NCBI RefSeq assembly: GCF_028767125.1
Contig: NZ_JAKCWP010000002.1
Span: 248,001 to 312,000, forward strand
Length of the DNA: 64,000 nucleotides
From: Chelativorans sp. YIM 93263
Lineage (GTDB): Bacteria; Pseudomonadota; Alphaproteobacteria; Rhizobiales; Rhizobiaceae
Direction: 5' to 3'
Numbering within the stretch: the stretch's first letter is position 1; the number at the start of each line of letters is the position of its first letter. A program made the translations under genes and the position numbers. The notes beneath the pieces were generated by a model that saw nothing but the letters and a program-made list of their open reading frames with translations, had not been told where the DNA came from and ran no database searches. Shown here in pieces: positions 1-64,000 of this stretch.

Positions 1-110
1 AGCTGCGCGAAGGAACGGAAGCGATTGTCGCTTTCCCGCCGTCACGTGTCATGGAAGAGTTGCCGGCAATTCCCACGCGGCAGGTGAACCGCCTCCGCGA
101 GAGCGCCTGA
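1..110 (+). CDS. C-terminal end of a protein, probably a sensor histidine kinase (partial)
   Basis: An open frame enters from the left edge (first full codon at base 3) and stops at TGA 108-110, giving 35 residues. The stretch GTEAIVAFPPSRVME resembles the last strand of a histidine kinase ATPase domain, where a G-T-x-V-x-(I/V)-x-(F/L)-P pattern closes the fold. Codon use is GC-rich and typical of the window. It converges on the CobT-like gene and the two stops share a hairpin. Only the tail is visible, so the family assignment is weak; another protein with a similar C-terminal strand is possible. Confidence 0.4.
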   Translation, partial: LREGTEAIVAFPPSRVMEELPAIPTRQVNRLRESA

Positions 111-121
111 AGCTCTCGTTT
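98..121. terminator. Bidirectional hairpin between converging genes
   Basis: CGAGAGC (98-104) pairs perfectly with GCTCTCG (112-118) around a 7-base loop, followed on the plus strand by TTTA. The hairpin covers the stop of the plus-strand gene (108-110) and touches the end of the minus-strand gene at 120, as expected for a shared rho-independent terminator. The U tract is short. Confidence 0.55.
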
Positions 122-1100
122 ACCGCTGCTGACGGGAACGTACCTCCGCCACACCGGCTGCAACGTCCACGGCGGATTTCACCATATTGGCGGCAAGCGC
201 CGCCGCAACACCGTCCTGCCTTACCTCGCCAAGGTCGAGCAACGGCACCAGCCCCATTTCCTCGGCCACCTCCCGATGGACGGGATCGACTGCCGCGGCA
301 AGCAGGCAATGCTCGACCGCACGCGGCGTCATCGCATTCAGAACGACCGCCGCGGCAGTCGACGCAAGTCCGCCCAGAATAACTGCCACCTTCTGCGTCC
401 TCGCCGCCAGTATCGCGCCTACCAGCGCGGCGATTTCGCGCCCGCCAAGCCGGCGCAAAGCCTCGAGCGGGTCGTTCAGATGTCCGTCATGAGCATTCAA
501 TGCGTCGGCAATGACACTCCGCTCTTGCGGCTTGATCTGCTCCCACGCATCGGCTTGTCGGCCGGTCAGCGCCGAGATAAGCGCCATCGCGCCAGCGTCG
601 GCCGCAGTATCGGCCCCCCCTAACCCGATCAGGTCGGCGCCTGTGGCGACGGCCTCCATGCCGAATGCGATCGTCGCGGCGCACCCACGCTCGTCCAGTG
701 CTGCAACCTCGGTGATGTCACCCACGGGCACTTCGAGTGCGAGGTCGAACACATTGAGGCCAAAATTACCGCTGGCGCACAATTGGCTGACCGGCGCGGC
801 GCCGGCCGCGATCTCTTCGACCCGGTCGCGCGCAGCCGCCACGGGATCATCTGACCCCAGACGGCGCGAAACACCGTGCGTTGCCGCAAAGAGCGCAATG
901 ACTGGATTGCCCACTCGTGCGGGGGAGCGTCCCGCGGCCCCGGAAAACCAGGCCGCAAGGTCCTCCAAACGTCCCAGCCCTTCCGCCCACCCTACCGGGG
1001 CGAAGAACCCATGCGTCCGTTCGGCCGCCGCCGAATCCATCTCCGGCAGTTGCCGGACAAGATTGCGGATGTCGTCAAAAGGCAGGCCGCTGGTCGTCAT
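120..1100 (-). CDS. CobT-like protein (nicotinate-nucleotide:dimethylbenzimidazole phosphoribosyltransferase family), catalytic motifs altered
   Basis: 326 residues from ATG at 1100; GAGGG lies 8 bases upstream of it, while a longer frame to 1154 has no such site. The family joins nicotinate mononucleotide and dimethylbenzimidazole to make alpha-ribazole-phosphate for the cobalamin lower ligand. The scaffold is clear: GLGRLE, FDLALEVPVGDITE, FGMEAVATGADL and LRRLGGREIAALVGAILAA match the family. The active-site signatures do not: the usual FAG(N/D)HGV reads FAATHGV, GEMGIGNT reads GGADTAADA, LGEGTGA reads RQDGVAA, and the terminal MATF-AGV segment is missing. Both glutamates that are catalytic in the Salmonella enzyme are therefore replaced. 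No cobalamin gene is adjacent. It may be a pseudoenzyme, a repurposed paralogue, or a decaying gene that is still in frame. Confidence 0.75.
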   Translation of the reverse strand: MTTSGLPFDDIRNLVRQLPEMDSAAAERTHGFFAPVGWAEGLGRLEDLAAWFSGAAGRSPARVGNPVIALFAATHGVSRRLGSDDPVAAARDRVEEIAAGAAPVSQLCASGNFGLNVFDLALEVPVGDITEVAALDERGCAATIAFGMEAVATGADLIGLGGADTAADAGAMALISALTGRQADAWEQIKPQERSVIADALNAHDGHLNDPLEALRRLGGREIAALVGAILAARTQKVAVILGGLASTAAAVVLNAMTPRAVEHCLLAAAVDPVHREVAEEMGLVPLLDLGEVRQDGVAAALAANMVKSAVDVAAGVAEVRSRQQR

Positions 1101-1229
1101 CTTTACATCCCTCGAAATCGCAACGGGCATAATGGCACGGGCCGCTACTGGCAATGGCTAGCGTACAAACTTGCGTTTATAGCTGAGCCGTCCCATCTGA
1201 AAGGCTCGGTGGATATCCAAAGGTCGCTG

Positions 1230-1466
1230 ATGCAAACCGTCGAATCTCCCTGCATTCTCGTCTGCTCAATTGACGACAGAACCGGCTATTGCTTCGGGTG
1301 CGGACGGACGCGCTCGGAGATCGGCGCTTGGCTGACCATGTCTTCCACCGAGCGGAGAACGGTCATCGCGGAACTGCCGACACGTCTCGCCATCGAGCGC
1401 AGGCCGCGGCGAGAGACGCGGCGCAAACGCATGGCGCGCGAGCGGGCTCAGGACGACAAGCTATGA
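1230..1466 (+). CDS. DUF1289 family small protein
   Basis: 78 residues starting MQTVESPCILVCSID. The N-terminal half carries the family's cysteine pattern: SPCILVC, then GYCFGCGRT, four cysteines that could hold a metal or Fe-S centre. A tryptophan follows in EIGAWLTMSS. The C-terminal third is strongly basic (RRPRRETRRKRMARER). Function is unknown; such proteins are common and short in proteobacteria. The stop overlaps the next start as ATGA (1463-1466), so the two genes are probably translationally coupled. The start is divergent from the CobT-like gene across 129 bp. Confidence 0.85.
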   Translation: MQTVESPCILVCSIDDRTGYCFGCGRTRSEIGAWLTMSSTERRTVIAELPTRLAIERRPRRETRRKRMARERAQDDKL

Positions 1467-2161
1467 GGTTGTTCTGGATCGTCATTGCAGTCCTCTTGCT
1501 GGGCCTCATCCTCTTGATTGCAAATCACGACAGCGGGCAGGTGTTCGGTATAGAAAACAATACCTTCGCCGGGGTCCTTTATCTCAGCCTTTGGGCGTCG
1601 GTCTTGATTGTGGGGCTGCTCGGCTCCCGAACCCGAATGCGCAACGCCTTGCGCGACATAGCATATTGGCTGCTCATCCTGCTTGTGCTCATGACCGGAT
1701 ATCAATATCGCTACGAATTACAGGATACAGCCAGCCGGTTGACCGCCGGCCTCGTGCCCGGCAGCCCCATGACGCTCTCCGGCGATTCTCAGGCCTCCAT
1801 CATGCTTGACAAGGCCGCCAACGGCCATTTCGAGGTGCGCATGGACGTGAACGGCCACACAGTCCAGGCCCTCGTGGATACGGGCGCGTCGATTACTGTC
1901 CTGACCGCCGCCGATGCAAGACGGGTGGGAGTTTCGACCGAAGACCTCTCCTATTCGGTCCCGGTCATGACTGCCAATGGCCGCGCGATGGCTGCCCAGG
2001 CCCGTGTCGATAGCGTGCGGATCGGCCCCATCGAACGTGACAACGTCCCGGTCCTCGTAGCCGCACCGGGCAGGCTGGAGCGCAGCCTGCTTGGTATGCA
2101 GTTCCTGGGCAGCCTTTCGAGTTTCGAAATGCGCGGCGACCGGCTGATCATGCGGGATTAG
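1463..2161 (+). CDS. TIGR02281 family retropepsin-like aspartic protease, membrane anchored
   Basis: 232 residues. Three hydrophobic segments lie at roughly 4-20, 38-56 and 65-82, and a soluble domain follows. The domain contains LVDTGAS at about residue 137, the single catalytic Asp-Thr-Gly motif of retropepsin-like proteases that act as dimers, and ends LLGMQFLGSLSSFEMRGD, the pattern that closes this fold (LLGM.FL). The protease probably sits on the periplasmic face, but no substrate is known for the family. It is coupled to the DUF1289 gene by an ATGA overlap. Confidence 0.85.
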   Translation: MRLFWIVIAVLLLGLILLIANHDSGQVFGIENNTFAGVLYLSLWASVLIVGLLGSRTRMRNALRDIAYWLLILLVLMTGYQYRYELQDTASRLTAGLVPGSPMTLSGDSQASIMLDKAANGHFEVRMDVNGHTVQALVDTGASITVLTAADARRVGVSTEDLSYSVPVMTANGRAMAAQARVDSVRIGPIERDNVPVLVAAPGRLERSLLGMQFLGSLSSFEMRGDRLIMRD

Positions 2162-2163
2162 GC

Positions 2164-2757
2164 CTAAAAATCCAAGTTTTGATAATTATAAAGAATCCAT
2201 ATTACCTGAGCGATAAGACTACCGCTAACAAAAATAATATGGAAACTCTTGTTCTTCACGAACATGGCAATGATAGCCAGCGCAAACATTAATGCCTGCC
2301 GGATTGAATATTGAGCACCAAGAGCAATAAAATAGCCCGTTCCCTTCCAGAGCGTATCAACCACATCAACGACGAATATGCTTGCCAGGAGGCCATAGAA
2401 CCATTTTTGGCGGGAGTGAAAATAATCTCTGAAACCGGCGTACTCATCCATGTGGTCGGGAAACAGAATCGAGCATATGAAAAACAAAAGGGCCGCGTAA
2501 CAGATCAGAAAAAAGTAGAATACAAAGGTCCAGCGTTCGACGTGTGTAAGCCGGAACTCGAACCACCAAAAATGGATAACCGTAAGAAAGAGAAACGCGC
2601 CCCATCCCAAATGAACGAGGTAAATACGTTTCCGGCTTGGATGTTGGACAATGCGTGCGAATCCGGTCAGCAGACGGGTCAGACTGAGCCCCATGACCAC
2701 GGCCAGAATAGTGCGAATGTGAAACACTTGTTCGGGATTCGGGCTGAGCGATTCCAT
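2164..2757 (-). CDS. Hypothetical polytopic membrane protein, AT-rich
   Basis: 197 residues (MESLSPNPEQVFHIR...), about five or six hydrophobic segments, aromatic-rich (IHFWWFEFRL, FVFYFFLICYAALLFF) and ending YNYQNLDF. I do not recognise a named family. Base and codon use differ sharply from the neighbours: AAA, AAT, ATA and TTT codons are frequent, and the 5' flank (2760-2940) is also AT-rich. The gene lies two bases from the end of the upstream protease gene, in the opposite direction. This pattern suggests lateral acquisition. A TATAT-type -10 is visible on the minus strand near 2839-2844. Confidence 0.7.
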   Translation of the reverse strand: MESLSPNPEQVFHIRTILAVVMGLSLTRLLTGFARIVQHPSRKRIYLVHLGWGAFLFLTVIHFWWFEFRLTHVERWTFVFYFFLICYAALLFFICSILFPDHMDEYAGFRDYFHSRQKWFYGLLASIFVVDVVDTLWKGTGYFIALGAQYSIRQALMFALAIIAMFVKNKSFHIIFVSGSLIAQVIWILYNYQNLDF

Positions 2758-2983
2758 GGCTAAGGCAGCCTGAGGTGCTGTTTTCGAAGCATTTTCGGAC
2801 GCTTTATGTACGCCAATATGATAAAAAACTTTCTACTATATAACACTACTGCTATAAAATCCGATCACGAGTGTTTATGGATCCTATTAAGTATTACTGT
2901 TGGTAATTACGCTAATACTACCCGCACGTGCTAAAACAAGGCTCTAGCGCTCAAGGTACAACCCGCCCGGACGATCTGGGCCT

Positions 2984-3805
2984 CTATAGCAGGCTCCAGA
3001 GAAATCGGAATGAAATCCCGACTGCAAAGATCCCGAATGCGATTTCCAGATGCCGTTTCTTCAGGGCGTGCGCAGCGCTGACGCCCAGTGGCGCGATGAG
3101 CAGCGTGATCGGGCTCACGAGCAGGACCGCTATCCAGTTCACATAACCGGTTGAGGCAACCGGTAGGCCGGGCACGGCCCAGCCAGCCCAGATGTACCCC
3201 AGAAAACCCGGCACTGAGATCAAGACACCTACACCTGCCGAGGTCGCGATGGCCTGATGGATGGGGCGGCCGAACAGGGTCATGAACGTGTTGTTCAGAA
3301 TGCCCCCGCCAATGCCGATTAGCGTCGAGAGATAGCCTATGACGAATCCGATCATCGACCGCCCGGGATTGCCGGGAATATTCGAGCCGATCCGCCAATC
3401 ATGGCGGTTGAACAGGAGTCTGAGACCGACAGTAAACAGGATCGCGGAAAAAATGGCCATCAACCCAGCACTCGAGATGAGCGCCGCGGTCACGGATGCC
3501 GCCACGACTCCCGCCGGCACGGCTATCACAAAGCTGCGCAGGAGCTTCATATCGACCGCGCCACGCAAAAAATGCGAGCGGCACGAGCGCAAAGAAGTCG
3601 GCACGATCACGGCGAGCGAGGAACCAACCGATAGATGCATGCGCACCGCCTCCTCCACGCCGAAAAGGCTGAAAATTTGGTAGAACACCGGCACGAGGAT
3701 TGCGCCGCCGCCAATCCCGAAGAGCCCGGCCATGAAGCCCGTGACCGCGCCGGCAACCCCCATCGCCGCGGCATAGGCTGCAATCTCGCCCGTCGGTAAA
3801 TCCAT
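2984..3805 (-). CDS. Sulfite exporter TauE/SafE family protein
   Basis: 273 residues with about eight membrane helices arranged as two homologous halves. Each half has the glycine-rich family signature: GLFGIGGGAILVPVF near residue 28 and LIGIGGGILNNTFM near 163. The family exports sulfite, sulfoacetate or related C2/sulfur anions across the inner membrane; the substrate here cannot be read. The gene is transcribed away from the DUF1127 gene, and the 163-bp intergenic region holds a perfect inverted repeat that may serve as an operator. No sulfur-metabolism gene is adjacent. Confidence 0.9.
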   Translation of the reverse strand: MDLPTGEIAAYAAAMGVAGAVTGFMAGLFGIGGGAILVPVFYQIFSLFGVEEAVRMHLSVGSSLAVIVPTSLRSCRSHFLRGAVDMKLLRSFVIAVPAGVVAASVTAALISSAGLMAIFSAILFTVGLRLLFNRHDWRIGSNIPGNPGRSMIGFVIGYLSTLIGIGGGILNNTFMTLFGRPIHQAIATSAGVGVLISVPGFLGYIWAGWAVPGLPVASTGYVNWIAVLLVSPITLLIAPLGVSAAHALKKRHLEIAFGIFAVGISFRFLWSLL

Positions 3806-3851
3806 TCCGTCCCCTCGTATGGCGATCTCGTGTTTATGACAGAATCATGAT

Positions 3852-3872
3852 GCATTGCACCATTTGCAATGC
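3852..3872. promoter_or_regulatory. Perfect inverted repeat, candidate operator
   Basis: GCATTGCA (3852-3859), five-base spacer, TGCAATGC (3865-3872). It overlaps the putative -35 of the DUF1127 promoter and lies about 50 bp upstream of the divergent tauE-type start. A further TGCA element follows at 3878-3881 (ATGCAAC). The regulator is unknown. Confidence 0.5.
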
Positions 3873-3892
3873 TGCTATGCAACATTTGCTAT
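3864..3892 (+). promoter_or_regulatory. Candidate promoter for the DUF1127/small-RNA transcript
   Basis: TTGCAA (3864-3869), 17 bases, TGCTAT (3887-3892), an acceptable alphaproteobacterial housekeeping-type promoter. A transcript would begin near 3900, some 70 bases before the DUF1127 start. In Rhodobacter sphaeroides the corresponding locus depends on RpoH-type factors; I do not see an unambiguous heat-shock promoter here. Confidence 0.4.
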
Positions 3893-3920
3893 TTTGCCAT
3901 GCAGCGAGAAGGACTATCTG

Positions 3921-3959
3921 ATGGCTGCAAGACGGTTAGAGACCGCACAGACCAAGTGA
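3921..3959 (+). CDS. Possible 12-codon upstream ORF
   Basis: ATG 3921 to TGA 3957 encodes MAARRLETAQTK. It has a better Shine-Dalgarno sequence (GAGAAGGA at 3906-3913, 7 bases before ATG) than the DUF1127 start at 3969, only nine bases after this stop. It could couple translation of the two reading frames. Too short to judge by composition. Confidence 0.3.
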   Translation: MAARRLETAQTK

Positions 3960-3968
3960 GCAAGACTG

Positions 3969-4109
3969 ATGAACCTGATCCGCAATTATCGTAACTGGCG
4001 CCGTTACCGGCAGACGGTTAGCGAGCTTAGCCAGCTCTCGAATCGTGAACTGACCGATCTGGGCATTGCCCGCGGCGATATTCCGTTCGTAGCACGGAAG
4101 TCTCTGTAA
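3969..4109 (+). CDS. DUF1127 small basic protein
   Basis: 46 residues, MNLIRNYRNWRRYRQ... then a core VSELSQLSNRELTDLGIARGDIP. The ELxxLSxRELxDLGIxRxDI pattern is the DUF1127 signature, complete here. These arginine-rich proteins of alphaproteobacteria affect RNA turnover and stress or phosphate responses. In Rhodobacter sphaeroides a DUF1127 protein (CcaF1) is encoded just upstream of, and co-transcribed with, the CcsR small RNAs; the same arrangement is seen here, with three CCTCC-loop hairpins starting 13 bases after the stop. The start has only a weak ribosome site, so coupling to the preceding 12-codon frame is plausible. Confidence 0.9.
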   Translation: MNLIRNYRNWRRYRQTVSELSQLSNRELTDLGIARGDIPFVARKSL

Positions 4110-4121
4110 TTCACGGAATTT

Positions 4122-4154
4122 CGTCAGGGCCTCCTCCTCCTCCCAGCCCTGACG
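4122..4154 (+). ncRNA. Cuckoo/CcsR-type hairpin 1 (CCTCC loop)
   Basis: CGTCAGGGC (4122-4130) pairs perfectly with GCCCTGACG (4146-4154). The 15-base loop is a run of CTC repeats containing CCTCCTCC, complementary to the Shine-Dalgarno consensus. It is the first of three similar hairpins directly downstream of the DUF1127 gene on the same strand. The combination matches the cuckoo RNA family known from alphaproteobacteria. Processing into a separate RNA is inferred. Confidence 0.75.
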
Positions 4155-4159
4155 GATAG

Positions 4160-4191
4160 GACCGGTAATCACCTCCTCCCGATTACCGGTC
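4160..4191 (+). ncRNA. Cuckoo/CcsR-type hairpin 2 (CCTCC loop)
   Basis: GACCGGTAATC (4160-4170) pairs perfectly with GATTACCGGTC (4181-4191), an 11-bp stem around the 10-base loop ACCTCCTCCC. The loop is identical to that of hairpin 3 although the stems differ completely, so loop sequence rather than stem sequence is conserved within the array. Confidence 0.8.
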
Positions 4192-4201
4192 GACAAAAAC
4201 G

Positions 4202-4241
4202 ACACCCGCCGGACCTCCTCCCCCGGCGGGTGTTGTTTTTT
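4202..4241 (+). ncRNA. Cuckoo/CcsR-type hairpin 3 with terminator
   Basis: ACACCCGCCGG (4202-4212) pairs perfectly with CCGGCGGGTGT (4223-4233) around the loop ACCTCCTCCC, followed by TGTTTTTT (4234-4241). The last hairpin therefore doubles as a rho-independent terminator for the DUF1127/small-RNA transcript. The T tract on this strand fixes the orientation: the loops read CCUCC in RNA, not GGAGG. Confidence 0.8.
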
Positions 4242-4260
4242 GAACATTCCCGAGCTTAGA

Positions 4261-4288
4261 ACGAAAACGGCCGGGCACAGGCCCGGCC
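4261..4288 (-). terminator. gyrA terminator
   Basis: GGCCGGGC (4269-4276) pairs with GCCCGGCC (4281-4288) around four bases. On the minus strand the hairpin is followed by GTTTTCGTT. It lies 30 bp beyond the gyrA stop and separates gyrA from the converging small-RNA transcript. Confidence 0.8.
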
Positions 4289-4318
4289 GAAATCAATCCA
4301 CGATTACAGTGAGCAGAC

Positions 4319-7114
4319 CTACTCGGCCTCGCCTTCATCGGTCGAGGCGTTTTCGCCCGCTGGAACATCGCTGCTTCCCAAGACCTCGACCTCCTCATCA
4401 TCGGCTTGCGGTTCAGAAATCCGCTCCACCGAGACGACCCGTTCGCCATCGGCGGTATTAAAGATCGTGACCCCTTTGGTCGCGCGGCTGGCGATCCGAA
4501 TTCCCGAGACCGGCACACGAATGACCTGGCCCGCGTTGGAGACCAGCATGATTTGATCCTCGGGCGCGACGGGGAAAGCAGCTACCAAGGGACCGATTTC
4601 ATCGCGTTTCGAAACATCCGTTGCGCGAATACCTTTCCCGCCACGGCCAATTACACGAAAATCGTAGGAGGACGAGCGCTTGCCGTAGCCGTACTCGCTG
4701 ACGGTCAGCACCATCTGCTCGTGCGCCTTCAATTCCTCGTACCGCTCAGGAGAAAGGCTGGCCTCTTCGCCGACATCTTCGTTGGTTAGCGCGATCTCCT
4801 CTTCCTCGTCGCCATTGGACGACCGGCGGTCTGCCGCCGCCTGCTTCAGATAGGCCGCACGTTCCGCAGGCGTGGCTTCGACGTGTTCCAGAATGGCCAT
4901 GGAGATAATCTTGTCGCCATCGGCGAGATTGATGCCGCGAACGCCGATCGAATTGCGCCCGGCAAACACACGCACACCCGTTACCGGGAAACGGATACAC
5001 TGGCCGGAGGCAGCGGTCAGAAGTACGTCATCATTCTCGGTGCAGGTATAGACGCCGAGGATTTCGTCGCTTTGCTCCTCCAGCTTCATGGCGATTTTGC
5101 CGCCACGGTTCACCTGCACGAAATCCGAAAGTTTGTTGCGCCTCACGGTGCCGCGCGTGGTGGCGAACACGACATCCAGCTCGGCCCAGCTTTCCTCGTC
5201 CTCGGGTAAGGGCATGATCGACGTGATGCGCTCGCCTTCCTTGAGCGGCAACATATTGCGCAGGAACTTTCCGATCGACTGCGGCGAACCCACGGGCAGG
5301 CGCCAGACCTTTTCCTTGTAGACGATGCCACGCGAGGAGAAGAAGAGGATCGGCGTGTGCGTGTTGGCCACGAAGAGCCGCGTGACGAAGTCCTCGTCCT
5401 TGGTCGACATACCTGAGCGGCCCTTGCCGCCGCGCGCCTGCGCCCGATAGAGCGAGAGCGGCACCCGCTTGATATAGCCCTTGTGAGTGACGGTGACGAC
5501 CATATCCTCTCGCTGGATTAGGTCTTCGTCCTCCATGTCGGCGCCGCCTTCGGTGATCTCGGTGCGGCGCGGGGTGCCAAACTCGTCACGCACGGCAACC
5601 AACTCATCCTTGACGATCTGCTGGATGCGCGCGCGCGAGGATAGGATTTCGAGATAATCCTGAATTTGGGAACCGATCTTGTTCAGCTCGTCGGCGATCT
5701 CGTCGCGGCCGAGTGCGGTGAGGCGCTGCAGACGCAGCTCCAGAATGGCGCGGGCCTGCTCCTCGGACAGGTTGTAGGTCCCGTCCTCGTTCACCTTGTG
5801 GCGCGGATCGGCGATGAGCGTGATCAGCGCTTCCACGTCATGCGCCGGCCAGCGCCGCTCCATCAGTTGCTCGCGCGCCGTCTGCGGATCGGGCGCGCGG
5901 CGGATCAGATTGATGACCTCGTCAATATTGGCCACTGCAATGGCAAGACCTACCAGCACGTGCGCCCGTTCGCGGACCTTGCGCAGGAGATACTTCGTGC
6001 GGCGGCTAACCACGTCTTCCCGGAAGGCGACGAAGGCCCGCAAGACGTCGAGCAGTGTCATCTGCTCCGGCTTGCCACCGTTGAGCGCCACCATGTTAGT
6101 GCCGAAGGAGGTCTGCAGCGGCGTGAAGCGATAGAGCTGGTTGAGCACCACCTCGGCATTGGCATCGCGCTTCAGTTCCACGACCACGCGATAGCCCTGC
6201 CGATCGCTCTCATCGCGGATGTCGGAAATGCCTTCGATGCGCTTGTCGCGCACAAGCTCGGCCATCTTCTCGATCATCTGCGCCTTGTTAACCTGGTAAG
6301 GCACCTCGGTGACGATGATCGCCTCGCGCTCGCCGCGGATCTGCTCGAATTCGGCCTTGCCGCGCATGATCACGGAGCCGCGCCCCGTCGAGTAAGCGCT
6401 GTGGATGCCCGAACGGCCGAGAATGATGCCGCCGGTCGGAAAATCCGGGCCGGGGATGATTTCCATGAGCCGCGAAAGCTCAATCGCAGGATCATCGATC
6501 AGTGCCACGCACCCATCGACCACTTCGGCGAGATTGTGCGGCGGAATGTTGGTGGCCATGCCGACGGCAATACCGCCGGAGCCGTTCACCAGAAGATTGG
6601 GAAAGCGCGCCGGAAGCACCTCCGGTTCCTGCGCAGCACCGTCATAGGTATCCCGCCAGTCGACTGTGTCCTTGTCGATATCTTCCAAGAGCTCGTGCGC
6701 AGCCTTGGTCAGGCGCGCCTCGGTGTAACGCATCGCCGCCGGCGGATCACCGTCGATCGAACCGAAATTGCCCTGGCCGTCGATGAGTTGCAGCCGCATC
6801 GACCAGGGCTGCGCCATGCGCACAAGGGCATCATAGATCGCCGCGTCGCCATGAGGGTGGTATTTACCCATCACATCGGCGACAGGGCGCGCGGACTTCA
6901 CATATTTACGGTTCCAGTGATAGCCGCTCTCGTGAGAGGCATAGAGAATGCGCCGATGCACCGGCTTCAGCCCGTCGCGCACGTCCGGCAGCGCGCGGCT
7001 CACGATCACGCTCATCGCGTAATCGAGATATGAACGCTGCATTTCCTCAATAATGGAAATAAATTCGATATCGTCGGGCTCGCCGGGCCCGCTCGGCGTC
7101 GTCTGGTCAGTCAA
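4319..7114 (-). CDS. gyrA: DNA gyrase subunit A
   Basis: 931 residues, longer than the roughly 875 of E. coli. GyrA cuts and rejoins DNA in the A2B2 gyrase that introduces negative supercoils. The breakage-reunion domain opens with [28 protein letters not shown], cut here at its start; the catalytic tyrosine is in AAMRYTE near residue 130. The C-terminal beta-pinwheel includes the GyrA-box-like [10 protein letters not shown] at about 558. A charged insert near 755-790 ([13 protein letters not shown]) and an acidic tail ([10 protein letters not shown]...DEGEAE) account for the extra length. The quinolone pocket reads [10 protein letters not shown], i.e. alanine where E. coli has Ser83. Two possible promoters lie upstream at 7150-7240. 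Confidence 0.97.
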
Positions 7115-7149
7115 ATCGGATCACATTCAGCTAACAGAATCACTGTCCC

Positions 7150-7198
7150 CTTATATAAGAAGCGCTGCGGAATCTCCAATGCCGCAGAGCTATATAAG
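7150..7198. promoter_or_regulatory. Inverted repeat with mirrored TATATA boxes between gyrA and marC
   Basis: CTTATATA (7150-7157) mirrors TATATAAG (7191-7198), and inside them CTGCGG (7165-7170) mirrors CCGCAG (7182-7187). Read on the minus strand, both TATAT boxes can serve as gyrA -10 elements: one follows TTGAAA by about 18 bases, the other follows TTGGAG by about 16. Read on the plus strand the promoter-proximal box could serve marC. Gyrase genes are often supercoiling-sensitive, which an AT-flanked GC stem could reflect. Confidence 0.45.
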
Positions 7199-7310
7199 CG
7201 GGGAAATGACACGGAATTTCAACAGGATAATGCTTTCATTCGCGAGCACAGCATAACACCGGTCTAACGTGCTCTCGCCGTCGAGCTAAAAATAACGGAA
7301 ACGATCCGCG

Positions 7311-7943
7311 ATGCCCGCCTTCGATGATATCATAAACGCCTTCGTCACCCTGCTTGTGACGGTCGATCCAGTGGGCCTTGCGCCGCTCTTCCTGGCCGTT
7401 ACTGCCGGCATGACGCGCTCAGAGCGCAATCAGGTCGCTGTCCGCGCCAGTCTTATCGGATTCGGTGCCCTAACCCTCTTCGCCCTCGCCGGTAGCGCAG
7501 TTTTGAAGATCTTCGGCATCACGCTGCCGGCCTTCCGCGTCGCTGGCGGCCTTCTCCTGTTCTACATTGCCTTCGAGATGATCTTTGAGCAACGTCAAGA
7601 GCGGCATGAGAGGAGCGCCGAACGCGCCATTACGCGCGATATGATTCGCAATATCGCCGTCTTCCCGTTGGCGATCCCGTTGATCGCCGGGCCCGGCGCA
7701 ATTTCGGCCGCAATTCTCCTCTCCGGCAGTTTTGCCGGCCCCCTAGGTCTTGCCGTTCTGGTCGGGATTCTCGTCGTTGTGATTGCGATTACTTACGCAG
7801 TCTTCGTGCTCGCCGAGCGGGTTGACGGTTTCCTGGGAGAGACCGGCCGGTCAATCCTGACCCGACTCCTGGGTGTACTTCTCGCCGCTCTCGCGGTGCA
7901 GTTCGTCGCGGACGGCGCAAAGGCGCTCCTTGCCGCTCCGTAA
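7311..7943 (+). CDS. MarC family integral membrane protein
   Basis: 210 residues with six hydrophobic segments. The start MPAFDDIINAFVTLLVTVDPVGLAPLFLAV, of which LLVTVDPVGLAPLF is the diagnostic part, and the second-half IAVFPLAIPLIAGPGAISAAI are the repeated motif of the MarC/UPF0056 family. Despite the name (multiple antibiotic resistance C), MarC is not needed for that phenotype and its substrate is unknown. It stands alone, divergent from gyrA. The start ATG is preceded by ACGGAAACG, a weak ribosome site. Confidence 0.9.
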   Translation: MPAFDDIINAFVTLLVTVDPVGLAPLFLAVTAGMTRSERNQVAVRASLIGFGALTLFALAGSAVLKIFGITLPAFRVAGGLLLFYIAFEMIFEQRQERHERSAERAITRDMIRNIAVFPLAIPLIAGPGAISAAILLSGSFAGPLGLAVLVGILVVVIAITYAVFVLAERVDGFLGETGRSILTRLLGVLLAALAVQFVADGAKALLAAP

Positions 7944-7990
7944 GGATTCGGCAGACCGCCCGGATTCCGGACGATCCGCCGAAGCAGCGC

Positions 7991-8380
7991 TTATTGGGCC
8001 TGACCGATGGCCTGGGTCAGCCTTTCGGCCAGTTCCGGGTCATTCTGCGCCGAGCGCAGGACCTGATTGTACTCGTCCACGGAAATCCCGTCGGTATCTT
8101 CAACCGCCTGTAGCATGGCCTGGCCGGCCTCGTTGCGCAGGCCCTGCTGCTCTTCGTCGGATGCGGCGCTCTCGATTTGCTGGGTAAAGTCTTCCTTTAC
8201 CGCTTCAACCTGTTGGAAAGCGACGACGAACGACTCCAGCTTCTCCTCGCTGATGTCCGTTGTTTCGGCCGCTGCGGGTGCCTGTTCGGTTTCCTGCGCA
8301 AGTGCCTGGGGTGCAAATGCGATGCCGACCGACAGAAATCCTGCGGTGAACAACTCTCTGGTGCGCAATGCAAACGTCAT
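7991..8380 (-). CDS. DUF4168 domain secreted protein
   Basis: 129 residues. A signal peptide (residues 1-28, FLSVGIAFAPQALA before QE) is followed by an acidic Ala/Glu/Thr linker, then the DUF4168 helical domain: EEKLESFVVAFQQVEAVKEDF near the start and GISVDEYNQVLRSAQNDPELAERLTQ at the end. The domain's function is not known; its members are periplasmic. The gene converges on marC and has no operon partner. Confidence 0.85.
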   Translation of the reverse strand: MTFALRTRELFTAGFLSVGIAFAPQALAQETEQAPAAAETTDISEEKLESFVVAFQQVEAVKEDFTQQIESAASDEEQQGLRNEAGQAMLQAVEDTDGISVDEYNQVLRSAQNDPELAERLTQAIGQAQ

Positions 8381-8725
8381 GTCATGTCCTTTCTGGCGTT
8401 CTCATCCGGTAAGGGACACCCTCACCTCTCCCGCCGACCGTCTTGGCACCGCGGGTAGGCGCCTCCATGACAGATAAATGTGACTTCAAACCCTCGTTGG
8501 ACCGTTGGCGCGATCACGATTTATATGTGCGTCCCATGATTCCTGACCGGCAGAGGGCTTCCCACGCCCCGTTTCGACCACGTTTGAACGGAGCTCGTAC
8601 TACGCTCTGCCAGCAAGAGAGCGGTTCTGCAGATCAAGCGGGCTAACGGCGCTTTTGCGACTGCCGCCTGCTCGATATTAAGTCGCTAAAACTTCAACAC
8701 TCTGTGTACAGACGGACTGTACCGA
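8381..8725. other. Intergenic region, DUF4168 upstream to ssb downstream
   Basis: 345 bp without a convincing gene on either strand. The DUF4168 promoter should lie in 8381-8460. At the ssb end GTACAG (8706-8711) pairs with CTGTAC (8717-8722) 4 bp past the ssb stop, a possible weak terminator without a T tract. I find no tRNA-like or conserved structure. Confidence 0.6.
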
Positions 8726-9211
8726 TCAAAACGGAATCTCGTCGTCCAGGTCGCGCGAGTAACCGCCGCCACCACCCGTATTATCCGCCGGGCCCGACTG
8801 GCCGAAATCCGACTCGCCGCCACCGCCGCCATAGCCGACCTGGCGGTCCTCACCCTGGCCGCGAGAATCCAGCATCTGCAACTCCCCACGGAACTTCTGC
8901 AGGACGACCTCGGTCGTATAACGCTCCTGACCGGACTGGTCTGTCCATTTCCGGGTCTGGAGCTGCCCCTCAAGATAAACCTTCATACCCTTCTTCAGGT
9001 ACTGCTCGGCCACCTTGGCGAGATTATCGTTGAAAATCACCACCCGGTGCCACTCGGTGCGGTCGCGCCGCTCACCCGTGCTGCGGTCGCGCCAAGTCTC
9101 GGAGGTGGCAATCCGCAGGTTAACCACTGGATCCCCGGAATTCAGGCGCCGAATCTCCGGGTCTGCACCCAGATTCCCCACGAGAATGACCTTGTTTACA
9201 CTGCCCGCCAT
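8726..9211 (-). CDS. ssb: Single-stranded DNA-binding protein
   Basis: 161 residues. The OB fold begins [21 protein letters not shown] and includes [24 protein letters not shown], typical of SSB. A glycine-rich linker ([21 protein letters not shown]) leads to the acidic tip DLDDEIPF, which recruits repair and replication partners. SSB coats single-stranded DNA as a tetramer. A LexA-type box sits 155 bp upstream and uvrA is divergent on the far side of it, so SOS control is likely. Confidence 0.97.
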
Positions 9212-9366
9212 GACATCACTCCACTCAACCGAATTGCACGAACCCGCCGCGAGCCCGCGAACGCACAGGCTCCGGCGACGCGCCGAATGATTGCGACCAT
9301 ATAGGAAATCCCGGCCGCATGCTCGCCCGGTTTGCCATCACCCCAAGCCGTCCACAGTTCAATTGT

Positions 9367-9381
9367 GTTCCCTATTTGTTC
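9367..9381 (-). promoter_or_regulatory. LexA (SOS) box upstream of ssb
   Basis: GTTC-CCTATTT-GTTC, the direct-repeat LexA operator of alphaproteobacteria (GTTC-N7-GTTC). On the ssb strand it reads GAAC-N7-GAAC, with a third GAAC six bases further upstream. It lies 155 bp from the ssb start. Confidence 0.75.
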
Positions 9382-9843
9382 ATAGCATCGAGAGCGCCGC
9401 CGCGCAAGGCGCCTTTGGGATAGCTGAACGACCAGCCCAAGAAAAGGCCCTGCCGCCGTCTTCTGTCGGGCGCGCGAGGGCCGATTATCGTGCCGGAGCA
9501 TTTTACCGGCGTTCGAGGACGGGCAAATGCACCGCCCACCATAATATGTTCAATTGTGGGTTCGGCAGCCGGGTTTCCGGTTGTCACCGCTCGGGCCCCG
9601 TTCAGCCCTTCACCGGCTGTGGCTCCACATATGTCGTGGAGCCGCTCAAACAGTCAGGTGGAGTCATGCCTCCCTCCTCGACTTCATTGCCGTCCCATCG
9701 TTCCGGCAGCCTAGGTTGGGCCACCGCTGATGGACTTGTGGATTCTGCGCCCCGTTTGTCCATCCGTCAAGAGTTTCCGGGCCCCAAAACACGCCACCAG
9801 AAGGGCCCCGCCTCTCCGTGCCGACAGGAAATGTCAGGATCTT

Positions 9844-9858
9844 GTTCGTTTTTTGTTC
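9844..9858 (+). promoter_or_regulatory. LexA (SOS) box upstream of uvrA
   Basis: GTTC-GTTTTTT-GTTC, a second perfect alphaproteobacterial LexA operator, 167 bp before the uvrA start. One box per divergent gene suggests independent SOS control of ssb and uvrA. Confidence 0.75.
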
Positions 9859-10025
9859 TTTGCGCTTGAACTCGGCAGAAAAAACTGAAAAACCAACATC
9901 GTTATCATCAGAAACGGGTGGCGCATTGCCGCGCCACCATCGAAATGCGCCCCGTGTTCCCCTACATGAGGCGAGTCGGCGCCTCGGCCGGCAATCCCGT
10001 AGCACAAGAGGGCAGCAAAACGGGC

Positions 10026-12950
10026 ATGCCTGACAACAAGCTGATTTCCATTCGCGGCGCGCGCGAACACAATTTGAAGAACGTCGACGTCGATCTTCCG
10101 CGCGAGAAGTTGATCGTCATGACCGGGCTTTCAGGCTCTGGTAAGTCGTCGCTTGCCTTCGACACGATCTATGCCGAGGGCCAGCGGCGTTACGTCGAGA
10201 GCCTGTCGGCCTATGCACGCCAGTTTCTGGAGATGATGCAGAAGCCCGATGTCGACGAGATCGACGGGCTTTCGCCGGCGATTTCCATCGAGCAGAAGAC
10301 GACGTCCAAGAACCCGCGCTCCACCGTCGGCACGGTCACGGAAATTTACGACTATCTGCGCCTTTTGTTCGCGCGCGTGGGAGTGCCCTATTCGCCGGCC
10401 ACGGGCCTGCCGATCGAGAGCCAGACCGTCAGCCAGATGGTCGACCGCGTCCTGGCGCTGGAGGAAGGCACGCGGCTTTATGTCCTCGCGCCCCTCGTGC
10501 GCGGGCGTAAGGGTGAATACCGCAAGGAGCTTGCCGAACTCCAGAAAAAGGGCTTTCAGCGCGTCAAGGTCGACGGCGCCTTCTACGAGATCGCCGATGT
10601 TCCCGCGCTTGACAAGAAATACAAGCACGACATCGATGTGGTGGTCGACCGCGTCGTCGTGCGGCCGGATCTGTCCACCCGGCTCGCCGACTCGCTGGAA
10701 ACATGTCTAAACTTGTCCGATGGCTTGGCAGTTGCGGAGTTTGCGGATCGCCCCCTCCCCGAGGAGCAGACCGCCGAGGGCGGCAGCGCCAACAAATCCA
10801 AGAATGAAACCCACGAGCGCCTGCTCTTTTCGGAAAAATTTGCCTGCCCCGTTTCCGGCTTTACCATTCCGGAGATCGAGCCGCGCCTCTTTTCCTTCAA
10901 CAACCCGGCCGGTGCCTGCCCCACCTGCGATGGACTGGGCAGCCAGCGCGCCGTTGATCCGGAACTCGTCGTTCCGAACCAGGACGCTATCCTGCGCGAG
11001 GGCGCCATCCAGCCCTGGGCCAAATCCACCTCGCCCTATTACCTGCAGACCCTTGAAGCGCTGGGAAAGGAATACGGTTTCAAGGTCGGCAATCGCTGGA
11101 AGGAGCTGTCGGAGGAGGCCCGATCGGCCATCCTGCGCGGAACGGGCGAGCGCAAGGTCACGTTCGAATATGATGACGGGCTGCGCAGTTATCGCACGAC
11201 GAAGCCCTTCGAGGGCGTCGTCAACAATCTCGAGCGCCGCTGGCGCGAGACGGAATCGGCATGGGCACGCGAAGAGATCGAGCGCTACATGTCGGCCTAT
11301 CCCTGCCCGGCGTGTGGCGGCCACCGGCTGAAGCCGGAAGCGCTGGCCGTCAAGATCGACGGCCAGCATATCGGGGAGATTACAGCGATGTCCATAGGCA
11401 GGGCCGGTCAATGGGTCGAGTCCTTGCCTGGCGGTTTGAGCGAGCAGCAGAACGCTATCGCCGCGCGCATTCTCAAGGAAATCCGAGAGCGCCTGAACTT
11501 CCTCAATGAGGTTGGCCTGGAATATCTGACGCTCTCGCGCGGTTCCGGTTCGCTCTCCGGCGGCGAAAGCCAGCGGATCCGTCTCGCCTCGCAGATCGGC
11601 TCCGGCCTAACGGGCGTGCTTTACGTGCTCGACGAACCCTCGATCGGGCTGCACCAGCGCGACAACGACCGGCTGCTCGCCACACTCCGCCACCTGCGGG
11701 ATCTCGGCAACACGGTCATCGTGGTCGAGCACGACGAGGACGCCATCCTCTCGGCCGACTATGTGGTGGATATCGGTCCGGCAGCGGGTGTCCATGGCGG
11801 CCGTATCATTGCCGAGGGAACCCCGCGCGATATCATGGCCCATCCGGCCTCCATCACGGGCAAATATCTCACGGGGGAGCTTGCCGTTCCTCTGCCGGAG
11901 ACCCGCCGGGAAATCCCGAAGAAGCGGCGCGTGCGCGTCGTGGGCGCGCGCGGCAACAATCTGAAGGACGTCACCGCCGACATACCGCTCGGCACTTTCT
12001 CCTGCGTTACCGGCGTATCGGGCGGCGGCAAGTCGACTTTCCTGATCGAGACGCTTTACAAGGCAGCTTCACGCCGCATCATGGGCTCGCGTGAACATCC
12101 GGCGGAGCACGAGCGCATTGAGGGACTGGAGTTCCTGGACAAGGTCATCGACATCGACCAGTCCCCAATCGGCCGCACGCCGCGCTCGAATCCCGCAACT
12201 TATACGGGCGCCTTCACGCCCATCCGCGACTGGTTCGCCGGCCTTCCCGAAGCCAAAGCGCGCGGCTATCAGCCGGGACGCTTCTCCTTCAACGTGAAGG
12301 GCGGGCGCTGCGAGGCTTGCCAGGGCGACGGCGTCATCAAGATCGAGATGCACTTCCTGCCGGATGTCTACGTCACCTGTGACGTCTGCCACGGCCAGCG
12401 CTACAACCGGGAGACGCTGGAAGTCACCTTCAAGAGCAAATCGATCGCTGATGTCCTGGAAATGACGGTGGATGAAGGCGTGGAGTTCTTCTCCGCTGTG
12501 CCGGCTGTGCGCGACAAGCTGAAGACGCTTGCCCGCGTCGGGCTCGGCTATGTGAAGATCGGTCAGCAGGCCACCACGCTTTCGGGCGGCGAGGCCCAGC
12601 GCGTCAAGCTCGCCAAGGAGCTTTCCAAGCGCGCCACCGGCCGCACGCTTTATATTCTCGACGAACCGACGACCGGCCTGCACTTCCACGACGTGGCCAA
12701 GCTGCTCGAAGTTCTCCATGAGTTGGTCAACCAGGGCAACACGGTGGTCGTCATCGAGCACAACCTGGAGGTCATCAAGACCGCCGACTGGATCCTCGAT
12801 CTCGGACCTGAGGGTGGCGACGGCGGCGGCGAGTTGGTCGTGGCCGGCAGCATCGATGACGTCATGGCCGAGGAGCGGAGCTACACGGGCCAGTTCCTGA
12901 AGGAGCTTCTGGAGAGGCGGCCGACGCGGCGAATACAGGCAGCGGAGTAA
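10026..12950 (+). CDS. uvrA: UvrABC system protein A
   Basis: 974 residues from ATG 10026 ([16 protein letters not shown]...); the frame is open further upstream but family alignments begin here. UvrA is the damage-recognition ATPase of nucleotide excision repair. Two ABC modules are complete: Walker [10 protein letters not shown] near residue 34 and GVSGGGKST near 660, signatures [12 protein letters not shown] and [12 protein letters not shown], and Walker [11 protein letters not shown] and [10 protein letters not shown]. Zinc modules are CPTCDGLG near 300 and CEACQGDG...CDVCHG near 765. A LexA box lies upstream. The DUF72 gene follows after four bases. Confidence 0.97.
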
Positions 12951-12954
12951 TCGA

Positions 12955-13758
12955 ATGACCACATCCGGTAACGTTCGCGCCGGCATCGGCGGCTGGACCT
13001 TCGCCCCTTGGGAGGGCACGTTTTATCCGGACGATCTGCCGAAGAAGCGGCAACTCGAATATGCCAGCCGGCATCTGCCGACCATTGAGGTCAATGGCAC
13101 TTACTACGGCTCACAAAAGCCGGCCGTCTTCGCCAAATGGGCCAGCGAAGCGCCAGAAGGCTTCGTCTTCTCGCTCAAGGGCAATCGCTTCGTCACCAAC
13201 CGCAAGGTGCTTGCGGAGGCGGAAGAGTCGCTAAAGCGCTTTCTCGGCTCCGGCATTACGGAGCTGGGCGAAAAACTCGGCCCCATTCTCTGGCAGTTCG
13301 CGCCGAGCAAGAAATTCGCTCCGGACGATTTCGAAGCGTTCCTGAAGCTCCTGCCGGAAAAACAGGACGGAATACGGCTGCGCCACGTGCTGGAGGTGCG
13401 GCACGCCTCTTTCGTCGTGCCGGAGTTTGCCGCCCTCGCCCGCAAATACGGCGTAGCGATCTGTTACGCACACCACTTCACCTATCCCGAAATGGCCGAT
13501 GTGACGTCCGATTTCGTCTATGCCCGTCTCCAGCGCGGCGACGATTCGATCCCGACCGCCTACGCGCCGGCCCATCTCGACGCGTGGGCCGACCGGGTGA
13601 AGACCTGGGCGGAAGGAGGAATGCCGGGCGACCTGCCCTTGGCGGATGAGAGCGTGACCGTCGAGAACCAGCCGCGCGACGTCTTCGTCTACTTCATCCA
13701 CGAGGGCAAAATCCGCGCGCCCCAAGCCGCTCAGGCGCTCATGGAACGGGTCAAATAG
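12955..13758 (+). CDS. DUF72 (YecE-type) protein
   Basis: 267 residues. The N-terminus RAGIGGWTFAPWEGTFYPDDLP and EVNGTYYGSQKPAVFAKWASEAPEGFVFSLK segments (cut here to their cores GWTFAPWEGTFYP and NGTYYGSQ) are the DUF72 pattern. The fold is a TIM barrel; the biochemical role is unknown. It starts four bases after the uvrA stop and is probably co-transcribed with it, which places it in the SOS-linked transcript. The product ends MERVK, and the same frame continues past the stop into a gene remnant. Confidence 0.9.
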   Translation: MTTSGNVRAGIGGWTFAPWEGTFYPDDLPKKRQLEYASRHLPTIEVNGTYYGSQKPAVFAKWASEAPEGFVFSLKGNRFVTNRKVLAEAEESLKRFLGSGITELGEKLGPILWQFAPSKKFAPDDFEAFLKLLPEKQDGIRLRHVLEVRHASFVVPEFAALARKYGVAICYAHHFTYPEMADVTSDFVYARLQRGDDSIPTAYAPAHLDAWADRVKTWAEGGMPGDLPLADESVTVENQPRDVFVYFIHEGKIRAPQAAQALMERVK

Positions 13759-14000
13759 AGCCGGCCTGGTTGCTACCACAGCGCCGGCGATGAGCGCTTC
13801 CATGAGGAGACTCCGCGGAAGACCTATATCGTGCGCATTCCCCCAAAAGCTGCCTACGCCTGGTCCACGCACTGGCCGTAACCCATGGGAACTGGCTGGA
13901 TGCCGGTCGCTACATCAACATGGACGACCTCAAGGAGCACAAAAAGCTCATGCTCAAAGCCGCCCGCATAACCAGCCGAATAGCCGTCCCAATTTGCTGA
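13759..14000 (+). pseudogene. Frameshifted remnant of an unidentified small gene
   Basis: Two reading frames in succession look like one protein. Frame 1, continuous with the DUF72 stop, reads CYHSAGDERFHEETPR then KTYIVRIPPKAAYAWSTHWP and stops at 13879-13881. From 13878 in another frame comes THGNWLDAGRYINMDDL then KEHKKLMLKAARI, ending at 13998-14000. Both have natural amino-acid composition and no in-frame start codon exists for the first. A one-base change near 13875 would join them into about 80 residues. I do not recognise the family. A sequencing error or a chance open frame cannot be excluded. Confidence 0.4.
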
Positions 14001-14048
14001 ACCCAACGCACAGACCCATCAGAACGGGCGGTGACGTACGCCCGTTCC

Positions 14049-15185
14049 TCACCCTAAAGCGGGAGAAATATCGCCCCTCGCCCATTCGTCACGGATTTCA
14101 CCCGCCCGCGCGGCAAGCCGGCCGGCGTCGATGGCCGCGCGGATATCGGCCATCAGGCTCTGATAATAGGCCAGATTGTTCCATGTGAGCAGCATCCCTG
14201 CCAGTGCCTCTCCGGATTTTACCAAATGGTGTAGATAGGCGCGCGAGTAATCTCGCGCGGCCGGACAGTCGCTTTCCTCATCCAGCGGGCGCGGGTCTTC
14301 GGCGTGGCGAGCGTTTTTCAAGTTGATCTTGCCGCGCCGGGTGTAGGCAAGGCCGTGGCGCCCTGCCCTGGTCGGCATCACGCAATCGAACATGTCGATG
14401 CCGCGCGCCACCGCTTTGAGGATATCATCCGGGGTGCCCACGCCCATGAGGTAGCGCGGCCTGTCGGCAGGCAGTGCTGGGCACGTGGCTTCGAGAACCT
14501 CCAGCATGATCTCCTGAGGTTCGCCAACTGCCAGTCCGCCCACGGCATAGCCCTTCAGGTCCATGGCCGAAAGCGCTTCGGCCGAACGCAGGCGCAGCCG
14601 ATCGTTGTCGCCGCCCTGCACGATGCCGAACATGGCCTTGCCCGGCTGGTCGCCAAAGGCAACCTTGCAGCGCTCTGCCCAGCGTAGCGATAGTTCCATC
14701 GCCCGCTCCATCTCCTCTTCCGAGGCGGGCAGCGCAATGCATTCATCGAGCTGCATCTGAATGTCGGAATCGAGCAGTCCCTGGATTTCGATGGAACGCT
14801 CCGGCGACATTTCGTGCACCACACCATCCACATGGGAGCGGAACGTCACGCCCTTCTCGGTCACCTTCCGGAGAGCGGCCAGCGACATGACCTGAAATCC
14901 GCCCGAATCCGTCAGGATGGGATATGGCCAGCGTGCAAGCTCATGTAGCCCACCCAGCCGGGCCACGCGCTCGGGACCGGGCCGCAGCATCAAGTGGTAG
15001 GTGTTGCCGAGGATGATATCGCTTCCGAGTGCCCGCACCTGATCCATATACATGGCCTTGACCGTACCGGCCGTGCCCACGGGCATGAAGGCCGGCGTGC
15101 GAACCATGCCGCGCGGCATCGATATCTCACCTCGCCGGGCCGCACCGTCGGTCGCCAGCACCTGGAATTTGAAGGTCTCGCTCAC
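14049..15185 (-). CDS. tgt: tRNA-guanine(34) transglycosylase
   Basis: 378 residues. Tgt swaps G34 of GUN-anticodon tRNAs for preQ1 on the way to queuosine. Substrate and catalytic segments are intact: [12 protein letters not shown] near residue 96, [10 protein letters not shown] near 227, and [13 protein letters not shown] near 275 with the nucleophilic aspartate. The zinc site is not: the family has C-x-C-x2-C and a distal histidine, whereas here the positions read ESDCPAAR and TWNNLAYY, leaving one cysteine of four ligands. The gene overlaps queA by 4 bp (queA first). Confidence 0.92.
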
Positions 15186-16258
15186 GTGTCGTCCCTGAAA
15201 AGCAGGCCGGCATCGCCATAGGAATAAAAACGGTAGCCCCGCTCGACGGCATGCCGGTAGGCCGCCTTCATCGCGTCCAGGCCGCTGAAGGCGCAGACCA
15301 GCATGAACAGGGTCGACCGCGGCAGATGGAAGTTGGTCATCAGAATGTCAACGGCCCGGAAGCGATAGCCAGGCGTGATGAAGATGTCTGTCTCGCCGGT
15401 CCAGGCGTTGATCTCACCGGTCTCGGATGCCGCGCTTTCCAACAGGCGCAACGACGTGGTGCCAACCGAGATGATCCGCCCGCCGCGCGCCCGCACGGCT
15501 TTGAGCGCCTCGGCCGTCCCGGTGTCCACTTCGCCCCATTCGGCGTGCATCCTGTGTTCGCCCGTGTCATCAGCCTTCACCGGCAGAAACGTGCCGGCGC
15601 CGACATGCAGCGTCACGAAGTGGCGCTCGATCCCGGCCGCGTCCAGCGCGGCGAACAGATCCGGCGTAAAGTGAAGCCCGGCCGTGGGGGCAGCTACCGC
15701 GCCCTCCTCGCGGGCGTAGACGGTCTGGTAGTCCTGCTGGTCGCGCTCGTCGTCCGATCGTCTCGAGGCGATATAGGGCGGCAGCGGAATATGGCCAGCA
15801 GCCGCAATCGCTTCATCGAGCACGGGGCCGGAAAAGTCGAAGACAAGCAGCGCCTCACCGCCTTCGCCTTTCTCGGCCACAGTCGCCTCGAGCGAGCCAA
15901 GAAGGCAACTTTCCGCATCGTGGCCGAACTGGATGCGCTCGCCTTCGGCCACACGCTTCGCCGGCTTCAAAAACGCCTTCCAACGGTCCGGTCCCGCGCG
16001 CATGTGCAGCGTCGCCTCGATATGCGCCACCGCCTCACCGCGCCGGCGAACGCCTGAAAGGCGGGCCGGGATCACCTTCGTGTCGTTAAAGACCACCGCA
16101 TCGCCGGACCGCAGAAGCGAAGGCAGGTCGCGCACGGTGCGGTCCTCCAGCCCCTCGCCCGGGCGCACGACAAGTAGGCGCGCCGTATCGCGCGGACTTA
16201 CCGGCCGAAGCGCGATGCTCTCCTCTGGCAATTCGAAATCGAAGAGATCGACTCGCAC
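15182..16258 (-). CDS. queA: S-adenosylmethionine:tRNA ribosyltransferase-isomerase
   Basis: 358 residues, the usual length. QueA transfers and isomerises ribose from SAM onto preQ1-tRNA to give epoxyqueuosine, the step after Tgt. Visible signatures are [14 protein letters not shown] at the start, [42 protein letters not shown] and [12 protein letters not shown] at the end. The ATGA overlap with tgt makes a coupled pair. Nothing is missing from this enzyme, in contrast to the degenerate zinc site of its partner. Confidence 0.97.
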
Positions 16259-16272
16259 GACTTTCCCCGAAA

Positions 16273-16662
16273 TTATGGTCCCGTGCAGGTCAGCACCCAG
16301 GCACCTACCCCGGCGATCCGCAGCGTCCCGGCGGTGGCCAGTTCCCGCTCTTCGGCCGCCGAAAAGAGCCGCACCTCGGCGACGATCGACTCGATATTCG
16401 GATCCGTGAAATCGATCCGCATTTCGTTCGCATTGCCGAAAGCCTGCCCGACAGCGATTGCCTGCTCGCCTTCGCCGCTCAGTGTCCAGCTTTCGCCCTG
16501 AGCCTCAATCGCTACACCGACGACGGCAAGCACGGGCAGGCTGCCGATGGTCAATTCGATCGAAGCCTCGTTGTCAGGCGCGACGCAGGCGATGCTGCCG
16601 GAGGCACCTGCCGGCCCGGACAGGAGCGGCAATACCATCAGCGCCGCGGCAAGCCTTCTCAT
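16273..16662 (-). CDS. Hypothetical secreted protein
   Basis: 129 residues from ATG 16662, which lies one base past the ppiB stop. A signal peptide [22 protein letters not shown] is followed by SIACVAPDN and a beta-rich domain; a second cysteine is in VLTCTGP at the C-terminus, so a disulfide joining the two ends is likely in the periplasm. I know of no function. The position inside the coaD-ppiA-ppiB-queA-tgt transcript is typical of the order Hyphomicrobiales, and translation is probably coupled to ppiB. Confidence 0.75.
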
Positions 16663-16663
16663 G

Positions 16664-17137
16664 TCACAGGTCCGCGGCCACACGCATGGAAACGATGGAA
16701 TCGGGATCGCGCACGGGCTCGCCGCGCTTGATCTTATCGACGTTATCCATGCCCTCGATCACCTGTCCCCAGATCGAGTACTGCTTGTTGAGCCACGGGG
16801 CATCTTCAAAGCAGATGAAGAACTGGGAGTTTGCCGAGTTCGGGTTTTGCGTGCGCGCCATGGAGCATGTGCCGCGCGCATGGCTCACATTGGAAAACTC
16901 CGCCTCGAGATCTGGTTTGTCGGAGCCGCCCGTGCCGGTGCCTGTGGGGTCGCCAGTCTGCGCCATGAACCCGTCGATGACGCGGTGAAACACGACATTG
17001 TCGTAAAAGCCCTCGCGCGAAAGCTCCTTGATGCGCGCGACATGCGCCGGCGCGACGTCCGGCATCAGTTCGATCACCACCTTTCCCTTGGTGGTTTCCA
17101 TGACAATGGTGTTCTCGGGATCTTTGATTTCAGCCAC
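16664..17137 (-). CDS. ppiB: Peptidyl-prolyl cis-trans isomerase, cytoplasmic cyclophilin
   Basis: 157 residues without a signal peptide (MAEIKDPENTIVMETTKG). The cyclophilin core is present: NVVFHRVIDGFMAQTGDPTGTGTGG with the catalytic Arg-Phe region (shown as FHRVIDGFMAQTGD), MARTQNPNSANSQFFI, and the closing DKIKRGEPV. It speeds proline isomerisation during folding in the cytoplasm. It follows its secreted paralogue after 21 bp, forming a cytoplasmic and periplasmic pair. Confidence 0.93.
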   Translation of the reverse strand: MAEIKDPENTIVMETTKGKVVIELMPDVAPAHVARIKELSREGFYDNVVFHRVIDGFMAQTGDPTGTGTGGSDKPDLEAEFSNVSHARGTCSMARTQNPNSANSQFFICFEDAPWLNKQYSIWGQVIEGMDNVDKIKRGEPVRDPDSIVSMRVAADL

Positions 17138-17158
17138 GGGAGGCCCTTTCCTGTCGTG

Positions 17159-17740
17159 TTATTCGTCCGCCGCGATATAGGCGCGGATGATGCGGTCGGG
17201 ATCGTCGACGGAACCATTATTGGCGGGATCGCCCTTCTTGATCTCGTCAACGTGCTCCATTCCGTTTTCCACCTTTCCGACGACCGTATAGCTGCCGTCC
17301 AGGTGAGACGCCGGCGCAAACATGATGAAGAATTGCGAGTTAGCGGAATCCGGGTTCTGAGAGCGCGCCATACCTACCGTACCGCGCTCGAAGGATGCGT
17401 CGGAAAATTCCGCCGGCAGGTCGGGATGTTCGGAGCCGCCGGTGCCCGCGCGCTGCGGATCGTAGCCCTCCTCCATGTCACCGAACTCAACATCGCCTGT
17501 TTGCGCCATGAAGCCGTCAATCACCCGGTGAAAGGCGACATTGTCATAGGCCCCTTCGCGCGCAAGCTGTTTGATCCGCTCCACGTGCTGCGGCGCCAGA
17601 TCGGGCCGAAGGGCGATTTCGACGTTCCCGCTCTCAAGCTCAAGGACCAGTGTATCTCCCGGCTCGGCGGCTTGCGCGGTGACCGCGAGAAATAGGCTCG
17701 CGGCAAGGCTGATGGAAGCGGCGATGGAAGCTAGGCGCAT
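17159..17740 (-). CDS. ppiA: Peptidyl-prolyl cis-trans isomerase, secreted cyclophilin
   Basis: 193 residues. A signal peptide (MRLASIAASISLAASLFLAV, cleaved after AQA) directs it to the periplasm. The cyclophilin core repeats that of the next gene (AFHRVIDGFMAQTGD, MARSQNPDSANSQFF) with an insertion GDMEEGYDPQRAG after the TGD motif. The two genes look like an old tandem duplication that specialised by localisation. The promoter is likely shared with coaD upstream. Confidence 0.92.
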   Translation of the reverse strand: MRLASIAASISLAASLFLAVTAQAAEPGDTLVLELESGNVEIALRPDLAPQHVERIKQLAREGAYDNVAFHRVIDGFMAQTGDVEFGDMEEGYDPQRAGTGGSEHPDLPAEFSDASFERGTVGMARSQNPDSANSQFFIMFAPASHLDGSYTVVGKVENGMEHVDEIKKGDPANNGSVDDPDRIIRAYIAADE

Positions 17741-17765
17741 GATGAACTTCTCCGATTACGTATGT

Positions 17766-18266
17766 TCAGTCGGCAAACTTGCTGACAAGCGCACCGGCGA
17801 CGGCTGCCGGCACGAATGGAGTGATGTCCCCGCTCATGGACGCAATTTGGCGCACGAGTGTGGCCGTAATGGTGCGGACCGAGGGACTGGCCGGCAGAAA
17901 AACGGTCTGCAGTTCCGGAGCCATGGTCTCGTTCATTCCCGCCATCTGCATCTCGTAGTCCAGATCGGTGCCATCGCGCAGGCCTCGAATCATGATCGAG
18001 GCGGCATGCTCACGGGCAGCGTCAATGACGAGATTCTCGAAAGCAACAACCTTGATGCGCGTCGCATCCGGTCCGAGCTCATCGGCCGCCGAGCGCTCGA
18101 TGAGCTCGACCCGCTCTTCATACGAGAAAAGCGGCTTCTTTCCTGCGTGTATGCCAATCCCCACGATCAGCGTATCGGCCACGAACAACGCGCCCTTCAG
18201 CACGTCGAGATGACCATTCGTCAGCGGGTCGAAGGATCCCGCGTAAAAGGCTATGCGCTCGCTCAT
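17766..18266 (-). CDS. coaD: Phosphopantetheine adenylyltransferase
   Basis: 166 residues from ATG 18266 ([19 protein letters not shown]); this gives the standard family length, so the longer frame to 18302 is rejected. CoaD adenylylates 4'-phosphopantetheine, the fourth step of coenzyme A synthesis. The nucleotidyltransferase motif [10 protein letters not shown] is at residue 12, and [14 protein letters not shown] stands for the ISSTxVR motif. First gene of a minus-strand run coaD-ppiA-ppiB-(hypothetical)-queA-tgt. Confidence 0.96.
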
Positions 18267-18314
18267 GCCTGAGCTTCTATCGCCCTTGGCGGATGAAGGC
18301 AATTCGTGATCGCG

Positions 18315-18926
18315 TCAGCGGCGCGCCAAGGCGAGCCAAAGGCCGCCGCCGATCAGGCAGGTGCCCGATATGCGCTCCACGAGTTGCACACGCGCCCTGG
18401 TCAGGCGCGAACCCAGTCCGCTTGCCGCGAAGGCGTAAAGCGAATCGCCGATCGTCGCGACGGCCATGAATATCCCCCCGAGGAAGACTGTTTGCCACGC
18501 GGTGCTGCCGGCGGGATCGATGAACTGCGGGATGAAGGCCCCGAAGAAGATTAGCGCCTTGGGATTGGACCAGATGACGATAAAGCCCTGGAGAACGAAC
18601 GATCGCTGCGCTCGCGGGGCGGTGCCCCCTCCCAACGAACCATCTGAGCGCCACATCCTAATGCCGAGCCAGATGAGATAGGCTGCCCCAAGGAGCCGCA
18701 ATATCTCGAAAACGCCGCCCATCGCATTGACGACTGCCGCCAACCCAACGGCCAGAACACCGATCATCGCCGCCAGACCGAGTTGCGTTCCGAGCACATT
18801 GAGCATGCCTGCACGAGCGCCATGCCGCAATGAATTCGCAATGATAACCGTGACCGACGGTCCTGGCACGACGATAAGCGCGATGCAGGCGACGATATAA
18901 GAGAGTAGGACGCCGGTGTCCGGCAT
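18315..18926 (-). CDS. LysE family exporter
   Basis: 203 residues with six hydrophobic segments. The N-terminal VVPGPSVTVIIANSLRHGARAG (core PGPSVTVIIANSLRHG) is the LysE/RhtB signature, followed by GVFEILRLLGAAYLIWLGIRMWR and later FVLQGFIVIWSNPKALIFFGAFIPQFID, typical of amino-acid efflux. The substrate cannot be told. It is monocistronic, upstream of coaD but separated by 48 bp, and may share its transcript. Confidence 0.9.
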   Translation of the reverse strand: MPDTGVLLSYIVACIALIVVPGPSVTVIIANSLRHGARAGMLNVLGTQLGLAAMIGVLAVGLAAVVNAMGGVFEILRLLGAAYLIWLGIRMWRSDGSLGGGTAPRAQRSFVLQGFIVIWSNPKALIFFGAFIPQFIDPAGSTAWQTVFLGGIFMAVATIGDSLYAFAASGLGSRLTRARVQLVERISGTCLIGGGLWLALARR

Positions 18927-19101
18927 GCGTGATCCTCCGTGTTCCGCTTCAGAAAGGCAGAGACAACCGGAAATGGCAAGATGAACAGGACATGAACCAG
19001 CCGTTCAGTACCCGTTCCGCCCGCTCGTGTCATTCAACGCATCATGAGGTGAAACCAAACTTGGGATTCACTCGTTAAGGAATGGCAAGGAGGCTAGAGC
19101 C

Positions 19102-19236
19102 ATGCTAATATCTATGTTTGCTGCGGCGATGATGCTTTCCATGTTGATCGCAACCGCCTTCGCCCTTCACCAAGAATCGCAGCGTGTGAAGCTGGAAAAC
19201 CGAATCAGACCCAATCGGCACCGTATCAGGCGGTAA
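19102..19236 (+). CDS. 44-residue single-span membrane peptide
   Basis: MLISMFAAAMMLSMLIATAFA is a hydrophobic helix, followed by a charged tail (HQESQRVKLENRIRPNRHR) with eight arginines or lysines and ending RIRR. A strong Shine-Dalgarno AAGGAGG (19088-19094) lies eight bases before the ATG, so translation is credible. Positive charge after the helix predicts an N-out or cytoplasmic C-terminal topology. No homologue is known to me. It sits alone between the lysE-type and trmFO genes, with its own promoter presumably in 18930-19080. Confidence 0.6.
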   Translation: MLISMFAAAMMLSMLIATAFALHQESQRVKLENRIRPNRHRIRR

Positions 19237-19415
19237 AGCAGGAGCGGTTATTACTTACCGGCAGGCCCGCTAACTCCACTCGCCCAGGCGCATGATGTCC
19301 GGCGGACCGCCGGCGGGTTCGGACCAACTGTTTAGGTCCCGGCGCATCCCGCCTTCGTCGTGATCATCGTTGGTTTTCGTTGCATTCGGCGGTGCTTCGA
19401 CTTATCTCCCGCCCT

Positions 19416-20825
19416 ATGACCTATCAACCCATTCACGTGATCGGCGGCGGGCTTGCCGGATCCGAGGCAGCGTGGCAGGCGGCGGAAGCCGGCGTTCCCG
19501 TCATCCTGCACGAAATGCGGCCTGTTCGCGGCACTGAAGCTCACCAGACCGACGGGCTCGCGGAACTCGTCTGCTCGAATTCATTCCGTTCCGACGATGC
19601 CGAGACCAATGCGGTCGGTCTCCTGCACGCGGAGATGCGATTGGCCGGTTCGCTTATCATGCGTTCGGGTGACGCCAATCAGGTCCCGGCCGGCGGCGCG
19701 CTGGCGGTTGACCGCGACGGTTTTTCCGATGCAGTGACGCGGGCCATCGAAGACCATCCTCTCATAACGGTCCAGCGCGGAGAGATTACGGGCCTTCCGC
19801 CGGAGGAATGGGACCAAGTAATCATTGCCACCGGCCCGCTCACAGCGCCGGGACTGGCCGAAGCGATCCGTGAAAAGACGGGTGCCGACGCGCTCGCCTT
19901 CTTCGATGCCATCGCACCAATCGTGCATTTCGACACGGTTAACATGGATGTCGCGTGGTTCCAGTCGCGCTACGACAAGATCGGTCCGGGCGGCACGGGC
20001 AAGGACTACATCAACTGCCCGATGAACAAGGAGCAGTACGAGGCCTTTATCCAGGCGCTGCTCGATGGCGAGAAAACCACCTTCAAGGAATGGGAAGGCA
20101 CACCCTATTTCGATGGCTGCCTACCCATCGAGGTTATGGCCGAGCGCGGGCCGGAAACGCTGCGCCACGGACCCATGAAGCCCATGGGGCTGACAAACGC
20201 ACACAAGCCGGACGAAAAAGCCTATGCGGTCGTCCAGCTTCGCCAGGACAATGCGCTGGGCACGCTCTACAATATGGTCGGCTTCCAGACGAAGCTGAAA
20301 TACGGCGAGCAGGTCCAAATCTTCCGCATGATCCCCGGACTGGAGAACGCGGAATTCGCACGACTCGGCGGGTTGCACCGCAACACCTACATCAATTCAC
20401 CGGCCTTGCTTGACGGAAAGCTTCAATTGAGATCCCGCCCTGGCCTGCGCTTTGCGGGACAAATCACCGGCTGCGAGGGTTATGTTGAAAGCGCCGCCAT
20501 CGGCCTTCTGACCGGCCGCCTCGCCGCTGCCGAAAGGCGCGGGGAGCGGATCGCGCCGCCGCCGGCGACTACGGCCTTCGGCGCGCTCCTCAACCACATC
20601 ACCGGCGGGCACATCCTCTCCGATGATGAGCCGGGCAAGCGCTCGTTCCAGCCGATGAACATCAATTTTGGCCTCTTCCCACCGGTGGAGCTTCCGAAGC
20701 TCGAGGGCGGCAAACGCCTGCGCGGCAAGGACAAGTCGGTTGCCAGGAAACGGGCAATGACGGCGCGAGCCTTGGCCGATTGTCGAGCCTGGCTCGGCAT
20801 TGAGAGCCGCGCGGCCGCCGAATAA
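19416..20825 (+). CDS. trmFO: Methylenetetrahydrofolate-tRNA-(uracil54-C5)-methyltransferase
   Basis: 469 residues from ATG 19416 ([20 protein letters not shown]). TrmFO makes ribothymidine at position 54 of tRNA using methylenetetrahydrofolate and FAD, instead of SAM-dependent TrmA. The FAD-binding [14 protein letters not shown] opens the protein; [24 protein letters not shown] and [18 protein letters not shown] are conserved blocks. The frame is open to 19380, but the family begins at the chosen ATG. Confidence 0.96.
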
Positions 20826-20840
20826 CAACGCATCTCGCTC

Positions 20841-22625
20841 TTACTGCTGCGACCAATCGGCCGAGTGCAGCAGTATAGCACCCGCAAGCGCCTGAACCTG
20901 TACCGGTTCGCCGTCTTCGCTTTCGCTGAAATAGATATGGTCTAACAGGATTTTCAGTTTGCGGCCGCCGGCCTGCAGTTCTACTTCGGGCGAGTCGTTG
21001 CTCTGCTGGCCGAGTAGGTCTTGGAAAGTATCGGGGGAGATTGGAAAACGCGCAGTTTCCCTCCCCTGCGTGACCACGAGATTGTCCTGCGTCACCGCGA
21101 ATGCGATTTGCTCCCCCGAGGGCAAATTCACCGATGTTGGTGTCGACCCTCCCTCTGAAGACAAGCTGACGCCTTCCACGATCGTGTCGTAATCGCCGAT
21201 GCCGAAGGCCGCTAATTCGTCGCGCCGATTGAAGGCGCGTCCGCTTGCCACGGCTGCATCGCGCGTCGGATCCAGTCCCCACGCCTTGGCAACCTTCATG
21301 AAGTTTTCTGCATCGGCAGCATCAAGGGTACCGTTTGGCGGCGCAACGCGCGACAGCGCGTCATACCTGTTCAGCGCGGATAAGGCAGAGAGTGCCTGAT
21401 CATTTTGCTCATCGCTTAAAGGTTCGCTGTCGACGATCTGCAGGAAGCGCTCGGCCTGACTTCTTATTGACGCGCCTACGGCTCCCTGAGGACCGAAACT
21501 GCCGAAGATCAACGCCAGAACCGGCAGCAATGCCATCCATCGCGTATCCCCGCGCAGGCGCGGCACGAGCTGGATGAGGACGATCAGCGCTGCCACTAGG
21601 CCAAAGAGCGCGAGAAAGAAGCGATCTGGGGTCACGCCATAGCTGCCAATCCGAACCGTGACCGCGTACGCCAGGAGCCCGAGTGGTACGATCTGAAAGA
21701 ACGGCCAGAACCGCAGAAGAAATCTGGTGGGAGCGCGGGCCCGGTCAAAGAAAGGATTTATGAGCAGGAGCGCGCCGTACACGCAGACGCCGTAGATAAA
21801 GACGAGCCATCCGATTTGCCCCTCCGGAACGTCACCGGAAACAACGATCTTGAGAGCATAAACGTGAAGAATCACGGCATAGGTAATTAACAGCGGGGCG
21901 GCCACAAAATCACCGAGCGCGCGCATGCCGCGGTCCATGAAACCGGCCGCTTCGTGTCCCGGTTTCTCATCGAAGCGCTCTGGCACCTGCCCTAGCCCGA
22001 AAAGCGGGGCGGCAAAGAGGCCGGTGAAAGCCCAGACATGCTGATAGAGCTCGCTCGGAACATCCAGTCCGAACAGCAGAGTAAGGCTCGTGAGAATGGC
22101 CGAGATGCCGCCGGCAAAAAGCAACAGAGCCAAGAGCGCCAGCAGCGCGGCAAACGCAATGCGCGCTGAGAACATCCAGAACGCGCTGGCACTGCCGCGT
22201 CGGACGACTGGCGCGAGCAAAATCGCGCCGGTCAGCCCCAAAAGCAATGTCCATTCAAGTGTGTCAAATGTATACGAGAAAACGATCAGCGCCGTGACGA
22301 TCGCCCCCGCCGCAAGTCCGCCGATCGCTTTTAAAAGAGCGGATATCCCACACGATTCCCCGAACAGCGCAACGGAGAGCGCGGCTATGGCGCCGGCAGA
22401 AAGCCCGATCACAAGCTCCGGATCGAGGAGGTCTCTACCCGTATGAAAAAGATCGATACCGGAAATCAGCAGGTTGGACTGGAGCATGGCGGCAAGCAGG
22501 AACAGCGCGACCGCCGGAAAGCGGTAGACGGCGGCGCGCACGCCCAGAAGCATTTCAACGAAAACCGCGCCCCAGCCCGCGTGCGTGCTTCCTGCCCATG
22601 CCGACATGACGAATCTCCCAACCAA
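20841..22625 (-). CDS. DUF4153 family membrane protein
   Basis: 594 residues. About eleven hydrophobic segments fill roughly residues 30-385; a soluble C-terminal domain follows from about 390, starting RSQAERFLQIVDSEPLSDEQNDQ (first part shown as AERFLQIVDSEPLS). The layout matches DUF4153 proteins, whose function is unknown. The gene converges on trmFO with 15 bp between the stops. Both termini are intact and base composition matches the neighbours. It may be co-transcribed with nothing else, as the next minus-strand gene is 76 bp upstream. Confidence 0.8.
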   Translation of the reverse strand: MVGRFVMSAWAGSTHAGWGAVFVEMLLGVRAAVYRFPAVALFLLAAMLQSNLLISGIDLFHTGRDLLDPELVIGLSAGAIAALSVALFGESCGISALLKAIGGLAAGAIVTALIVFSYTFDTLEWTLLLGLTGAILLAPVVRRGSASAFWMFSARIAFAALLALLALLLFAGGISAILTSLTLLFGLDVPSELYQHVWAFTGLFAAPLFGLGQVPERFDEKPGHEAAGFMDRGMRALGDFVAAPLLITYAVILHVYALKIVVSGDVPEGQIGWLVFIYGVCVYGALLLINPFFDRARAPTRFLLRFWPFFQIVPLGLLAYAVTVRIGSYGVTPDRFFLALFGLVAALIVLIQLVPRLRGDTRWMALLPVLALIFGSFGPQGAVGASIRSQAERFLQIVDSEPLSDEQNDQALSALSALNRYDALSRVAPPNGTLDAADAENFMKVAKAWGLDPTRDAAVASGRAFNRRDELAAFGIGDYDTIVEGVSLSSEGGSTPTSVNLPSGEQIAFAVTQDNLVVTQGRETARFPISPDTFQDLLGQQSNDSPEVELQAGGRKLKILLDHIYFSESEDGEPVQVQALAGAILLHSADWSQQ

Positions 22626-22701
22626 CGGAGATCATACTTAGATGCAATTTTGGCGGGAACAAAACGCCTGTGTCGATTTTGGCTCGAAATAGCCGCGAGT
22701 G

Positions 22702-23547
22702 TCACCAGCCTTTGGTGGCGTGGCGCAAGAGAAGCCAGTGCCGCCGCAGCGGTGACAGTGTCGCGATCTCGTCCAGCGGATCGAGACCGCTTTGCTCGAT
22801 GCGTTTGAAGTAAGCTTCCGCGAGGGACACCGGCAGAAAGGCTGGCCTGAGGGGCGGCGGAATGTCCCCTGCCCCTTTCCTGAATTCGACGAGGTGGTCA
22901 CGCCCCAGCGCGATCATCGCCACCACAGCCCGATTCGCCCCCTCGGTATCTTCGCCAGAGACAAGCTCGTCCTGTGTCATTCCAACGGCTTGCAGCATGT
23001 CGAGCGGGATGTAGCACTGCCCCCGCCGCCTATGGATCGGCAGAAGGCGCAAAAGCCCGGCAATCGCCTGAGCGCAGCCGGCATGGCCGGCCAATGCCGC
23101 AGTCCTGCCCGCCGCCTCTGCGTCAAGAATGAGGGAGGAAAGCTGGATCAGGGCGGACGCCGTTTCGCCGCAATAACCTTCGAGATCGGTGCGACTCGGC
23201 ATCGGATCGTCGTAGAGATCGAAGATGCGCGCTTCCAGCATGTTCTGAAAGGCATCGACCGGCAGATTGTAATCGCGAACCACCTCAAGAAGTGCCGCCG
23301 CTATGGGATGTCCCGCGGCCGAGGCGGGGTCAGCCGCCTCGGCGAGCAAGTCGCGCCACCATTGCAGCCGAATCTCACCGGGCAACGCCTCGCTGATTCG
23401 GTCGCGAACAGCGGCGGTTTCCACATTGAAGGCATAAAGCGCCAAGAGCGCCTCGCGCTTCGGCGCGGGTGCGTATAGCGCCGCCAGATAGCGGTCGGGA
23501 TCGCCCCTGCGGACAGTTTCGGCGATCTCGGCTTCGCCGGCGGTCAT
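22702..23547 (-). CDS. Squalene/phytoene synthase-fold protein, NDUFAF6-like
   Basis: 281 residues with the trans-prenyltransferase fold: LALYAFNVETAAVRDRI at residue 34, LQWWRDLLAEA, YCGETASALIQLSSLIL near 130, and RRRGQCYIPLDML near 180. True squalene and phytoene synthases carry two aspartate-rich motifs that bind diphosphate through magnesium. Here the corresponding places read VRDRISEAL and LLRLLPIHRRR, without the paired aspartates, so prenyl transfer is unlikely. The same loss marks NDUFAF6, a mitochondrial complex I assembly factor. The gene overlaps by one base (TGATG) the Mth938-like gene, homologue of NDUFAF3. Confidence 0.85.
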   Translation of the reverse strand: MTAGEAEIAETVRRGDPDRYLAALYAPAPKREALLALYAFNVETAAVRDRISEALPGEIRLQWWRDLLAEAADPASAAGHPIAAALLEVVRDYNLPVDAFQNMLEARIFDLYDDPMPSRTDLEGYCGETASALIQLSSLILDAEAAGRTAALAGHAGCAQAIAGLLRLLPIHRRRGQCYIPLDMLQAVGMTQDELVSGEDTEGANRAVVAMIALGRDHLVEFRKGAGDIPPPLRPAFLPVSLAEAYFKRIEQSGLDPLDEIATLSPLRRHWLLLRHATKGW

Positions 23548-23936
23548 CAGTCCACGGCAATGATGGCAGCTGCCACCGCCCGCTCCTCGGCCAGGAGCAC
23601 ATTGAAGGTGCGTACCGCCGCCCCGGTCGCCATGGTTTCCACGGCCATGCCGGCATCCTTCAAGACCTTGCGCAACTCCGCGGACAGCGGCCGAAGCCCT
23701 TTACCGGTTCCGATGAGCAGGATCTCTATCTCTTCGGCTTCCGCGATCGGTCTTTCGAAATCCGCCTCACTCAACACCGCCGGATCGTCGGCTCTCCACC
23801 CATAAATGCCTGAAGGCAGGCAGAGCAGCGAGCCTCGATGGGACATCTCGGCAAAACGGAAACCACCATTGCCGTAGGCATCTATGGGCGCGCGCCCCGG
23901 AAAATGCGCGTCGCGTATTTGCATGCCGCCCGTCAT
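23547..23936 (-). CDS. Mth938-like domain protein (NDUFAF3 homologue)
   Basis: 129 residues covering one Mth938 (DUF498) domain: IDAYGNGGFRFAEMSHRGSLL (core YGNGGFRFAEMSHRG) near residue 20, then IEILLIGTGKGLRPLS near 70, and VRTFNVLLAEERAVAAA at the end. The human homologue NDUFAF3 is an assembly factor for respiratory complex I. The gene overlaps secDF by four bases and the NDUFAF6-like gene by one, so all three are likely translated from one message. The nuo operon itself is not in this window. Confidence 0.88.
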   Translation of the reverse strand: MTGGMQIRDAHFPGRAPIDAYGNGGFRFAEMSHRGSLLCLPSGIYGWRADDPAVLSEADFERPIAEAEEIEILLIGTGKGLRPLSAELRKVLKDAGMAVETMATGAAVRTFNVLLAEERAVAAAIIAVD

Positions 23937-26491
23937 CCCTTGGCCGGAACCTGGTCCGTTGTGTCCTTCTCCTGCGTCTCACCTCCCGTCAGCGCCCCCG
24001 GCCGCATGCGGAAGAGGATCAGCAGCGGGCCGGCGACGAAGATCGACGAGTAGGTGCCGATCACGACACCGAAAATCATCGCGGCCGTGAAGGAACGGAT
24101 GACCTCACCACCGAATGCATAGAGCGCCACAAGCGCCAGAAGCGTCGTGATCGACGTCATAACGGTTCGCGGAAGCATCTGGTTCACCGAGAGGTCGAGC
24201 AATTGCGGCAACGGCATCTTCTTGAACCGCCGCAGGTTCTCGCGGACGCGGTCATAGACCACCACGGTGTCGTTCAACGAGTAGCCGACGATCGTCAGAA
24301 TCGCCGCTATACTGGACAGGTTGAACTCGATCCCAGTGATCACAAAGAAGCCGATAGTCATGATGACATCGTGCAGCGTTGCCAATATCGCGCCGATTGC
24401 GAACTGCCACTCGAACCGCAGCCAGATGTAGACCAGAATGGCGAAAAGCGCGACGAGAACGGCGATCGTTCCGGCCCTTGCGAGTTCGGCCGAAATCGTC
24501 GGGCCGACAACTTCGACGCGGCGGAACTCGTAATCACTCTCCAGGACGGAGCGCACGCTGTTGACCACCTGCTGTTCCGCGGTATCGCCGCCGCCCTGTG
24601 CCTGAACGCGGATGAGCACTTCACGCGGATCGCCGAATTCCTGCACCTGCACGTCGCCAAGATCAAGACCGGAAAGGCGGCTGCGAATATCGGCAATACC
24701 GGCGTTGCCTTCCAGAGATTGCACCTCAATAGCGGAGCCGCCCCGGAAGTCGATACCGTAATTCATGTTGATGGTCGCAAACGCGCCGATGCAGGCGACC
24801 AGTGCCAGGGCCGAAAGCGAGAATGTCATTCGGCGCAGCCACATGAACTTTACTGCGGTGTCCACCGGAATGAACTGCAACGGCATGCGCGGAAGTTCCT
24901 TCGGGCGGCTACGGCGTACCCATTCGGCAACCATCCACCGAGTCAGAGTGTAAGCTGAGAAAACCGTGGTAACGATACCGATAGCGAGCGTGATCGCGAA
25001 GCCGCGGATCGGGCCGGAACCGAGATAGAACAGGATTATTGCGGCGATCAGTGTCGTCAGATTGGCGTCGACGATCGTCGATAGAGCTTTCGAGAAGCCG
25101 CCATCCGCCGAGTGGATGATCGAGCGCCCTGCCGCCCGCTCCTCGCGTATTCGCTCGAAGACGAGCACGTTCGAGTCGACCGCCATGCCCATGGTGAGCA
25201 CGATGCCGGCTATACCGGGCAGCGTCAGCGTTGCGCCAAGCCCGGATAGAACGGCGATGATTATGCAGATGTTAGCCGTGAGCGCGATGACCGCGAATAC
25301 TCCGAACAGTCCGTAGGCGGCGATCATGAAACCGACAACCAGCAGTGCGCCGATAATAGAGGCTGTCGTGCCCGCATCAATGGAGTCCTGGCCGAGCCCT
25401 GGCCCCACCGTGCGTTCCTCGATGACCGTCAGGCTTGCCGGTAGAGCACCGGCGCGCAGCAGGACCGCTAGGTCATTGGCCGTCTGCACCGTGAAGCTGC
25501 CGGAAATCTGCCCCGAGCCGCCGAGAATCGGCTCGCGAATTTGCGGTGCGGAAATCACCTGCCCGTCAAGAACAATCGCGAACAGACGGCCAACATTCTC
25601 CTGCGTCGTCCGGCCGAAACGCGTAGCGCCCTGGGTGTCGAAGCGGAAGGAGACGACCGGCTCGTTTGTTCGTTGATCGAAAGTTGCCTGGGCGTCGACC
25701 AGGTTCTCGCCCGAAACGATCACCCGGTCTTCAATAACGTAGGGAACCGCCGGCTCGTCCATCGAATACATGACCGATGTACCCGCCGGCGGCCTGCCAT
25801 CGACCGCTTCTTCGACCGGAACCGACTGATCCACCATCTGGAAGGTCAGCCGAGCGGTCTGCCCGAGCAGATCCTTCAGGCGTTCAGGATCATCAAGTCC
25901 CGGCACCTGCACCAGAATGCGGTCATCGCCCTGACGCTGGATGACAGGCTCCGTCGTGCCCAACTCGTTGACGCGCCGGCTGATCACTTCGATGGATTGC
26001 GTGAGGGCAGAAGAGAGCCGGTATTCGATCCCCTCCTGCGTGAGGTTCAGGCGCAAGACGCCTGGTTCGGGTTCCTCCAGCTGTATTTCTCGCAGACTGC
26101 CTGCACCGAATGCGCCCGAAGTCACTGGCTGGATAAGCTCGTCCAGCGCCTCCCTGGCGGCGTCCACCTGCTCTGTGTCACGGATGCGCACGCGCACGGA
26201 CTGATCGGAGGCGGCCAGACCGGTGTAGCCGATCCGCTCGGCGCGCAGCAGGCGCCGGGTCTCGTCGCGCACGGTCGTCAGGCGTTCATCGATCAGTTCC
26301 TGACGATCAAGCTGTAGAAGGATATGCGAGCCGCCCTGCAGATCGAGGCCGAGCGTCATGGGCTGGGACGGAGCCCAGCTCGGCAGTGGTACGAAATAGG
26401 ATTGCGGAAGAACGTTGGGAGCCGCGTAAAGGACGCCAAGCGCCACGACAAGCCAGATGAAGAACGTCTGCAAGCGCGAAAAATGTAACAT
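23933..26491 (-). CDS. secDF: Protein translocase subunit SecDF (fusion)
   Basis: 852 residues joining SecD and SecF in one chain; in many bacteria they are separate. SecDF uses the proton gradient to finish export through SecYEG. SecD half: GLDLQGGSHILLQLD near residue 48, a large periplasmic P1 domain (about 70-420), then GMAVDSNVLVFERIREE. SecF half begins near 550: NYGIDFRGGSAIEVQ, GYSLNDTVVVYDRVREN and FGVVIGTYSSIFVAGPLL. Twelve helices are expected. yajC lies 81 bp upstream on the same strand. Confidence 0.97.
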   Translation of the reverse strand: MLHFSRLQTFFIWLVVALGVLYAAPNVLPQSYFVPLPSWAPSQPMTLGLDLQGGSHILLQLDRQELIDERLTTVRDETRRLLRAERIGYTGLAASDQSVRVRIRDTEQVDAAREALDELIQPVTSGAFGAGSLREIQLEEPEPGVLRLNLTQEGIEYRLSSALTQSIEVISRRVNELGTTEPVIQRQGDDRILVQVPGLDDPERLKDLLGQTARLTFQMVDQSVPVEEAVDGRPPAGTSVMYSMDEPAVPYVIEDRVIVSGENLVDAQATFDQRTNEPVVSFRFDTQGATRFGRTTQENVGRLFAIVLDGQVISAPQIREPILGGSGQISGSFTVQTANDLAVLLRAGALPASLTVIEERTVGPGLGQDSIDAGTTASIIGALLVVGFMIAAYGLFGVFAVIALTANICIIIAVLSGLGATLTLPGIAGIVLTMGMAVDSNVLVFERIREERAAGRSIIHSADGGFSKALSTIVDANLTTLIAAIILFYLGSGPIRGFAITLAIGIVTTVFSAYTLTRWMVAEWVRRSRPKELPRMPLQFIPVDTAVKFMWLRRMTFSLSALALVACIGAFATINMNYGIDFRGGSAIEVQSLEGNAGIADIRSRLSGLDLGDVQVQEFGDPREVLIRVQAQGGGDTAEQQVVNSVRSVLESDYEFRRVEVVGPTISAELARAGTIAVLVALFAILVYIWLRFEWQFAIGAILATLHDVIMTIGFFVITGIEFNLSSIAAILTIVGYSLNDTVVVYDRVRENLRRFKKMPLPQLLDLSVNQMLPRTVMTSITTLLALVALYAFGGEVIRSFTAAMIFGVVIGTYSSIFVAGPLLILFRMRPGALTGGETQEKDTTDQVPAKG

Positions 26492-26572
26492 GCTGCCTCT
26501 TATTATTCAGGCTCGACCTGATACTCAGACCGAGGCCTGGTCTTGCGCCCCAACGCGACTGCTTTCAGGCCG

Positions 26573-26905
26573 TTATTTCTCGACCTTTTCCTTGGCGGGC
26601 TCGGCCTTGACCCGAACGTCCGCCAGCATGGAGCGAACGGCGGTCACCTTGTTGCCTGCCCCCAAATCGACCTCCAGTTCGGTGTCATTGAGCACCTTCG
26701 TGACTTTGCCGACAAGGCCACCACCTGTCACCACCGTGTCTCCACGGCGCACGGCAGCAAGCATCTCATTGCGTTTTTTCATCTGCTGGCGCTGCGGGCG
26801 GATGATCAGAAAATACATGATCACAAAGATCAGAACGAACGGCAGGATACTGATAAAGATATCTGGTGCGCCGCCCGCCTGGGCATATGCCGGTGTCACA
26901 AGCAT
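26573..26905 (-). CDS. yajC: Preprotein translocase subunit YajC
   Basis: 110 residues. One membrane helix (ISILPFVLIFVIMYFLIIRP) is followed by QRQQMKKRNEMLAAVRRGDTVVTGGGLVGKV, of which RRGDTVVTGGGLVGKV is the family signature. YajC joins SecDF in the holotranslocon. A Lys/Glu-rich tail ends the protein. A promoter at 26964-26991 likely drives yajC-secDF and the two genes that follow. Confidence 0.95.
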   Translation of the reverse strand: MLVTPAYAQAGGAPDIFISILPFVLIFVIMYFLIIRPQRQQMKKRNEMLAAVRRGDTVVTGGGLVGKVTKVLNDTELEVDLGAGNKVTAVRSMLADVRVKAEPAKEKVEK

Positions 26906-26963
26906 TAATAAACTCCCGAGAAAATGCGGAAAGGCCCCTATTGCCTCTCCTTAAGCTGGGCGG

Positions 26964-26991
26964 AATATAGATGTTCAGCCCCTGTTTGCAA
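26964..26991 (-). promoter_or_regulatory. Candidate yajC-secDF promoter
   Basis: On the minus strand TTGCAA (26991-26986), 16 bases, TATATT (26969-26964), about 60 bp before the yajC start. The pattern is a good match to alphaproteobacterial housekeeping promoters. Confidence 0.5.
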
Positions 26992-27077
26992 CCGCTTAGC
27001 AAAGGGCCGAATATCAGGCTTCCCGGCCCATGAAAAGAACCGTCTGCTTGCAATCTCAAAGGCGCTGTGAAAGAACC

Positions 27078-27091
27078 GTACCGTACGGTAC
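27078..27091. promoter_or_regulatory. Perfect 14-bp palindrome upstream of the DUF815 gene
   Basis: GTACCGTACGGTAC reads the same on both strands and ends 28 bp before the start codon at 27120. Such uninterrupted palindromes near a start are typical of operators for small dimeric repressors. The binding protein is unknown, and no regulator gene is adjacent. Confidence 0.4.
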
Positions 27092-27119
27092 TATCGCCAG
27101 TCGCACCAAGGGGCTTACG

Positions 27120-27998
27120 ATGAGTGACAAAGCCATCGAGGCGTTGAATGAAAAGCTCGACCGGCTGATCGCCGCCGTTTCCCGCTTGGCCCCTTCCCCG
27201 CCTGTCACGCCGGACCTCGAGGCGGCCGATTGCTTTGTCTGGGAGCCGGAAACCGGCGCGTTATCGCCAGTGGCGAAGGTAAACCGCGTCGATCTCAGCC
27301 TCATCAAGGGCGTCGACCGCCCGCGCGACATACTGCTCGACAACACGCATCGCTTTGCAGCCGGGCTGCCGGCCAACAATGCGCTGCTTTGGGGCGCGCG
27401 CGGCATGGGAAAATCCTCGCTGGTCAAGGCGGTTCACGCAGACGTCAACGAGAGCCGCGAGCCTGGCACTACCATTCTGAAACTGATCGAGATTCATCGC
27501 GAAGACATCGAAAGCCTTCCCGGTCTGATGGCTCTGGTAAGGGACACCGGCCACCGGTTTATCCTCTTCTGCGACGATCTGTCCTTCGATCATGACGATA
27601 CGTCGTATAAGTCGCTGAAGGCGGCTCTCGAGGGGGGTGTTCAGGGACGACCCGACAACGTCATCTTTTATGCGACCTCGAATCGTCGTCATCTCCTGCC
27701 GCGCGACATGATGGAGAACGAGCGCTCCACCGCTATCAATCCGTCGGAAGCCGTCGAGGAAAAGGTATCGCTTTCAGATCGCTTCGGTCTGTGGCTCGGA
27801 TTTCACAAGTGCTCGCAGGACGAGTACCTCGCCATGATCGAGGGATATGTGAATTATCACGATCTGATTGTGGATGATGAAACCCTGCGCGCTGAAGCAC
27901 TGGAATGGGCCACTACGCGTGGCAGCCGCTCCGGCCGCGTCGCCTGGCAGTTCGTCCAAGATCTCGCCGGCCGGCTGGGCCAAGGTCTTAAGGAATAA
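27120..27998 (+). CDS. DUF815 family AAA+ ATPase
   Basis: 292 residues from ATG 27120 (MSDKAIEALNEKLDRL). The nucleotide-binding loop is NNALLWGARGMGKSSLVKA near residue 85 (core WGARGMGKSS). A Walker B-like FILFCDDLSFDHDD follows near 152, then VIFYATSNRRHLLPRDM, and SLSDRFGLWLGFHKCSQDEY. These match DUF815, a family close to DnaA/Cdc6-type ATPases without known function. The gene converges on nlpD with a 33-bp gap and has a palindromic candidate operator upstream. Confidence 0.9.
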   Translation: MSDKAIEALNEKLDRLIAAVSRLAPSPPVTPDLEAADCFVWEPETGALSPVAKVNRVDLSLIKGVDRPRDILLDNTHRFAAGLPANNALLWGARGMGKSSLVKAVHADVNESREPGTTILKLIEIHREDIESLPGLMALVRDTGHRFILFCDDLSFDHDDTSYKSLKAALEGGVQGRPDNVIFYATSNRRHLLPRDMMENERSTAINPSEAVEEKVSLSDRFGLWLGFHKCSQDEYLAMIEGYVNYHDLIVDDETLRAEALEWATTRGSRSGRVAWQFVQDLAGRLGQGLKE

Positions 27999-28031
27999 GA
28001 AGGACTACGGCGCGCCCGCCGTCGACCCGGC

Positions 28032-29249
28032 CTACTGCTGCAGGTAGGCCATGGGGTCGACGGGACTCGTCCCCTCGCGCACCTCGAAATGCAGCTTCGG
28101 CCGGTCCGTGTTGCCGGACATACCGGAAAGCGCGATTTGTTGGCCGCGCGTGACCTGGTCACCGCGCTTCACCTTCAGTTCCGAAGCATGGCCGTAGACG
28201 GTCACCAGCCCGTCATCGTGACGCACCAGCACGGTATTGCCGAAGCCTTTCAGGCCGTCTCCCGCGTAGATGACGACGCCATTTTCTGCGGCGTGAACGG
28301 CAGTGCCTTCCGGGACGGCAATATCGATTCCATCGCTGCTGCCGCTATCGAAAGCCGATACGACACGGCCACGCACGGGCCAGCGCAAATTGCCGGCACC
28401 TGTGGAATCGGGCGTCAGGGCGGCAACCTGCTCCTCGTCCCCGCCCTCGGTCGCGGCATCCGCCTCGACCACAACGGGCTCTTCGTCTCGCTGGCGCGGC
28501 TCGGCTTGCGTGTCTTGCGCCGAGGTCTCCTGCGTTTGCGGCAGTTGCGCAGCTGCCATCTGTACCGGCTGACTGTTGCCGGCAGACGAACTGTTACTCT
28601 CCTGGGAACTGGCAATGTTCGTAGCGTTGCCGCCCGGGATCGTCAGCTTCTGACCGACACGAATCGCACCGCCGGAAACATTGTTTGCTTCGGCAAGCCG
28701 ATCGACACTAACACCAGTCTTTCGAGAAATCGCGTACAGCGTGTCGCCGGACGCCACCGTGTAGGTGCCACCGGCCGCCGTGGATTGTCCGGACGCGCTT
28801 TGGGTCTGAGCGGGCGTCCTTGCGGCAGGTTCCGGATCCTGCGTCTCGGCCGGCTGGGAACGCGCCGCATCCTGCTGCGCCGCGCCCGAGTTGACTGCAC
28901 CGGCGGTATTGGACGGTGCCGGCAGGGCCGCCTGCTGTTGCTGGCTACTGCTGGGCGGCGGAAGCTGCGACGAGGTCACCGCGGATGAACGGATCGTTGC
29001 TGGTGCGCTCTGAATATTGGAACTGGAATAAGACGGCTGCGGGTTGGTCTGGGCAGCCGTCTGCATTCCGCCGCCATTGCCCACCGCGACCTTGGGTCGA
29101 ACGCGCGCTGACGCGTCGGTCGAATTGGTGACCAGCCCGTCCGTGAGATTCGCGGTCGAACCGCACGCCGTGACGATGCCGCCGAGCAGGAGAACTGCCA
29201 CGCTTTGCGTTAAGCTGCGTCTAAATTGTGATGTGATGCCGAAATGCAT
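28032..29249 (-). CDS. nlpD: NlpD/DipM-type LysM-LytM lipoprotein, degenerate metal site
   Basis: 405 residues. A lipobox (GGIVTAC, cysteine about residue 29) predicts an outer-membrane lipoprotein. A Gln/Ser/Pro-rich spacer leads to a LysM domain (YTVASGDTLYAISRKTG near 167) and, at the C-terminus, a LytM domain (DGIDIAVPEGTAVHAAENG, then VTVYGHASEL and KLHFEVREG). In active M23 enzymes the first zinc ligand is a histidine in HxGxD and the last pair is HxH; here they read SDGID and KLH, as in E. coli NlpD. This suggests an activator of amidases at division rather than a hydrolase. Its neighbours pcm and surE are those of nlpD in E. coli. Confidence 0.88.
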   Translation of the reverse strand: MHFGITSQFRRSLTQSVAVLLLGGIVTACGSTANLTDGLVTNSTDASARVRPKVAVGNGGGMQTAAQTNPQPSYSSSNIQSAPATIRSSAVTSSQLPPPSSSQQQQAALPAPSNTAGAVNSGAAQQDAARSQPAETQDPEPAARTPAQTQSASGQSTAAGGTYTVASGDTLYAISRKTGVSVDRLAEANNVSGGAIRVGQKLTIPGGNATNIASSQESNSSSAGNSQPVQMAAAQLPQTQETSAQDTQAEPRQRDEEPVVVEADAATEGGDEEQVAALTPDSTGAGNLRWPVRGRVVSAFDSGSSDGIDIAVPEGTAVHAAENGVVIYAGDGLKGFGNTVLVRHDDGLVTVYGHASELKVKRGDQVTRGQQIALSGMSGNTDRPKLHFEVREGTSPVDPMAYLQQ

Positions 29250-29345
29250 GAAGCTACCCGCGCACCCTTCTGAATCTGAATAACTCCATTAAAGCGGATT
29301 TAATCTTAATGCGCGGTTAAAGGTCCTGAGAATTGCCCGCAAATG

Positions 29346-29993
29346 TCACAGGGCCTGAGCCACGCCCTTAATCAGTGGTTGCATTCGCAAGCTTTCCAGA
29401 TCCGTGCGCTCGAACCGGCTCCCGACCTTGGCCAGTTTGGACAACGTCTGAACGTCGTCGCCTGGCCCGATCGGCGCAACCATTATTCCATCACTGGTAA
29501 GAAAATCCGCGAATCGGCGCGGCATCTCATCGAAGGCAGCCCATGACACGATCCGGTCGAACGGACCATCGTTCGCTCCTTCCAGCCCGTCACCCTGGCG
29601 AACTATGATATTGTCGATGCCCAGCGATTGATGGCGCTGTATCGCCTGCTCGACCAACGTCTTGTACCTGTCCACGCTGAGCACACGTTCCGCTATTCTG
29701 GCGATGACAGCTGCCGTGTAGCCAGAGCCGGTCCCGATCTCGAGAACGCGTTTGCCTGGCGCGAGTTCGAGTGCATGAATTATCGTGGCCTGGAGATCGC
29801 AGGATTCGAGCGTCTCTCCGCATTCAATGGGAATAGCCCGATTTGACCAGACCCAGTCACGCCATTCCGAAGGCACGAAGCTGCCCCGAGGCGTTTCCTC
29901 CATAGCCGAAAAAAGTTCGGTGGACGTCACGTTTCGCGCACGCATGCGCAAAAGAAAAGCAGCGAAACCCTCGCGCTCCTCGTCTGCAATCAT
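29346..29993 (-). CDS. pcm: Protein-L-isoaspartate O-methyltransferase
   Basis: 215 residues. The enzyme methylates isoaspartyl residues in aged proteins with SAM, starting their repair. Visible are [17 protein letters not shown] near residue 36, the SAM site [18 protein letters not shown] near 82, and [12 protein letters not shown] near 150. The 4-bp overlap with surE and the order surE-pcm-nlpD reproduce the stationary-phase cluster of enterobacteria. It ends about 96 bp before nlpD. Confidence 0.94.
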
Positions 29994-30748
29994 CCAAGCA
30001 CTCCAACCAATTTCTCCCGCACCTCATGGGCCGTCAAATCCAGGTGCAGCGGCGAGACGGAGATATAGCCGTCCCGCACGGCCGCTTGATCGCTGCCCTC
30101 CCGAATCTCGGACTTCTTCCTGCCGAACCGCAACCAATAGTAGGGAAAGCCACGCCCGTCCTTGCGCTCTTCAATCCCCAGTCCGTGCACCAGCTTGCCC
30201 TGATAAGTTACCTGCGTTCCCCTGACCTTTTCCGGTGCGCAGTTCGGAAAGTTCACGTTCAAAAACACACCTGGAGGCAAATCGGTGGCAATCAGCTTTT
30301 TGAGCAGCGCCGGTGCCACCGCCTCCGTCGTCTCCCACGGAATGTAGCGAATGTCCTCATCGAAGCTATAGGCTTGGCTGAGCGCGACCGAACGGATGCC
30401 GAGCAACGTTCCTTCCATCGCGCCGGCAACGGTGCCCGAATAGGTGACATCGTCGGCGATGTTCGTGCCGTTGTTGACGCCGGAGAGGATCAGGTCAGGC
30501 GGTGTGTCCATCACCTTTCGAACACCCATGATGACACAATCGGTCGGCGTTCCCCGTAGGGCGAAATGCCGATCGTCGATCTGGCGCATCCGTAGCGGCT
30601 CTGACAGCGAGAGCGAATGCGCGAAGCCGGACTGGTCCGTCTCCGGCGCGACGACCCATACATCGTCGGACAAGGTCCGGGCGACGCGCTCCAGCGCTGC
30701 AAGCCCCTCGGCATGGATGCCGTCGTCATTGGTCAGCAATATGCGCAT
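29990..30748 (-). CDS. surE: 5'/3'-nucleotidase SurE
   Basis: 252 residues. SurE is a metal-dependent nucleoside monophosphate phosphatase linked to stationary-phase survival. The metal-binding [13 protein letters not shown] is at the N-terminus, [10 protein letters not shown] near residue 85, and [26 protein letters not shown] near 95 (core [17 protein letters not shown]). It overlaps pcm by four bases and follows serS after 46 bp. Confidence 0.96.
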
Positions 30749-30794
30749 GGATTTACCGGTTCCTCAATTTTCCGACGCCGTTGGCTCTGGGCTA

Positions 30795-32159
30795 TCAGCC
30801 GCCGATCTTCGTCAGCCCGCCCATATAGGGAAGGAGCACTTCGGGGACGGTGATGCTGCCGTCCTCGTTCTGATAGTTTTCCATGACCGCGATGAGCGCG
30901 CGGCCGACCGCCACGCCGGAGCCGTTCAACGTATGGACGAAATGTGTCTGCTTCTGGCCGGGCATACGATAGCGCGCATCCATGCGGCGGGCCTGGAAAT
31001 CACCGCAGACGGAGCACGAGGAGATTTCGCGATACGTCTTCTGCCCCGGCAGCCACACCTCGATGTCATAGGTCTTTTGCGCGCCGAAACCCATGTCGCC
31101 GGTGCACAGCACCACGGTTCGGTATGGCAGGCCCAGCTTTTTCAGCACCGTCTCGGCGCATTGGGTCATGCGCTCGTGCTCCTGAATGGAGCTCTCGGCG
31201 TCCGTGACCGAGACCAACTCGACCTTGTAGAACTGGTGCTGGCGCAGCATGCCGCGCGTATCCCGCCCCGCCGATCCGGCTTCCGAGCGGAAGCACGGGG
31301 TGAGCGCGGTGAAGCGCAGGGGGAGCTTTTCGGCGTCGAGAATTTCTTCGCGCACGAGATTGGTGAGCGGTACCTCGGCGGTGGGGATGAGCCCTAATCG
31401 CCGACCGTATGTCTTGGCTTCCTCCGGCAGTGGCGCATGCACCATGCCTCCGTCCGGGAGTACAGCGCGAACCTCCGGGTGCGTAAAGAACAAGTCATCA
31501 CCGAACTTCGGCAACTGCCCCGTGCCAAACAATGCATCGTCTCGCACCAAAAGCGGCGGCTGCACTTCCGTATAACCGTGTTCGGTCGTGTGCAGGTCGA
31601 GCATGAACTGCCCAAGCGCGCGCTCCAGCCGGGCAAGCTGGCCGGAAAGCACGGTAAAGCGCGAGCCCGACAGCTTCGCGGCCCGCTCGAAATCCATCAT
31701 TCCGAGCGCTTCGCCGAGCTCGTAGTGCTCCTTCGCCCAATTGGGGAGCTTCGCCTCGCCGACCTTGCGAATCTCGACATTGTCGTCCTCATCGGCGCCG
31801 ACCGGCGCGTCTTCAAGAGGCACATTCGGAATGCCGGCAAGCTGGTCGCGTAGCGCAGCATCAAGCTCGCGCTCCTTCGCCTCGCCGTTCTGGACAAAAC
31901 TCTTCCGCTCGGCCACCTCGGCCTTCAGCTTCTCCGCCGTTTCCGTATCGCCGGCGGCCATGGCCCTGCCGATCTCCTTGGAGGCAGCGTTGCGGCGTTC
32001 CTGTGCCTCCTGAAGCTTCACCAGGTGCGTGCGGCGTTCCTCGTCGGCCGCGATCACCGCGTCGACGATAGATCGCGCCTCATCCTCCCTCTGCCCGCGC
32101 TTCACCAGCGCTTCCACAAGGGTTTTCGGGTTTTCGCGAATCCATCTTACGTCGAGCAT
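30795..32159 (-). CDS. serS: Seryl-tRNA synthetase
   Basis: 454 residues from ATG 32159 ([18 protein letters not shown]); the frame is open to 32204, but the family starts MLD. An antiparallel coiled coil spans about 30-105. The class II catalytic core holds motif 2, [21 protein letters not shown] (core [14 protein letters not shown]), and motif 3, [16 protein letters not shown]. The enzyme charges tRNA-Ser and, indirectly, tRNA-Sec where present. It stands between tatC and surE on the same strand. Confidence 0.96.
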
Positions 32160-32221
32160 GTGAACATCCGGGCATCGATTTGACCGTGAAGATCGCCCGA
32201 GCAAAGGCCCGCAAGGGAGTT

Positions 32222-33061
32222 TTAGGATGCGGTGCCGGTGTTCTGCTCCGCCGCCGCCTCGGCCTCAGCGGCCTGTTCCTCGCGCTTGCGCTCCATGATC
32301 CGGGCGCTCCAGATGGACACCTCGTAGAGAAGGATAGTTGGAAGCGCAAGGCCGATCTGGCTCACCGGATCGGGGGGCGTCAGCACAGCGGCCACCACGA
32401 ACGCCCCGACAATGGCGTATTTGCGCTTTTCGACCAGACCCTCGGACGTCAGCAGACCGGCGCGCGCCATGAGCGTCGTCACGACCGGCAACTGGAAAAC
32501 CAGCCCAAAGGAGAGAATCAGCGTCATGATGAGGCCGAGATACTCGGAAACGCGCGGCAGGAGTGAAATCTGTATCTCTTCACCCGGGCCCACCTGCTGC
32601 ATGGACAGGAAGAACCACATGACCATAGGCGTGAAGAAGAAATAGACCAGCGCGCCGCCGATGATGAACAGCACGGGCGACGCCACAAGAAACGGAAGAA
32701 AAGCCCGCCGCTCGTTCCGGTAAAGCCCCGGCGCGACGAACTTGTAGACCTGCGTGGCGATGACCGGAAACGCCAGAATCAGCCCGCCGAACATGGCCAG
32801 CTTGATCTGCGTGAAGAAGAACTCCTGCGGCGCGGTGTAGATGAGGTCGACCTTATCTTCATCGAGCCCGGCCCACTGCGACGCCCACTGAAACGGGATC
32901 ACCAGGAGATTGAAAATTTCTTTGGCAAAGTAGAAGCAGATAAGGAACGCCACGAAAAAGCCGGCGATGGCCCACATTAGCCGCGACCGCAACTCGATCA
33001 GATGTTCGATCAGCGGAGCCGAGGACTTTTCAACTTCTTCGTCGTCGTTCCTAGCGTTCAC
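32222..33061 (-). CDS. tatC: Sec-independent protein translocase TatC
   Basis: 279 residues, six membrane helices. The N-terminal [21 protein letters not shown] (core [13 protein letters not shown]) is the signal-peptide binding region, followed by [23 protein letters not shown] and the [10 protein letters not shown] segment. TatC receives twin-arginine signal peptides of folded proteins with TatB. A Glu/Ala-rich tail ([15 protein letters not shown]) ends it. The start overlaps tatB's stop by four bases. Confidence 0.96.
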
Positions 33062-33711
33062 GACGTGGTTCCCGCTTTTTTCTGACTGCTTGCAGCAGCG
33101 TTCGTTTTGTTATCCGTTTTAGTCCCGCTATTGCCGACCGGCTTGGCCGCCGTCTTCTTCGGCGCAGATGCCTTTTTCGCCGCCGGCTTGGCGGTGGATT
33201 TGGAAGGCGACTTCCCCGCCGTTGTCGCCGCGGGTTTCTTGTCGCCGGTTTTCGCTGGCGTGGCCTTGGCCGAAGTGCTTTTCGCGGGAGAGGCCTTCGA
33301 TGGCCCGCTCTTGGCCGGCGTGGCCGAGACCTTCGTCCCGGCCTCTTTGGCCTGCTCCGTCTTTGCCGGGGCGGCCGCACTTTCGCTTTTATCGGTCGAG
33401 GACTTCGGCTTCGCCGCGTCGTTCAGTCCGCTGCGAATGTCGCGTTCCGCATCCCGGAGCGGGCTCATATGCTTTTTCAGCTCATTGCGCGGGTCGAGCT
33501 CCTTCACGTCGCGAGCGAAATTCTTGACGTCGTCCAGCTCAGCCTCGCGCATGGCTTCGTCGAACTGCTTTCGGAAGTCGCCCGCCATTCCCCGCAGCTT
33601 CGTCGTAGTGCGGCCGAAACTGCGCAGAACGCGCGGCAAATCCTTCGGCCCTACGACAACGATCAGAACGATCGCGATCAGCAGAAGCTCAGGCCACCCG
33701 AAATCAAGCAT
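33058..33711 (-). CDS. tatB: Sec-independent protein translocase TatB, long basic tail
   Basis: 217 residues. The N-terminus MLDFGWPELLLIAIVLIVVVGPKDLPRVLRSFG (core LLLIAIVLIVVVGPKDLP) is the TatB anchor and hinge, with an amphipathic helix following. From about residue 110 the protein is a low-complexity Lys/Ala/Ser/Thr/Pro tail (KSGPSKASPAKSTSAKATPA, GKSPSKSTAKPAAKKASAPK), histone H1-like in composition. Such a tail is longer and more basic than in E. coli TatB. TatB and TatC form the receptor for twin-arginine signals. Confidence 0.93.
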   Translation of the reverse strand: MLDFGWPELLLIAIVLIVVVGPKDLPRVLRSFGRTTTKLRGMAGDFRKQFDEAMREAELDDVKNFARDVKELDPRNELKKHMSPLRDAERDIRSGLNDAAKPKSSTDKSESAAAPAKTEQAKEAGTKVSATPAKSGPSKASPAKSTSAKATPAKTGDKKPAATTAGKSPSKSTAKPAAKKASAPKKTAAKPVGNSGTKTDNKTNAAASSQKKAGTTS

Positions 33712-33740
33712 GGTTTAGCGTCCGAAACTGCAGGAGGCGA

Positions 33741-33962
33741 TCAGGTTTTGCTTGCCTTCTGCTTGGTTTCCTTCACCGGCTCTTCCGGCTGATGCTCCAC
33801 AGTCTTCGCATCTTCGGAGTCGTCGTCGTCCGCCATGCCTTTGCGGAAGTTCTTGATACCTTTGGCCATATCACCCATCAGCTCGGGAATCTTGCCCCGC
33901 CCGAAGAGGAGCAGGACCACCACAAGCACGATGAGCCAGTGCCAGATTGAGAAGGAACCCAT
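33741..33962 (-). CDS. tatA: Sec-independent protein translocase TatA
   Basis: 73 residues. [20 protein letters not shown] is the single anchor, then [23 protein letters not shown], the hinge and amphipathic helix that form the pore (core [17 protein letters not shown]). An acidic and Lys-rich tail ends it. It precedes tatB by 29 bp and follows an unrelated ABC ATPase gene after 38 bp. Confidence 0.95.
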
Positions 33963-34000
33963 GATTGAATACTCTTTGCCCTGTTGCCGGATTACCTGAT

Positions 34001-35140
34001 TTATGCGCTTTCGCGCCGTCTTTCAAACACTAGTACGTCGCTATGGCGCACATTTAACCAAATGTCACGTATCCCCGGCGGAAGTTGACCGCAACGGACG
34101 CGAGCACGTACGAGTTCTTCCGCCCCAGGCACGGCAAGTTCAAGTAGTTCCACTACCCCCAGAAACCGGCGCGAAACCACGCGCGCCTCGACATCGCCTG
34201 CTGCCTCGGTAATATCAAAACCCGAGAGGCGGACCGCCACGGTGACGGAATCTCCATCCGCTCTGCCAAGCGCGGCAAAGCGGCCTACCGGCGTCTCCGC
34301 CATGCCGGCCACCACGCGCCCGTCGAAAAGATTGAGCTCGGAGAAGAAGCCGGCCACGAAAAGATCGGCGGGCTGGAGATAAAGCTCCTCCGCTGTGCCG
34401 GCCTGAATCAGCCGCCCCTCCTTCATGAGCGCGATGCGGTCGCCGAGGCGCATCGCCTCCTCCGCGTCGTGCGTGACCACCATAGCCGTCGCCCGGCTTT
34501 GCCGCAGAATCGCGAGCGTCTCCGCACGTACGGAGTCTTTCAGCCGCGAGTCTAGCCCGGAAAACGGCTCGTCCAGAAGAAGCACCGCCGGACGAGGCGC
34601 CAGCGCGCGGGCGAGCGCCACCCGCTGCTGCTCGCCGCCCGACAGCACGTGTGGATATGCCTTGGCATAGGGCTCCAGCCCGACCCGAGAAAGCGCGATC
34701 ATCGCCTCACGCTTGGATTCCTCGCGCGAGAGCGCCGTCAGGCCGAAACGTACATTGTCGAGGATTGTAAGATGAGGGAACAGCGCGAAATCCTGGAAGA
34801 CAAGTCCGATGGAGCGCTCCTCCGGCGGCACGAAGGCGTTCGGGCCGGCAATCTCACGCTCGTTGAGGAGCACGCGCCCGCCGCTCTGCGTCTCGATACC
34901 CGCTGCGATCCGCAAAAGCGTCGTCTTCCCGGAGCCGGACGGCCCGAGCAGGCACAAAACCTCGCCCGGCTCGGCCGTCAGCGTCACGTCCTTCAATATC
35001 TGCTGATCGCCGGAGAAGCGGTGACTGATCCGCTCGAACCCGAGGCGCGCGGCAAACGTCACCCCCGCGGTGACACCTGACCGCTTTGCCTCCGACTCAT
35101 TCATGCCCGCGACACTCTTGCCCGGCGCTCGATCCAGCAT
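34001..35140 (-). CDS. FbpC/PotA-type ABC transporter ATPase (orphan)
   Basis: 379 residues from ATG 35140; a GTG at 35152 and an ATG at 35104 are also possible. Walker A is [13 protein letters not shown], the signature [14 protein letters not shown], Walker [13 protein letters not shown], with a switch histidine in [13 protein letters not shown]-terminal regulatory domain (about 260-379) is like those of Fe(III)- or polyamine-type importers. Neither permease nor binding protein gene is near; the neighbours are scpB and tatA, which are usually adjacent in relatives. It may be an insertion that serves a transporter encoded elsewhere. Confidence 0.88.
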
Positions 35141-35199
35141 GATCCGTTCCACGCGCCTATTTGTTGATCATGCCCCTCAAGAAGACTTGCCCAAAAGGG

Positions 35200-35937
35200 T
35201 CAATCATCCTCCACGCGCGGTGTCAACAGACCTAGGTCCTCCAGGTCGATATCCGTCAGCGGATCCTCGTCTTCGGTAAGTGTGTCCGGGTCGCTCGGCG
35301 GCTGCGGCACGGAGAAATTCGCCGGCATGCGCGCGGAAAGCAGCCCAGCACCTTTCAGCTCGTCCAGTCCGGGCAAATCGCGCAGTTCCTCAAGGCCGAA
35401 ATGGTCGAGGAATTCCAGCGTCGTGCCATAGGTCACCGGCCGTCCCGGCGTACGCCGGCGTCCGCGCATTTTCACCCAGCCTGTTTCCATCAGCGTGTCG
35501 AGTGTGCCTTTGGAGGTTTCCACGCCGCGGATTTCCTCTATCTCCGCCCGCGTCACCGGCTGGTGGTAGGCGATGATCGCCAGCATCTCCAGCGCCGCCC
35601 GTGACAGTTTCTTCTGCTGAACTGCATTGCGGCTCAGCAAGAAAGCGAGATCGCCGGCGGTGCGGAATGCCCAGCAGTCATCGACGCGAACCAGGTTCAC
35701 GCCACGCTTTTCGTAGTCGCGCTGGAGATCCTCCATGACGGCGGAAATATCGGTGCCTTCGGGCAGGCGTTCGGCCATCGCCTTGGTGGAGACGGGCTCG
35801 CTACTGGCGAAAACCAGCGCCTCGGCCATACGCTTTGCCTCCGCAAGGACAATGCCCTCGGCGGCCGGCCGCTCTTCGCCGGTTTCCGCGTTTTCGTCAT
35901 CGGGCCGAAAAGGGACGACGTTTCCGCTCTCGTTCAT
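35200..35937 (-). CDS. scpB: Segregation and condensation protein B
   Basis: 245 residues from ATG 35937, which overlaps the scpA stop as ATGA. ScpB dimers bind ScpA within the SMC condensin. Two winged-helix domains are seen: AEALVFASSEPVSTKAMAERLPEG near residue 35 (core LVFASSEPVSTKAMAE) and KLSRAALEMLAIIAYHQPVTRAEIEEIRGVE near 105 (core ALEMLAIIAYHQPVTRAEI), then GRRRTPGRPVTYGTT. The acidic C-terminus is long. Confidence 0.95.
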   Translation of the reverse strand: MNESGNVVPFRPDDENAETGEERPAAEGIVLAEAKRMAEALVFASSEPVSTKAMAERLPEGTDISAVMEDLQRDYEKRGVNLVRVDDCWAFRTAGDLAFLLSRNAVQQKKLSRAALEMLAIIAYHQPVTRAEIEEIRGVETSKGTLDTLMETGWVKMRGRRRTPGRPVTYGTTLEFLDHFGLEELRDLPGLDELKGAGLLSARMPANFSVPQPPSDPDTLTEDEDPLTDIDLEDLGLLTPRVEDD

Positions 35938-36782
35938 AGATCCCTCCAATCGGCGTGTCTCGGCCCCTGGCGCAGATAAAGCGGCGCGAACGGCTCTTGC
36001 TGGCGCATTTCAAGCGCGCCCTCGCGCACGAGCTCCAGAGAGGCGGCAAACGTGCTCGCTACCGCCGAGGGGCGTTCCTCGGGCCGCGTGAGATAGGCAA
36101 CCAGGAAGCGGTCGAGTTCGGTCCAATCCGCCAGATCACCGATCATGCGGCCCAGCACGTCACGCGCCTGCTTGAGAGACCACACACCACGCTTGGCGAT
36201 CTGTACGTTCGTCACAGCCTTGCGCTGGCGCTGGCTCGCATAGGCGGTAAGCAAATCGTAGAGTGTGGCGGTGTAGGTGCTTTTCTTCTGAACGATTACC
36301 GGCTCCGGCATGCCGCGCGCAAAGACATCGCGCTCCAGGCGGTTGCGATTGACCAGCCGCGCTCCGGCATCGCGCATGGCTTCCAGCCGTTTCAGGCGGA
36401 ATTGCAGAGCCGCCGCCATCTCCTCGCCCGTGGGTTCTTCGTCATCCTCTTGCTGCGGGATCAGAAGGCGCGACTTGAGAAAGGCCAGCCACGCCGCCAT
36501 GACGAGATAATCCGCCGCCAGTTCGAGCCGCACGCGGCGAACACGCTCAATGAACTGGAGATACTGCTCCGCCAGTGCAAGAACGGAAATTTTCGCGAGG
36601 TCGACCTTCTGGGTGCGTGCCAAGTGCAGAAGCAGGTCGAGCGGTCCTTCAAACCCCTCAACATCGACTGTCAGCGCCGGCTCGGAGACGCCACGCTCAG
36701 TCTCGTCTTCAGCCCACAGCTTATCCATGGGGATAGGTTTGCCGGTCGGCCTGTTGGTCGTTTCCTTTTTTGCTTCCGCCAC
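35934..36782 (-). CDS. scpA: Segregation and condensation protein A
   Basis: 282 residues. ScpA is the kleisin that bridges the SMC heads. The N-terminal VDVEGFEGPLDLLLHLARTQKVDLAKISVLALAEQYL, with core FEGPLDLLLHLARTQKVDL, is diagnostic; a C-terminal winged helix follows (LELVREGALEMRQQEPFAPLYLR, core REGALEMRQQEPFAPL). It overlaps scpB by four bases and follows nagZ after 26 bp. Confidence 0.95.
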   Translation of the reverse strand: MAEAKKETTNRPTGKPIPMDKLWAEDETERGVSEPALTVDVEGFEGPLDLLLHLARTQKVDLAKISVLALAEQYLQFIERVRRVRLELAADYLVMAAWLAFLKSRLLIPQQEDDEEPTGEEMAAALQFRLKRLEAMRDAGARLVNRNRLERDVFARGMPEPVIVQKKSTYTATLYDLLTAYASQRQRKAVTNVQIAKRGVWSLKQARDVLGRMIGDLADWTELDRFLVAYLTRPEERPSAVASTFAASLELVREGALEMRQQEPFAPLYLRQGPRHADWRDL

Positions 36783-36808
36783 TTAGATGGCTCCGTTGTC
36801 ATATCGTT

Positions 36809-37828
36809 TCAAGCGACGCTCTCAAGGAACCCGCCGAATTCGGCCCGGGCCTCCGCCTCATTCGTGTCGTCGGCAGCTTTGCGCGCTGCGAGAGCTGCCA
36901 ATGCCCGTGCCGCGCTTTTGCCCGACAATTCAGGCGCGTTTCGGGCCACGGCCCTCATTTCCTCCATCGAGCCGTTGCAGTGAAGGACAAGATCGCATCC
37001 CGCTGCAAGGATCGCCCGCGTACGCGAGCCGAAATCCCCAGAAAGCGCATTCATCGAAACATCGTCGCTCATCAGCAGACCGTCGAAGCCGATCTCACCG
37101 CGAATGATGTCCTCGATGACCCGCCGCGATGTCGTGGAAGGATTGTCGGGATCGATCGCGGCGTAAACCACGTGCGCCGTCATCGCCATCGGCAGTCCGG
37201 AAAGCGCCTTGAACGGGATGAAGTCCTGCGCACGCAGGTCCTCCAGCGAAGCGTCAACATGCGGAAGGGCTTTATGGCTGTCCGCACCGGCCCTGCCATG
37301 TCCCGGCACATGCTTCATGACGGGCAGGATACCGCCCGCTATCAGTCCGTCCGCCGCGGCCCGGCCAAGCGCGATAACCGTGTCGGGATCATTGCCGAAA
37401 GCGCGATTGCCGATCACGTCGTGCGCGCCGGCGACGGGAACATCGAGGACGGGCAAACAATCGACGGAGAAGCCGTATCGCGCCAGATCGAAAGCGTGGA
37501 GCCGGCCAAACAGCCATGCAGCCCGCGATCCCGCTTTGCGGTCGTGCTCATAAAGAGCGCCAATGGAAGCAGCGTTCGGATAGTCCGGCGCCAAGGGCGG
37601 CCGCAGTCGCTGCACGCGCCCGCCCTCCTGATCGACGAATACCGGCGCATCTGGCCGTCCGATAGCCTCCCGCATCGCGGCTACGAGGTCGCGCACCTGC
37701 TCCGCCTCCGCGATGTTGCGCGCGAAAAGGATAAAACCCCAAGGCCGCTCGTCGCGAAAAAAGGCTGTTTCATCGGCACTGAGCCGCGTTCCCGCTGCGC
37801 CCAGGATCATCGCTTTTGATTCGCTCAT
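36809..37828 (-). CDS. nagZ: Beta-N-acetylhexosaminidase NagZ
   Basis: 339 residues from ATG 37828 (MSESKAMILGAAGTRLS). This glycoside hydrolase family 3 enzyme removes N-acetylglucosamine from anhydro-muropeptides in cytoplasmic wall recycling. Visible: RPWGFILFARNI near residue 25, FVDQEGGRVQRLRPP near 62, the catalytic histidine loop KHVPGHGRAGADSHKALP near 168 and DGLLMSDDVSM near 247 with the nucleophilic aspartate. A longer frame to 37876 lacks homology. Confidence 0.95.
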   Translation of the reverse strand: MSESKAMILGAAGTRLSADETAFFRDERPWGFILFARNIAEAEQVRDLVAAMREAIGRPDAPVFVDQEGGRVQRLRPPLAPDYPNAASIGALYEHDRKAGSRAAWLFGRLHAFDLARYGFSVDCLPVLDVPVAGAHDVIGNRAFGNDPDTVIALGRAAADGLIAGGILPVMKHVPGHGRAGADSHKALPHVDASLEDLRAQDFIPFKALSGLPMAMTAHVVYAAIDPDNPSTTSRRVIEDIIRGEIGFDGLLMSDDVSMNALSGDFGSRTRAILAAGCDLVLHCNGSMEEMRAVARNAPELSGKSAARALAALAARKAADDTNEAEARAEFGGFLESVA

Positions 37829-37897
37829 GGCGTGAGGATAGCGGCAAGCGAGTCTTAAAGCACGCGCCACCGCCAATTCAGGCGGCCGCGCGGTCGT

Positions 37898-40822
37898 TTA
37901 CTGCGAAACGAAGCAGCTACCGCCGGAGGCTTTGAGCTGCTCACACAGTTGGATCGCGTCATTCTTGGAGGACGAGGGAATGCGCACGCGGTAAAAAGTG
38001 CCTCTCCCTTCGATATCGGCCTTCACGATGTTGACGCCCCTCCCCTCCAGCACGTTGCCGAAGCGCTGCGCCAAGGACTGATAGGACGCCTGGGCACCTT
38101 CCGCTGTCGGCTGGGACGCAATTTGCACAGACCACGGAGAACCGCCGGACTGCTGGGGGGACGCAGCCGCGGTCTGCGAAGCCTCTTGCTGCTGCTGTGG
38201 CGCGGCCGATTGCTGTTGCTGCGGCGCACTGTCCGCCGCGGACACAGAGGGGGTCTGAACAGACGCTACGTTCGTCGGCCGCGACGGGGGAATCGGTCCG
38301 GAATCGGGAATTGCAAGCCCGGTCTCCCCGCTTTCCTGGACTTCGCCATTATTTGCAGAAGGTTCCGCCTGCGGCGGTTCGTTTGGTACCATGGTACCAT
38401 CGGGACGTACGACGAGAGAGCGTACCCGGCGCGGTGAGAGAGATGCCACTTCGTTAGTGCCACTTGTGTCGGTCGCTTCCGAGTCGACGGCGGCCAGTCG
38501 GTCCTCGATTTTATCTGCCACGGCATCGCCGCTTGTAACACTTTCATCAGCGAAAGTGCCGGTTCCATTACTCTCATCGGCAGGAGAGGCCGCATCGTCC
38601 TGGGTTGCCGCCAGAGCTGGTGAACCGTTCGTTTCATCTGCAGCGGACGCAGACAGATCATTCGTCACGTCTGCCGGTGGCGCGAGGGCAACCGACTGCC
38701 CGGAATTTGCTGCCGGCTGTTCAGTCGGCGCGTTCATGTCAATCCCGGGTGGCGGCAGTTCGACTGGATCTTCGGTCGTCGACACGAGACTCGCCTGTGC
38801 GGGCTGGGTATCCATGTCTTCACCCGAAACACGCTTGTAGACTTGATTGTCCTGATTAGGGATTTCGACGCCGCCCGGGTCCTCCGGTTTGACCTTTACA
38901 GGAGAGTTCTCCGCCGAAACCCGGATCGGACCGGAATCGCCATCTCCAAAGTTGAGCGCATAAACCGTTACGCCCCCGAGAACGGCAATAGCGCCGAAAA
39001 CACAGCTCGCCAGAAGAGCGCGCGAGCCCCAAAGGGCTTTGGTTGATCGAAGAGGAGGAGGAGGCGCTATCCCCGGCTCGGGCGCAAGCGAACCCTGATG
39101 GCTGTCATTCCAGCCCTGCCTGTCTTCCCAGTAGCCATGATGGGCCGCTTCGGAGTGGAAGTCATCGCGTCCGCCTGATAGGCCAGCAGCAACACCACCG
39201 CCAATGACACCGGCAGCGGCCATGCCGCCGAGGCCGTAGTCTTCTTCTTCCGCATTTTCCGACGCCACATCCCCGGACTGCGAATAACCTGCCGATTCCT
39301 CGTCCTGCGGGACGTCAGGTGCAGCCGGACCCCCAAACGCGCCGGCGAGAATCTCCTCGATCTCATCGAAATGGCCGGTTTGCTGCTTTTCCTCGCGGTA
39401 AGGCACGTCAGGAATGTCGAGATTGTCCGCCAGAGCCACGGCCCTTTCCGGCACGTCGACCGTCTCGACCTGCGGCGGCGGCGCGACATCACCCGCTGGT
39501 GCATCTGATTGGGCGCCAAAATCCGTTGCCGGCCATTCAGCCTGCGATGCATCGCCGACCACATTGTCCTCCTGCGGTAGGCCCGCATGAGAACGAGCAT
39601 CCTGCGCCGGCGCGGGCGCGTCGGAAAGCTCCGGCGCTAGCCCATGCAGATCCTCCAGCCCCGCTGCAAGCTCCTCGGCAGACAGAAGCGGCTGATCAAA
39701 ATCGGTATCCTGGCTTACTTCGGTGACAGGTGTTTGTGCACCATCCGCACCAGGTGCTGGATCGTACCCCTGTTGCGGTTCCGCGAAGCTGGCGAACGCC
39801 GGTTCTGCCGCGCTATCCTCGATCGCATCCGATGGCAGTTGCTGCGGATCGTTTTGCAGTTCGACTGGAGCGAACTCTGGCTGCACCGGGTCCACCGCCT
39901 GTGATGCAACGACCTCCTGGACCTGCGGCTCAGGTTCGCCGTAAGTTCCGAAAGCCAGTTCGGGTGGAAGGGGCCGGAAATCCGTAAAGACCGGTATATC
40001 CTGGGCCTGCGGGTCCGAAGACACAGGCTCCTGCCCATCAAACTCCGACGAGGCCTCAGCCGCGCCGGGATCGTCGGACTGACGCTCTTCATGGGTTCCG
40101 AAGGACTGTTCAGGAGGAAGCGGTTTGAAATCGATGAAAACGGGAACATCCGGATCCCGCGCATCCGCCGCTACCGACTCCTGTTCTTCGGGTTCTACCG
40201 GCTCTGCCAGGTACTCGGGGGCGGGCTCGGAAGCATCCAGATCGCCAGGCTCTTGATACGGCTCGTCGCCGGTTCTGAAAGCCAGTTCGGGAGGAAGCGG
40301 CCGGAAATCCGTGAACATCGGAGCGCTCTGGTCCGGCTCTGCCGTCAGTTCAGCATCCAAGTGCAGCGGCTCCGCCGGGTCAGAACTTGCCGGGGTCTCT
40401 TCATCGAGTTTTTCGAAAACCTGATCGAGCTCCGCGTCCACGCTTGCAGCAGGCGCGTCGAGCCCGTCACCCAGGCTCAAGGCCTGATCGAGTTCGGCAG
40501 CCAGCGTATCCTCCGGCACCGAATCGTGAGCGGATATTTCGGGATAGTGTTGCGCGGGGACCGGCTCCTCGTCCTGTGAGGCCGCGACGGGCGCCGGCAT
40601 CTCCTCCGGCACCTGCTGTTCCTCCTGACCGAGCGAAAGCCCGCCCATGAGTTCCTGCTCGAGATCAAGCGCCAGGTCATCGTGCGGCTCTTGCGCATCG
40701 TCCTGTGCCGGAGGCTGAGCCTCACCCGATCCATAGCCCATGATCCGCGTCAGCTCGGCAAAAGGGTCGTCCTCGAGGAGTTTACCCTGCTCCGTGCTTT
40801 TTCCGTTGTTGCTGTCAGCCAT
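37898..40822 (-). CDS. Large SPOR domain membrane protein with acidic repeats
   Basis: 974 residues, unusually long. Residues 1 to about 600 form an acidic, Pro/Glu/Asp/Gln-rich cytoplasmic region. Three copies of (M/I/V)F(T/I)DF(R/K)PLPPE(L/Q)(A/S)F occur near residues 170, 228 and 277. One helix (ALLASCVFGAIAVLGGVTVYA) lies at about 603-623. A periplasmic Ser/Asp/Gln-rich stalk then leads to a C-terminal SPOR domain (WSVQIASQPTAEGAQASYQS to the final CEQLKASGGSCFVSQ). SPOR domains bind denuded glycan strands at division septa. The position between argS and nagZ is usual for this order, but the repeats look lineage-specific. Confidence 0.85.
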   Translation of the reverse strand: MADSNNGKSTEQGKLLEDDPFAELTRIMGYGSGEAQPPAQDDAQEPHDDLALDLEQELMGGLSLGQEEQQVPEEMPAPVAASQDEEPVPAQHYPEISAHDSVPEDTLAAELDQALSLGDGLDAPAASVDAELDQVFEKLDEETPASSDPAEPLHLDAELTAEPDQSAPMFTDFRPLPPELAFRTGDEPYQEPGDLDASEPAPEYLAEPVEPEEQESVAADARDPDVPVFIDFKPLPPEQSFGTHEERQSDDPGAAEASSEFDGQEPVSSDPQAQDIPVFTDFRPLPPELAFGTYGEPEPQVQEVVASQAVDPVQPEFAPVELQNDPQQLPSDAIEDSAAEPAFASFAEPQQGYDPAPGADGAQTPVTEVSQDTDFDQPLLSAEELAAGLEDLHGLAPELSDAPAPAQDARSHAGLPQEDNVVGDASQAEWPATDFGAQSDAPAGDVAPPPQVETVDVPERAVALADNLDIPDVPYREEKQQTGHFDEIEEILAGAFGGPAAPDVPQDEESAGYSQSGDVASENAEEEDYGLGGMAAAGVIGGGVAAGLSGGRDDFHSEAAHHGYWEDRQGWNDSHQGSLAPEPGIAPPPPLRSTKALWGSRALLASCVFGAIAVLGGVTVYALNFGDGDSGPIRVSAENSPVKVKPEDPGGVEIPNQDNQVYKRVSGEDMDTQPAQASLVSTTEDPVELPPPGIDMNAPTEQPAANSGQSVALAPPADVTNDLSASAADETNGSPALAATQDDAASPADESNGTGTFADESVTSGDAVADKIEDRLAAVDSEATDTSGTNEVASLSPRRVRSLVVRPDGTMVPNEPPQAEPSANNGEVQESGETGLAIPDSGPIPPSRPTNVASVQTPSVSAADSAPQQQQSAAPQQQQEASQTAAASPQQSGGSPWSVQIASQPTAEGAQASYQSLAQRFGNVLEGRGVNIVKADIEGRGTFYRVRIPSSSKNDAIQLCEQLKASGGSCFVSQ

Positions 40823-40906
40823 ATTCCCAAACCCGATCGGACACCTGTGGCGTCACTGTTCGTGGCACTACCAGCGCAATATGGGCAAAAGGTGACAGGC
40901 TGCGCT

Positions 40907-42664
40907 TCAGCGCATTTCCGCCGGAGCTTCCGCACCGACAAGCGCCAGTGCGGATGTAACGACATCGCAAACAGCCTGCACCAGACCCAGCCTGGCACGA
41001 GACAACTCTGGGTCGTTAACTTTAACAAATCGTAAGCGATCTGTCTCCGTTCCGCGATTCCACTGTGCATGGAACTGGCTGGAGAGGTCGTAGAGGTAGA
41101 AGGCGAGCCGGTGCGGCTCCAGCGTCTGGGCAGCGCTTTCGATCAGCCGCGGATACTCGGCCAGCTTGCGGATCAGCGCAATCTCGCCCTCGTCCTTCAG
41201 CAGGTGCAGCGCCTTCTTCATGTCCGCACGATCGAAGCGCTCCACGCCTAACTGCTCGCGTGCCTGCCGGAACACCGAGTGGCAGCGCGCCGAAGCATAC
41301 TGCACGTAAAAGACCGGGTTGTCCTTGGACTGCTCCGTCACCTTGGCGAAGTCGAAGTCGAGCGGCGCATCGGACTTGCGGTAAAGCATCATGAAGCGCA
41401 CCGGGTCGCGCCCCACCTCTTCGATCACTTCGCGAAGCGTGACGAACTCCCCTGCCCGCTTTGACATCCGCACCGGCTCCCCATCGCGGTAGAGCTTGAC
41501 GAGCTGACACAAGAGCACCGAAAGCTCCAGCGTATTGTCTGAGATCGCCCGCGCCAGCGCCTCCAGCCGCTTCACGTACCCGCCATGATCAGCACCCAGT
41601 AAATAGATCAGGTGCTCGAAGCCGCGGGAGTACTTGTCCTTCATGTAGGCGACATCGGCGGCGAAATAGGTGTAACTGCCGTCCGACTTGATGAGCGGCC
41701 GGTCGATGTCGTCGCCCACCTCCGTCGATCGGAAGAGCGTCTGCTCCCGGTCTTCCCAGTCCTCCGGCTTCTGCCCCTTGGGCGGCGGCAGCTTGCCCTT
41801 ATAGACATGCCCCTTCATTGTCAGGTCGTTGACCGCGGAGCGGATCGCCCCTCCGTTTCCGGCATGCAGCGAGCGCTCGGAGAAGAACACGTCGTGATGC
41901 ACGTTGAGCGCGGCGAGATCCTCGCGGATCATCGCCATCATGGCGTCGATCGCCCTGTTCTTAGTGATCTCCAACGCGTCCGCCTCCGGCATCTCCAGAA
42001 GCTTTGTGCCGTACTCCTCGGCCAGCGCCTTGCCGAGCGGCTTGAGATAATCGCCTGGATAAAGCCCCTCGGGGATCGCGCTGATGCTCTCGCCCAGCGC
42101 TTCACGGTAGCGCAGCAGTACGGAGCGGCCGAGCACATCTATCTGCGCTCCCGCATCGTTGATGTAGTACTCCTTGGTCACATCATAGCCGGCGAAGGCG
42201 AGCAGGTTCGCCAGCGCGTCCCCCACGACCGCGCCGCGGCAATGGCCGACATGCATTGGCCCTGTTGGATTGGCCGAAACATACTCGACATTGACCTTAC
42301 GGCCCTTGCCCACCGGCGAGCGGCCGTAATCCTCGCCCAGATCCAGCATTTCGGCCAGCCGTGCCTGCCAGAACGCGTCCGACAGGCGCAGATTGACGAA
42401 TCCCGGCCCGGCGATGCTCGCCTCGGCCACGTCGGGGTCGTCGGCAAGCTTTTCCGCCAGCCGCTCGCCGAGCCCGCGCGGGTTTTCGCCGACCGCCTTG
42501 GACAGCACCATCGCTGCGTTGGTGGCCAAGTCGCCGTGGCTCGGATCGCGCGGTGGCTCCACATTCACGCGGGAGAGATTCAGCTCACCCCCGTCCTTCG
42601 GCTCCAGCTCGAGGGATTTGACGGCATTGACGACCCGATCGGAGAAATCGGCAAAGATATTCAT
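40907..42664 (-). CDS. argS: Arginyl-tRNA synthetase
   Basis: 585 residues from ATG 42664 ([15 protein letters not shown]); a frame to 42694 has extra residues unlike the family. Class I synthetase with the N-terminal additional domain, [15 protein letters not shown] (HIGH-type motif) near residue 120, and [13 protein letters not shown] (KMSKS-type) near 400. The C-terminal anticodon domain ends in the DALR fold. It is upstream of the SPOR gene by 84 bp and follows dgt after 65 bp. Confidence 0.95.
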
Positions 42665-42729
42665 GGACAGTGTCCCGGAATGCGTAACCTTCATTGGCGG
42701 CGGTACATAGCGCCGGACGTGGCCTGCGC

Positions 42730-43941
42730 CTAGCTCAAATCGGGAGTCCGGTCAAACAGGCGCAGATGCTCCTTCAATGCATATGTGTCAGTCATACCGG
42801 CAAGAAAGTCCGCCACGTCGCGCGCCTTGACCCGGTCCTCCGCCCGGTCCAGCCCCTCGCGCCAGCCCTCCGGCATCTCGCGCGGCTCGGCAAAATAGGC
42901 ATCGAAAAGGTCGCGCACCACCTGATCGGCCGCCCGGCGCACTTCCAGCACGGAGGGGTGACGGTAGAGATTGCCGTAGAGAAACGCCTTCAGCGCCTTC
43001 TCTTCCGTTCTCATCTGCCCCGAAAACGACACCATCGTAAGCCCCGCATCCCGGATATCGTCGATTGACGCCGGTTTCAGCGCGTCGATGTTCGAGCGCG
43101 CCGTCGCGATCACATCCTCCACCATCGCCGTAATTTGGCGGCGCATCAGTTCGTGCCCGGTGCGAACGGCATCGAGTGTCGGATAGCGCTCGCCCACCAC
43201 CTTTAATATGCGGCCGGGCAGTTCCACCTCCCGCAGCATGTCGAGAGTAAGCAGGTCGGCGCGCAAGCCGTCGTCGATGTCGTGGGCGTTATAGGCGATA
43301 TCGTCTGCGATGGCCGCACACTGCGCTTCCAGGCTGGCGAAGCGGCTCAATTCAAGATCGTGCAATTCATTGTAGATGCGGATCGCCCGCGGCACCGGGC
43401 CGTCGACCCCGCGACCGTCCCCGTCCTCCAACGGGCCGTTGTGCTTCACCAGCCCTTCGAGCGTCTCCCATGAAAGGTTCAGCCCGTCGAACTCCGCATA
43501 ACGGCGCTCCAGCCGCGTGACCACGCGCAGCGCCTGCGCATTGTGGTCGAAACCGCCCCAGGGCGCCATCTTCTCGTTCAGCGCCTCCTCACCCGTATGC
43601 CCGAAGGGCGTGTGGCCGAAATCGTGCACCAGCGCAACCGCCTCGGCCAGATCCTCGTCACAGCATAACGCCCTTGCGAGCGCGCGGGCGATCTGAGCCA
43701 CCTCGATAGAGTGGGTCAACCGCGTGCGATAATGGTCGCCTTCATGAGCGATGAAGACCTGTGTCTTGTGCTTCAGCCTGCGAAATGCTGTTGAATGGAT
43801 AATCCGGTCGCGGTCCCGCTGAAACGGTGTGCGCGTTGGACTTTCCGGCTCCGGATGGAACCGCCCGCGCGTTCGCGCAGGATCGCAGGCATAGACCGCG
43901 CGCGGCCGATATCCGAAGCCTATATCAGTGGAGCCCGTCAT
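42730..43941 (-). CDS. dgt: Deoxyguanosinetriphosphate triphosphohydrolase-like protein
   Basis: 403 residues from ATG 43941 ([15 protein letters not shown]). The HD phosphohydrolase cleaves dNTPs to nucleoside and triphosphate. Seen are [22 protein letters not shown] (core [16 protein letters not shown]), [16 protein letters not shown] near residue 75, [16 protein letters not shown] near 105 with the metal-binding HD, and later [18 protein letters not shown]. The upstream frame continues to 43977. It is divergent from erpA. Confidence 0.92.
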
Positions 43942-43953
43942 GATTGCCGCTTG

Positions 43954-43982
43954 TTGACTCGCTGCCTTCCCGTTCATACCTA
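43954..43982 (+). promoter_or_regulatory. Candidate erpA promoter
   Basis: TTGACT (43954-43959), 17 bases, TACCTA (43977-43982), followed 30 bp later by the erpA start. The -35 is strong, the -10 only fair. It lies in the 71-bp interval between the divergent dgt and erpA starts. Confidence 0.4.
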
Positions 43983-44012
43983 TCTAGTCTGGATAAAAGC
44001 AAGGTGACCCCC

Positions 44013-44363
44013 ATGGGTATTGATGCCAAGTCGGACATGAAGGGCGTCGAACTGACCGATGCCGCGGCAAAGCGTATCGTTAAGGTTCTTGAGTCCGAAC
44101 CGGACAAGATTGCCTTACGCGTTTCGGTCCAGGGCGGCGGCTGTTCCGGTTTTTCCTATGAGTTCGACCTTGTCAGCGAACGCGAGGAGGATGACCACGT
44201 CATCGAGAAGAACGGTGCGACTGTATTCATAGACGAGCTGTCGCTGGTCTATATGGGAGGTTCAGAGATCGACTTCGTCGACGACCTGATCGGCCAGTCA
44301 TTCCAGATCAACAATCCCAACGCCGTTGCCTCCTGCGGCTGCGGCACCAGCTTTTCAATTTAA
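44013..44363 (+). CDS. erpA: Iron-sulfur cluster insertion protein ErpA
   Basis: 116 residues from ATG 44013 (MGIDAKSDMKGVELTD), with AAGGTGACC upstream. A-type Fe-S carrier; the three ligand cysteines are in GGGCSGFSYEF near residue 45 and SCGCGTSFSI at the C-terminus. It hands clusters from the assembly scaffold to apo-proteins. The ending FQINNPNAVASCGCGTSFSI (core NPNAVASCGCGTSFSI) is typical. ErpA rather than IscA is suggested by the conserved divergent pairing with dgt in this order. Confidence 0.9.
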   Translation: MGIDAKSDMKGVELTDAAAKRIVKVLESEPDKIALRVSVQGGGCSGFSYEFDLVSEREEDDHVIEKNGATVFIDELSLVYMGGSEIDFVDDLIGQSFQINNPNAVASCGCGTSFSI

Positions 44364-44472
44364 AACGGTTTTCACTCCCGCGTGGCACTTTCCGGTTTCG
44401 CCCTTCTGGCGGAACCGGGCGTTATGTCCAGTAGTTAATACGGCAATCTGTAGCTCCAAGGGAGACAGAGCG

Positions 44473-44937
44473 ATGCTTAAGCCAACGCTCCGGATTGCCG
44501 CTCTCGCCGGCGTGCTTCTCACTCCTACCTTTGCCGCCGCAGTACCGGCTGTCGTGACGACGGACCTGAACATCCGCACCGGACCGGGTACGCAATATCA
44601 GCGCATGGGTACGATCCCCGACGGATACTCCCTCGAAGTCGAATCCTGTGCCAGCGGCTACAATTGGTGTCATGTCTACTGGCGCGGGCGAACCGGCTGG
44701 GTATCGGGCAACTATCTGGCCTACCTGGAACGAAGCCGCCGTGCCCCCTTTCCACAAGTCGGTGTTTCCATCGGTGTCGTGGGGATAGAGTTCGGCGTTG
44801 ACCGGCGGAGGCTGGGTTGGCGCGGTCACCATTGGCGCGGCAGATGGGATTGGGACCGCCGCTGGCGTCATCATCGGCGCTGGGACGACGATCGGCGCTG
44901 GCGCGGACGCCCGCCCCGCCGGTGGTACCGCGACTGA
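44473..44937 (+). CDS. Secreted SH3 domain protein with Arg/Trp-rich tail
   Basis: 154 residues from ATG 44473, preceded by GGGAGACAGAGCG. A signal peptide (MLKPTLRIAALAGVLLTP, cut after AAA) is followed by a bacterial SH3 domain: LNIRTGPGTQYQRMGTIPDG near residue 32 and WCHVYWRGRTGWVSGNYL near 66. The last 45 residues alternate Trp, Arg, His and Asp (RWDWDRRWRHHRRWDDDRR), highly basic. SH3b domains often bind cell wall. The function is unknown. It follows erpA by 109 bp, perhaps with its own promoter. Confidence 0.85.
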   Translation: MLKPTLRIAALAGVLLTPTFAAAVPAVVTTDLNIRTGPGTQYQRMGTIPDGYSLEVESCASGYNWCHVYWRGRTGWVSGNYLAYLERSRRAPFPQVGVSIGVVGIEFGVDRRRLGWRGHHWRGRWDWDRRWRHHRRWDDDRRWRGRPPRRWYRD

Positions 44938-45023
44938 CGCGAACAAACTTTGCTTCCAGCAGAAGACCCTCCAGGCGCTGTCATCGGCGCTAGAAAGGTG
45001 CGCGGCGCGCGCCCTGAATATTA

Positions 45024-46502
45024 CTATTCCCGCCAGAAGACTGGCGAAAGTAATACGAGCACAGCCAATATCTCCAGCCGGCCAAGCAGCATCGCAGCCA
45101 CGAGAATCCACTTCGCTGCATCGGAAAGAGGCGCGAAATTACCGGCCGGTCCAATCACCTCTCCCAAGCCGGGGCCAACATTCGTCAGCGCGGTCAATGC
45201 ACCCGTCAGTGCCGTGACGAAATCGACCTGCGCAAGCGAGAGGAGAAGGGTGAACGTACACAGAAGCAGAAGGAACACTGCGATGAACAGAACGACGGCG
45301 CGTTGCATTTCCCGATCGACTGTTCGGTGGGCATAACGAACCGTTTCCACGGAGCTTGGATAGATGAGCCTGCAAAGCCCGCTAGCCAGCAATTCGAACA
45401 TGATGTTAAAGCGATAGGCCTTGACTCCGCCCGACGTCGAACCGGAGCAACCTCCGAGGAAAGTAGCGACGAATGCGCAGGCAACGACGAACGGTCCCCA
45501 AGCGGAGTAGTCGCCGCTCGCGTATCCTGTGGTCGTTATGATCGACACGAAGTTGAAAGCTGAATGCGTAAGAGCAGTGCCCAGGGGCACGTCCGCCGTC
45601 AATCGCCAGTAGACTGCTACCATCAGGACAAAAGCGGCACAGTAGCCGGCGAATACCTTGATTTGCGGGTCGCCGAGGGGATCGACCCTGCCACGGAGTG
45701 CCAGGAGGATGAGGATCGAGAAAGGCAATGCGGCAACGAACATGAAAAATGTCCCAACCCACAGCACGGCGGGTGTTTCACTATAATGCCCGAGTGAAGC
45801 ATCATGGGTCGAGAATCCGCCGGTCGCCAGCGTCGTCATGGCGTGATTCATCGCATCGAATCCAGTCATTCCGGCGATCTTGTAGGCCACCGCGCAGGCA
45901 AAGGTGAGAAGCGTGTACGCGGCTACGAGCGTCGCCATGAAGGAGGAAAGGCGTGCAATAGGCCGGTCACCGATGTCCGATGATTCGATCCTCAAATAAG
46001 AAACGCCACCGACCCTGAGAAAGGGAAGGACGAACAGCCCAAGGGCAATCACTCCGACACCGCCGATCCATTGCAAAACGGAACGCCACAGGAGAAGTCC
46101 CGGCGGCAGACTATCGAGCCCCGAGATCACGGTCGATCCGGTGGTCGTCAGGGCGGATACGGATTCGAAAACCGCATCCGTCAGGCTCAGTTCGAACGAC
46201 GCCAAATAGAGGGGCACGGCGCCAGCCGCGGCGGTCGTGATCCAGAGGATGTTGACGAGCAGAAAACCGAATCGTGCCGACACGGGCGGTCGAACACCCT
46301 GCGTCGCCGTTGCAACACCGATTGCCAACCCGCCGATGAGAGAAGCGGAAATCGCAAATACGAGCCAGTCTGCGTTGCCGACATAAAGATCGACCACCGC
46401 GGGCAGTATCATGAACGCCGCGACATATCCTACGAATACTGCAGCGATAAAGGTAACGGATCGAAGGTGAAGAGTGTCCAATGAAAGCGCCCGGGACCCC
46501 AA
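45024..46502 (-). CDS. trkH: Trk/Ktr-type potassium uptake protein TrkH
   Basis: 492 residues. Four membrane-pore-membrane repeats form the K+ path; the four selectivity-filter loops are SALTTTGSTVIS near residue 112, TLATGGFSTHD near 228, SIITTTGYASGD near 320, and LTNVGPGLGEV near 440. The partner TrkA is not in this window. The gene is isolated, converging on the SH3 gene (86 bp gap) with 219 bp to lpxB upstream of it. Confidence 0.93.
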   Translation of the reverse strand: MGSRALSLDTLHLRSVTFIAAVFVGYVAAFMILPAVVDLYVGNADWLVFAISASLIGGLAIGVATATQGVRPPVSARFGFLLVNILWITTAAAGAVPLYLASFELSLTDAVFESVSALTTTGSTVISGLDSLPPGLLLWRSVLQWIGGVGVIALGLFVLPFLRVGGVSYLRIESSDIGDRPIARLSSFMATLVAAYTLLTFACAVAYKIAGMTGFDAMNHAMTTLATGGFSTHDASLGHYSETPAVLWVGTFFMFVAALPFSILILLALRGRVDPLGDPQIKVFAGYCAAFVLMVAVYWRLTADVPLGTALTHSAFNFVSIITTTGYASGDYSAWGPFVVACAFVATFLGGCSGSTSGGVKAYRFNIMFELLASGLCRLIYPSSVETVRYAHRTVDREMQRAVVLFIAVFLLLLCTFTLLLSLAQVDFVTALTGALTALTNVGPGLGEVIGPAGNFAPLSDAAKWILVAAMLLGRLEILAVLVLLSPVFWRE

Positions 46503-46721
46503 AAAGGAATCAATGTCGATGCTCTATGCTACTACGCCCCCAGAATTGCAGTAGCAATTTGATTCCGCGGCCGATCCGAAGTGAAGACGGCGGTGATATC
46601 CGGCACGAAGGCGCAAAGTGCGGTCCCCACTTCACTCCGTACAGGCTGACGAGCGTGAGGTGCGTTTCCGAACGTGCTGTCGTGTTTCGCCACCCCTCTG
46701 GCGATTCCGGAAAGCCACCGG

Positions 46722-47894
46722 CTATCCGCGATTTGCGATCTGCCCGAGTATGACATCCGCAGCCATCTCGCCCGCGGCCCTCGGTGTCGCCAAGCGCTCG
46801 GCTACGTCGGCAAAGCCGGCGCGTTGCGCCTCCCGTGTGGGCGTGTCGGACCAGAGCTGCCGCAACTGCCGGGCAAGATAGCCGGGACGGACAAACTCAT
46901 TGAAATATTCCGGCACGACTGGCCAGTCCGCGATCAGATTGGGCAGCGAAGCCGACCAGACGGTCACCAGCGACATAGCGAAGCGCGCGGCCGGATCCGT
47001 CTTATAGCAGGAGACAAAGGGCACGCGTGCCAGCGCGAGTTCCAGCGCTACAGTTCCCGAGCAGGCGAGTGCCGCATCAGCCTGGGAGAAAGCGCGCCAT
47101 TTTTCTTGCGGTTCTCGGATAATTTCTGGACGCACCGCCCAGCCCCTCACTGCGGCCTCGACGAGGGGAGCGACGTGAGGCACCGTCGGAATCATCGCAT
47201 CAAATTCATGCCCGAAGGCATTCAATTCTCTCAACGTTTCCCCGAACGGGCCGAGTAGTCGCCGCACTTCACCCTTGCGCGAACCGGGCAGAAGAAGGAG
47301 CTTTTTGCGCGCGCGCTGCCCGCTCGCCTTTCGCGAAAGCTGCGCCTCGGCCGCGGCACGAATATCCGAATCGCCGGTAAGCCTGTGCCCTACGAACGTG
47401 CCGGGCGGTCCTCCAAGGCGTTGCAGTTCTTCAGGCTCGAAAGGAAGCAGACACAACACATGGTCCACATGCGGCTTCATCGCTGCGGCCCGGCCCGGCC
47501 GCCACGCCCAGACGCTAGGGCAGACATAGTGGACGATCGGAATGGAAGGTTGGGCTGCCCTCACCTTCCGCGCCACACGCAAGCCGAAATCCGGGCTGTC
47601 AATGGTGATGAGGCAATCGGGCTTCGCCGCGACAATTGCGCGGGCCGCCTGGCCGATGCGGCGCATCAGGCGCGGCAAATCGCGCAGCACGGCGGAAATA
47701 CCCATGAGCGCTATGTCGTCGGCGGGGAAAATCGATTGGAGGCCCTGGGCCTGCAAACCGCGCCCGCCGATGCCGCATAACTCCACCGGACGCCCGGCTC
47801 GCTTCGCCACTGCCTGGACGAGATCGACGCCCAGAAGATCGCCGGACTCCTCGCCAGCGATTACGGCTATGCGCAGCGGTGTCCGCCCGTTCAT
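46722..47894 (-). CDS. lpxB: Lipid-A-disaccharide synthase
   Basis: 390 residues. LpxB joins UDP-diacylglucosamine and lipid X into the lipid A disaccharide (glycosyltransferase family 19). Motifs: AVIAGEESGDLLGVDLV near residue 10, SPDFGLRVARKVR, HYVCPSVWAWRPGRA near 125, FEPEELQRLGGPPGTFVGHRL near 150 (core GGPPGTFVGHRL), and LLPGSRKGEVRRLL near 200. It overlaps lpxI by four bases and is last in the bamA-lpx cluster. Confidence 0.96.
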   Translation of the reverse strand: MNGRTPLRIAVIAGEESGDLLGVDLVQAVAKRAGRPVELCGIGGRGLQAQGLQSIFPADDIALMGISAVLRDLPRLMRRIGQAARAIVAAKPDCLITIDSPDFGLRVARKVRAAQPSIPIVHYVCPSVWAWRPGRAAAMKPHVDHVLCLLPFEPEELQRLGGPPGTFVGHRLTGDSDIRAAAEAQLSRKASGQRARKKLLLLPGSRKGEVRRLLGPFGETLRELNAFGHEFDAMIPTVPHVAPLVEAAVRGWAVRPEIIREPQEKWRAFSQADAALACSGTVALELALARVPFVSCYKTDPAARFAMSLVTVWSASLPNLIADWPVVPEYFNEFVRPGYLARQLRQLWSDTPTREAQRAGFADVAERLATPRAAGEMAADVILGQIANRG

Positions 47895-48787
47895 TGCCGC
47901 CCTCCGTTAAAACCCAGCAGAAAAAGGCCATGATGGTCCGCAAGCGCGACGGCCTCGGCACCGTCGAGAATGAAACTCCGCTCCGCTTCGGTTGCAATTC
48001 CCGATAGCCCGGCATCATGGGCGTCACGCACCGTCTGTGGCCCGATCGCCGGCAGGTCGGCACGCGCCTCCTGCCCCGGCTTAGCGCATTTGACGAGCAC
48101 GCCGCGGTTTTTTCCGGCGAGCCTGCCGTGGTTGCGCAGCACCTTTGTCCGCTCCAGCAATCCGTCCGTGCCCTCGATCCCTTCCAGCGCTATCACCCGC
48201 CCGCCGAACGCGACAGCCGCCTGGCCGATATCGAGGCGGCCGATGGCCCGGGCAGCCGTGATCCCGGCGGTGATATCCTTCTCGTCGGCAGCCGTAGGTC
48301 TGACTTTGCCCAAACAGCCTTCCGGCATGAGCAACTCCGGGACGACTTCATGCGCGCCGACAACGCGGATCCCGTTCGCTTCAAGATAGCCGATGATAGC
48401 CCGCAGCAGCCCGTCGTCCCCCCTTGCATAAGCCGTTAAAAGACGAGGCAGATGCAGGAGAATGCCGGGCGTGAACCGCAGCGCCCGTACCGGTGGCCGC
48501 GTCGCAACCCCGCCGGCGAGCACCAGATGCGTAACGCCGTGCCCCTTGAGACGCGGCACGATCTGCCCCAGCCTTTCCGGCGGCAAATGCAAAAGATCAT
48601 AGCTTGCCGGAGCCTCGGCAATCGCCGCCTCGCCCTCGATTGCGACAACGAGCGGGCGATAACCTGCGGCAATCAGGCTTTGAAGAACGCTTTTCGGCAG
48701 CATGCCGCTGCCCGCGACAAGGGCGATGCGCTCGCCCGGACCGAGCTTCAGACTTTGCGGATCATTCCGCGCCATCATCATCGTCAT
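47891..48787 (-). CDS. lpxI: UDP-2,3-diacylglucosamine pyrophosphatase LpxI
   Basis: 298 residues from ATG 48787; AGGGG lies eight bases upstream, which favours it over GTG 48796 or ATG 48775. LpxI (DUF1009) hydrolyses UDP-diacylglucosamine to lipid X in alphaproteobacteria that lack LpxH. Motifs: LVAGSGMLPKSVLQ, LVLAGGVATRPPV near residue 95, TPGILLHLPRLLTAYARGDDGLLR near 110 (core LPRLLTAYARGDDGLL), and VVKCAKPGQEARADLPAIG-type text read here as LVKCAKPGQEARADLP. Its start lies 26 bases inside lpxA. Confidence 0.93.
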   Translation of the reverse strand: MTMMMARNDPQSLKLGPGERIALVAGSGMLPKSVLQSLIAAGYRPLVVAIEGEAAIAEAPASYDLLHLPPERLGQIVPRLKGHGVTHLVLAGGVATRPPVRALRFTPGILLHLPRLLTAYARGDDGLLRAIIGYLEANGIRVVGAHEVVPELLMPEGCLGKVRPTAADEKDITAGITAARAIGRLDIGQAAVAFGGRVIALEGIEGTDGLLERTKVLRNHGRLAGKNRGVLVKCAKPGQEARADLPAIGPQTVRDAHDAGLSGIATEAERSFILDGAEAVALADHHGLFLLGFNGGRQ

Positions 48788-49607
48788 CCACGCCACCCCT
48801 GCGCGGCGGAACAGTCAGGTGGCGCTTCTCCCGCCCGGCCAGAAAATCCAGAATGTCGCTGACCTGTGGAGATTCAGGAAACTCGCTCCGTACGATTTCT
48901 ATATTCTCAGAGACCGGCCGCTCAGGCGCGAACAGGAGGCGATAGGCCTGGCGAAGCTGCATCAGTTCACTGCGCGTCATGCCCGAGCGCTTCAACCCGA
49001 CCACATTGAGCCCGCGCAGCTTGGCGCGATCACCCACCGCCATACCATACGGGATGACATCGCCTACGACAGCGGCAAAACCGCCAAGAAAAGCATGATG
49101 CCCCACCCGAACAAATTGATGGACGGCGGCGAAGCCGGACAGGATCACGTAATCGCCGATTTCGCTATGTCCGCTCAGCGCCGCATAGTTCGACATGGTC
49201 ACATGATTTCCGACCACGCAATCATGCCCCACATGCGTATACGCCATGAAATAGCAGTCGTCGCCTACGGTCGTTTCGCCACGGCTCGTGTCGGTGCCGC
49301 GGTGAAGCGTGGCGCTCTCGCGGACAACACAGCGCTCGCCGATCATCAGCTTCGACGGCCCGCCCTTGTGCTTGAAATTCTGTGGCGCCCCACCAAGAAC
49401 GGCGTTTGGATAGACCTGAGAACCGGCGCCAAGCGTCGTCTGCCCCATGATCGTGACGTGTCCGATCAACTCGACACCGTCCCCAATCACCGCCTCCGAC
49501 GAAATGTGGCAGAACGGCCCGACGCGCACACCGCGGCCAAGTTCCGCCCCCTCTTCCACAATGGCGCTCGGATGGACATAAGTCTCGTCAGTCATAGAGT
49601 TGTTCAT
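48762..49607 (-). CDS. lpxA: UDP-N-acetylglucosamine acyltransferase
   Basis: 281 residues from ATG 49607, overlapping the fabZ stop as ATGA; a frame to 49832 exists but lies inside fabZ. LpxA transfers 3-hydroxyacyl from ACP to UDP-GlcNAc, the first lipid A step. Left-handed beta helix with hexapeptide repeats ([20 protein letters not shown]), catalytic histidine in [16 protein letters not shown], and [16 protein letters not shown]. The C-terminus is helical. Confidence 0.96.
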
Positions 49608-50074
49608 TCCGCTCCGTCGGAGGACATTAGGGCGGAGATCACCCCCTCGGCAACCTTGCTGCCATCGACGATGGCCTCGCAGGAAAACTTCCAGATCTTC
49701 CCGCGCTGCTTCAACTTCTGCACGTGGATCTCCAGGCGGTCGCCGGGGACGACCGGTTTGCGGAATTTCGCGCTGTCGATCGTCATGAAGTAAACGACGG
49801 AAGGCTGACCGTCGCCCGCATTGTGAATGCAAATCGCACCGGCAGTTTGTGCCATCGCCTCGACGATCAAAACGCCGGGCATCACCGGCTGGCCGGGAAA
49901 ATGCCCCATGAAATGCGGTTCGTTTACCGTGACGTTCTTGATTCCGGTTGCCGAGTTGTCGCCGTCGATCCCAATGATCCGGTCCACCATGAGAAAAGGA
50001 TAGCGGTGCGGCAATAGCTGCAAGATCCTCTGGATGTCGAGGCTTTCCAGTGCCGTCGAGATGTTTTCAGCCAT
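49604..50074 (-). CDS. fabZ: 3-hydroxyacyl-ACP dehydratase FabZ
   Basis: 156 residues. FabZ dehydrates 3-hydroxyacyl-ACP in fatty acid elongation and competes with LpxA for the same substrate. The active site reads [23 protein letters not shown] with the catalytic His and Glu (cores [11 protein letters not shown] and EAMAQTAG). [14 protein letters not shown] opens the fold. It is coupled to lpxA by ATGA and follows lpxD by five bases. Confidence 0.96.
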
Positions 50075-50079
50075 TTGCC

Positions 50080-51126
50080 TTATTTCCTTCTCCGCTTCCC
50101 GTCCACGAGGCTGCGCAGTGCGGCAATCTCCCTGAACGCCTGACGCATCGGCTGAGCCGGAGAGCCGGCCCAGCGCTCCCCTGCCGGCACATTGTCCATC
50201 ACCCCACTTGAGGCTGCCAACTGAGCGCGCTCGCCTATCGTGATATGATCCGCGATGCCGACCCGCCCGCCGAGCATGACACCATCTCCCAAAGTGACGG
50301 ATCCCGATAGGCCGCTATGACCGGCGACAATGCATGAGCGGCCAATTCGCACATTATGTCCCACCTGGACGAGATTATCGATCTTCGTCCCCTCGCCTAT
50401 GACGGTATCGGACAAGGCTCCGCGATCAATGGTCGTGTTAGCGCCGATTTCCACATCGTCCTGAATGACAGCGCGTCCAATCTGCGGGTTCTTCTCAAGC
50501 CCCTTCGGTCCGGGAAAGAAACCAAACCCGTCCTGGCCGATACGAACGCCCGGGTGAATGATCACCCGGTCTCCGACAATGGCATATTGCAATGTGGTTC
50601 CGGGACCGACATAGCAATCGCGTCCGACGCTGCACCCGGCACCAATCACGGCGTGAGGCGCAATGATGGTACCGCGCCCGACCGTTACGCCGGCACCAAT
50701 GACGGCGCCGGGTTCGACGATAGAACCTTCTTCCAATGTTGCATCGCCTGCAATGATCGCTAGCGATGATATTCCTGTTTCGCCGGTAACAGGCTGCGGG
50801 CGCATAGCCGCAGGAAACAAGAGCCTTGCAATAGTGGCGAACGCCTGTTGCGGTGCCGAAGTCGCAAGCACCGCCATCCCCTCGGGCGCTTCGTCCACCA
50901 GTTCTTCCGCGCACAAAACAGCGGCCGCCCGCAGGGAGGCAACCCGCCCTGATGTCCGCCGTCCGTCAATGAAAACCAGCGCATCGTCGCCACCCTCAGA
51001 TGCCGGCGCGAGCTGTCCAATGGTAACTTCGGCATGCGCGGAATCCACCAGCCGCGCGCCAGTCAGGGCAGCGATTTCGCCCACCTGAAAACGGCGTGCG
51101 GGGATGAAGAATTCCGGTTCCTTCAT
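50080..51126 (-). CDS. lpxD: UDP-3-O-acylglucosamine N-acyltransferase
   Basis: 348 residues from ATG 51126 ([16 protein letters not shown]). LpxD adds the second, N-linked acyl chain. An N-terminal uridine-binding domain (about 1-100) precedes hexapeptide repeats ([20 protein letters not shown]), with [20 protein letters not shown] near residue 260 holding the catalytic histidine. The frame extends to 51159 without homology. It ends five bases before fabZ. Confidence 0.95.
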
Positions 51127-51181
51127 GAAAGCCTTCTTGCCCGAGCAGCCTGCGGCCACCCGGACACCATGCTTGAATGCC

Positions 51182-53548
51182 CTAGAAGCGGGTAGAAATA
51201 CCGAAATTCCAGTGCTGGATGCGGTCGGTATCTTCCTTCACCACGGGCTCGGCATAGTCGACCCGCAGCGGACCGAAGGGCGATGCCCAGATCAGGCTGG
51301 CACCAACCGAAGCGCGCCATTCCAAATCGGTTCCTTGAACCGCGGGATCGCCAGGATCGCCAGAGTACTCATTGCCGTAAAGGGTTGCAGCATCGGCGAA
51401 GACCGCACCACGAATCCCGAGACTTTCAGGAAGAAGCGGCATCGGAAATTGCGCCTCGGCGGTGGCATTGAAGTAGGTCGTACCGCCCAAATAGTCGCGA
51501 CTGCCGTCACCGACCTCTTGATAAGGACCGATGCCGTTATACTTGAAGCCCCGGATCATTCGATCGCTGCTGTTGAAATGATCGAAAACGCGCAGATCAT
51601 CATCCCCGATGCTTACGACATGTCCGCCACCGACAGCTGCTAACCCGACGAGATCAAATCGGTCGGACAATATGTGATAATAGTTGGCACGCCCGGTCAC
51701 CTTGACGAACTCGGCATCACCTCCGAGCCCAGCGACCTCGGTCGTCAGCGAGGCATAAATGCCTTCGCGCGGCATTTGTGTATTATCAAGAGTGTTGTAC
51801 GTCAGAGTTCCACTGACGGAAGACTTCACCCATGTCCCCTGCTCGATGGCCTCTCTAATAGCCGCAGAGACCGGCTCATCAGTTCCGTCGTATTCTTCCC
51901 GGGTATAGTTGTACGCTAATTGCGCGTTCAAAGCCTCGGTGATGGGAAGACCGAACCGGACTGTACCACCCGTTCTCTCCCGCTCGAAAATTTCATTATC
52001 GTCCGAATTCTGGAACTCGCGCGAGTTCCGGAAAATGTCGAAACCGGCCGCAACACGCCGCCCGAGAAAATAGGGCTCGGTGAAGGAGAAATTGTAATCA
52101 CGTGAATCCTGCCCGCCAGCCGCCGAGAGGCGGACGAACTGCCCGCGTCCCAGGAAGTTGCGCTCGCTGATGGAGCCTTCAACCGAAAAACCGCCACCGC
52201 TGCTTATTGAGCCGCCGGTCGTGTAACCCGCACCGATGGAGAATTCACCTGTCGACTTTTCGACCACATCAACGACCAGAACGACCTGATCCGCTTCCGA
52301 TCCCGGTACCGTGCGAATATTGACGGTCTCGAAGAAGTTCAGCCTGTCAAGCCGGCGCTGCGCCTGTTGAATCAGCACCTGATTGAATGCGTCGCCTTCG
52401 CTGACATCGAACTCGCGCCGAATGACATAGTCACGCGTACGGTTATTGCCGCGAATCTCGATTCGCTCAATGTAGGCACGCGGCCCCTGATCGATTGAAT
52501 AGACGACAGAAATGGTCTGGTTTTGAAAATTGCGGTTTCCGCGTGGTGTTACCTCCGCAAAGGCATAGCCGAAGCCAGCGATCCTCTCCGTCAGACTGAC
52601 AATGGAATCTTCGACATCTTCCGCGCTGTAGATGGAGCCGCTGCGCGTTTGCAGCGCCGACTGGAGTTGATCGACATCAATGCCGGGCACGGTCGACTCG
52701 ACGCTGATATCTCCGAATCGGTACCGCTCGCCTTCATCCACTGTAAAGGTGATCGTGTACTCGTTGCCGACGAGTTCCGCCTGCGATGAAATAATGCGAA
52801 AATCCGCGTAACCGTGGTTGTAATAGAAGCGGCGCAATGCCTGTTCATCGGCGCGCAAACGATCCTCACTGTAGATATCGTTGCGCAGCATGAAGGACAG
52901 GATGTTCGAGGGCTTGGTCGAGATCACATCCCGCAGGCGCCGGGCGCCGAAAGCCTCGTTACCGACGAAATTGACCGACGCGATCTTCGTGCGGTCACCC
53001 TCATCAATATCGAAAATGACGTTGACACGCCCCTCACCGAGATTCTGGACACGCCCCGATACCGAAGTTTCGTCACGGCCGATCCGGCGATAAGCTTCCT
53101 GTATAGCCGCTTCCGCGGCCTGTACGCTCTGCCCCGAAAACGCGCTGCGCGGCTCTAGCCGAACCGCCTGGGCCAACTCTTGATCCTTGATCTTCCGATT
53201 TCCCTGGAACAGCACTTGATTGACGATGGCGTTCTCTTCCACCGTCACGACAAGAGTGTTTCCAGACTGCTGAACGGAAACGTCGGAGAACATGCCCGTG
53301 GCAAACAGCCGTTTCACAGCGTCGTTCACATCCGTATTCGTGAACGATTCGCCGGGACTGATGCCGACCTGGTTGCGCACAACATCGGCATCGACCCGCT
53401 GGTTCCCACGGACCTCGATCCGGCTCACGGTGGCTGCTTCAGCCGCAACAACCGAAAGGGTGTTGACGACCATCGCGCCGCTCACCACCAAACCGGCCGA
53501 CAGCGCGGCCATAGAAACGGCGCAGGTTAGTCTGGAAGCTGCCTTCAT
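51182..53548 (-). CDS. bamA: Outer membrane assembly factor BamA
   Basis: 788 residues. A signal peptide precedes five POTRA domains (about 40-430; first [19 protein letters not shown]) and a C-terminal 16-strand barrel with the RGF-type loop read here [12 protein letters not shown] near residue 670. The final residues NFGISTRF end in phenylalanine as outer-membrane proteins do. BamA inserts barrels into the outer membrane. It follows rseP by 227 bp and precedes lpxD by 55 bp. Confidence 0.96.
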
Positions 53549-53775
53549 TGCGCTATGAACCTTTATTTCTTTATCCCCACCGCGAATATCCCAGAGGCGG
53601 GCAATCGCTCACCCGTCATAACTGGATTTTCCTCACACGCAAGGTTTCTGGTTAATTTCTGTTTACGATGAGCGGATTCGTGGCAAGAAGAGCACGGTGA
53701 TCATGCGTCGTGGTAAACACGGTCTCAACAACCGCTGGATTTGCCCGGCACATCATCGTCTCTCCCACTCTCCTG

Positions 53776-54921
53776 TCAGCACGCAACCAGATCGTTCCAG
53801 AAAACAAAGCCCATGAACATGAGAACCATTATCATTCCCGCCCGATATACCACATCCATGATCCGCTCGGAAACCGGGCGGCGCAGAACCGCCTCCATTG
53901 CGTAAAACACGAGGTGCCCGCCATCAAGCGGTGGAATGGGCAAAAGGTTGAGTATTCCAATGCCAACCGACAGCAAGGCCACCAGCTGCACCAGCCATTC
54001 GAAGCCGAGGCTAGCCGCCCGACCAGCCATATCAGCGATCTTTACCGGCCCGCCGAGTTGACAACGATCCTCGCGTCCCGAGACCAATCGGGTCAGAAAA
54101 TGCCCGGTGCGGGCAATGATACTCCCTGTTTCCTCGAATCCCGCCCCGACGGCCTCCAGCGGCCCATATTCGACGTGGCGCGGCTGGCCCAAGACTTCGT
54201 TGTTGACGACCCCGATTATTCCGATCCTGACGGTATTGCCGAGTGCGTCCGTTTGCTCCTGGGCCTCTGGCGTGGCGACCGTCTTCACCAGTTGGCCATC
54301 ACGCTCAAGTACGAAAACAAGCGGATCGCCGGCCCGCCCGGAAACGATTCGCTGCACGTCACCGAAGCTTTCTACCGCAGCACCATCGACGGAAACGAAG
54401 CGATCCCCAGGCTCGAACCCGGCCTCGGCGGCGGGGCTGTCGGGGCGCACTTCGGCCACCATCGGTTCGGCCACATAGCGGCCGAACATGGCGAACATGA
54501 CGGAAAAAACGACGATCGTCAGAATGAAATTGAACAAGGGGCCGGCGAAAACGGTCGCAGCGCGTTTCCACACGGGCTGCAAATGGAAGGCTATGCGCCG
54601 CTCCTCATCCGATAGGCTCTCGGCCTCCTCCGAATCCGGCTGACTGGTGGCGCCCACGTCCCCGACGAACTTAACGTATCCGCCAAGAGGAATTGCCGAA
54701 ACACGCCATCGCGTGCCGCGGCGATCGTTCCACCCGAACAGTTCCGGGCCAAACCCGATAGAGAAAGCCTTCACGCCGATGCCACACCAGCGGCCGACGA
54801 GATAGTGTCCCATTTCGTGCACGAAAACCACGATGGTCAGCACGAAAAGAAAGGGGACGATGGTCCCCAAAAGAAAATTGCCTATGCCAAGGAGGGAGGC
54901 TGCTACGTCGCCCAAAATCAT
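53776..54921 (-). CDS. rseP: Site-2 membrane metalloprotease RseP
   Basis: 381 residues from ATG 54921; the frame opens further upstream only with a TTG start at 54957. Zinc site HEMGHYLVGRW near residue 32 (HExxH), PDZ domain around 125-210 (EAGFEPGDRFVSVDGAAVES), and the second metal motif NLLPIPPLDGGHLV near 330. RseP cleaves anti-sigma factors and leftover signal peptides within the membrane. It lies between cdsA and bamA as usual. Confidence 0.94.
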   Translation of the reverse strand: MILGDVAASLLGIGNFLLGTIVPFLFVLTIVVFVHEMGHYLVGRWCGIGVKAFSIGFGPELFGWNDRRGTRWRVSAIPLGGYVKFVGDVGATSQPDSEEAESLSDEERRIAFHLQPVWKRAATVFAGPLFNFILTIVVFSVMFAMFGRYVAEPMVAEVRPDSPAAEAGFEPGDRFVSVDGAAVESFGDVQRIVSGRAGDPLVFVLERDGQLVKTVATPEAQEQTDALGNTVRIGIIGVVNNEVLGQPRHVEYGPLEAVGAGFEETGSIIARTGHFLTRLVSGREDRCQLGGPVKIADMAGRAASLGFEWLVQLVALLSVGIGILNLLPIPPLDGGHLVFYAMEAVLRRPVSERIMDVVYRAGMIMVLMFMGFVFWNDLVAC

Positions 54922-55001
54922 TTCCCGCGATAGATGATAAGAAAGCTGCCTCGCCAAGTTTCAGGCGAATGCCGGCAAATCCGTGGCATGTGTAGCACCG
55001 T

Positions 55002-55853
55002 TCACCGGGAGAAGAAACCGGTAGCCGGCGCGTCGAACCCAGAAAGAATTCCACCGACCAAATAGAATAAGACGGCGGCGACAATCAGGCCGTCGACCCG
55101 GTCCATCACCCCGCCATGCCCGGGAATGAGCGTGCTGGAATCCTTCACGCCGTGGCGCCTCTTGAGACCCGATTCGAAGAGATCCCCCAACTGCGAGACG
55201 ACTGATAGAAAAAACGCCAAAAAGCAGATCGCTAAAAGAGAAAGCGCGGTGTTCCCGAACCACGCGACCACGCCGCCCGCGACAACCGCGCCGAGCGCCC
55301 CCCCGGCGGCCCCACTCCATGTTTTGCCGGGCGAAATCGATGGGGCGAGCTTGGGACCTCCGATCGCCCGGCCGACGAAATACGCCAGAATGTCCGTTGC
55401 CCAAACGACGGCGAAGAGAAATAGAATCGCCCAAAGGCCGGCAGCATCGTCGCCCCGTGTCGCCGCCAGCGCAACGATCGGCATACCGGCATAGGCCAGG
55501 CCGGCACCGGCCCACCCGTTGTCGCCGCAGGCGGGGCCGGAAATGAGTGCGACGACGGCCAGTACGGCCAAAACAGCCAGGATGACAGGCGCCGCCACAC
55601 CTATAGAGAGCGCCACCATGACACCAATAAGGGCGATCAAAAAGAGAAGCTTGCGGCGGCCATCGTCCGACGAACGCATAGCCATCCATTCATTCAGGAT
55701 CGCAAGCCCCAAAAGCAGCGTGAAGAGATAGAAAATAAGGCCGCCGATCCAGGTGACTGCAAGCACGACCACCGCGAGCACAATCCCGGAAACGATACGC
55801 AGCCTCATATTGCGCCGGGCATCTTTCGCCCCTTCCGGCGAATTCTGGCTCAT
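55002..55853 (-). CDS. cdsA: Phosphatidate cytidylyltransferase
   Basis: 283 residues with about eight membrane helices. CdsA makes CDP-diacylglycerol from phosphatidate and CTP for phospholipid synthesis. The family signature near the C-terminus is present: [20 protein letters not shown] (core [11 protein letters not shown]). The start overlaps the uppS stop as ATGA. It precedes rseP by 80 bp. Confidence 0.95.
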
Positions 55854-56566
55854 GAAACCGCTTCTTTAGCCGCCACACCGCCAAAGCGTCGGTCACGCTC
55901 CTGAAACTGCCCAATGGCCGCCGCAAGATCGTCTGCACCGAAATCGGGCCAGTGGCAGGGCAGAAAGACGAATTCCGCATAGGCCGACTGCCAAAGCAGG
56001 AAGTTGGAAAGGCGCTGTTCGCCACTTGTCCGAATTATGAGATCAGGGTCTGGAATCCCGGCTGTATCGAGGTAAGCCTCGAAATCCACCGCCCCAAGCG
56101 CTGCCGGATCCAAGTTCCCCACCTTCGCCTCCGCAGCTATAGCACGGGCGGCGCGAAGGATCTCATCACGTGCGCCGTAGTTGAAGGCCACGACGAGATT
56201 CATATTGGTGTTATTGGCCGTCAAGCTCTCGGCCTCGCTCAGCAAAGCGGCGATATCCGGCTCCAGCCCCTCGCGACCGCCAATGACGCGCACACGCACG
56301 CCGTTCTGGTGCAACTCGGCGAGATCACGACGCAGAAACAGCCGCAGAAGCCCCATGAGATCGCTGATCTCGGACTTGGGACGCGACCAGTTTTCGGAAG
56401 AGAACGCATAGACTGTGAGCCAATGAATCCCCTGCTCACCGGCAGCACGTACCGTCCGGCGGAGCGCCTCGACACCGGACCTGTGGCCTGCTGTGCGCGG
56501 CAGCCCGCGCGCCCGCGCCCAGCGGCCGTTCCCGTCCATGATGATCGCGATGTGCGCCGGCTTCAC
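55850..56566 (-). CDS. uppS: Undecaprenyl diphosphate synthase
   Basis: 238 residues from GTG 56566 ([17 protein letters not shown]); GGAAGGG lies upstream, and this gives the normal length, so the longer frame to 56641 is rejected since it enters frr. UppS extends farnesyl diphosphate with cis isoprene units to the lipid carrier for wall and LPS synthesis. Motifs: [15 protein letters not shown] with the catalytic Asp, [25 protein letters not shown] and [19 protein letters not shown] (core [13 protein letters not shown]). Confidence 0.95.
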
Positions 56567-56609
56567 GCTGTTTTCCCTTCCGGCCCCATGGCCACCTTCG
56601 CGGCGACAA

Positions 56610-57170
56610 TCAGACCTGCATGATTTCGGCTTCCTTTTCATTCAGAAGCTTGTCGATCGTGGCAATCGTGTCGTTGGTGATTTTTTGCACACGGTCCGAC
56701 TGCGCGTGCATATCGTCCTGGCTGATCTCGCCGTCTTTCTCGGCTTTTTTAAGATGCTCCATGCCGTCACGGCGCACATGGCGGGCAGCCACACGAGCGT
56801 TCTCGGCATACTGATGCGCAATCTTGGCCAGTTCCTTGCGACGTTCCTCGTTGAGTTCCGGCAGAGGGATACGCAAATTGGCACCATCGACAATGGGATT
56901 GAACCCGAGATTGGACTCGCGGATTGCCTTGTCGACTGCCTGGACCATGCTCTGATCCCAGACTGAGACCGAAAGCATCCGCGGCTCCGGCACGGAAACC
57001 GTCGCCACTTGGTTCAGCGGCATAGTGGTACCGTAGGCCTCCACCTCCACCGGGTCGAGCAGGTTGGCAGACGCGCGGCCGGTGCGCAGCGACGCGATAT
57101 CATGCTTGAACGCGCTGATAGCACCGTCCATGCGCCGGTTTAAGTCCTTGAAATCAACACCGTCCGGCAT
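56610..57170 (-). CDS. frr: Ribosome recycling factor
   Basis: 186 residues, the typical size. RRF splits post-termination ribosomes with EF-G. Three-helix bundle with [26 protein letters not shown] near residue 24 (core [14 protein letters not shown]), [18 protein letters not shown] near 50, and [17 protein letters not shown] near 130. It is 12 bp after pyrH and precedes uppS. Confidence 0.97.
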
Positions 57171-57182
57171 GTTCCTATCTCC

Positions 57183-57929
57183 TCACGGCTTCGCCGGTTC
57201 GGTGGCTGCACCGTCATCCACCATGGTACAGCGCCCCGAACCCTTTAATATGGCTCCGAATCCACCCTCTTCGTGAATCGAAAAGACGATTATCGGAATG
57301 TGGTTCTCCCGTGCAAGGGCAATCGCCGCCGTGTCCATGATGCCGAGTCCCTCACGCATGACCTGATCATGCGTGATGTGCTCGTAGCGCACGGCATTGG
57401 AGTCTTTCCGAGGATCGGCCGAGTAAACGCCATCCACCTGTGTGCCCTTGAACAATCCATCGGCTCCGATCTCCGCTGCACGAAGAGCCGCGGCCGAATC
57501 CGTCGTGAAAAACGGATTTCCTGTACCACCGGCAAAGAGCACGACCTTGCCCTGGTTCATATAGCTCATCGCCTGCCGTTGCGAGAAGCTCTCGCACAGC
57601 TCAGGCATCGCAACCGCAGACAGCACCACCGCATCGACACCAATTTTGACCAGGGATGTCCGCAGTGCGAGCGAATTGATGACGGTAGCCAGCATGCCCA
57701 TATGATCGCCGGTCACCCGGTCACCCCCCTTGGAGGCAACCGCCACGCCGCGGAAGATATTGCCACCGCCGATAACGACCCCGACCTCTACGCCAAGCGC
57801 CCGGGCCTCGGCGATATCAGCCGCGATCCGGTCGACGACCGAAACATCTATACCGAAGCCTTGATCTCCCATCAGGGCTTCGCCGGAAGCCTTCAACACA
57901 ACGCGGCGGTATCGCGGAGTCACACGCAT
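57183..57929 (-). CDS. pyrH: Uridylate kinase
   Basis: 248 residues from ATG 57929 (MRVTPRYRRVVLKASGEALMG, core RVVLKASGEALMGDQ). PyrH phosphorylates UMP to UDP; it belongs to the amino-acid kinase family. GVVIGGGNIFRGVA near residue 60 and GTGNPFFTTDSAAALRA near 140 are diagnostic. It is between tsf and frr, the usual order. The frame extends to 57968 without family support. Confidence 0.96.
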   Translation of the reverse strand: MRVTPRYRRVVLKASGEALMGDQGFGIDVSVVDRIAADIAEARALGVEVGVVIGGGNIFRGVAVASKGGDRVTGDHMGMLATVINSLALRTSLVKIGVDAVVLSAVAMPELCESFSQRQAMSYMNQGKVVLFAGGTGNPFFTTDSAAALRAAEIGADGLFKGTQVDGVYSADPRKDSNAVRYEHITHDQVMREGLGIMDTAAIALARENHIPIIVFSIHEEGGFGAILKGSGRCTMVDDGAATEPAKP

Positions 57930-57981
57930 ATCCCTCAATCTTATCGCACGACGGAACGAACCCTTCACGTGCCCCTACACG

Positions 57982-58011
57982 AAGGGCACCGCGTTGTCAC
58001 ACGGTGCCCTT
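57982..58011 (-). terminator. Hairpin downstream of tsf
   Basis: AAGGGCACCG (57982-57991) pairs perfectly with CGGTGCCCTT (58002-58011), 26 bp beyond the tsf stop and 53 bp before pyrH. No clear U tract follows, so it may be a partial terminator or an mRNA-stabilising end between the translation-factor and pyrH parts of the transcript. Confidence 0.5.
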
Positions 58012-58036
58012 ATATTCAGCCCGCTTCAATGAAATC

Positions 58037-58960
58037 CTAAGATTTGGCTGCCGCCGCAACCTCAGCCGCGAAATCGTTCTCCTCGCGCTCGATACCTTCG
58101 CCTAGCGCGAAGCGCACGAAGCCGGTGACCGTGGCAGGTGCTCCGATCTCCTTCTCTGCTTCCTTGAGCGCCTGCTCGACCGTGAGATCGGGATTGACGA
58201 CGAACGCCTGCTTGAGAAGGACGACCTCCTCGTAGAACTTGCGGAGCCGACCTTCCACCATCTTCTCGATGATGTTCTCCGGCTTGCCCGACTGGCGCGC
58301 CTGATCGGAAAAAATTTCCTTCTCACGGGCCACCGCAGCCGGGTCGATTTCGGCTTCGGTCAGTGCCATCGGACCTGTCGCAGCAACATGCATGGCGACC
58401 TGCCGCCCGAAATTTCTCGCCGCTTCGGCATCGCCCTCGGTTTCGATAGATACCAGCACGCCAATCTTGCCAAGTTGGTCGGCAACGGCATTGTGGATGT
58501 AGCTGGCGACCGCGCCTTTCTCGACAGAAAGCTTTTGGCTGCGCCGCAGCGTCATGTTCTCACCGATTGTGGCGATCGCATCCTTGATCGTATCCTCGAC
58601 CGACTTGCCGCCCCCCGGATACGCAGCGGCAGCCACGCTCTCGACCTTCCCGTCCGTGGACAGCGCGACGCCCGCTACATTGCGCACCAGTTCCTGGAAC
58701 GCGTCATTGCGCGCCACGAAATCCGTCTCGGAGTTGATTTCGACCACAACCGCGTCCGCGCCTTCAGCAGCGACGCCGATCAATCCCTCGGCGGCTGTCC
58801 GGCCCGACTTCTTGGCTGCCTTCGAGATACCCTTCTTGCGCAACCAGTCGACCGCAGCCTCCATATCACCGCCGGTTTCCGACAGCGCGGTTTTGCAGTC
58901 CATCATGCCTGCGCCGGTCATTTCGCGCAGTTGCTTGACCTGTGCTGCTGATATGCTCAT
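58037..58960 (-). CDS. tsf: Elongation factor Ts
   Basis: 307 residues. EF-Ts recharges EF-Tu with GTP. The N-terminal UBA-like domain and contact loop read [21 protein letters not shown] (core [12 protein letters not shown]); the core starts [16 protein letters not shown] near residue 74. It follows rpsB after 77 bp containing a hairpin. Confidence 0.97.
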
Positions 58961-59004
58961 CGTCGCCTCTCGATCTAAAATTTGCTATCGGCCCGCTGGC
59001 CCTC

Positions 59005-59031
59005 GGAACCGCCCCAGTAAGGCGCGGTTCC
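59005..59031 (-). promoter_or_regulatory. rpsB-tsf intercistronic hairpin
   Basis: GGAACCGC (59005-59012) pairs perfectly with GCGGTTCC (59024-59031) around 11 bases, starting 6 bp past the rpsB stop. No T tract follows. It may attenuate or stabilise, setting the rpsB to tsf ratio. Confidence 0.5.
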
Positions 59032-59037
59032 TCTATC

Positions 59038-59913
59038 TCAGCTCTTTGCCGCTGTGTCGGCCTCGGCAGGCTTCTCGGCCTCGGCAGGCTTATCAGCATC
59101 GCTCGCAACCTGCTCGCCGGCGCCCGCCTCCGGCTCGGCTGCAGGTTCAGCCGGCGCGTCTTCGAGCACGCGCTCGCTCGGGGTCTCTTCGGCTGCACCG
59201 ATATCAACTCCCATAGAGCCCTGCTGGCGTTCAATGCCGTCGATCGCCGCCTTGGCAACCAGATCACAATAAAGCGAGATCGCACGCGCAGCGTCGTCAT
59301 TGCCCGGAATCGGATAATCGATCATGTCGGGATCACTGTTCGAGTCGACAATGGCGATCACAGGGATACCGAGACGACGGGCTTCCTGAACGGCGATCGC
59401 TTCCTTGTTGGTATCGATCACGAACATCATGTCCGGCGTCGAACCCATGTCGCGGATACCGCCCAATGCGAGCTCCAGCTTGTCGCGCTCGCGCTCCAGG
59501 TTCAGCCGTTCTTTCTTCGTAAAACGCTGCGATTCCTCGCTTGAAAGGAGTTCATCCAGCCGGCGCAGGCGCTGGATCGAATGTGAGATCGTCTTCCAGT
59601 TAGTCATCATGCCGCCGAGCCAACGCGAATTCACGTAGTACTGCGCGCAGCGCTTGGCCGAGTCGGACACAATGTCAGAGGCCTGACGCTTGGTGCCGAC
59701 GAAGAGCACGCGACCGCCCTTGGCGACCGTATCGGAAATTGCCTTGAGGGATTGGTGCAGCAGCGGCACCGTCTGGCTCAGGTCGATGATGTGAATGTTG
59801 TTGCGAGCGCCGAAGATATACGGGCCCATTTTCGGGTTCCAGCGGTGTGTCTGGTGTCCGAAGTGCACACCAGCTTCGAGAAGCTGGCGCATGCTGAAAT
59901 CAGGCAATGCCAT
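59038..59913 (-). CDS. rpsB: 30S ribosomal protein S2, extended acidic tail
   Basis: 291 residues. S2 bridges the head and body of the 30S subunit. [28 protein letters not shown] (core [16 protein letters not shown]) opens it, with [15 protein letters not shown] and [19 protein letters not shown] following. The E. coli protein ends near residue 241; here about 45 extra residues, mostly Ala, Glu, Pro ([32 protein letters not shown]), follow. A structured leader and a strong promoter lie upstream. Confidence 0.97.
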
Positions 59914-59936
59914 CTCTTTTATCCTTTCCGGTTCTG

Positions 59937-59976
59937 CCTCCGTGGATCGTCAGGCGGCTTGCGCCGCCACCGGAGG
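59937..59976 (-). promoter_or_regulatory. Structured rpsB leader
   Basis: CCTCCG (59937-59942) pairs with CGGAGG (59971-59976), enclosing a strong inner hairpin GGCGGC-TTGC-GCCGCC (59953-59968), which on the transcribed strand has a GCAA tetraloop. The structure ends 23 bases before the rpsB start and its own GGAGG is inside the outer stem. A leader able to bind S2 for feedback control is a reasonable reading. Confidence 0.45.
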
Positions 59977-60033
59977 TGTCAGCCGGATTTCTCCCGACTG
60001 AAGCCCATTGATCCACGTGTGGAATGCGCGCGC

Positions 60034-60061
60034 ATATAGAGGCATATTGCCGGCAATGCAA
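60034..60061 (-). promoter_or_regulatory. rpsB-tsf promoter
   Basis: On the minus strand TTGCAT (60061-60056), 16 bases, CTATAT (60039-60034), or TATATG one base on with 17 bases. About 120 bp before the rpsB start, so the transcript has a leader near 110 bases containing the hairpins. Confidence 0.6.
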
Positions 60062-60073
60062 GCGGAACGGCGC

Positions 60074-60904
60074 TTATTCCGCCTCGCAACCCTCTTCCAT
60101 TTCCAGGAGCGACAGCTCGGCCAGCGTTCCCGTCATCGCATAATCGCGGTAGCGGATATGCATATCGCGCTGGATTCCGCTTTCATGAAGCTTGAAACTG
60201 ACAATGTAGTCGCTGGTTTCCTCACCATCGCTACTGCCCTCGCCGTTAAAATAAGCGGCCGTGATAGGCCGGAAAGGATCGGCAGCAAGACTATCAAGTG
60301 CGTTCCGCTCCGGATCATCCTGGCCAACCGGCTTAGGCCTCCCGATCACCACCGACATGGCTACCGCTTTGTCGGTGAATTCGGTGCCATCGAAAATCGC
60401 GGTTTGGTAAAAGCGCTCGCCCTCATCCGCTTTCCTCAGAAGCTCGCGCAATTGCTCCGTGGGGAACAAGGTTGGCCCGAAGGAGCGTTCGACATCCTCA
60501 GGTTCCTCGTATTCGACGACCGTGCGGGATGGTTCCTTGCGCGCCACCCCCCTCACCTCGCTCTCTTCGACTTCATCGATAAACGCACTGGTTCGGAAGC
60601 GAAGGCTGCTGCCATCAGGCGCCTCGGTACTGGTGACTCGCTGGTCGACGACACGCGGACCATCAACCATATCGAAGCGCATGACAATGCGTGAGCTAAG
60701 GGTATAGCCTTGGCAAGCCGAACCGGAAAATTCATAGACCCAACGCCCCGAAAGGCCATCTACATCGGAAGTGTTGCTGGTCTCAGCCAGAGCGAGGTCA
60801 TAAACCGCCCTGTGAGGCTGAAGGGTCTGGACGTGAGCGTCGGTCACCGTCAATGTCCCCACGAGAGACGCGAAAGACAATAGGGCAAGGCGGCGTATGG
60901 GCAT
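60074..60904 (-). CDS. eipB: Cell envelope integrity protein EipB (DUF1849)
   Basis: 276 residues. A signal peptide (MPIRRLALLSFASLVGTLTV) precedes HRAVYDLALAETSN, SGRWVYEFSGSACQGYTLSS and FNGEGSSDGEETSDYIVSFKLHESG (core SDYIVSFKLHESG). EipB is a periplasmic spiral beta-protein needed for envelope integrity in Brucella, with one conserved disulfide. The two cysteines here, 64 and 273, fit that bond. It is monocistronic, divergent from ridA and upstream of rpsB. Confidence 0.9.
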   Translation of the reverse strand: MPIRRLALLSFASLVGTLTVTDAHVQTLQPHRAVYDLALAETSNTSDVDGLSGRWVYEFSGSACQGYTLSSRIVMRFDMVDGPRVVDQRVTSTEAPDGSSLRFRTSAFIDEVEESEVRGVARKEPSRTVVEYEEPEDVERSFGPTLFPTEQLRELLRKADEGERFYQTAIFDGTEFTDKAVAMSVVIGRPKPVGQDDPERNALDSLAADPFRPITAAYFNGEGSSDGEETSDYIVSFKLHESGIQRDMHIRYRDYAMTGTLAELSLLEMEEGCEAE

Positions 60905-60999
60905 TCACAATTCTCCGTGAAGAACTGGTCTACGATACCGCGCTGGCGGCGTCACGGTTAAAATTCCACCACCGCAAACAACGACATCAAGAGGAAATC

Positions 61000-61467
61000 A
61001 TGGGCGATACAATTGAGAAGCGACTACTCGCGCTGGGCGTCGAACTGCCGACACCGTCGAAACCCGCAGCCAACTATGTGCCGTTCGTGCAATCGGGGAA
61101 CCTTCTCTTCATGTCAGGACAACTACCAATGAAGGATGGCAAGCTGATGGCGATGGGCCTTCTGGGGCGCGAACTCGGGATCGAGGCCGGGAAGCTTGCC
61201 GCCAAGTGGTGTGCAGTCAATATTCTTGCGCAAGCGCGCGCGGCCATCGACGATCTGGAACGGATCACGCGCGTGGTGAAAATCACCGTTTTCGTTGCCT
61301 CCACGCCGGATTTCACCGAGCAGCATCTCGTCGCCAACGGCGCCTCGGACTTCCTCGTTTCAGCCCTCGGCGAAAAGGGCCACCATGCACGCGCCGCCGT
61401 CGGCATGGCAGCCTTGCCGATGAACGCCCCGGTCGAAATTGATGCCACAATAGAGGTGTCGAAGTAA
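61000..61467 (+). CDS. RidA family protein
   Basis: 155 residues from ATG 61000, preceded by AAGAGGAAATC. It belongs to the RidA/YjgF superfamily, whose archetype hydrolyses reactive enamine/imine intermediates. The subgroup here begins TIEKRLLALGVELPTPSKPAANYVPFV (core LGVELPTPSKPAANY), with LLFMSGQLPMKDGK and HHARAAVGMAALPMNAPVEIDATIE (core ARAAVGMAALPMNAPVE). Arg in the RAAVG motif is the usual active-site residue. The stop TAA overlaps the start ATG of gdpD. Confidence 0.88.
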   Translation: MGDTIEKRLLALGVELPTPSKPAANYVPFVQSGNLLFMSGQLPMKDGKLMAMGLLGRELGIEAGKLAAKWCAVNILAQARAAIDDLERITRVVKITVFVASTPDFTEQHLVANGASDFLVSALGEKGHHARAAVGMAALPMNAPVEIDATIEVSK

Positions 61468-62183
61468 TGGCGGTGAATGATCCCTCCTGGTTAACGGCCC
61501 GGCCGATTGCCCATCGCGGCTTTCACGACATGAACGGCGAGCGATGGGAGAACACGCTGGCCGCCTTCGTCAGCGCAGCGGAGCACGGCTATACGATCGA
61601 ATGTGATGTGCATCCAAGCAGCGACGGCGTGCCTGTCGTTTTTCACGACGAAGACCTGAAACGGGTGACAGACCGGGAAGGCAAACTCAGGCAGCGAACA
61701 GCCGCCGATCTGGCGGGATTGCATATAGGCGGCACGACAGAGCGCATCCCCACCCTGCCCCAGGTTCTGGAGACAGTCGCCGGGCGGGTACCAATGATCA
61801 TCGAACTCAAGGGCGTGGCGGAACACGACGAGAGGCTGGTGCCCGGCGTGCTTGAATGCCTTTCCACCTATCGCGGTGAAGCTGCACTAATGTCGTTCGA
61901 CCATCGTATCATCAGGGAACTTGGGCGGACTGCGGAAGATCTCCCGATTGGACTTACCGCCTGTGGCCAATCAGATCCGGAGATAGAGGCCCACTTTTCA
62001 ATGCTCGCCCACGGACTTTCCTTCGTTTCCTATGCCATCGCTGATCTGCCGAACCCATTCGTCTCATTTTTGAGAGAGCGCCTTCGCATGCCGATCATTA
62101 CCTGGACGGTCCGGGAGCAGTCGGATGTGGAAAAGACCTATCAGCATGGAGACCAGATGACTTTTGAAGGTTTCACGCCCTGA
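61467..62183 (+). CDS. Glycerophosphodiester phosphodiesterase
   Basis: 238 residues. The GDPD family TIM barrel hydrolyses glycerophosphodiesters to glycerol-3-phosphate and alcohol. Catalytic elements: AHRGFHDMNGERWENTLAAF near residue 13 (histidine, and Glu of WENT), ECDVHPSSDGVPVVFHDEDLKRVTD near 48 (core DGVPVVFHDEDL). No signal peptide, so cytoplasmic. Overlap with ridA by one base (TAATG) implies coupling. Confidence 0.92.
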   Translation: MAVNDPSWLTARPIAHRGFHDMNGERWENTLAAFVSAAEHGYTIECDVHPSSDGVPVVFHDEDLKRVTDREGKLRQRTAADLAGLHIGGTTERIPTLPQVLETVAGRVPMIIELKGVAEHDERLVPGVLECLSTYRGEAALMSFDHRIIRELGRTAEDLPIGLTACGQSDPEIEAHFSMLAHGLSFVSYAIADLPNPFVSFLRERLRMPIITWTVREQSDVEKTYQHGDQMTFEGFTP

Positions 62184-62251
62184 CAGATTGCCTGCCGCTG
62201 AAATACCAGGCCCCGGCTCCTATCTTATGAGCAATCGGCACAGGAGGCGAG

Positions 62252-63430
62252 ATGCAAAACGACGAGCAGGCCTTAACCCTGACGCCAGTGACCGGCATGG
62301 ACGCGTTCACACCCGAGGAGTGGGCTAGCCTCGACGGCACCACCCGGGATGGCCCGACACCCTACAATCCGTTCATCTCCTATGCTTTTCTCAAAGCACT
62401 TGAGGAAAGCGGCTGCGCAACTCGGAAGACCGGCTGGATGCCGCAGCATCTGCGTCTCGAGGATGCTCAGTGTCGACTTTTGGGCGCAGTCCCGTGCTAT
62501 CTGAAATCCCACAGCCAAGGCGAATACGTCTTCGATTTTGGCTGGGCTGACGCCTTCGAACGTGCCGGCGGGCGCTATTATCCAAAGCTGCAGGTATCAG
62601 TACCCTTCACCCCCGCAACGGGGCCGCGTCTTCTGGTCAACCGAAACAACCATCCGGCCGCCGTCCGACGGGCGCTGGCGAACGGCCTGAAGACGCTGAC
62701 CGACCGGTTGGGAGTTTCTTCCCTACACGTAACCTTTGCGCCGCCCGACGACATGAATGCGCTGCAGAGCGCGGATTTTCTCACACGAACGGATCAGCAG
62801 TTCCATTTTTTCAATGAAGGTTTCGCCTCGTACGACGACTTTCTGGCAGGCCTCGCCTCGCGCAAGCGAAAGGCGCTCAAGAAGGAGCGGCGGGCGGCCC
62901 TGGAGAACGGGCTAGAGATCGACTGGCTGACTGGGCACGATCTCACAGAAGCAGTCTGGGACGATTTCTACGCCTTTTATATGGATACGGGCAGCCGGAA
63001 GTGGGGACACCCCTATCTCAACCGCGGTTTCTTTTCGCTCATCGGCGAAACCATGCCCGACGATATCCTCCTGGTTATGGCGCGGCGAAACGGGCGCTAT
63101 ATCGCGGGCGCAATCAACTTCATCGGCGGCGACGCACTCTATGGCCGGAATTGGGGTTGTATCGAGGATCACCGCTTTCTGCATTTTGAAGTCTGCTATC
63201 ATCAGGCAATCGCCTTCGCGATCGAAAAGGGTTTGGACCGGGTCGAGGCCGGTGCGCAGGGTGAGCACAAGCTGGCGCGCGGCTATCTTCCCGTGACCAC
63301 CAATTCCGCTCACTACATTACCCACCCGGGCCTGCGCCGCGCTATCGCCGACTATCTCTCCCGCGAGCGCGAAGAAGTGGATATGATGAGCACGATCCTT
63401 TCAGAGCATTCGCCTTACAAAAAGAGCTGA
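62252..63430 (+). CDS. GNAT family N-acetyltransferase (DUF482 type)
   Basis: 392 residues. Family PF04339 (DUF482), related to FemAB and GNAT acyltransferases: NPFISYAFLKALEESGCAT near residue 34, then YVFDFGWADAFERAGGRYYPKLQ (core FDFGWADAFERAGGRYYPKL), SRKRKALKKERRAALENG near 205, LGRNWGC-like YGRNWGCIEDHRFLHFEVCYHQAI (core WGCIEDHRFLHFEVCYH) and GAQGEHKLARGYLPV. The substrate is unknown. It follows gdpD by 68 bp. Confidence 0.88.
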   Translation: MQNDEQALTLTPVTGMDAFTPEEWASLDGTTRDGPTPYNPFISYAFLKALEESGCATRKTGWMPQHLRLEDAQCRLLGAVPCYLKSHSQGEYVFDFGWADAFERAGGRYYPKLQVSVPFTPATGPRLLVNRNNHPAAVRRALANGLKTLTDRLGVSSLHVTFAPPDDMNALQSADFLTRTDQQFHFFNEGFASYDDFLAGLASRKRKALKKERRAALENGLEIDWLTGHDLTEAVWDDFYAFYMDTGSRKWGHPYLNRGFFSLIGETMPDDILLVMARRNGRYIAGAINFIGGDALYGRNWGCIEDHRFLHFEVCYHQAIAFAIEKGLDRVEAGAQGEHKLARGYLPVTTNSAHYITHPGLRRAIADYLSREREEVDMMSTILSEHSPYKKS

Positions 63431-63507
63431 ACGACGACGGCAGGACTTGACCACCGTGCCGCCACCCCACAAGGATCGCCGGCACGATCGAAAAGACGAG
63501 GCGTGAC

Positions 63508-63951
63508 ATGGGCACAAATACCTACGATACCGACAATCCTTTCGCCAAGATCTTGCGGGGCGAACTGCCCGCCCACAAGATTTACGAAGATGACGAAACG
63601 TTCGCCTTCCTGGATATCATGCCGCGCGGAGACGGACACTGCCTCGTCATTCCAAAAAGACCTTCACGGAATATCTTTGACATCGATGAGGGCAGCCTTG
63701 CTGCCGTCATGCGCTCGGTGCGGAAGGTGGCGCGCGCCGCCGTGAAGGCGTTGGATGCCGATGGCGCCACGATCCAGCAATTCAACGAGCCTGCCGGCGG
63801 GCAGATCGTCTTCCACCTGCATGTCCACATCATTCCCCGCTTTGAGGGCGTGGACCTGCGCCCGCACACGGGCGAAATGGCGGATCAGGAGGTTCTGGCG
63901 GAGAATGCACGCAAAATCCGCGCGGCGCTCGAGGCAGAAAACGCGTCGTGA
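63508..63951 (+). CDS. HIT family hydrolase
   Basis: 147 residues. Histidine-triad nucleotide hydrolase: FAKILRGELPAHKIYEDDETF at the N-terminus (core ILRGELPAHKIYEDDE), LVIPKRPSRNIFDID near 50, and the catalytic triad HLHVHIIPRFEG near residue 107. Such enzymes cleave AMP from aminoacyl- or lysyl-AMP and related conjugates. The GTGA overlap with the next gene implies coupling. Confidence 0.93.
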   Translation: MGTNTYDTDNPFAKILRGELPAHKIYEDDETFAFLDIMPRGDGHCLVIPKRPSRNIFDIDEGSLAAVMRSVRKVARAAVKALDADGATIQQFNEPAGGQIVFHLHVHIIPRFEGVDLRPHTGEMADQEVLAENARKIRAALEAENAS

Positions 63952-64000
63952 AGGTTCCTGTTCTCGTCATTAATCTCGACCGCTCAAAGGACCGGTGGGA
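63948..64000 (+). CDS. Start of a glycosyltransferase family 25 gene (partial)
   Basis: GTG 63948 overlaps the HIT stop as GTGA. Seventeen residues are visible, reading MKVPVLVINLDRSKDRW with the GTG as Met. The (V/I)INLDRS(K/T)DR(W/R) stretch is the opening motif of LPS glycosyltransferase family 25. The rest lies outside the window, so the call is tentative. Confidence 0.6.
   Translation, partial: MKVPVLVINLDRSKDRW

Follow-up and report, generated by a model that had tools for sequence, protein, structure and literature searches.

What is the group of short hairpins that stands directly behind a 46-codon DUF1127 gene in Chelativorans sp. YIM 93263, from which strand is it read, and what would switch it on? 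We addressed these questions with a 64,000-nucleotide stretch of contig NZ_JAKCWP010000002.1 (referred to as the window, and always meaning that whole stretch), with searches of the organism's own genome covering 27 contigs and 4.25 Mb, and with related loci. The locus joins two published lines of work, that on VtlR/LsrB-activated DUF1127 genes and that on ar14/cuckoo RNAs with anti-Shine-Dalgarno (aSD) loops, and we consider it likely that it forms a CIN1-like operon of two parts, in which an LsrB-activated transcript would yield both a DUF1127 protein and ar14 aSD RNAs.

A DUF1127 gene followed by three hairpins

The gene and the array comprise the following features:

3969-4109, + strand: DUF1127 gene, 46 aa, arginine-rich, ATG at 3969 and TAA ending at 4109
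4116-4238, + strand: ar14 RNA array (RF02344), Rfam match of 99.2 bits against a cut-off of 58.8, model positions 1-123 of 123
4122-4130/4146-4154, + strand: arms of hairpin 1, 9-bp perfect stem, loop of 15 (CTCCTCCTCCTCCCA)
4160-4170/4181-4191, + strand: arms of hairpin 2, 11-bp perfect stem, loop ACCTCCTCCC
4202-4212/4223-4233, + strand: arms of hairpin 3, 11-bp perfect stem, loop ACCTCCTCCC
4236-4241, + strand: T run 3' of hairpin 3, read from the sequence

The 46-codon gene matches the Pfam family DUF1127 (PF06568) at 62.6 bits (E 2.7e-17). What the initial annotation had described here, a DUF1127 gene, stems of 9, 11 and 11 bp, CCTCC in the loops, identical second and third loops and a closing T run, is exact in the sequence throughout. 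The stem of hairpin 1 reaches 11 bp if one G-U and one flanking pair are counted, and its loop exceeds loops 2 and 3 in length; the arms of hairpin 3, a probable intrinsic terminator, can be extended to 4195-4240 with 94% complementarity. A terminator scan reported the hairpin 3 stem for the - strand alone, because it admits loops of at most 8 and so passes over the + strand form. Perfect stems of at least 9 bp around a CCTCC loop are confined to these hairpins, on either strand of the whole window, and in 200 dinucleotide-preserving shuffles their mean number per window was 0.065, with no two of them within 60 nt; the cluster behind the DUF1127 gene is far beyond chance. Separately, CCTCC as a plain motif is unevenly distributed over the two strands of the whole window, with 111 copies on the + strand and 48 on the - strand, a more than twofold excess.

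The array is an ar14 RNA

At gathering thresholds Rfam recognised two families in the window, one of which is ar14, and since the match runs over the full length of the model and lies above the cut-off, the array belongs to a known small-RNA family, kin to the cuckoo and CcsR RNAs. It has the features of ar14: three hairpins whose stems vary and whose loops leave CCUCCUCCC unpaired. The initial annotation had called it a cuckoo/CcsR-type array and proposed an Rfam model search as a check; the whole-length ar14 match, together with the published CIN1/cuckoo arrangement (PMC10253847), bears out that identity. The other family, the rpsB sRNA (RF01815, 43.9 bits against 40), lies at 59914-60021 on the - strand directly before an rpsB-like open-reading frame with its ATG at 59913, and is probably the rpsB leader.

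Within the family, ar14 was found in 146 of 151 genomes at E <= 1e-4, in 137 of them over the cut-off, and in none of 14 control genomes, while a relative of the window's DUF1127 protein was found in 144 of the 151. A class-wide sample searched at E <= 1e-4 returned ar14 from the organism's own genome and from 6 of 189 others, none of those others above the cut-off. The three-hairpin ar14 model is thus nearly confined to the family, which is a statement about that model, as it would miss arrays with other module numbers.

The organism's own genome contains three DUF1127 domains and six clear ar14 arrays, with E values from 7e-19 to 3e-8 and four scores above the cut-off, and a DUF1127 gene adjoins only the array in the window; the five further arrays (L002-L006) likewise have three hairpins and no DUF1127 gene nearby. 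An element of hairpin 1, CATCTCCTCCTC(C/T)CAGATGCGAT, is common to L003, L004 and L006. Two weaker matches (L007 and L008, E 0.007 and 0.014) came from the search at E <= 1 and were not taken as arrays, because 3 of 14 control genomes also matched at that threshold, none of them above the cut-off. The L006 array (C12:70984-71100) stands about 760 nt before an ar15 (AbcR-type) match, L072 (C12:71863-71950, 44.3 bits).

Conservation of the unit and strand of the RNA

We compared 110 loci. Thirty were the best of the family search, a set biased to close relatives because it was picked by similarity; the other 80 ranked highest among 330 named loci (Mesorhizobium, Aminobacter, Aquamicrobium, Brucella, Phyllobacterium, Aurantimonas and others), and some species may be present in both sets. 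The motif CTCCTCCC occurs within 600 nt 3' of the DUF1127 gene in 109 of these 110 best-match loci, with at least three copies in 100, and the sole locus without an exact copy (L100) has variant loops. Hairpin number in the first 480 nt ranges from 0 to 9 per locus, five being commonest (35/110), with zero returned by the hairpin finder for one locus (L106), and this variation points to duplication of hairpin modules. In L027, L077, L092, L110 and L149 the array 3' of DUF1127 is longer, with four to eight or more hairpins that resemble repeated modules of hairpin 2 plus hairpin 3, and it has terminator-like hairpins inside. A second DUF1127-like motif accompanies the unit in 52 of the 110 best-match loci, just upstream in 44 and downstream in 8. 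The window has the CIN1 layout: the short DUF1127 gene shares its strand with the array and lies directly 5' of it, and the array ends in a terminator. Its flanking genes are another matter: gyrA and a TauE-like gene each adjoin the unit in one locus of the 110, the window's own, and gyrA is an incidental neighbour.

Exactly three motifs just 3' of the gene are carried by 21 of the 30 loci from the family search. In these 21 loci the 8-nt 5' arm comes in 17 different versions for hairpin 1 and likewise 17 for hairpin 2, where 7.8 and 7.6 of the 8 positions pair, and in only 5 for hairpin 3; the stems covary and the loops are nearly fixed. In an alignment of 20 sequences, 23 of 37 pairs have changed on both sides, and 94.8% of cells pair compared with 86.7% in shuffles (0/500 as high) and 29-47% with the partner slid, the structure having been predicted from the tested alignment itself, so that both controls tilt in its favour; in a measure of further pair types, 4 of 500 shuffles came up to the real alignment. 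There are 66 G-U cells on the + strand, against 14 A-C cells, which would be G-U on the - strand only, and this asymmetry points to the array being a + strand RNA.

A VtlR/LsrB-type site upstream of the gene

The region before the gene contributes three features, the last of them putative:

3856-3869, + strand: TGCA-N6-GCAA, which forms the second half of the conserved box and differs from TGCA-N6-GCAT in one base
3867-3881, + strand: VtlR/LsrB-type site CAATGCTGCTATGCA, 13 of 15 positions shared with the published Brucella motif CAATGCAGCCATGCA (PMC12595884)
3914-3919, + strand: presumed -10-like hexamer CTATCT, from the alignment of 30 regions

When the 30 upstream regions are aligned, a block far more conserved than its flanks appears, followed by CTATCT. 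The stretch at 3867-3881 is the best-scoring 15-mer for CAATGCAGCCATGCA on both strands of the window, and the same motif at 12 or more of 15 positions lies within 250 nt upstream in 62 of 110 best-match loci vs. 1 of 108 control pieces, rising to 106 of 110 (28/30 and 78/80) vs. 11 of 218 control pieces within 600 nt. Many of the far sites come from Mesorhizobium loci in which a further DUF1127 gene comes first, and lie near -296. For nfeR1 of S. meliloti the reported LsrB site is TGCA-N6-GCAT (PMC10746234), and this sequence was found upstream of 77 of the 110 best-match loci vs. 4 of 218 control pieces; in the window there is a one-mismatch copy and no exact one.

The hexamer CTATCT resembles the alphaproteobacterial sigma70 -10 element CTATAT (PMC10746234), and transcription would start a few bases 3' of it; an E. 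coli-type promoter scan found no promoter there. Between the hexamer and the DUF1127 gene lies a 12-codon open-reading frame (MAARRLETAQTK, 3921-3956, + strand). We rejected it as a leader peptide, because its ATG at 3921 is only two bases past CTATCT and precedes the presumed transcript start. A uORF is reported for the duf1127-1 gene of S. meliloti (PMC12218461).

The probable regulator is itself encoded in the genome. A LysR protein gene (L075, 4827-5717) scores 462.5 bits to PDB 9HH1, deposited as the structure of LsrB (PMC11975290), and it adjoins a TrxB-like open-reading frame, read from the sequence, and an ar15/AbcR match (C26); in Rhizobiales, lsrB shares an operon with trxB (PMC11975290). 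Two features of a VtlR/LsrB regulon are present, the regulator gene in the genome and the binding motif in the putative promoter (13/15). We also considered a VtlR-type regulator for the orphan arrays L002-L006, for which there was no support, as their best motif reaches 9-11 of 15 positions, the level of the control pieces; the regulator need not be common to all ar14 arrays.

Proposed mechanism and alternatives

We propose that VtlR/LsrB, a LysR-type regulator, probably activates a promoter just 5' of 3926, and that one transcript would encode the 46-aa DUF1127 protein and then carry the three-hairpin ar14 array in its 3' part, closed by the intrinsic terminator. Processing by RNase E would probably yield small RNAs, either single hairpins or all three together, and their CCUCCUCCC loops, kept open by the variable stems, may pair with Shine-Dalgarno regions and block translation. 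Such pairing and silencing of mRNAs is the best-supported action for the array. NfeR1, an ar14 RNA of S. meliloti, silences mRNAs via three redundant aSD loops and pairs with the ntrB translation start (PMC10746234; PMC7143759). The initial annotation had offered two roles, a translational decoy or an mRNA binder, and the NfeR1 reports favour the binder, whereas we found no support for the decoy. Genome counts of CTCCTCCC (108 + 61, vs. 131 + 84 for the reversed pattern) gave no enrichment of target sites. Mimicry of the 16S tail beyond CCUCC (TCACCUCCU) was considered as well, and a search for the tail sequence matched 0 of 1 and 0 of 13 genomes; TCAC precedes 95 of the 553 CTCCTCCC motifs in the 110 best-match loci. 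S. meliloti has six copies, of which only NfeR1 was detected by Northern blot under the conditions tested (PMC7143759), so the window's copy could be silent.

The initial annotation had suggested RpoH dependence, and control of this same operon by RpoH as in Rhodobacter, instead of by LsrB, is in our judgement improbable: the conserved upstream block fits published VtlR/LsrB motifs and sits where an activator would bind, which makes RpoH not the best-supported regulator, even though ACTATCT-like stretches can be seen by eye before the orphan arrays L003 and L006. RpoH may still have a share in the control, as the -10-like CTATCT does not discriminate between sigma70 and RpoH and would be compatible with either. 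The ccaF1-CcsR promoter of R. sphaeroides is indeed an RpoHI/RpoHII promoter (PMC10253847), but the corresponding genes of Agrobacterium and Brucella are VtlR-activated (PMC7486931; PMC12595884).

It is less probable again that the array works chiefly in cis, on the DUF1127 mRNA itself, serving binding, stability or self-control without acting on other mRNAs. Its link to a DUF1127 gene in all but one of the best-match loci would suit such a role, as would the part that CcaF1 of Rhodobacter plays in maturing the CcsR RNAs that belong to it (PMC10253847); however, five more ar14 arrays in the genome have no DUF1127 gene, the loop is kept as an anti-Shine-Dalgarno sequence, and other mRNAs are silenced by NfeR1 (PMC10746234; PMC7143759). 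We give almost no credence to the hairpins being the 3' end of the convergent gyrA or a mere bidirectional terminator, the outcome that the initial annotation had itself named as fatal to its reading. It is true that gyrA, on the - strand, ends at 4319 and that T is found next to hairpin 3 on the - strand side as well, but gyrA has a terminator-like hairpin of its own at 4289-4268, and both its rarity as a neighbour and the excess of + strand G-U cells oppose the idea.

Returning to the LsrB-activated operon, a wider form of the proposal would have redox-responsive LsrB/VtlR drive, throughout the family, one transcript with a DUF1127 protein and an expandable aSD array, CIN1 control having changed from RpoH in Rhodobacter to LsrB in Rhizobiaceae; we regard this as an even call. 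As one transcript would carry both products, effects attributed to VtlR-activated DUF1127 proteins may partly be effects of the RNA array, and if this is true, DUF1127 deletion strains need checking for loss of the array.

Comparison with known systems

Much of what is described here has precedents. The RNA family, its loops, its variable stems and its variable module number are already published (PMC3927594), as is the link of DUF1127 with CCUCCUCCC arrays, under the name CIN1 (PMC10253847), and the locus is ordinary for its family. What is possibly unpublished is that one VtlR/LsrB site would control the protein and the array jointly: we found no paper joining VtlR with CCUCCUCCC, or CcsR with LsrB, in a search that several key papers lay outside, and LsrB has already been linked to one ar14 RNA, NfeR1 (PMC10746234).

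The array resembles ar14 Smr14C2/NfeR1 (alpha-r14) in its three hairpins, in the CCUCCUCCC of each loop and in its hypervariable stems, and the genome resembles that of S. meliloti in having several copies, six there and six clear arrays here. NfeR1, which LsrB activates, is described as a separate sRNA with its own promoter (PMC10746234; PMC7143759), whereas the array in the window follows a DUF1127 gene. SmelA075 and SmelA099 likewise consist of CCUCCUCCC hairpins, three and four in number, in which both the stems and the number of modules vary, and DUF1127 is nowhere mentioned in the available text on them (PMC3927594).

On the side of the protein gene, VtlR is an activator of atu1667 in Agrobacterium, to which it binds (PMC7486931), and of three Brucella DUF1127 genes, BAB1_0914, BAB2_0512 and BAB2_0574 (PMC12595884). 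The gene in the window is like these in being a DUF1127 gene with the same upstream motif; the available text of the two papers mentions no downstream aSD hairpin array, and PMC7486931 left undecided whether atu1667 acts as protein or as RNA.

In Rhodobacter the two parts are coupled, as the CcsR RNAs are matured by RNase E together with CcaF1, the DUF1127 protein encoded on their own transcript (PMC10253847). Agrobacterium DUF1127 proteins are reported to bind PhoR, and for Salmonella YjiS no RNA binding was found (PMC12501420), so the link that Rhodobacter shows between protein and RNA may not hold here. In layout the unit resembles ccaF1-CcsR1-4, the CIN1 of R. sphaeroides, where a DUF1127 gene, hairpins with aSD loops and a terminator form one transcription unit (PMC10253847). 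That system has four RNAs, a 71-aa protein and RpoHI/RpoHII control, whereas the unit in the window has three hairpins, a 46-aa protein and a putative VtlR/LsrB-type site.
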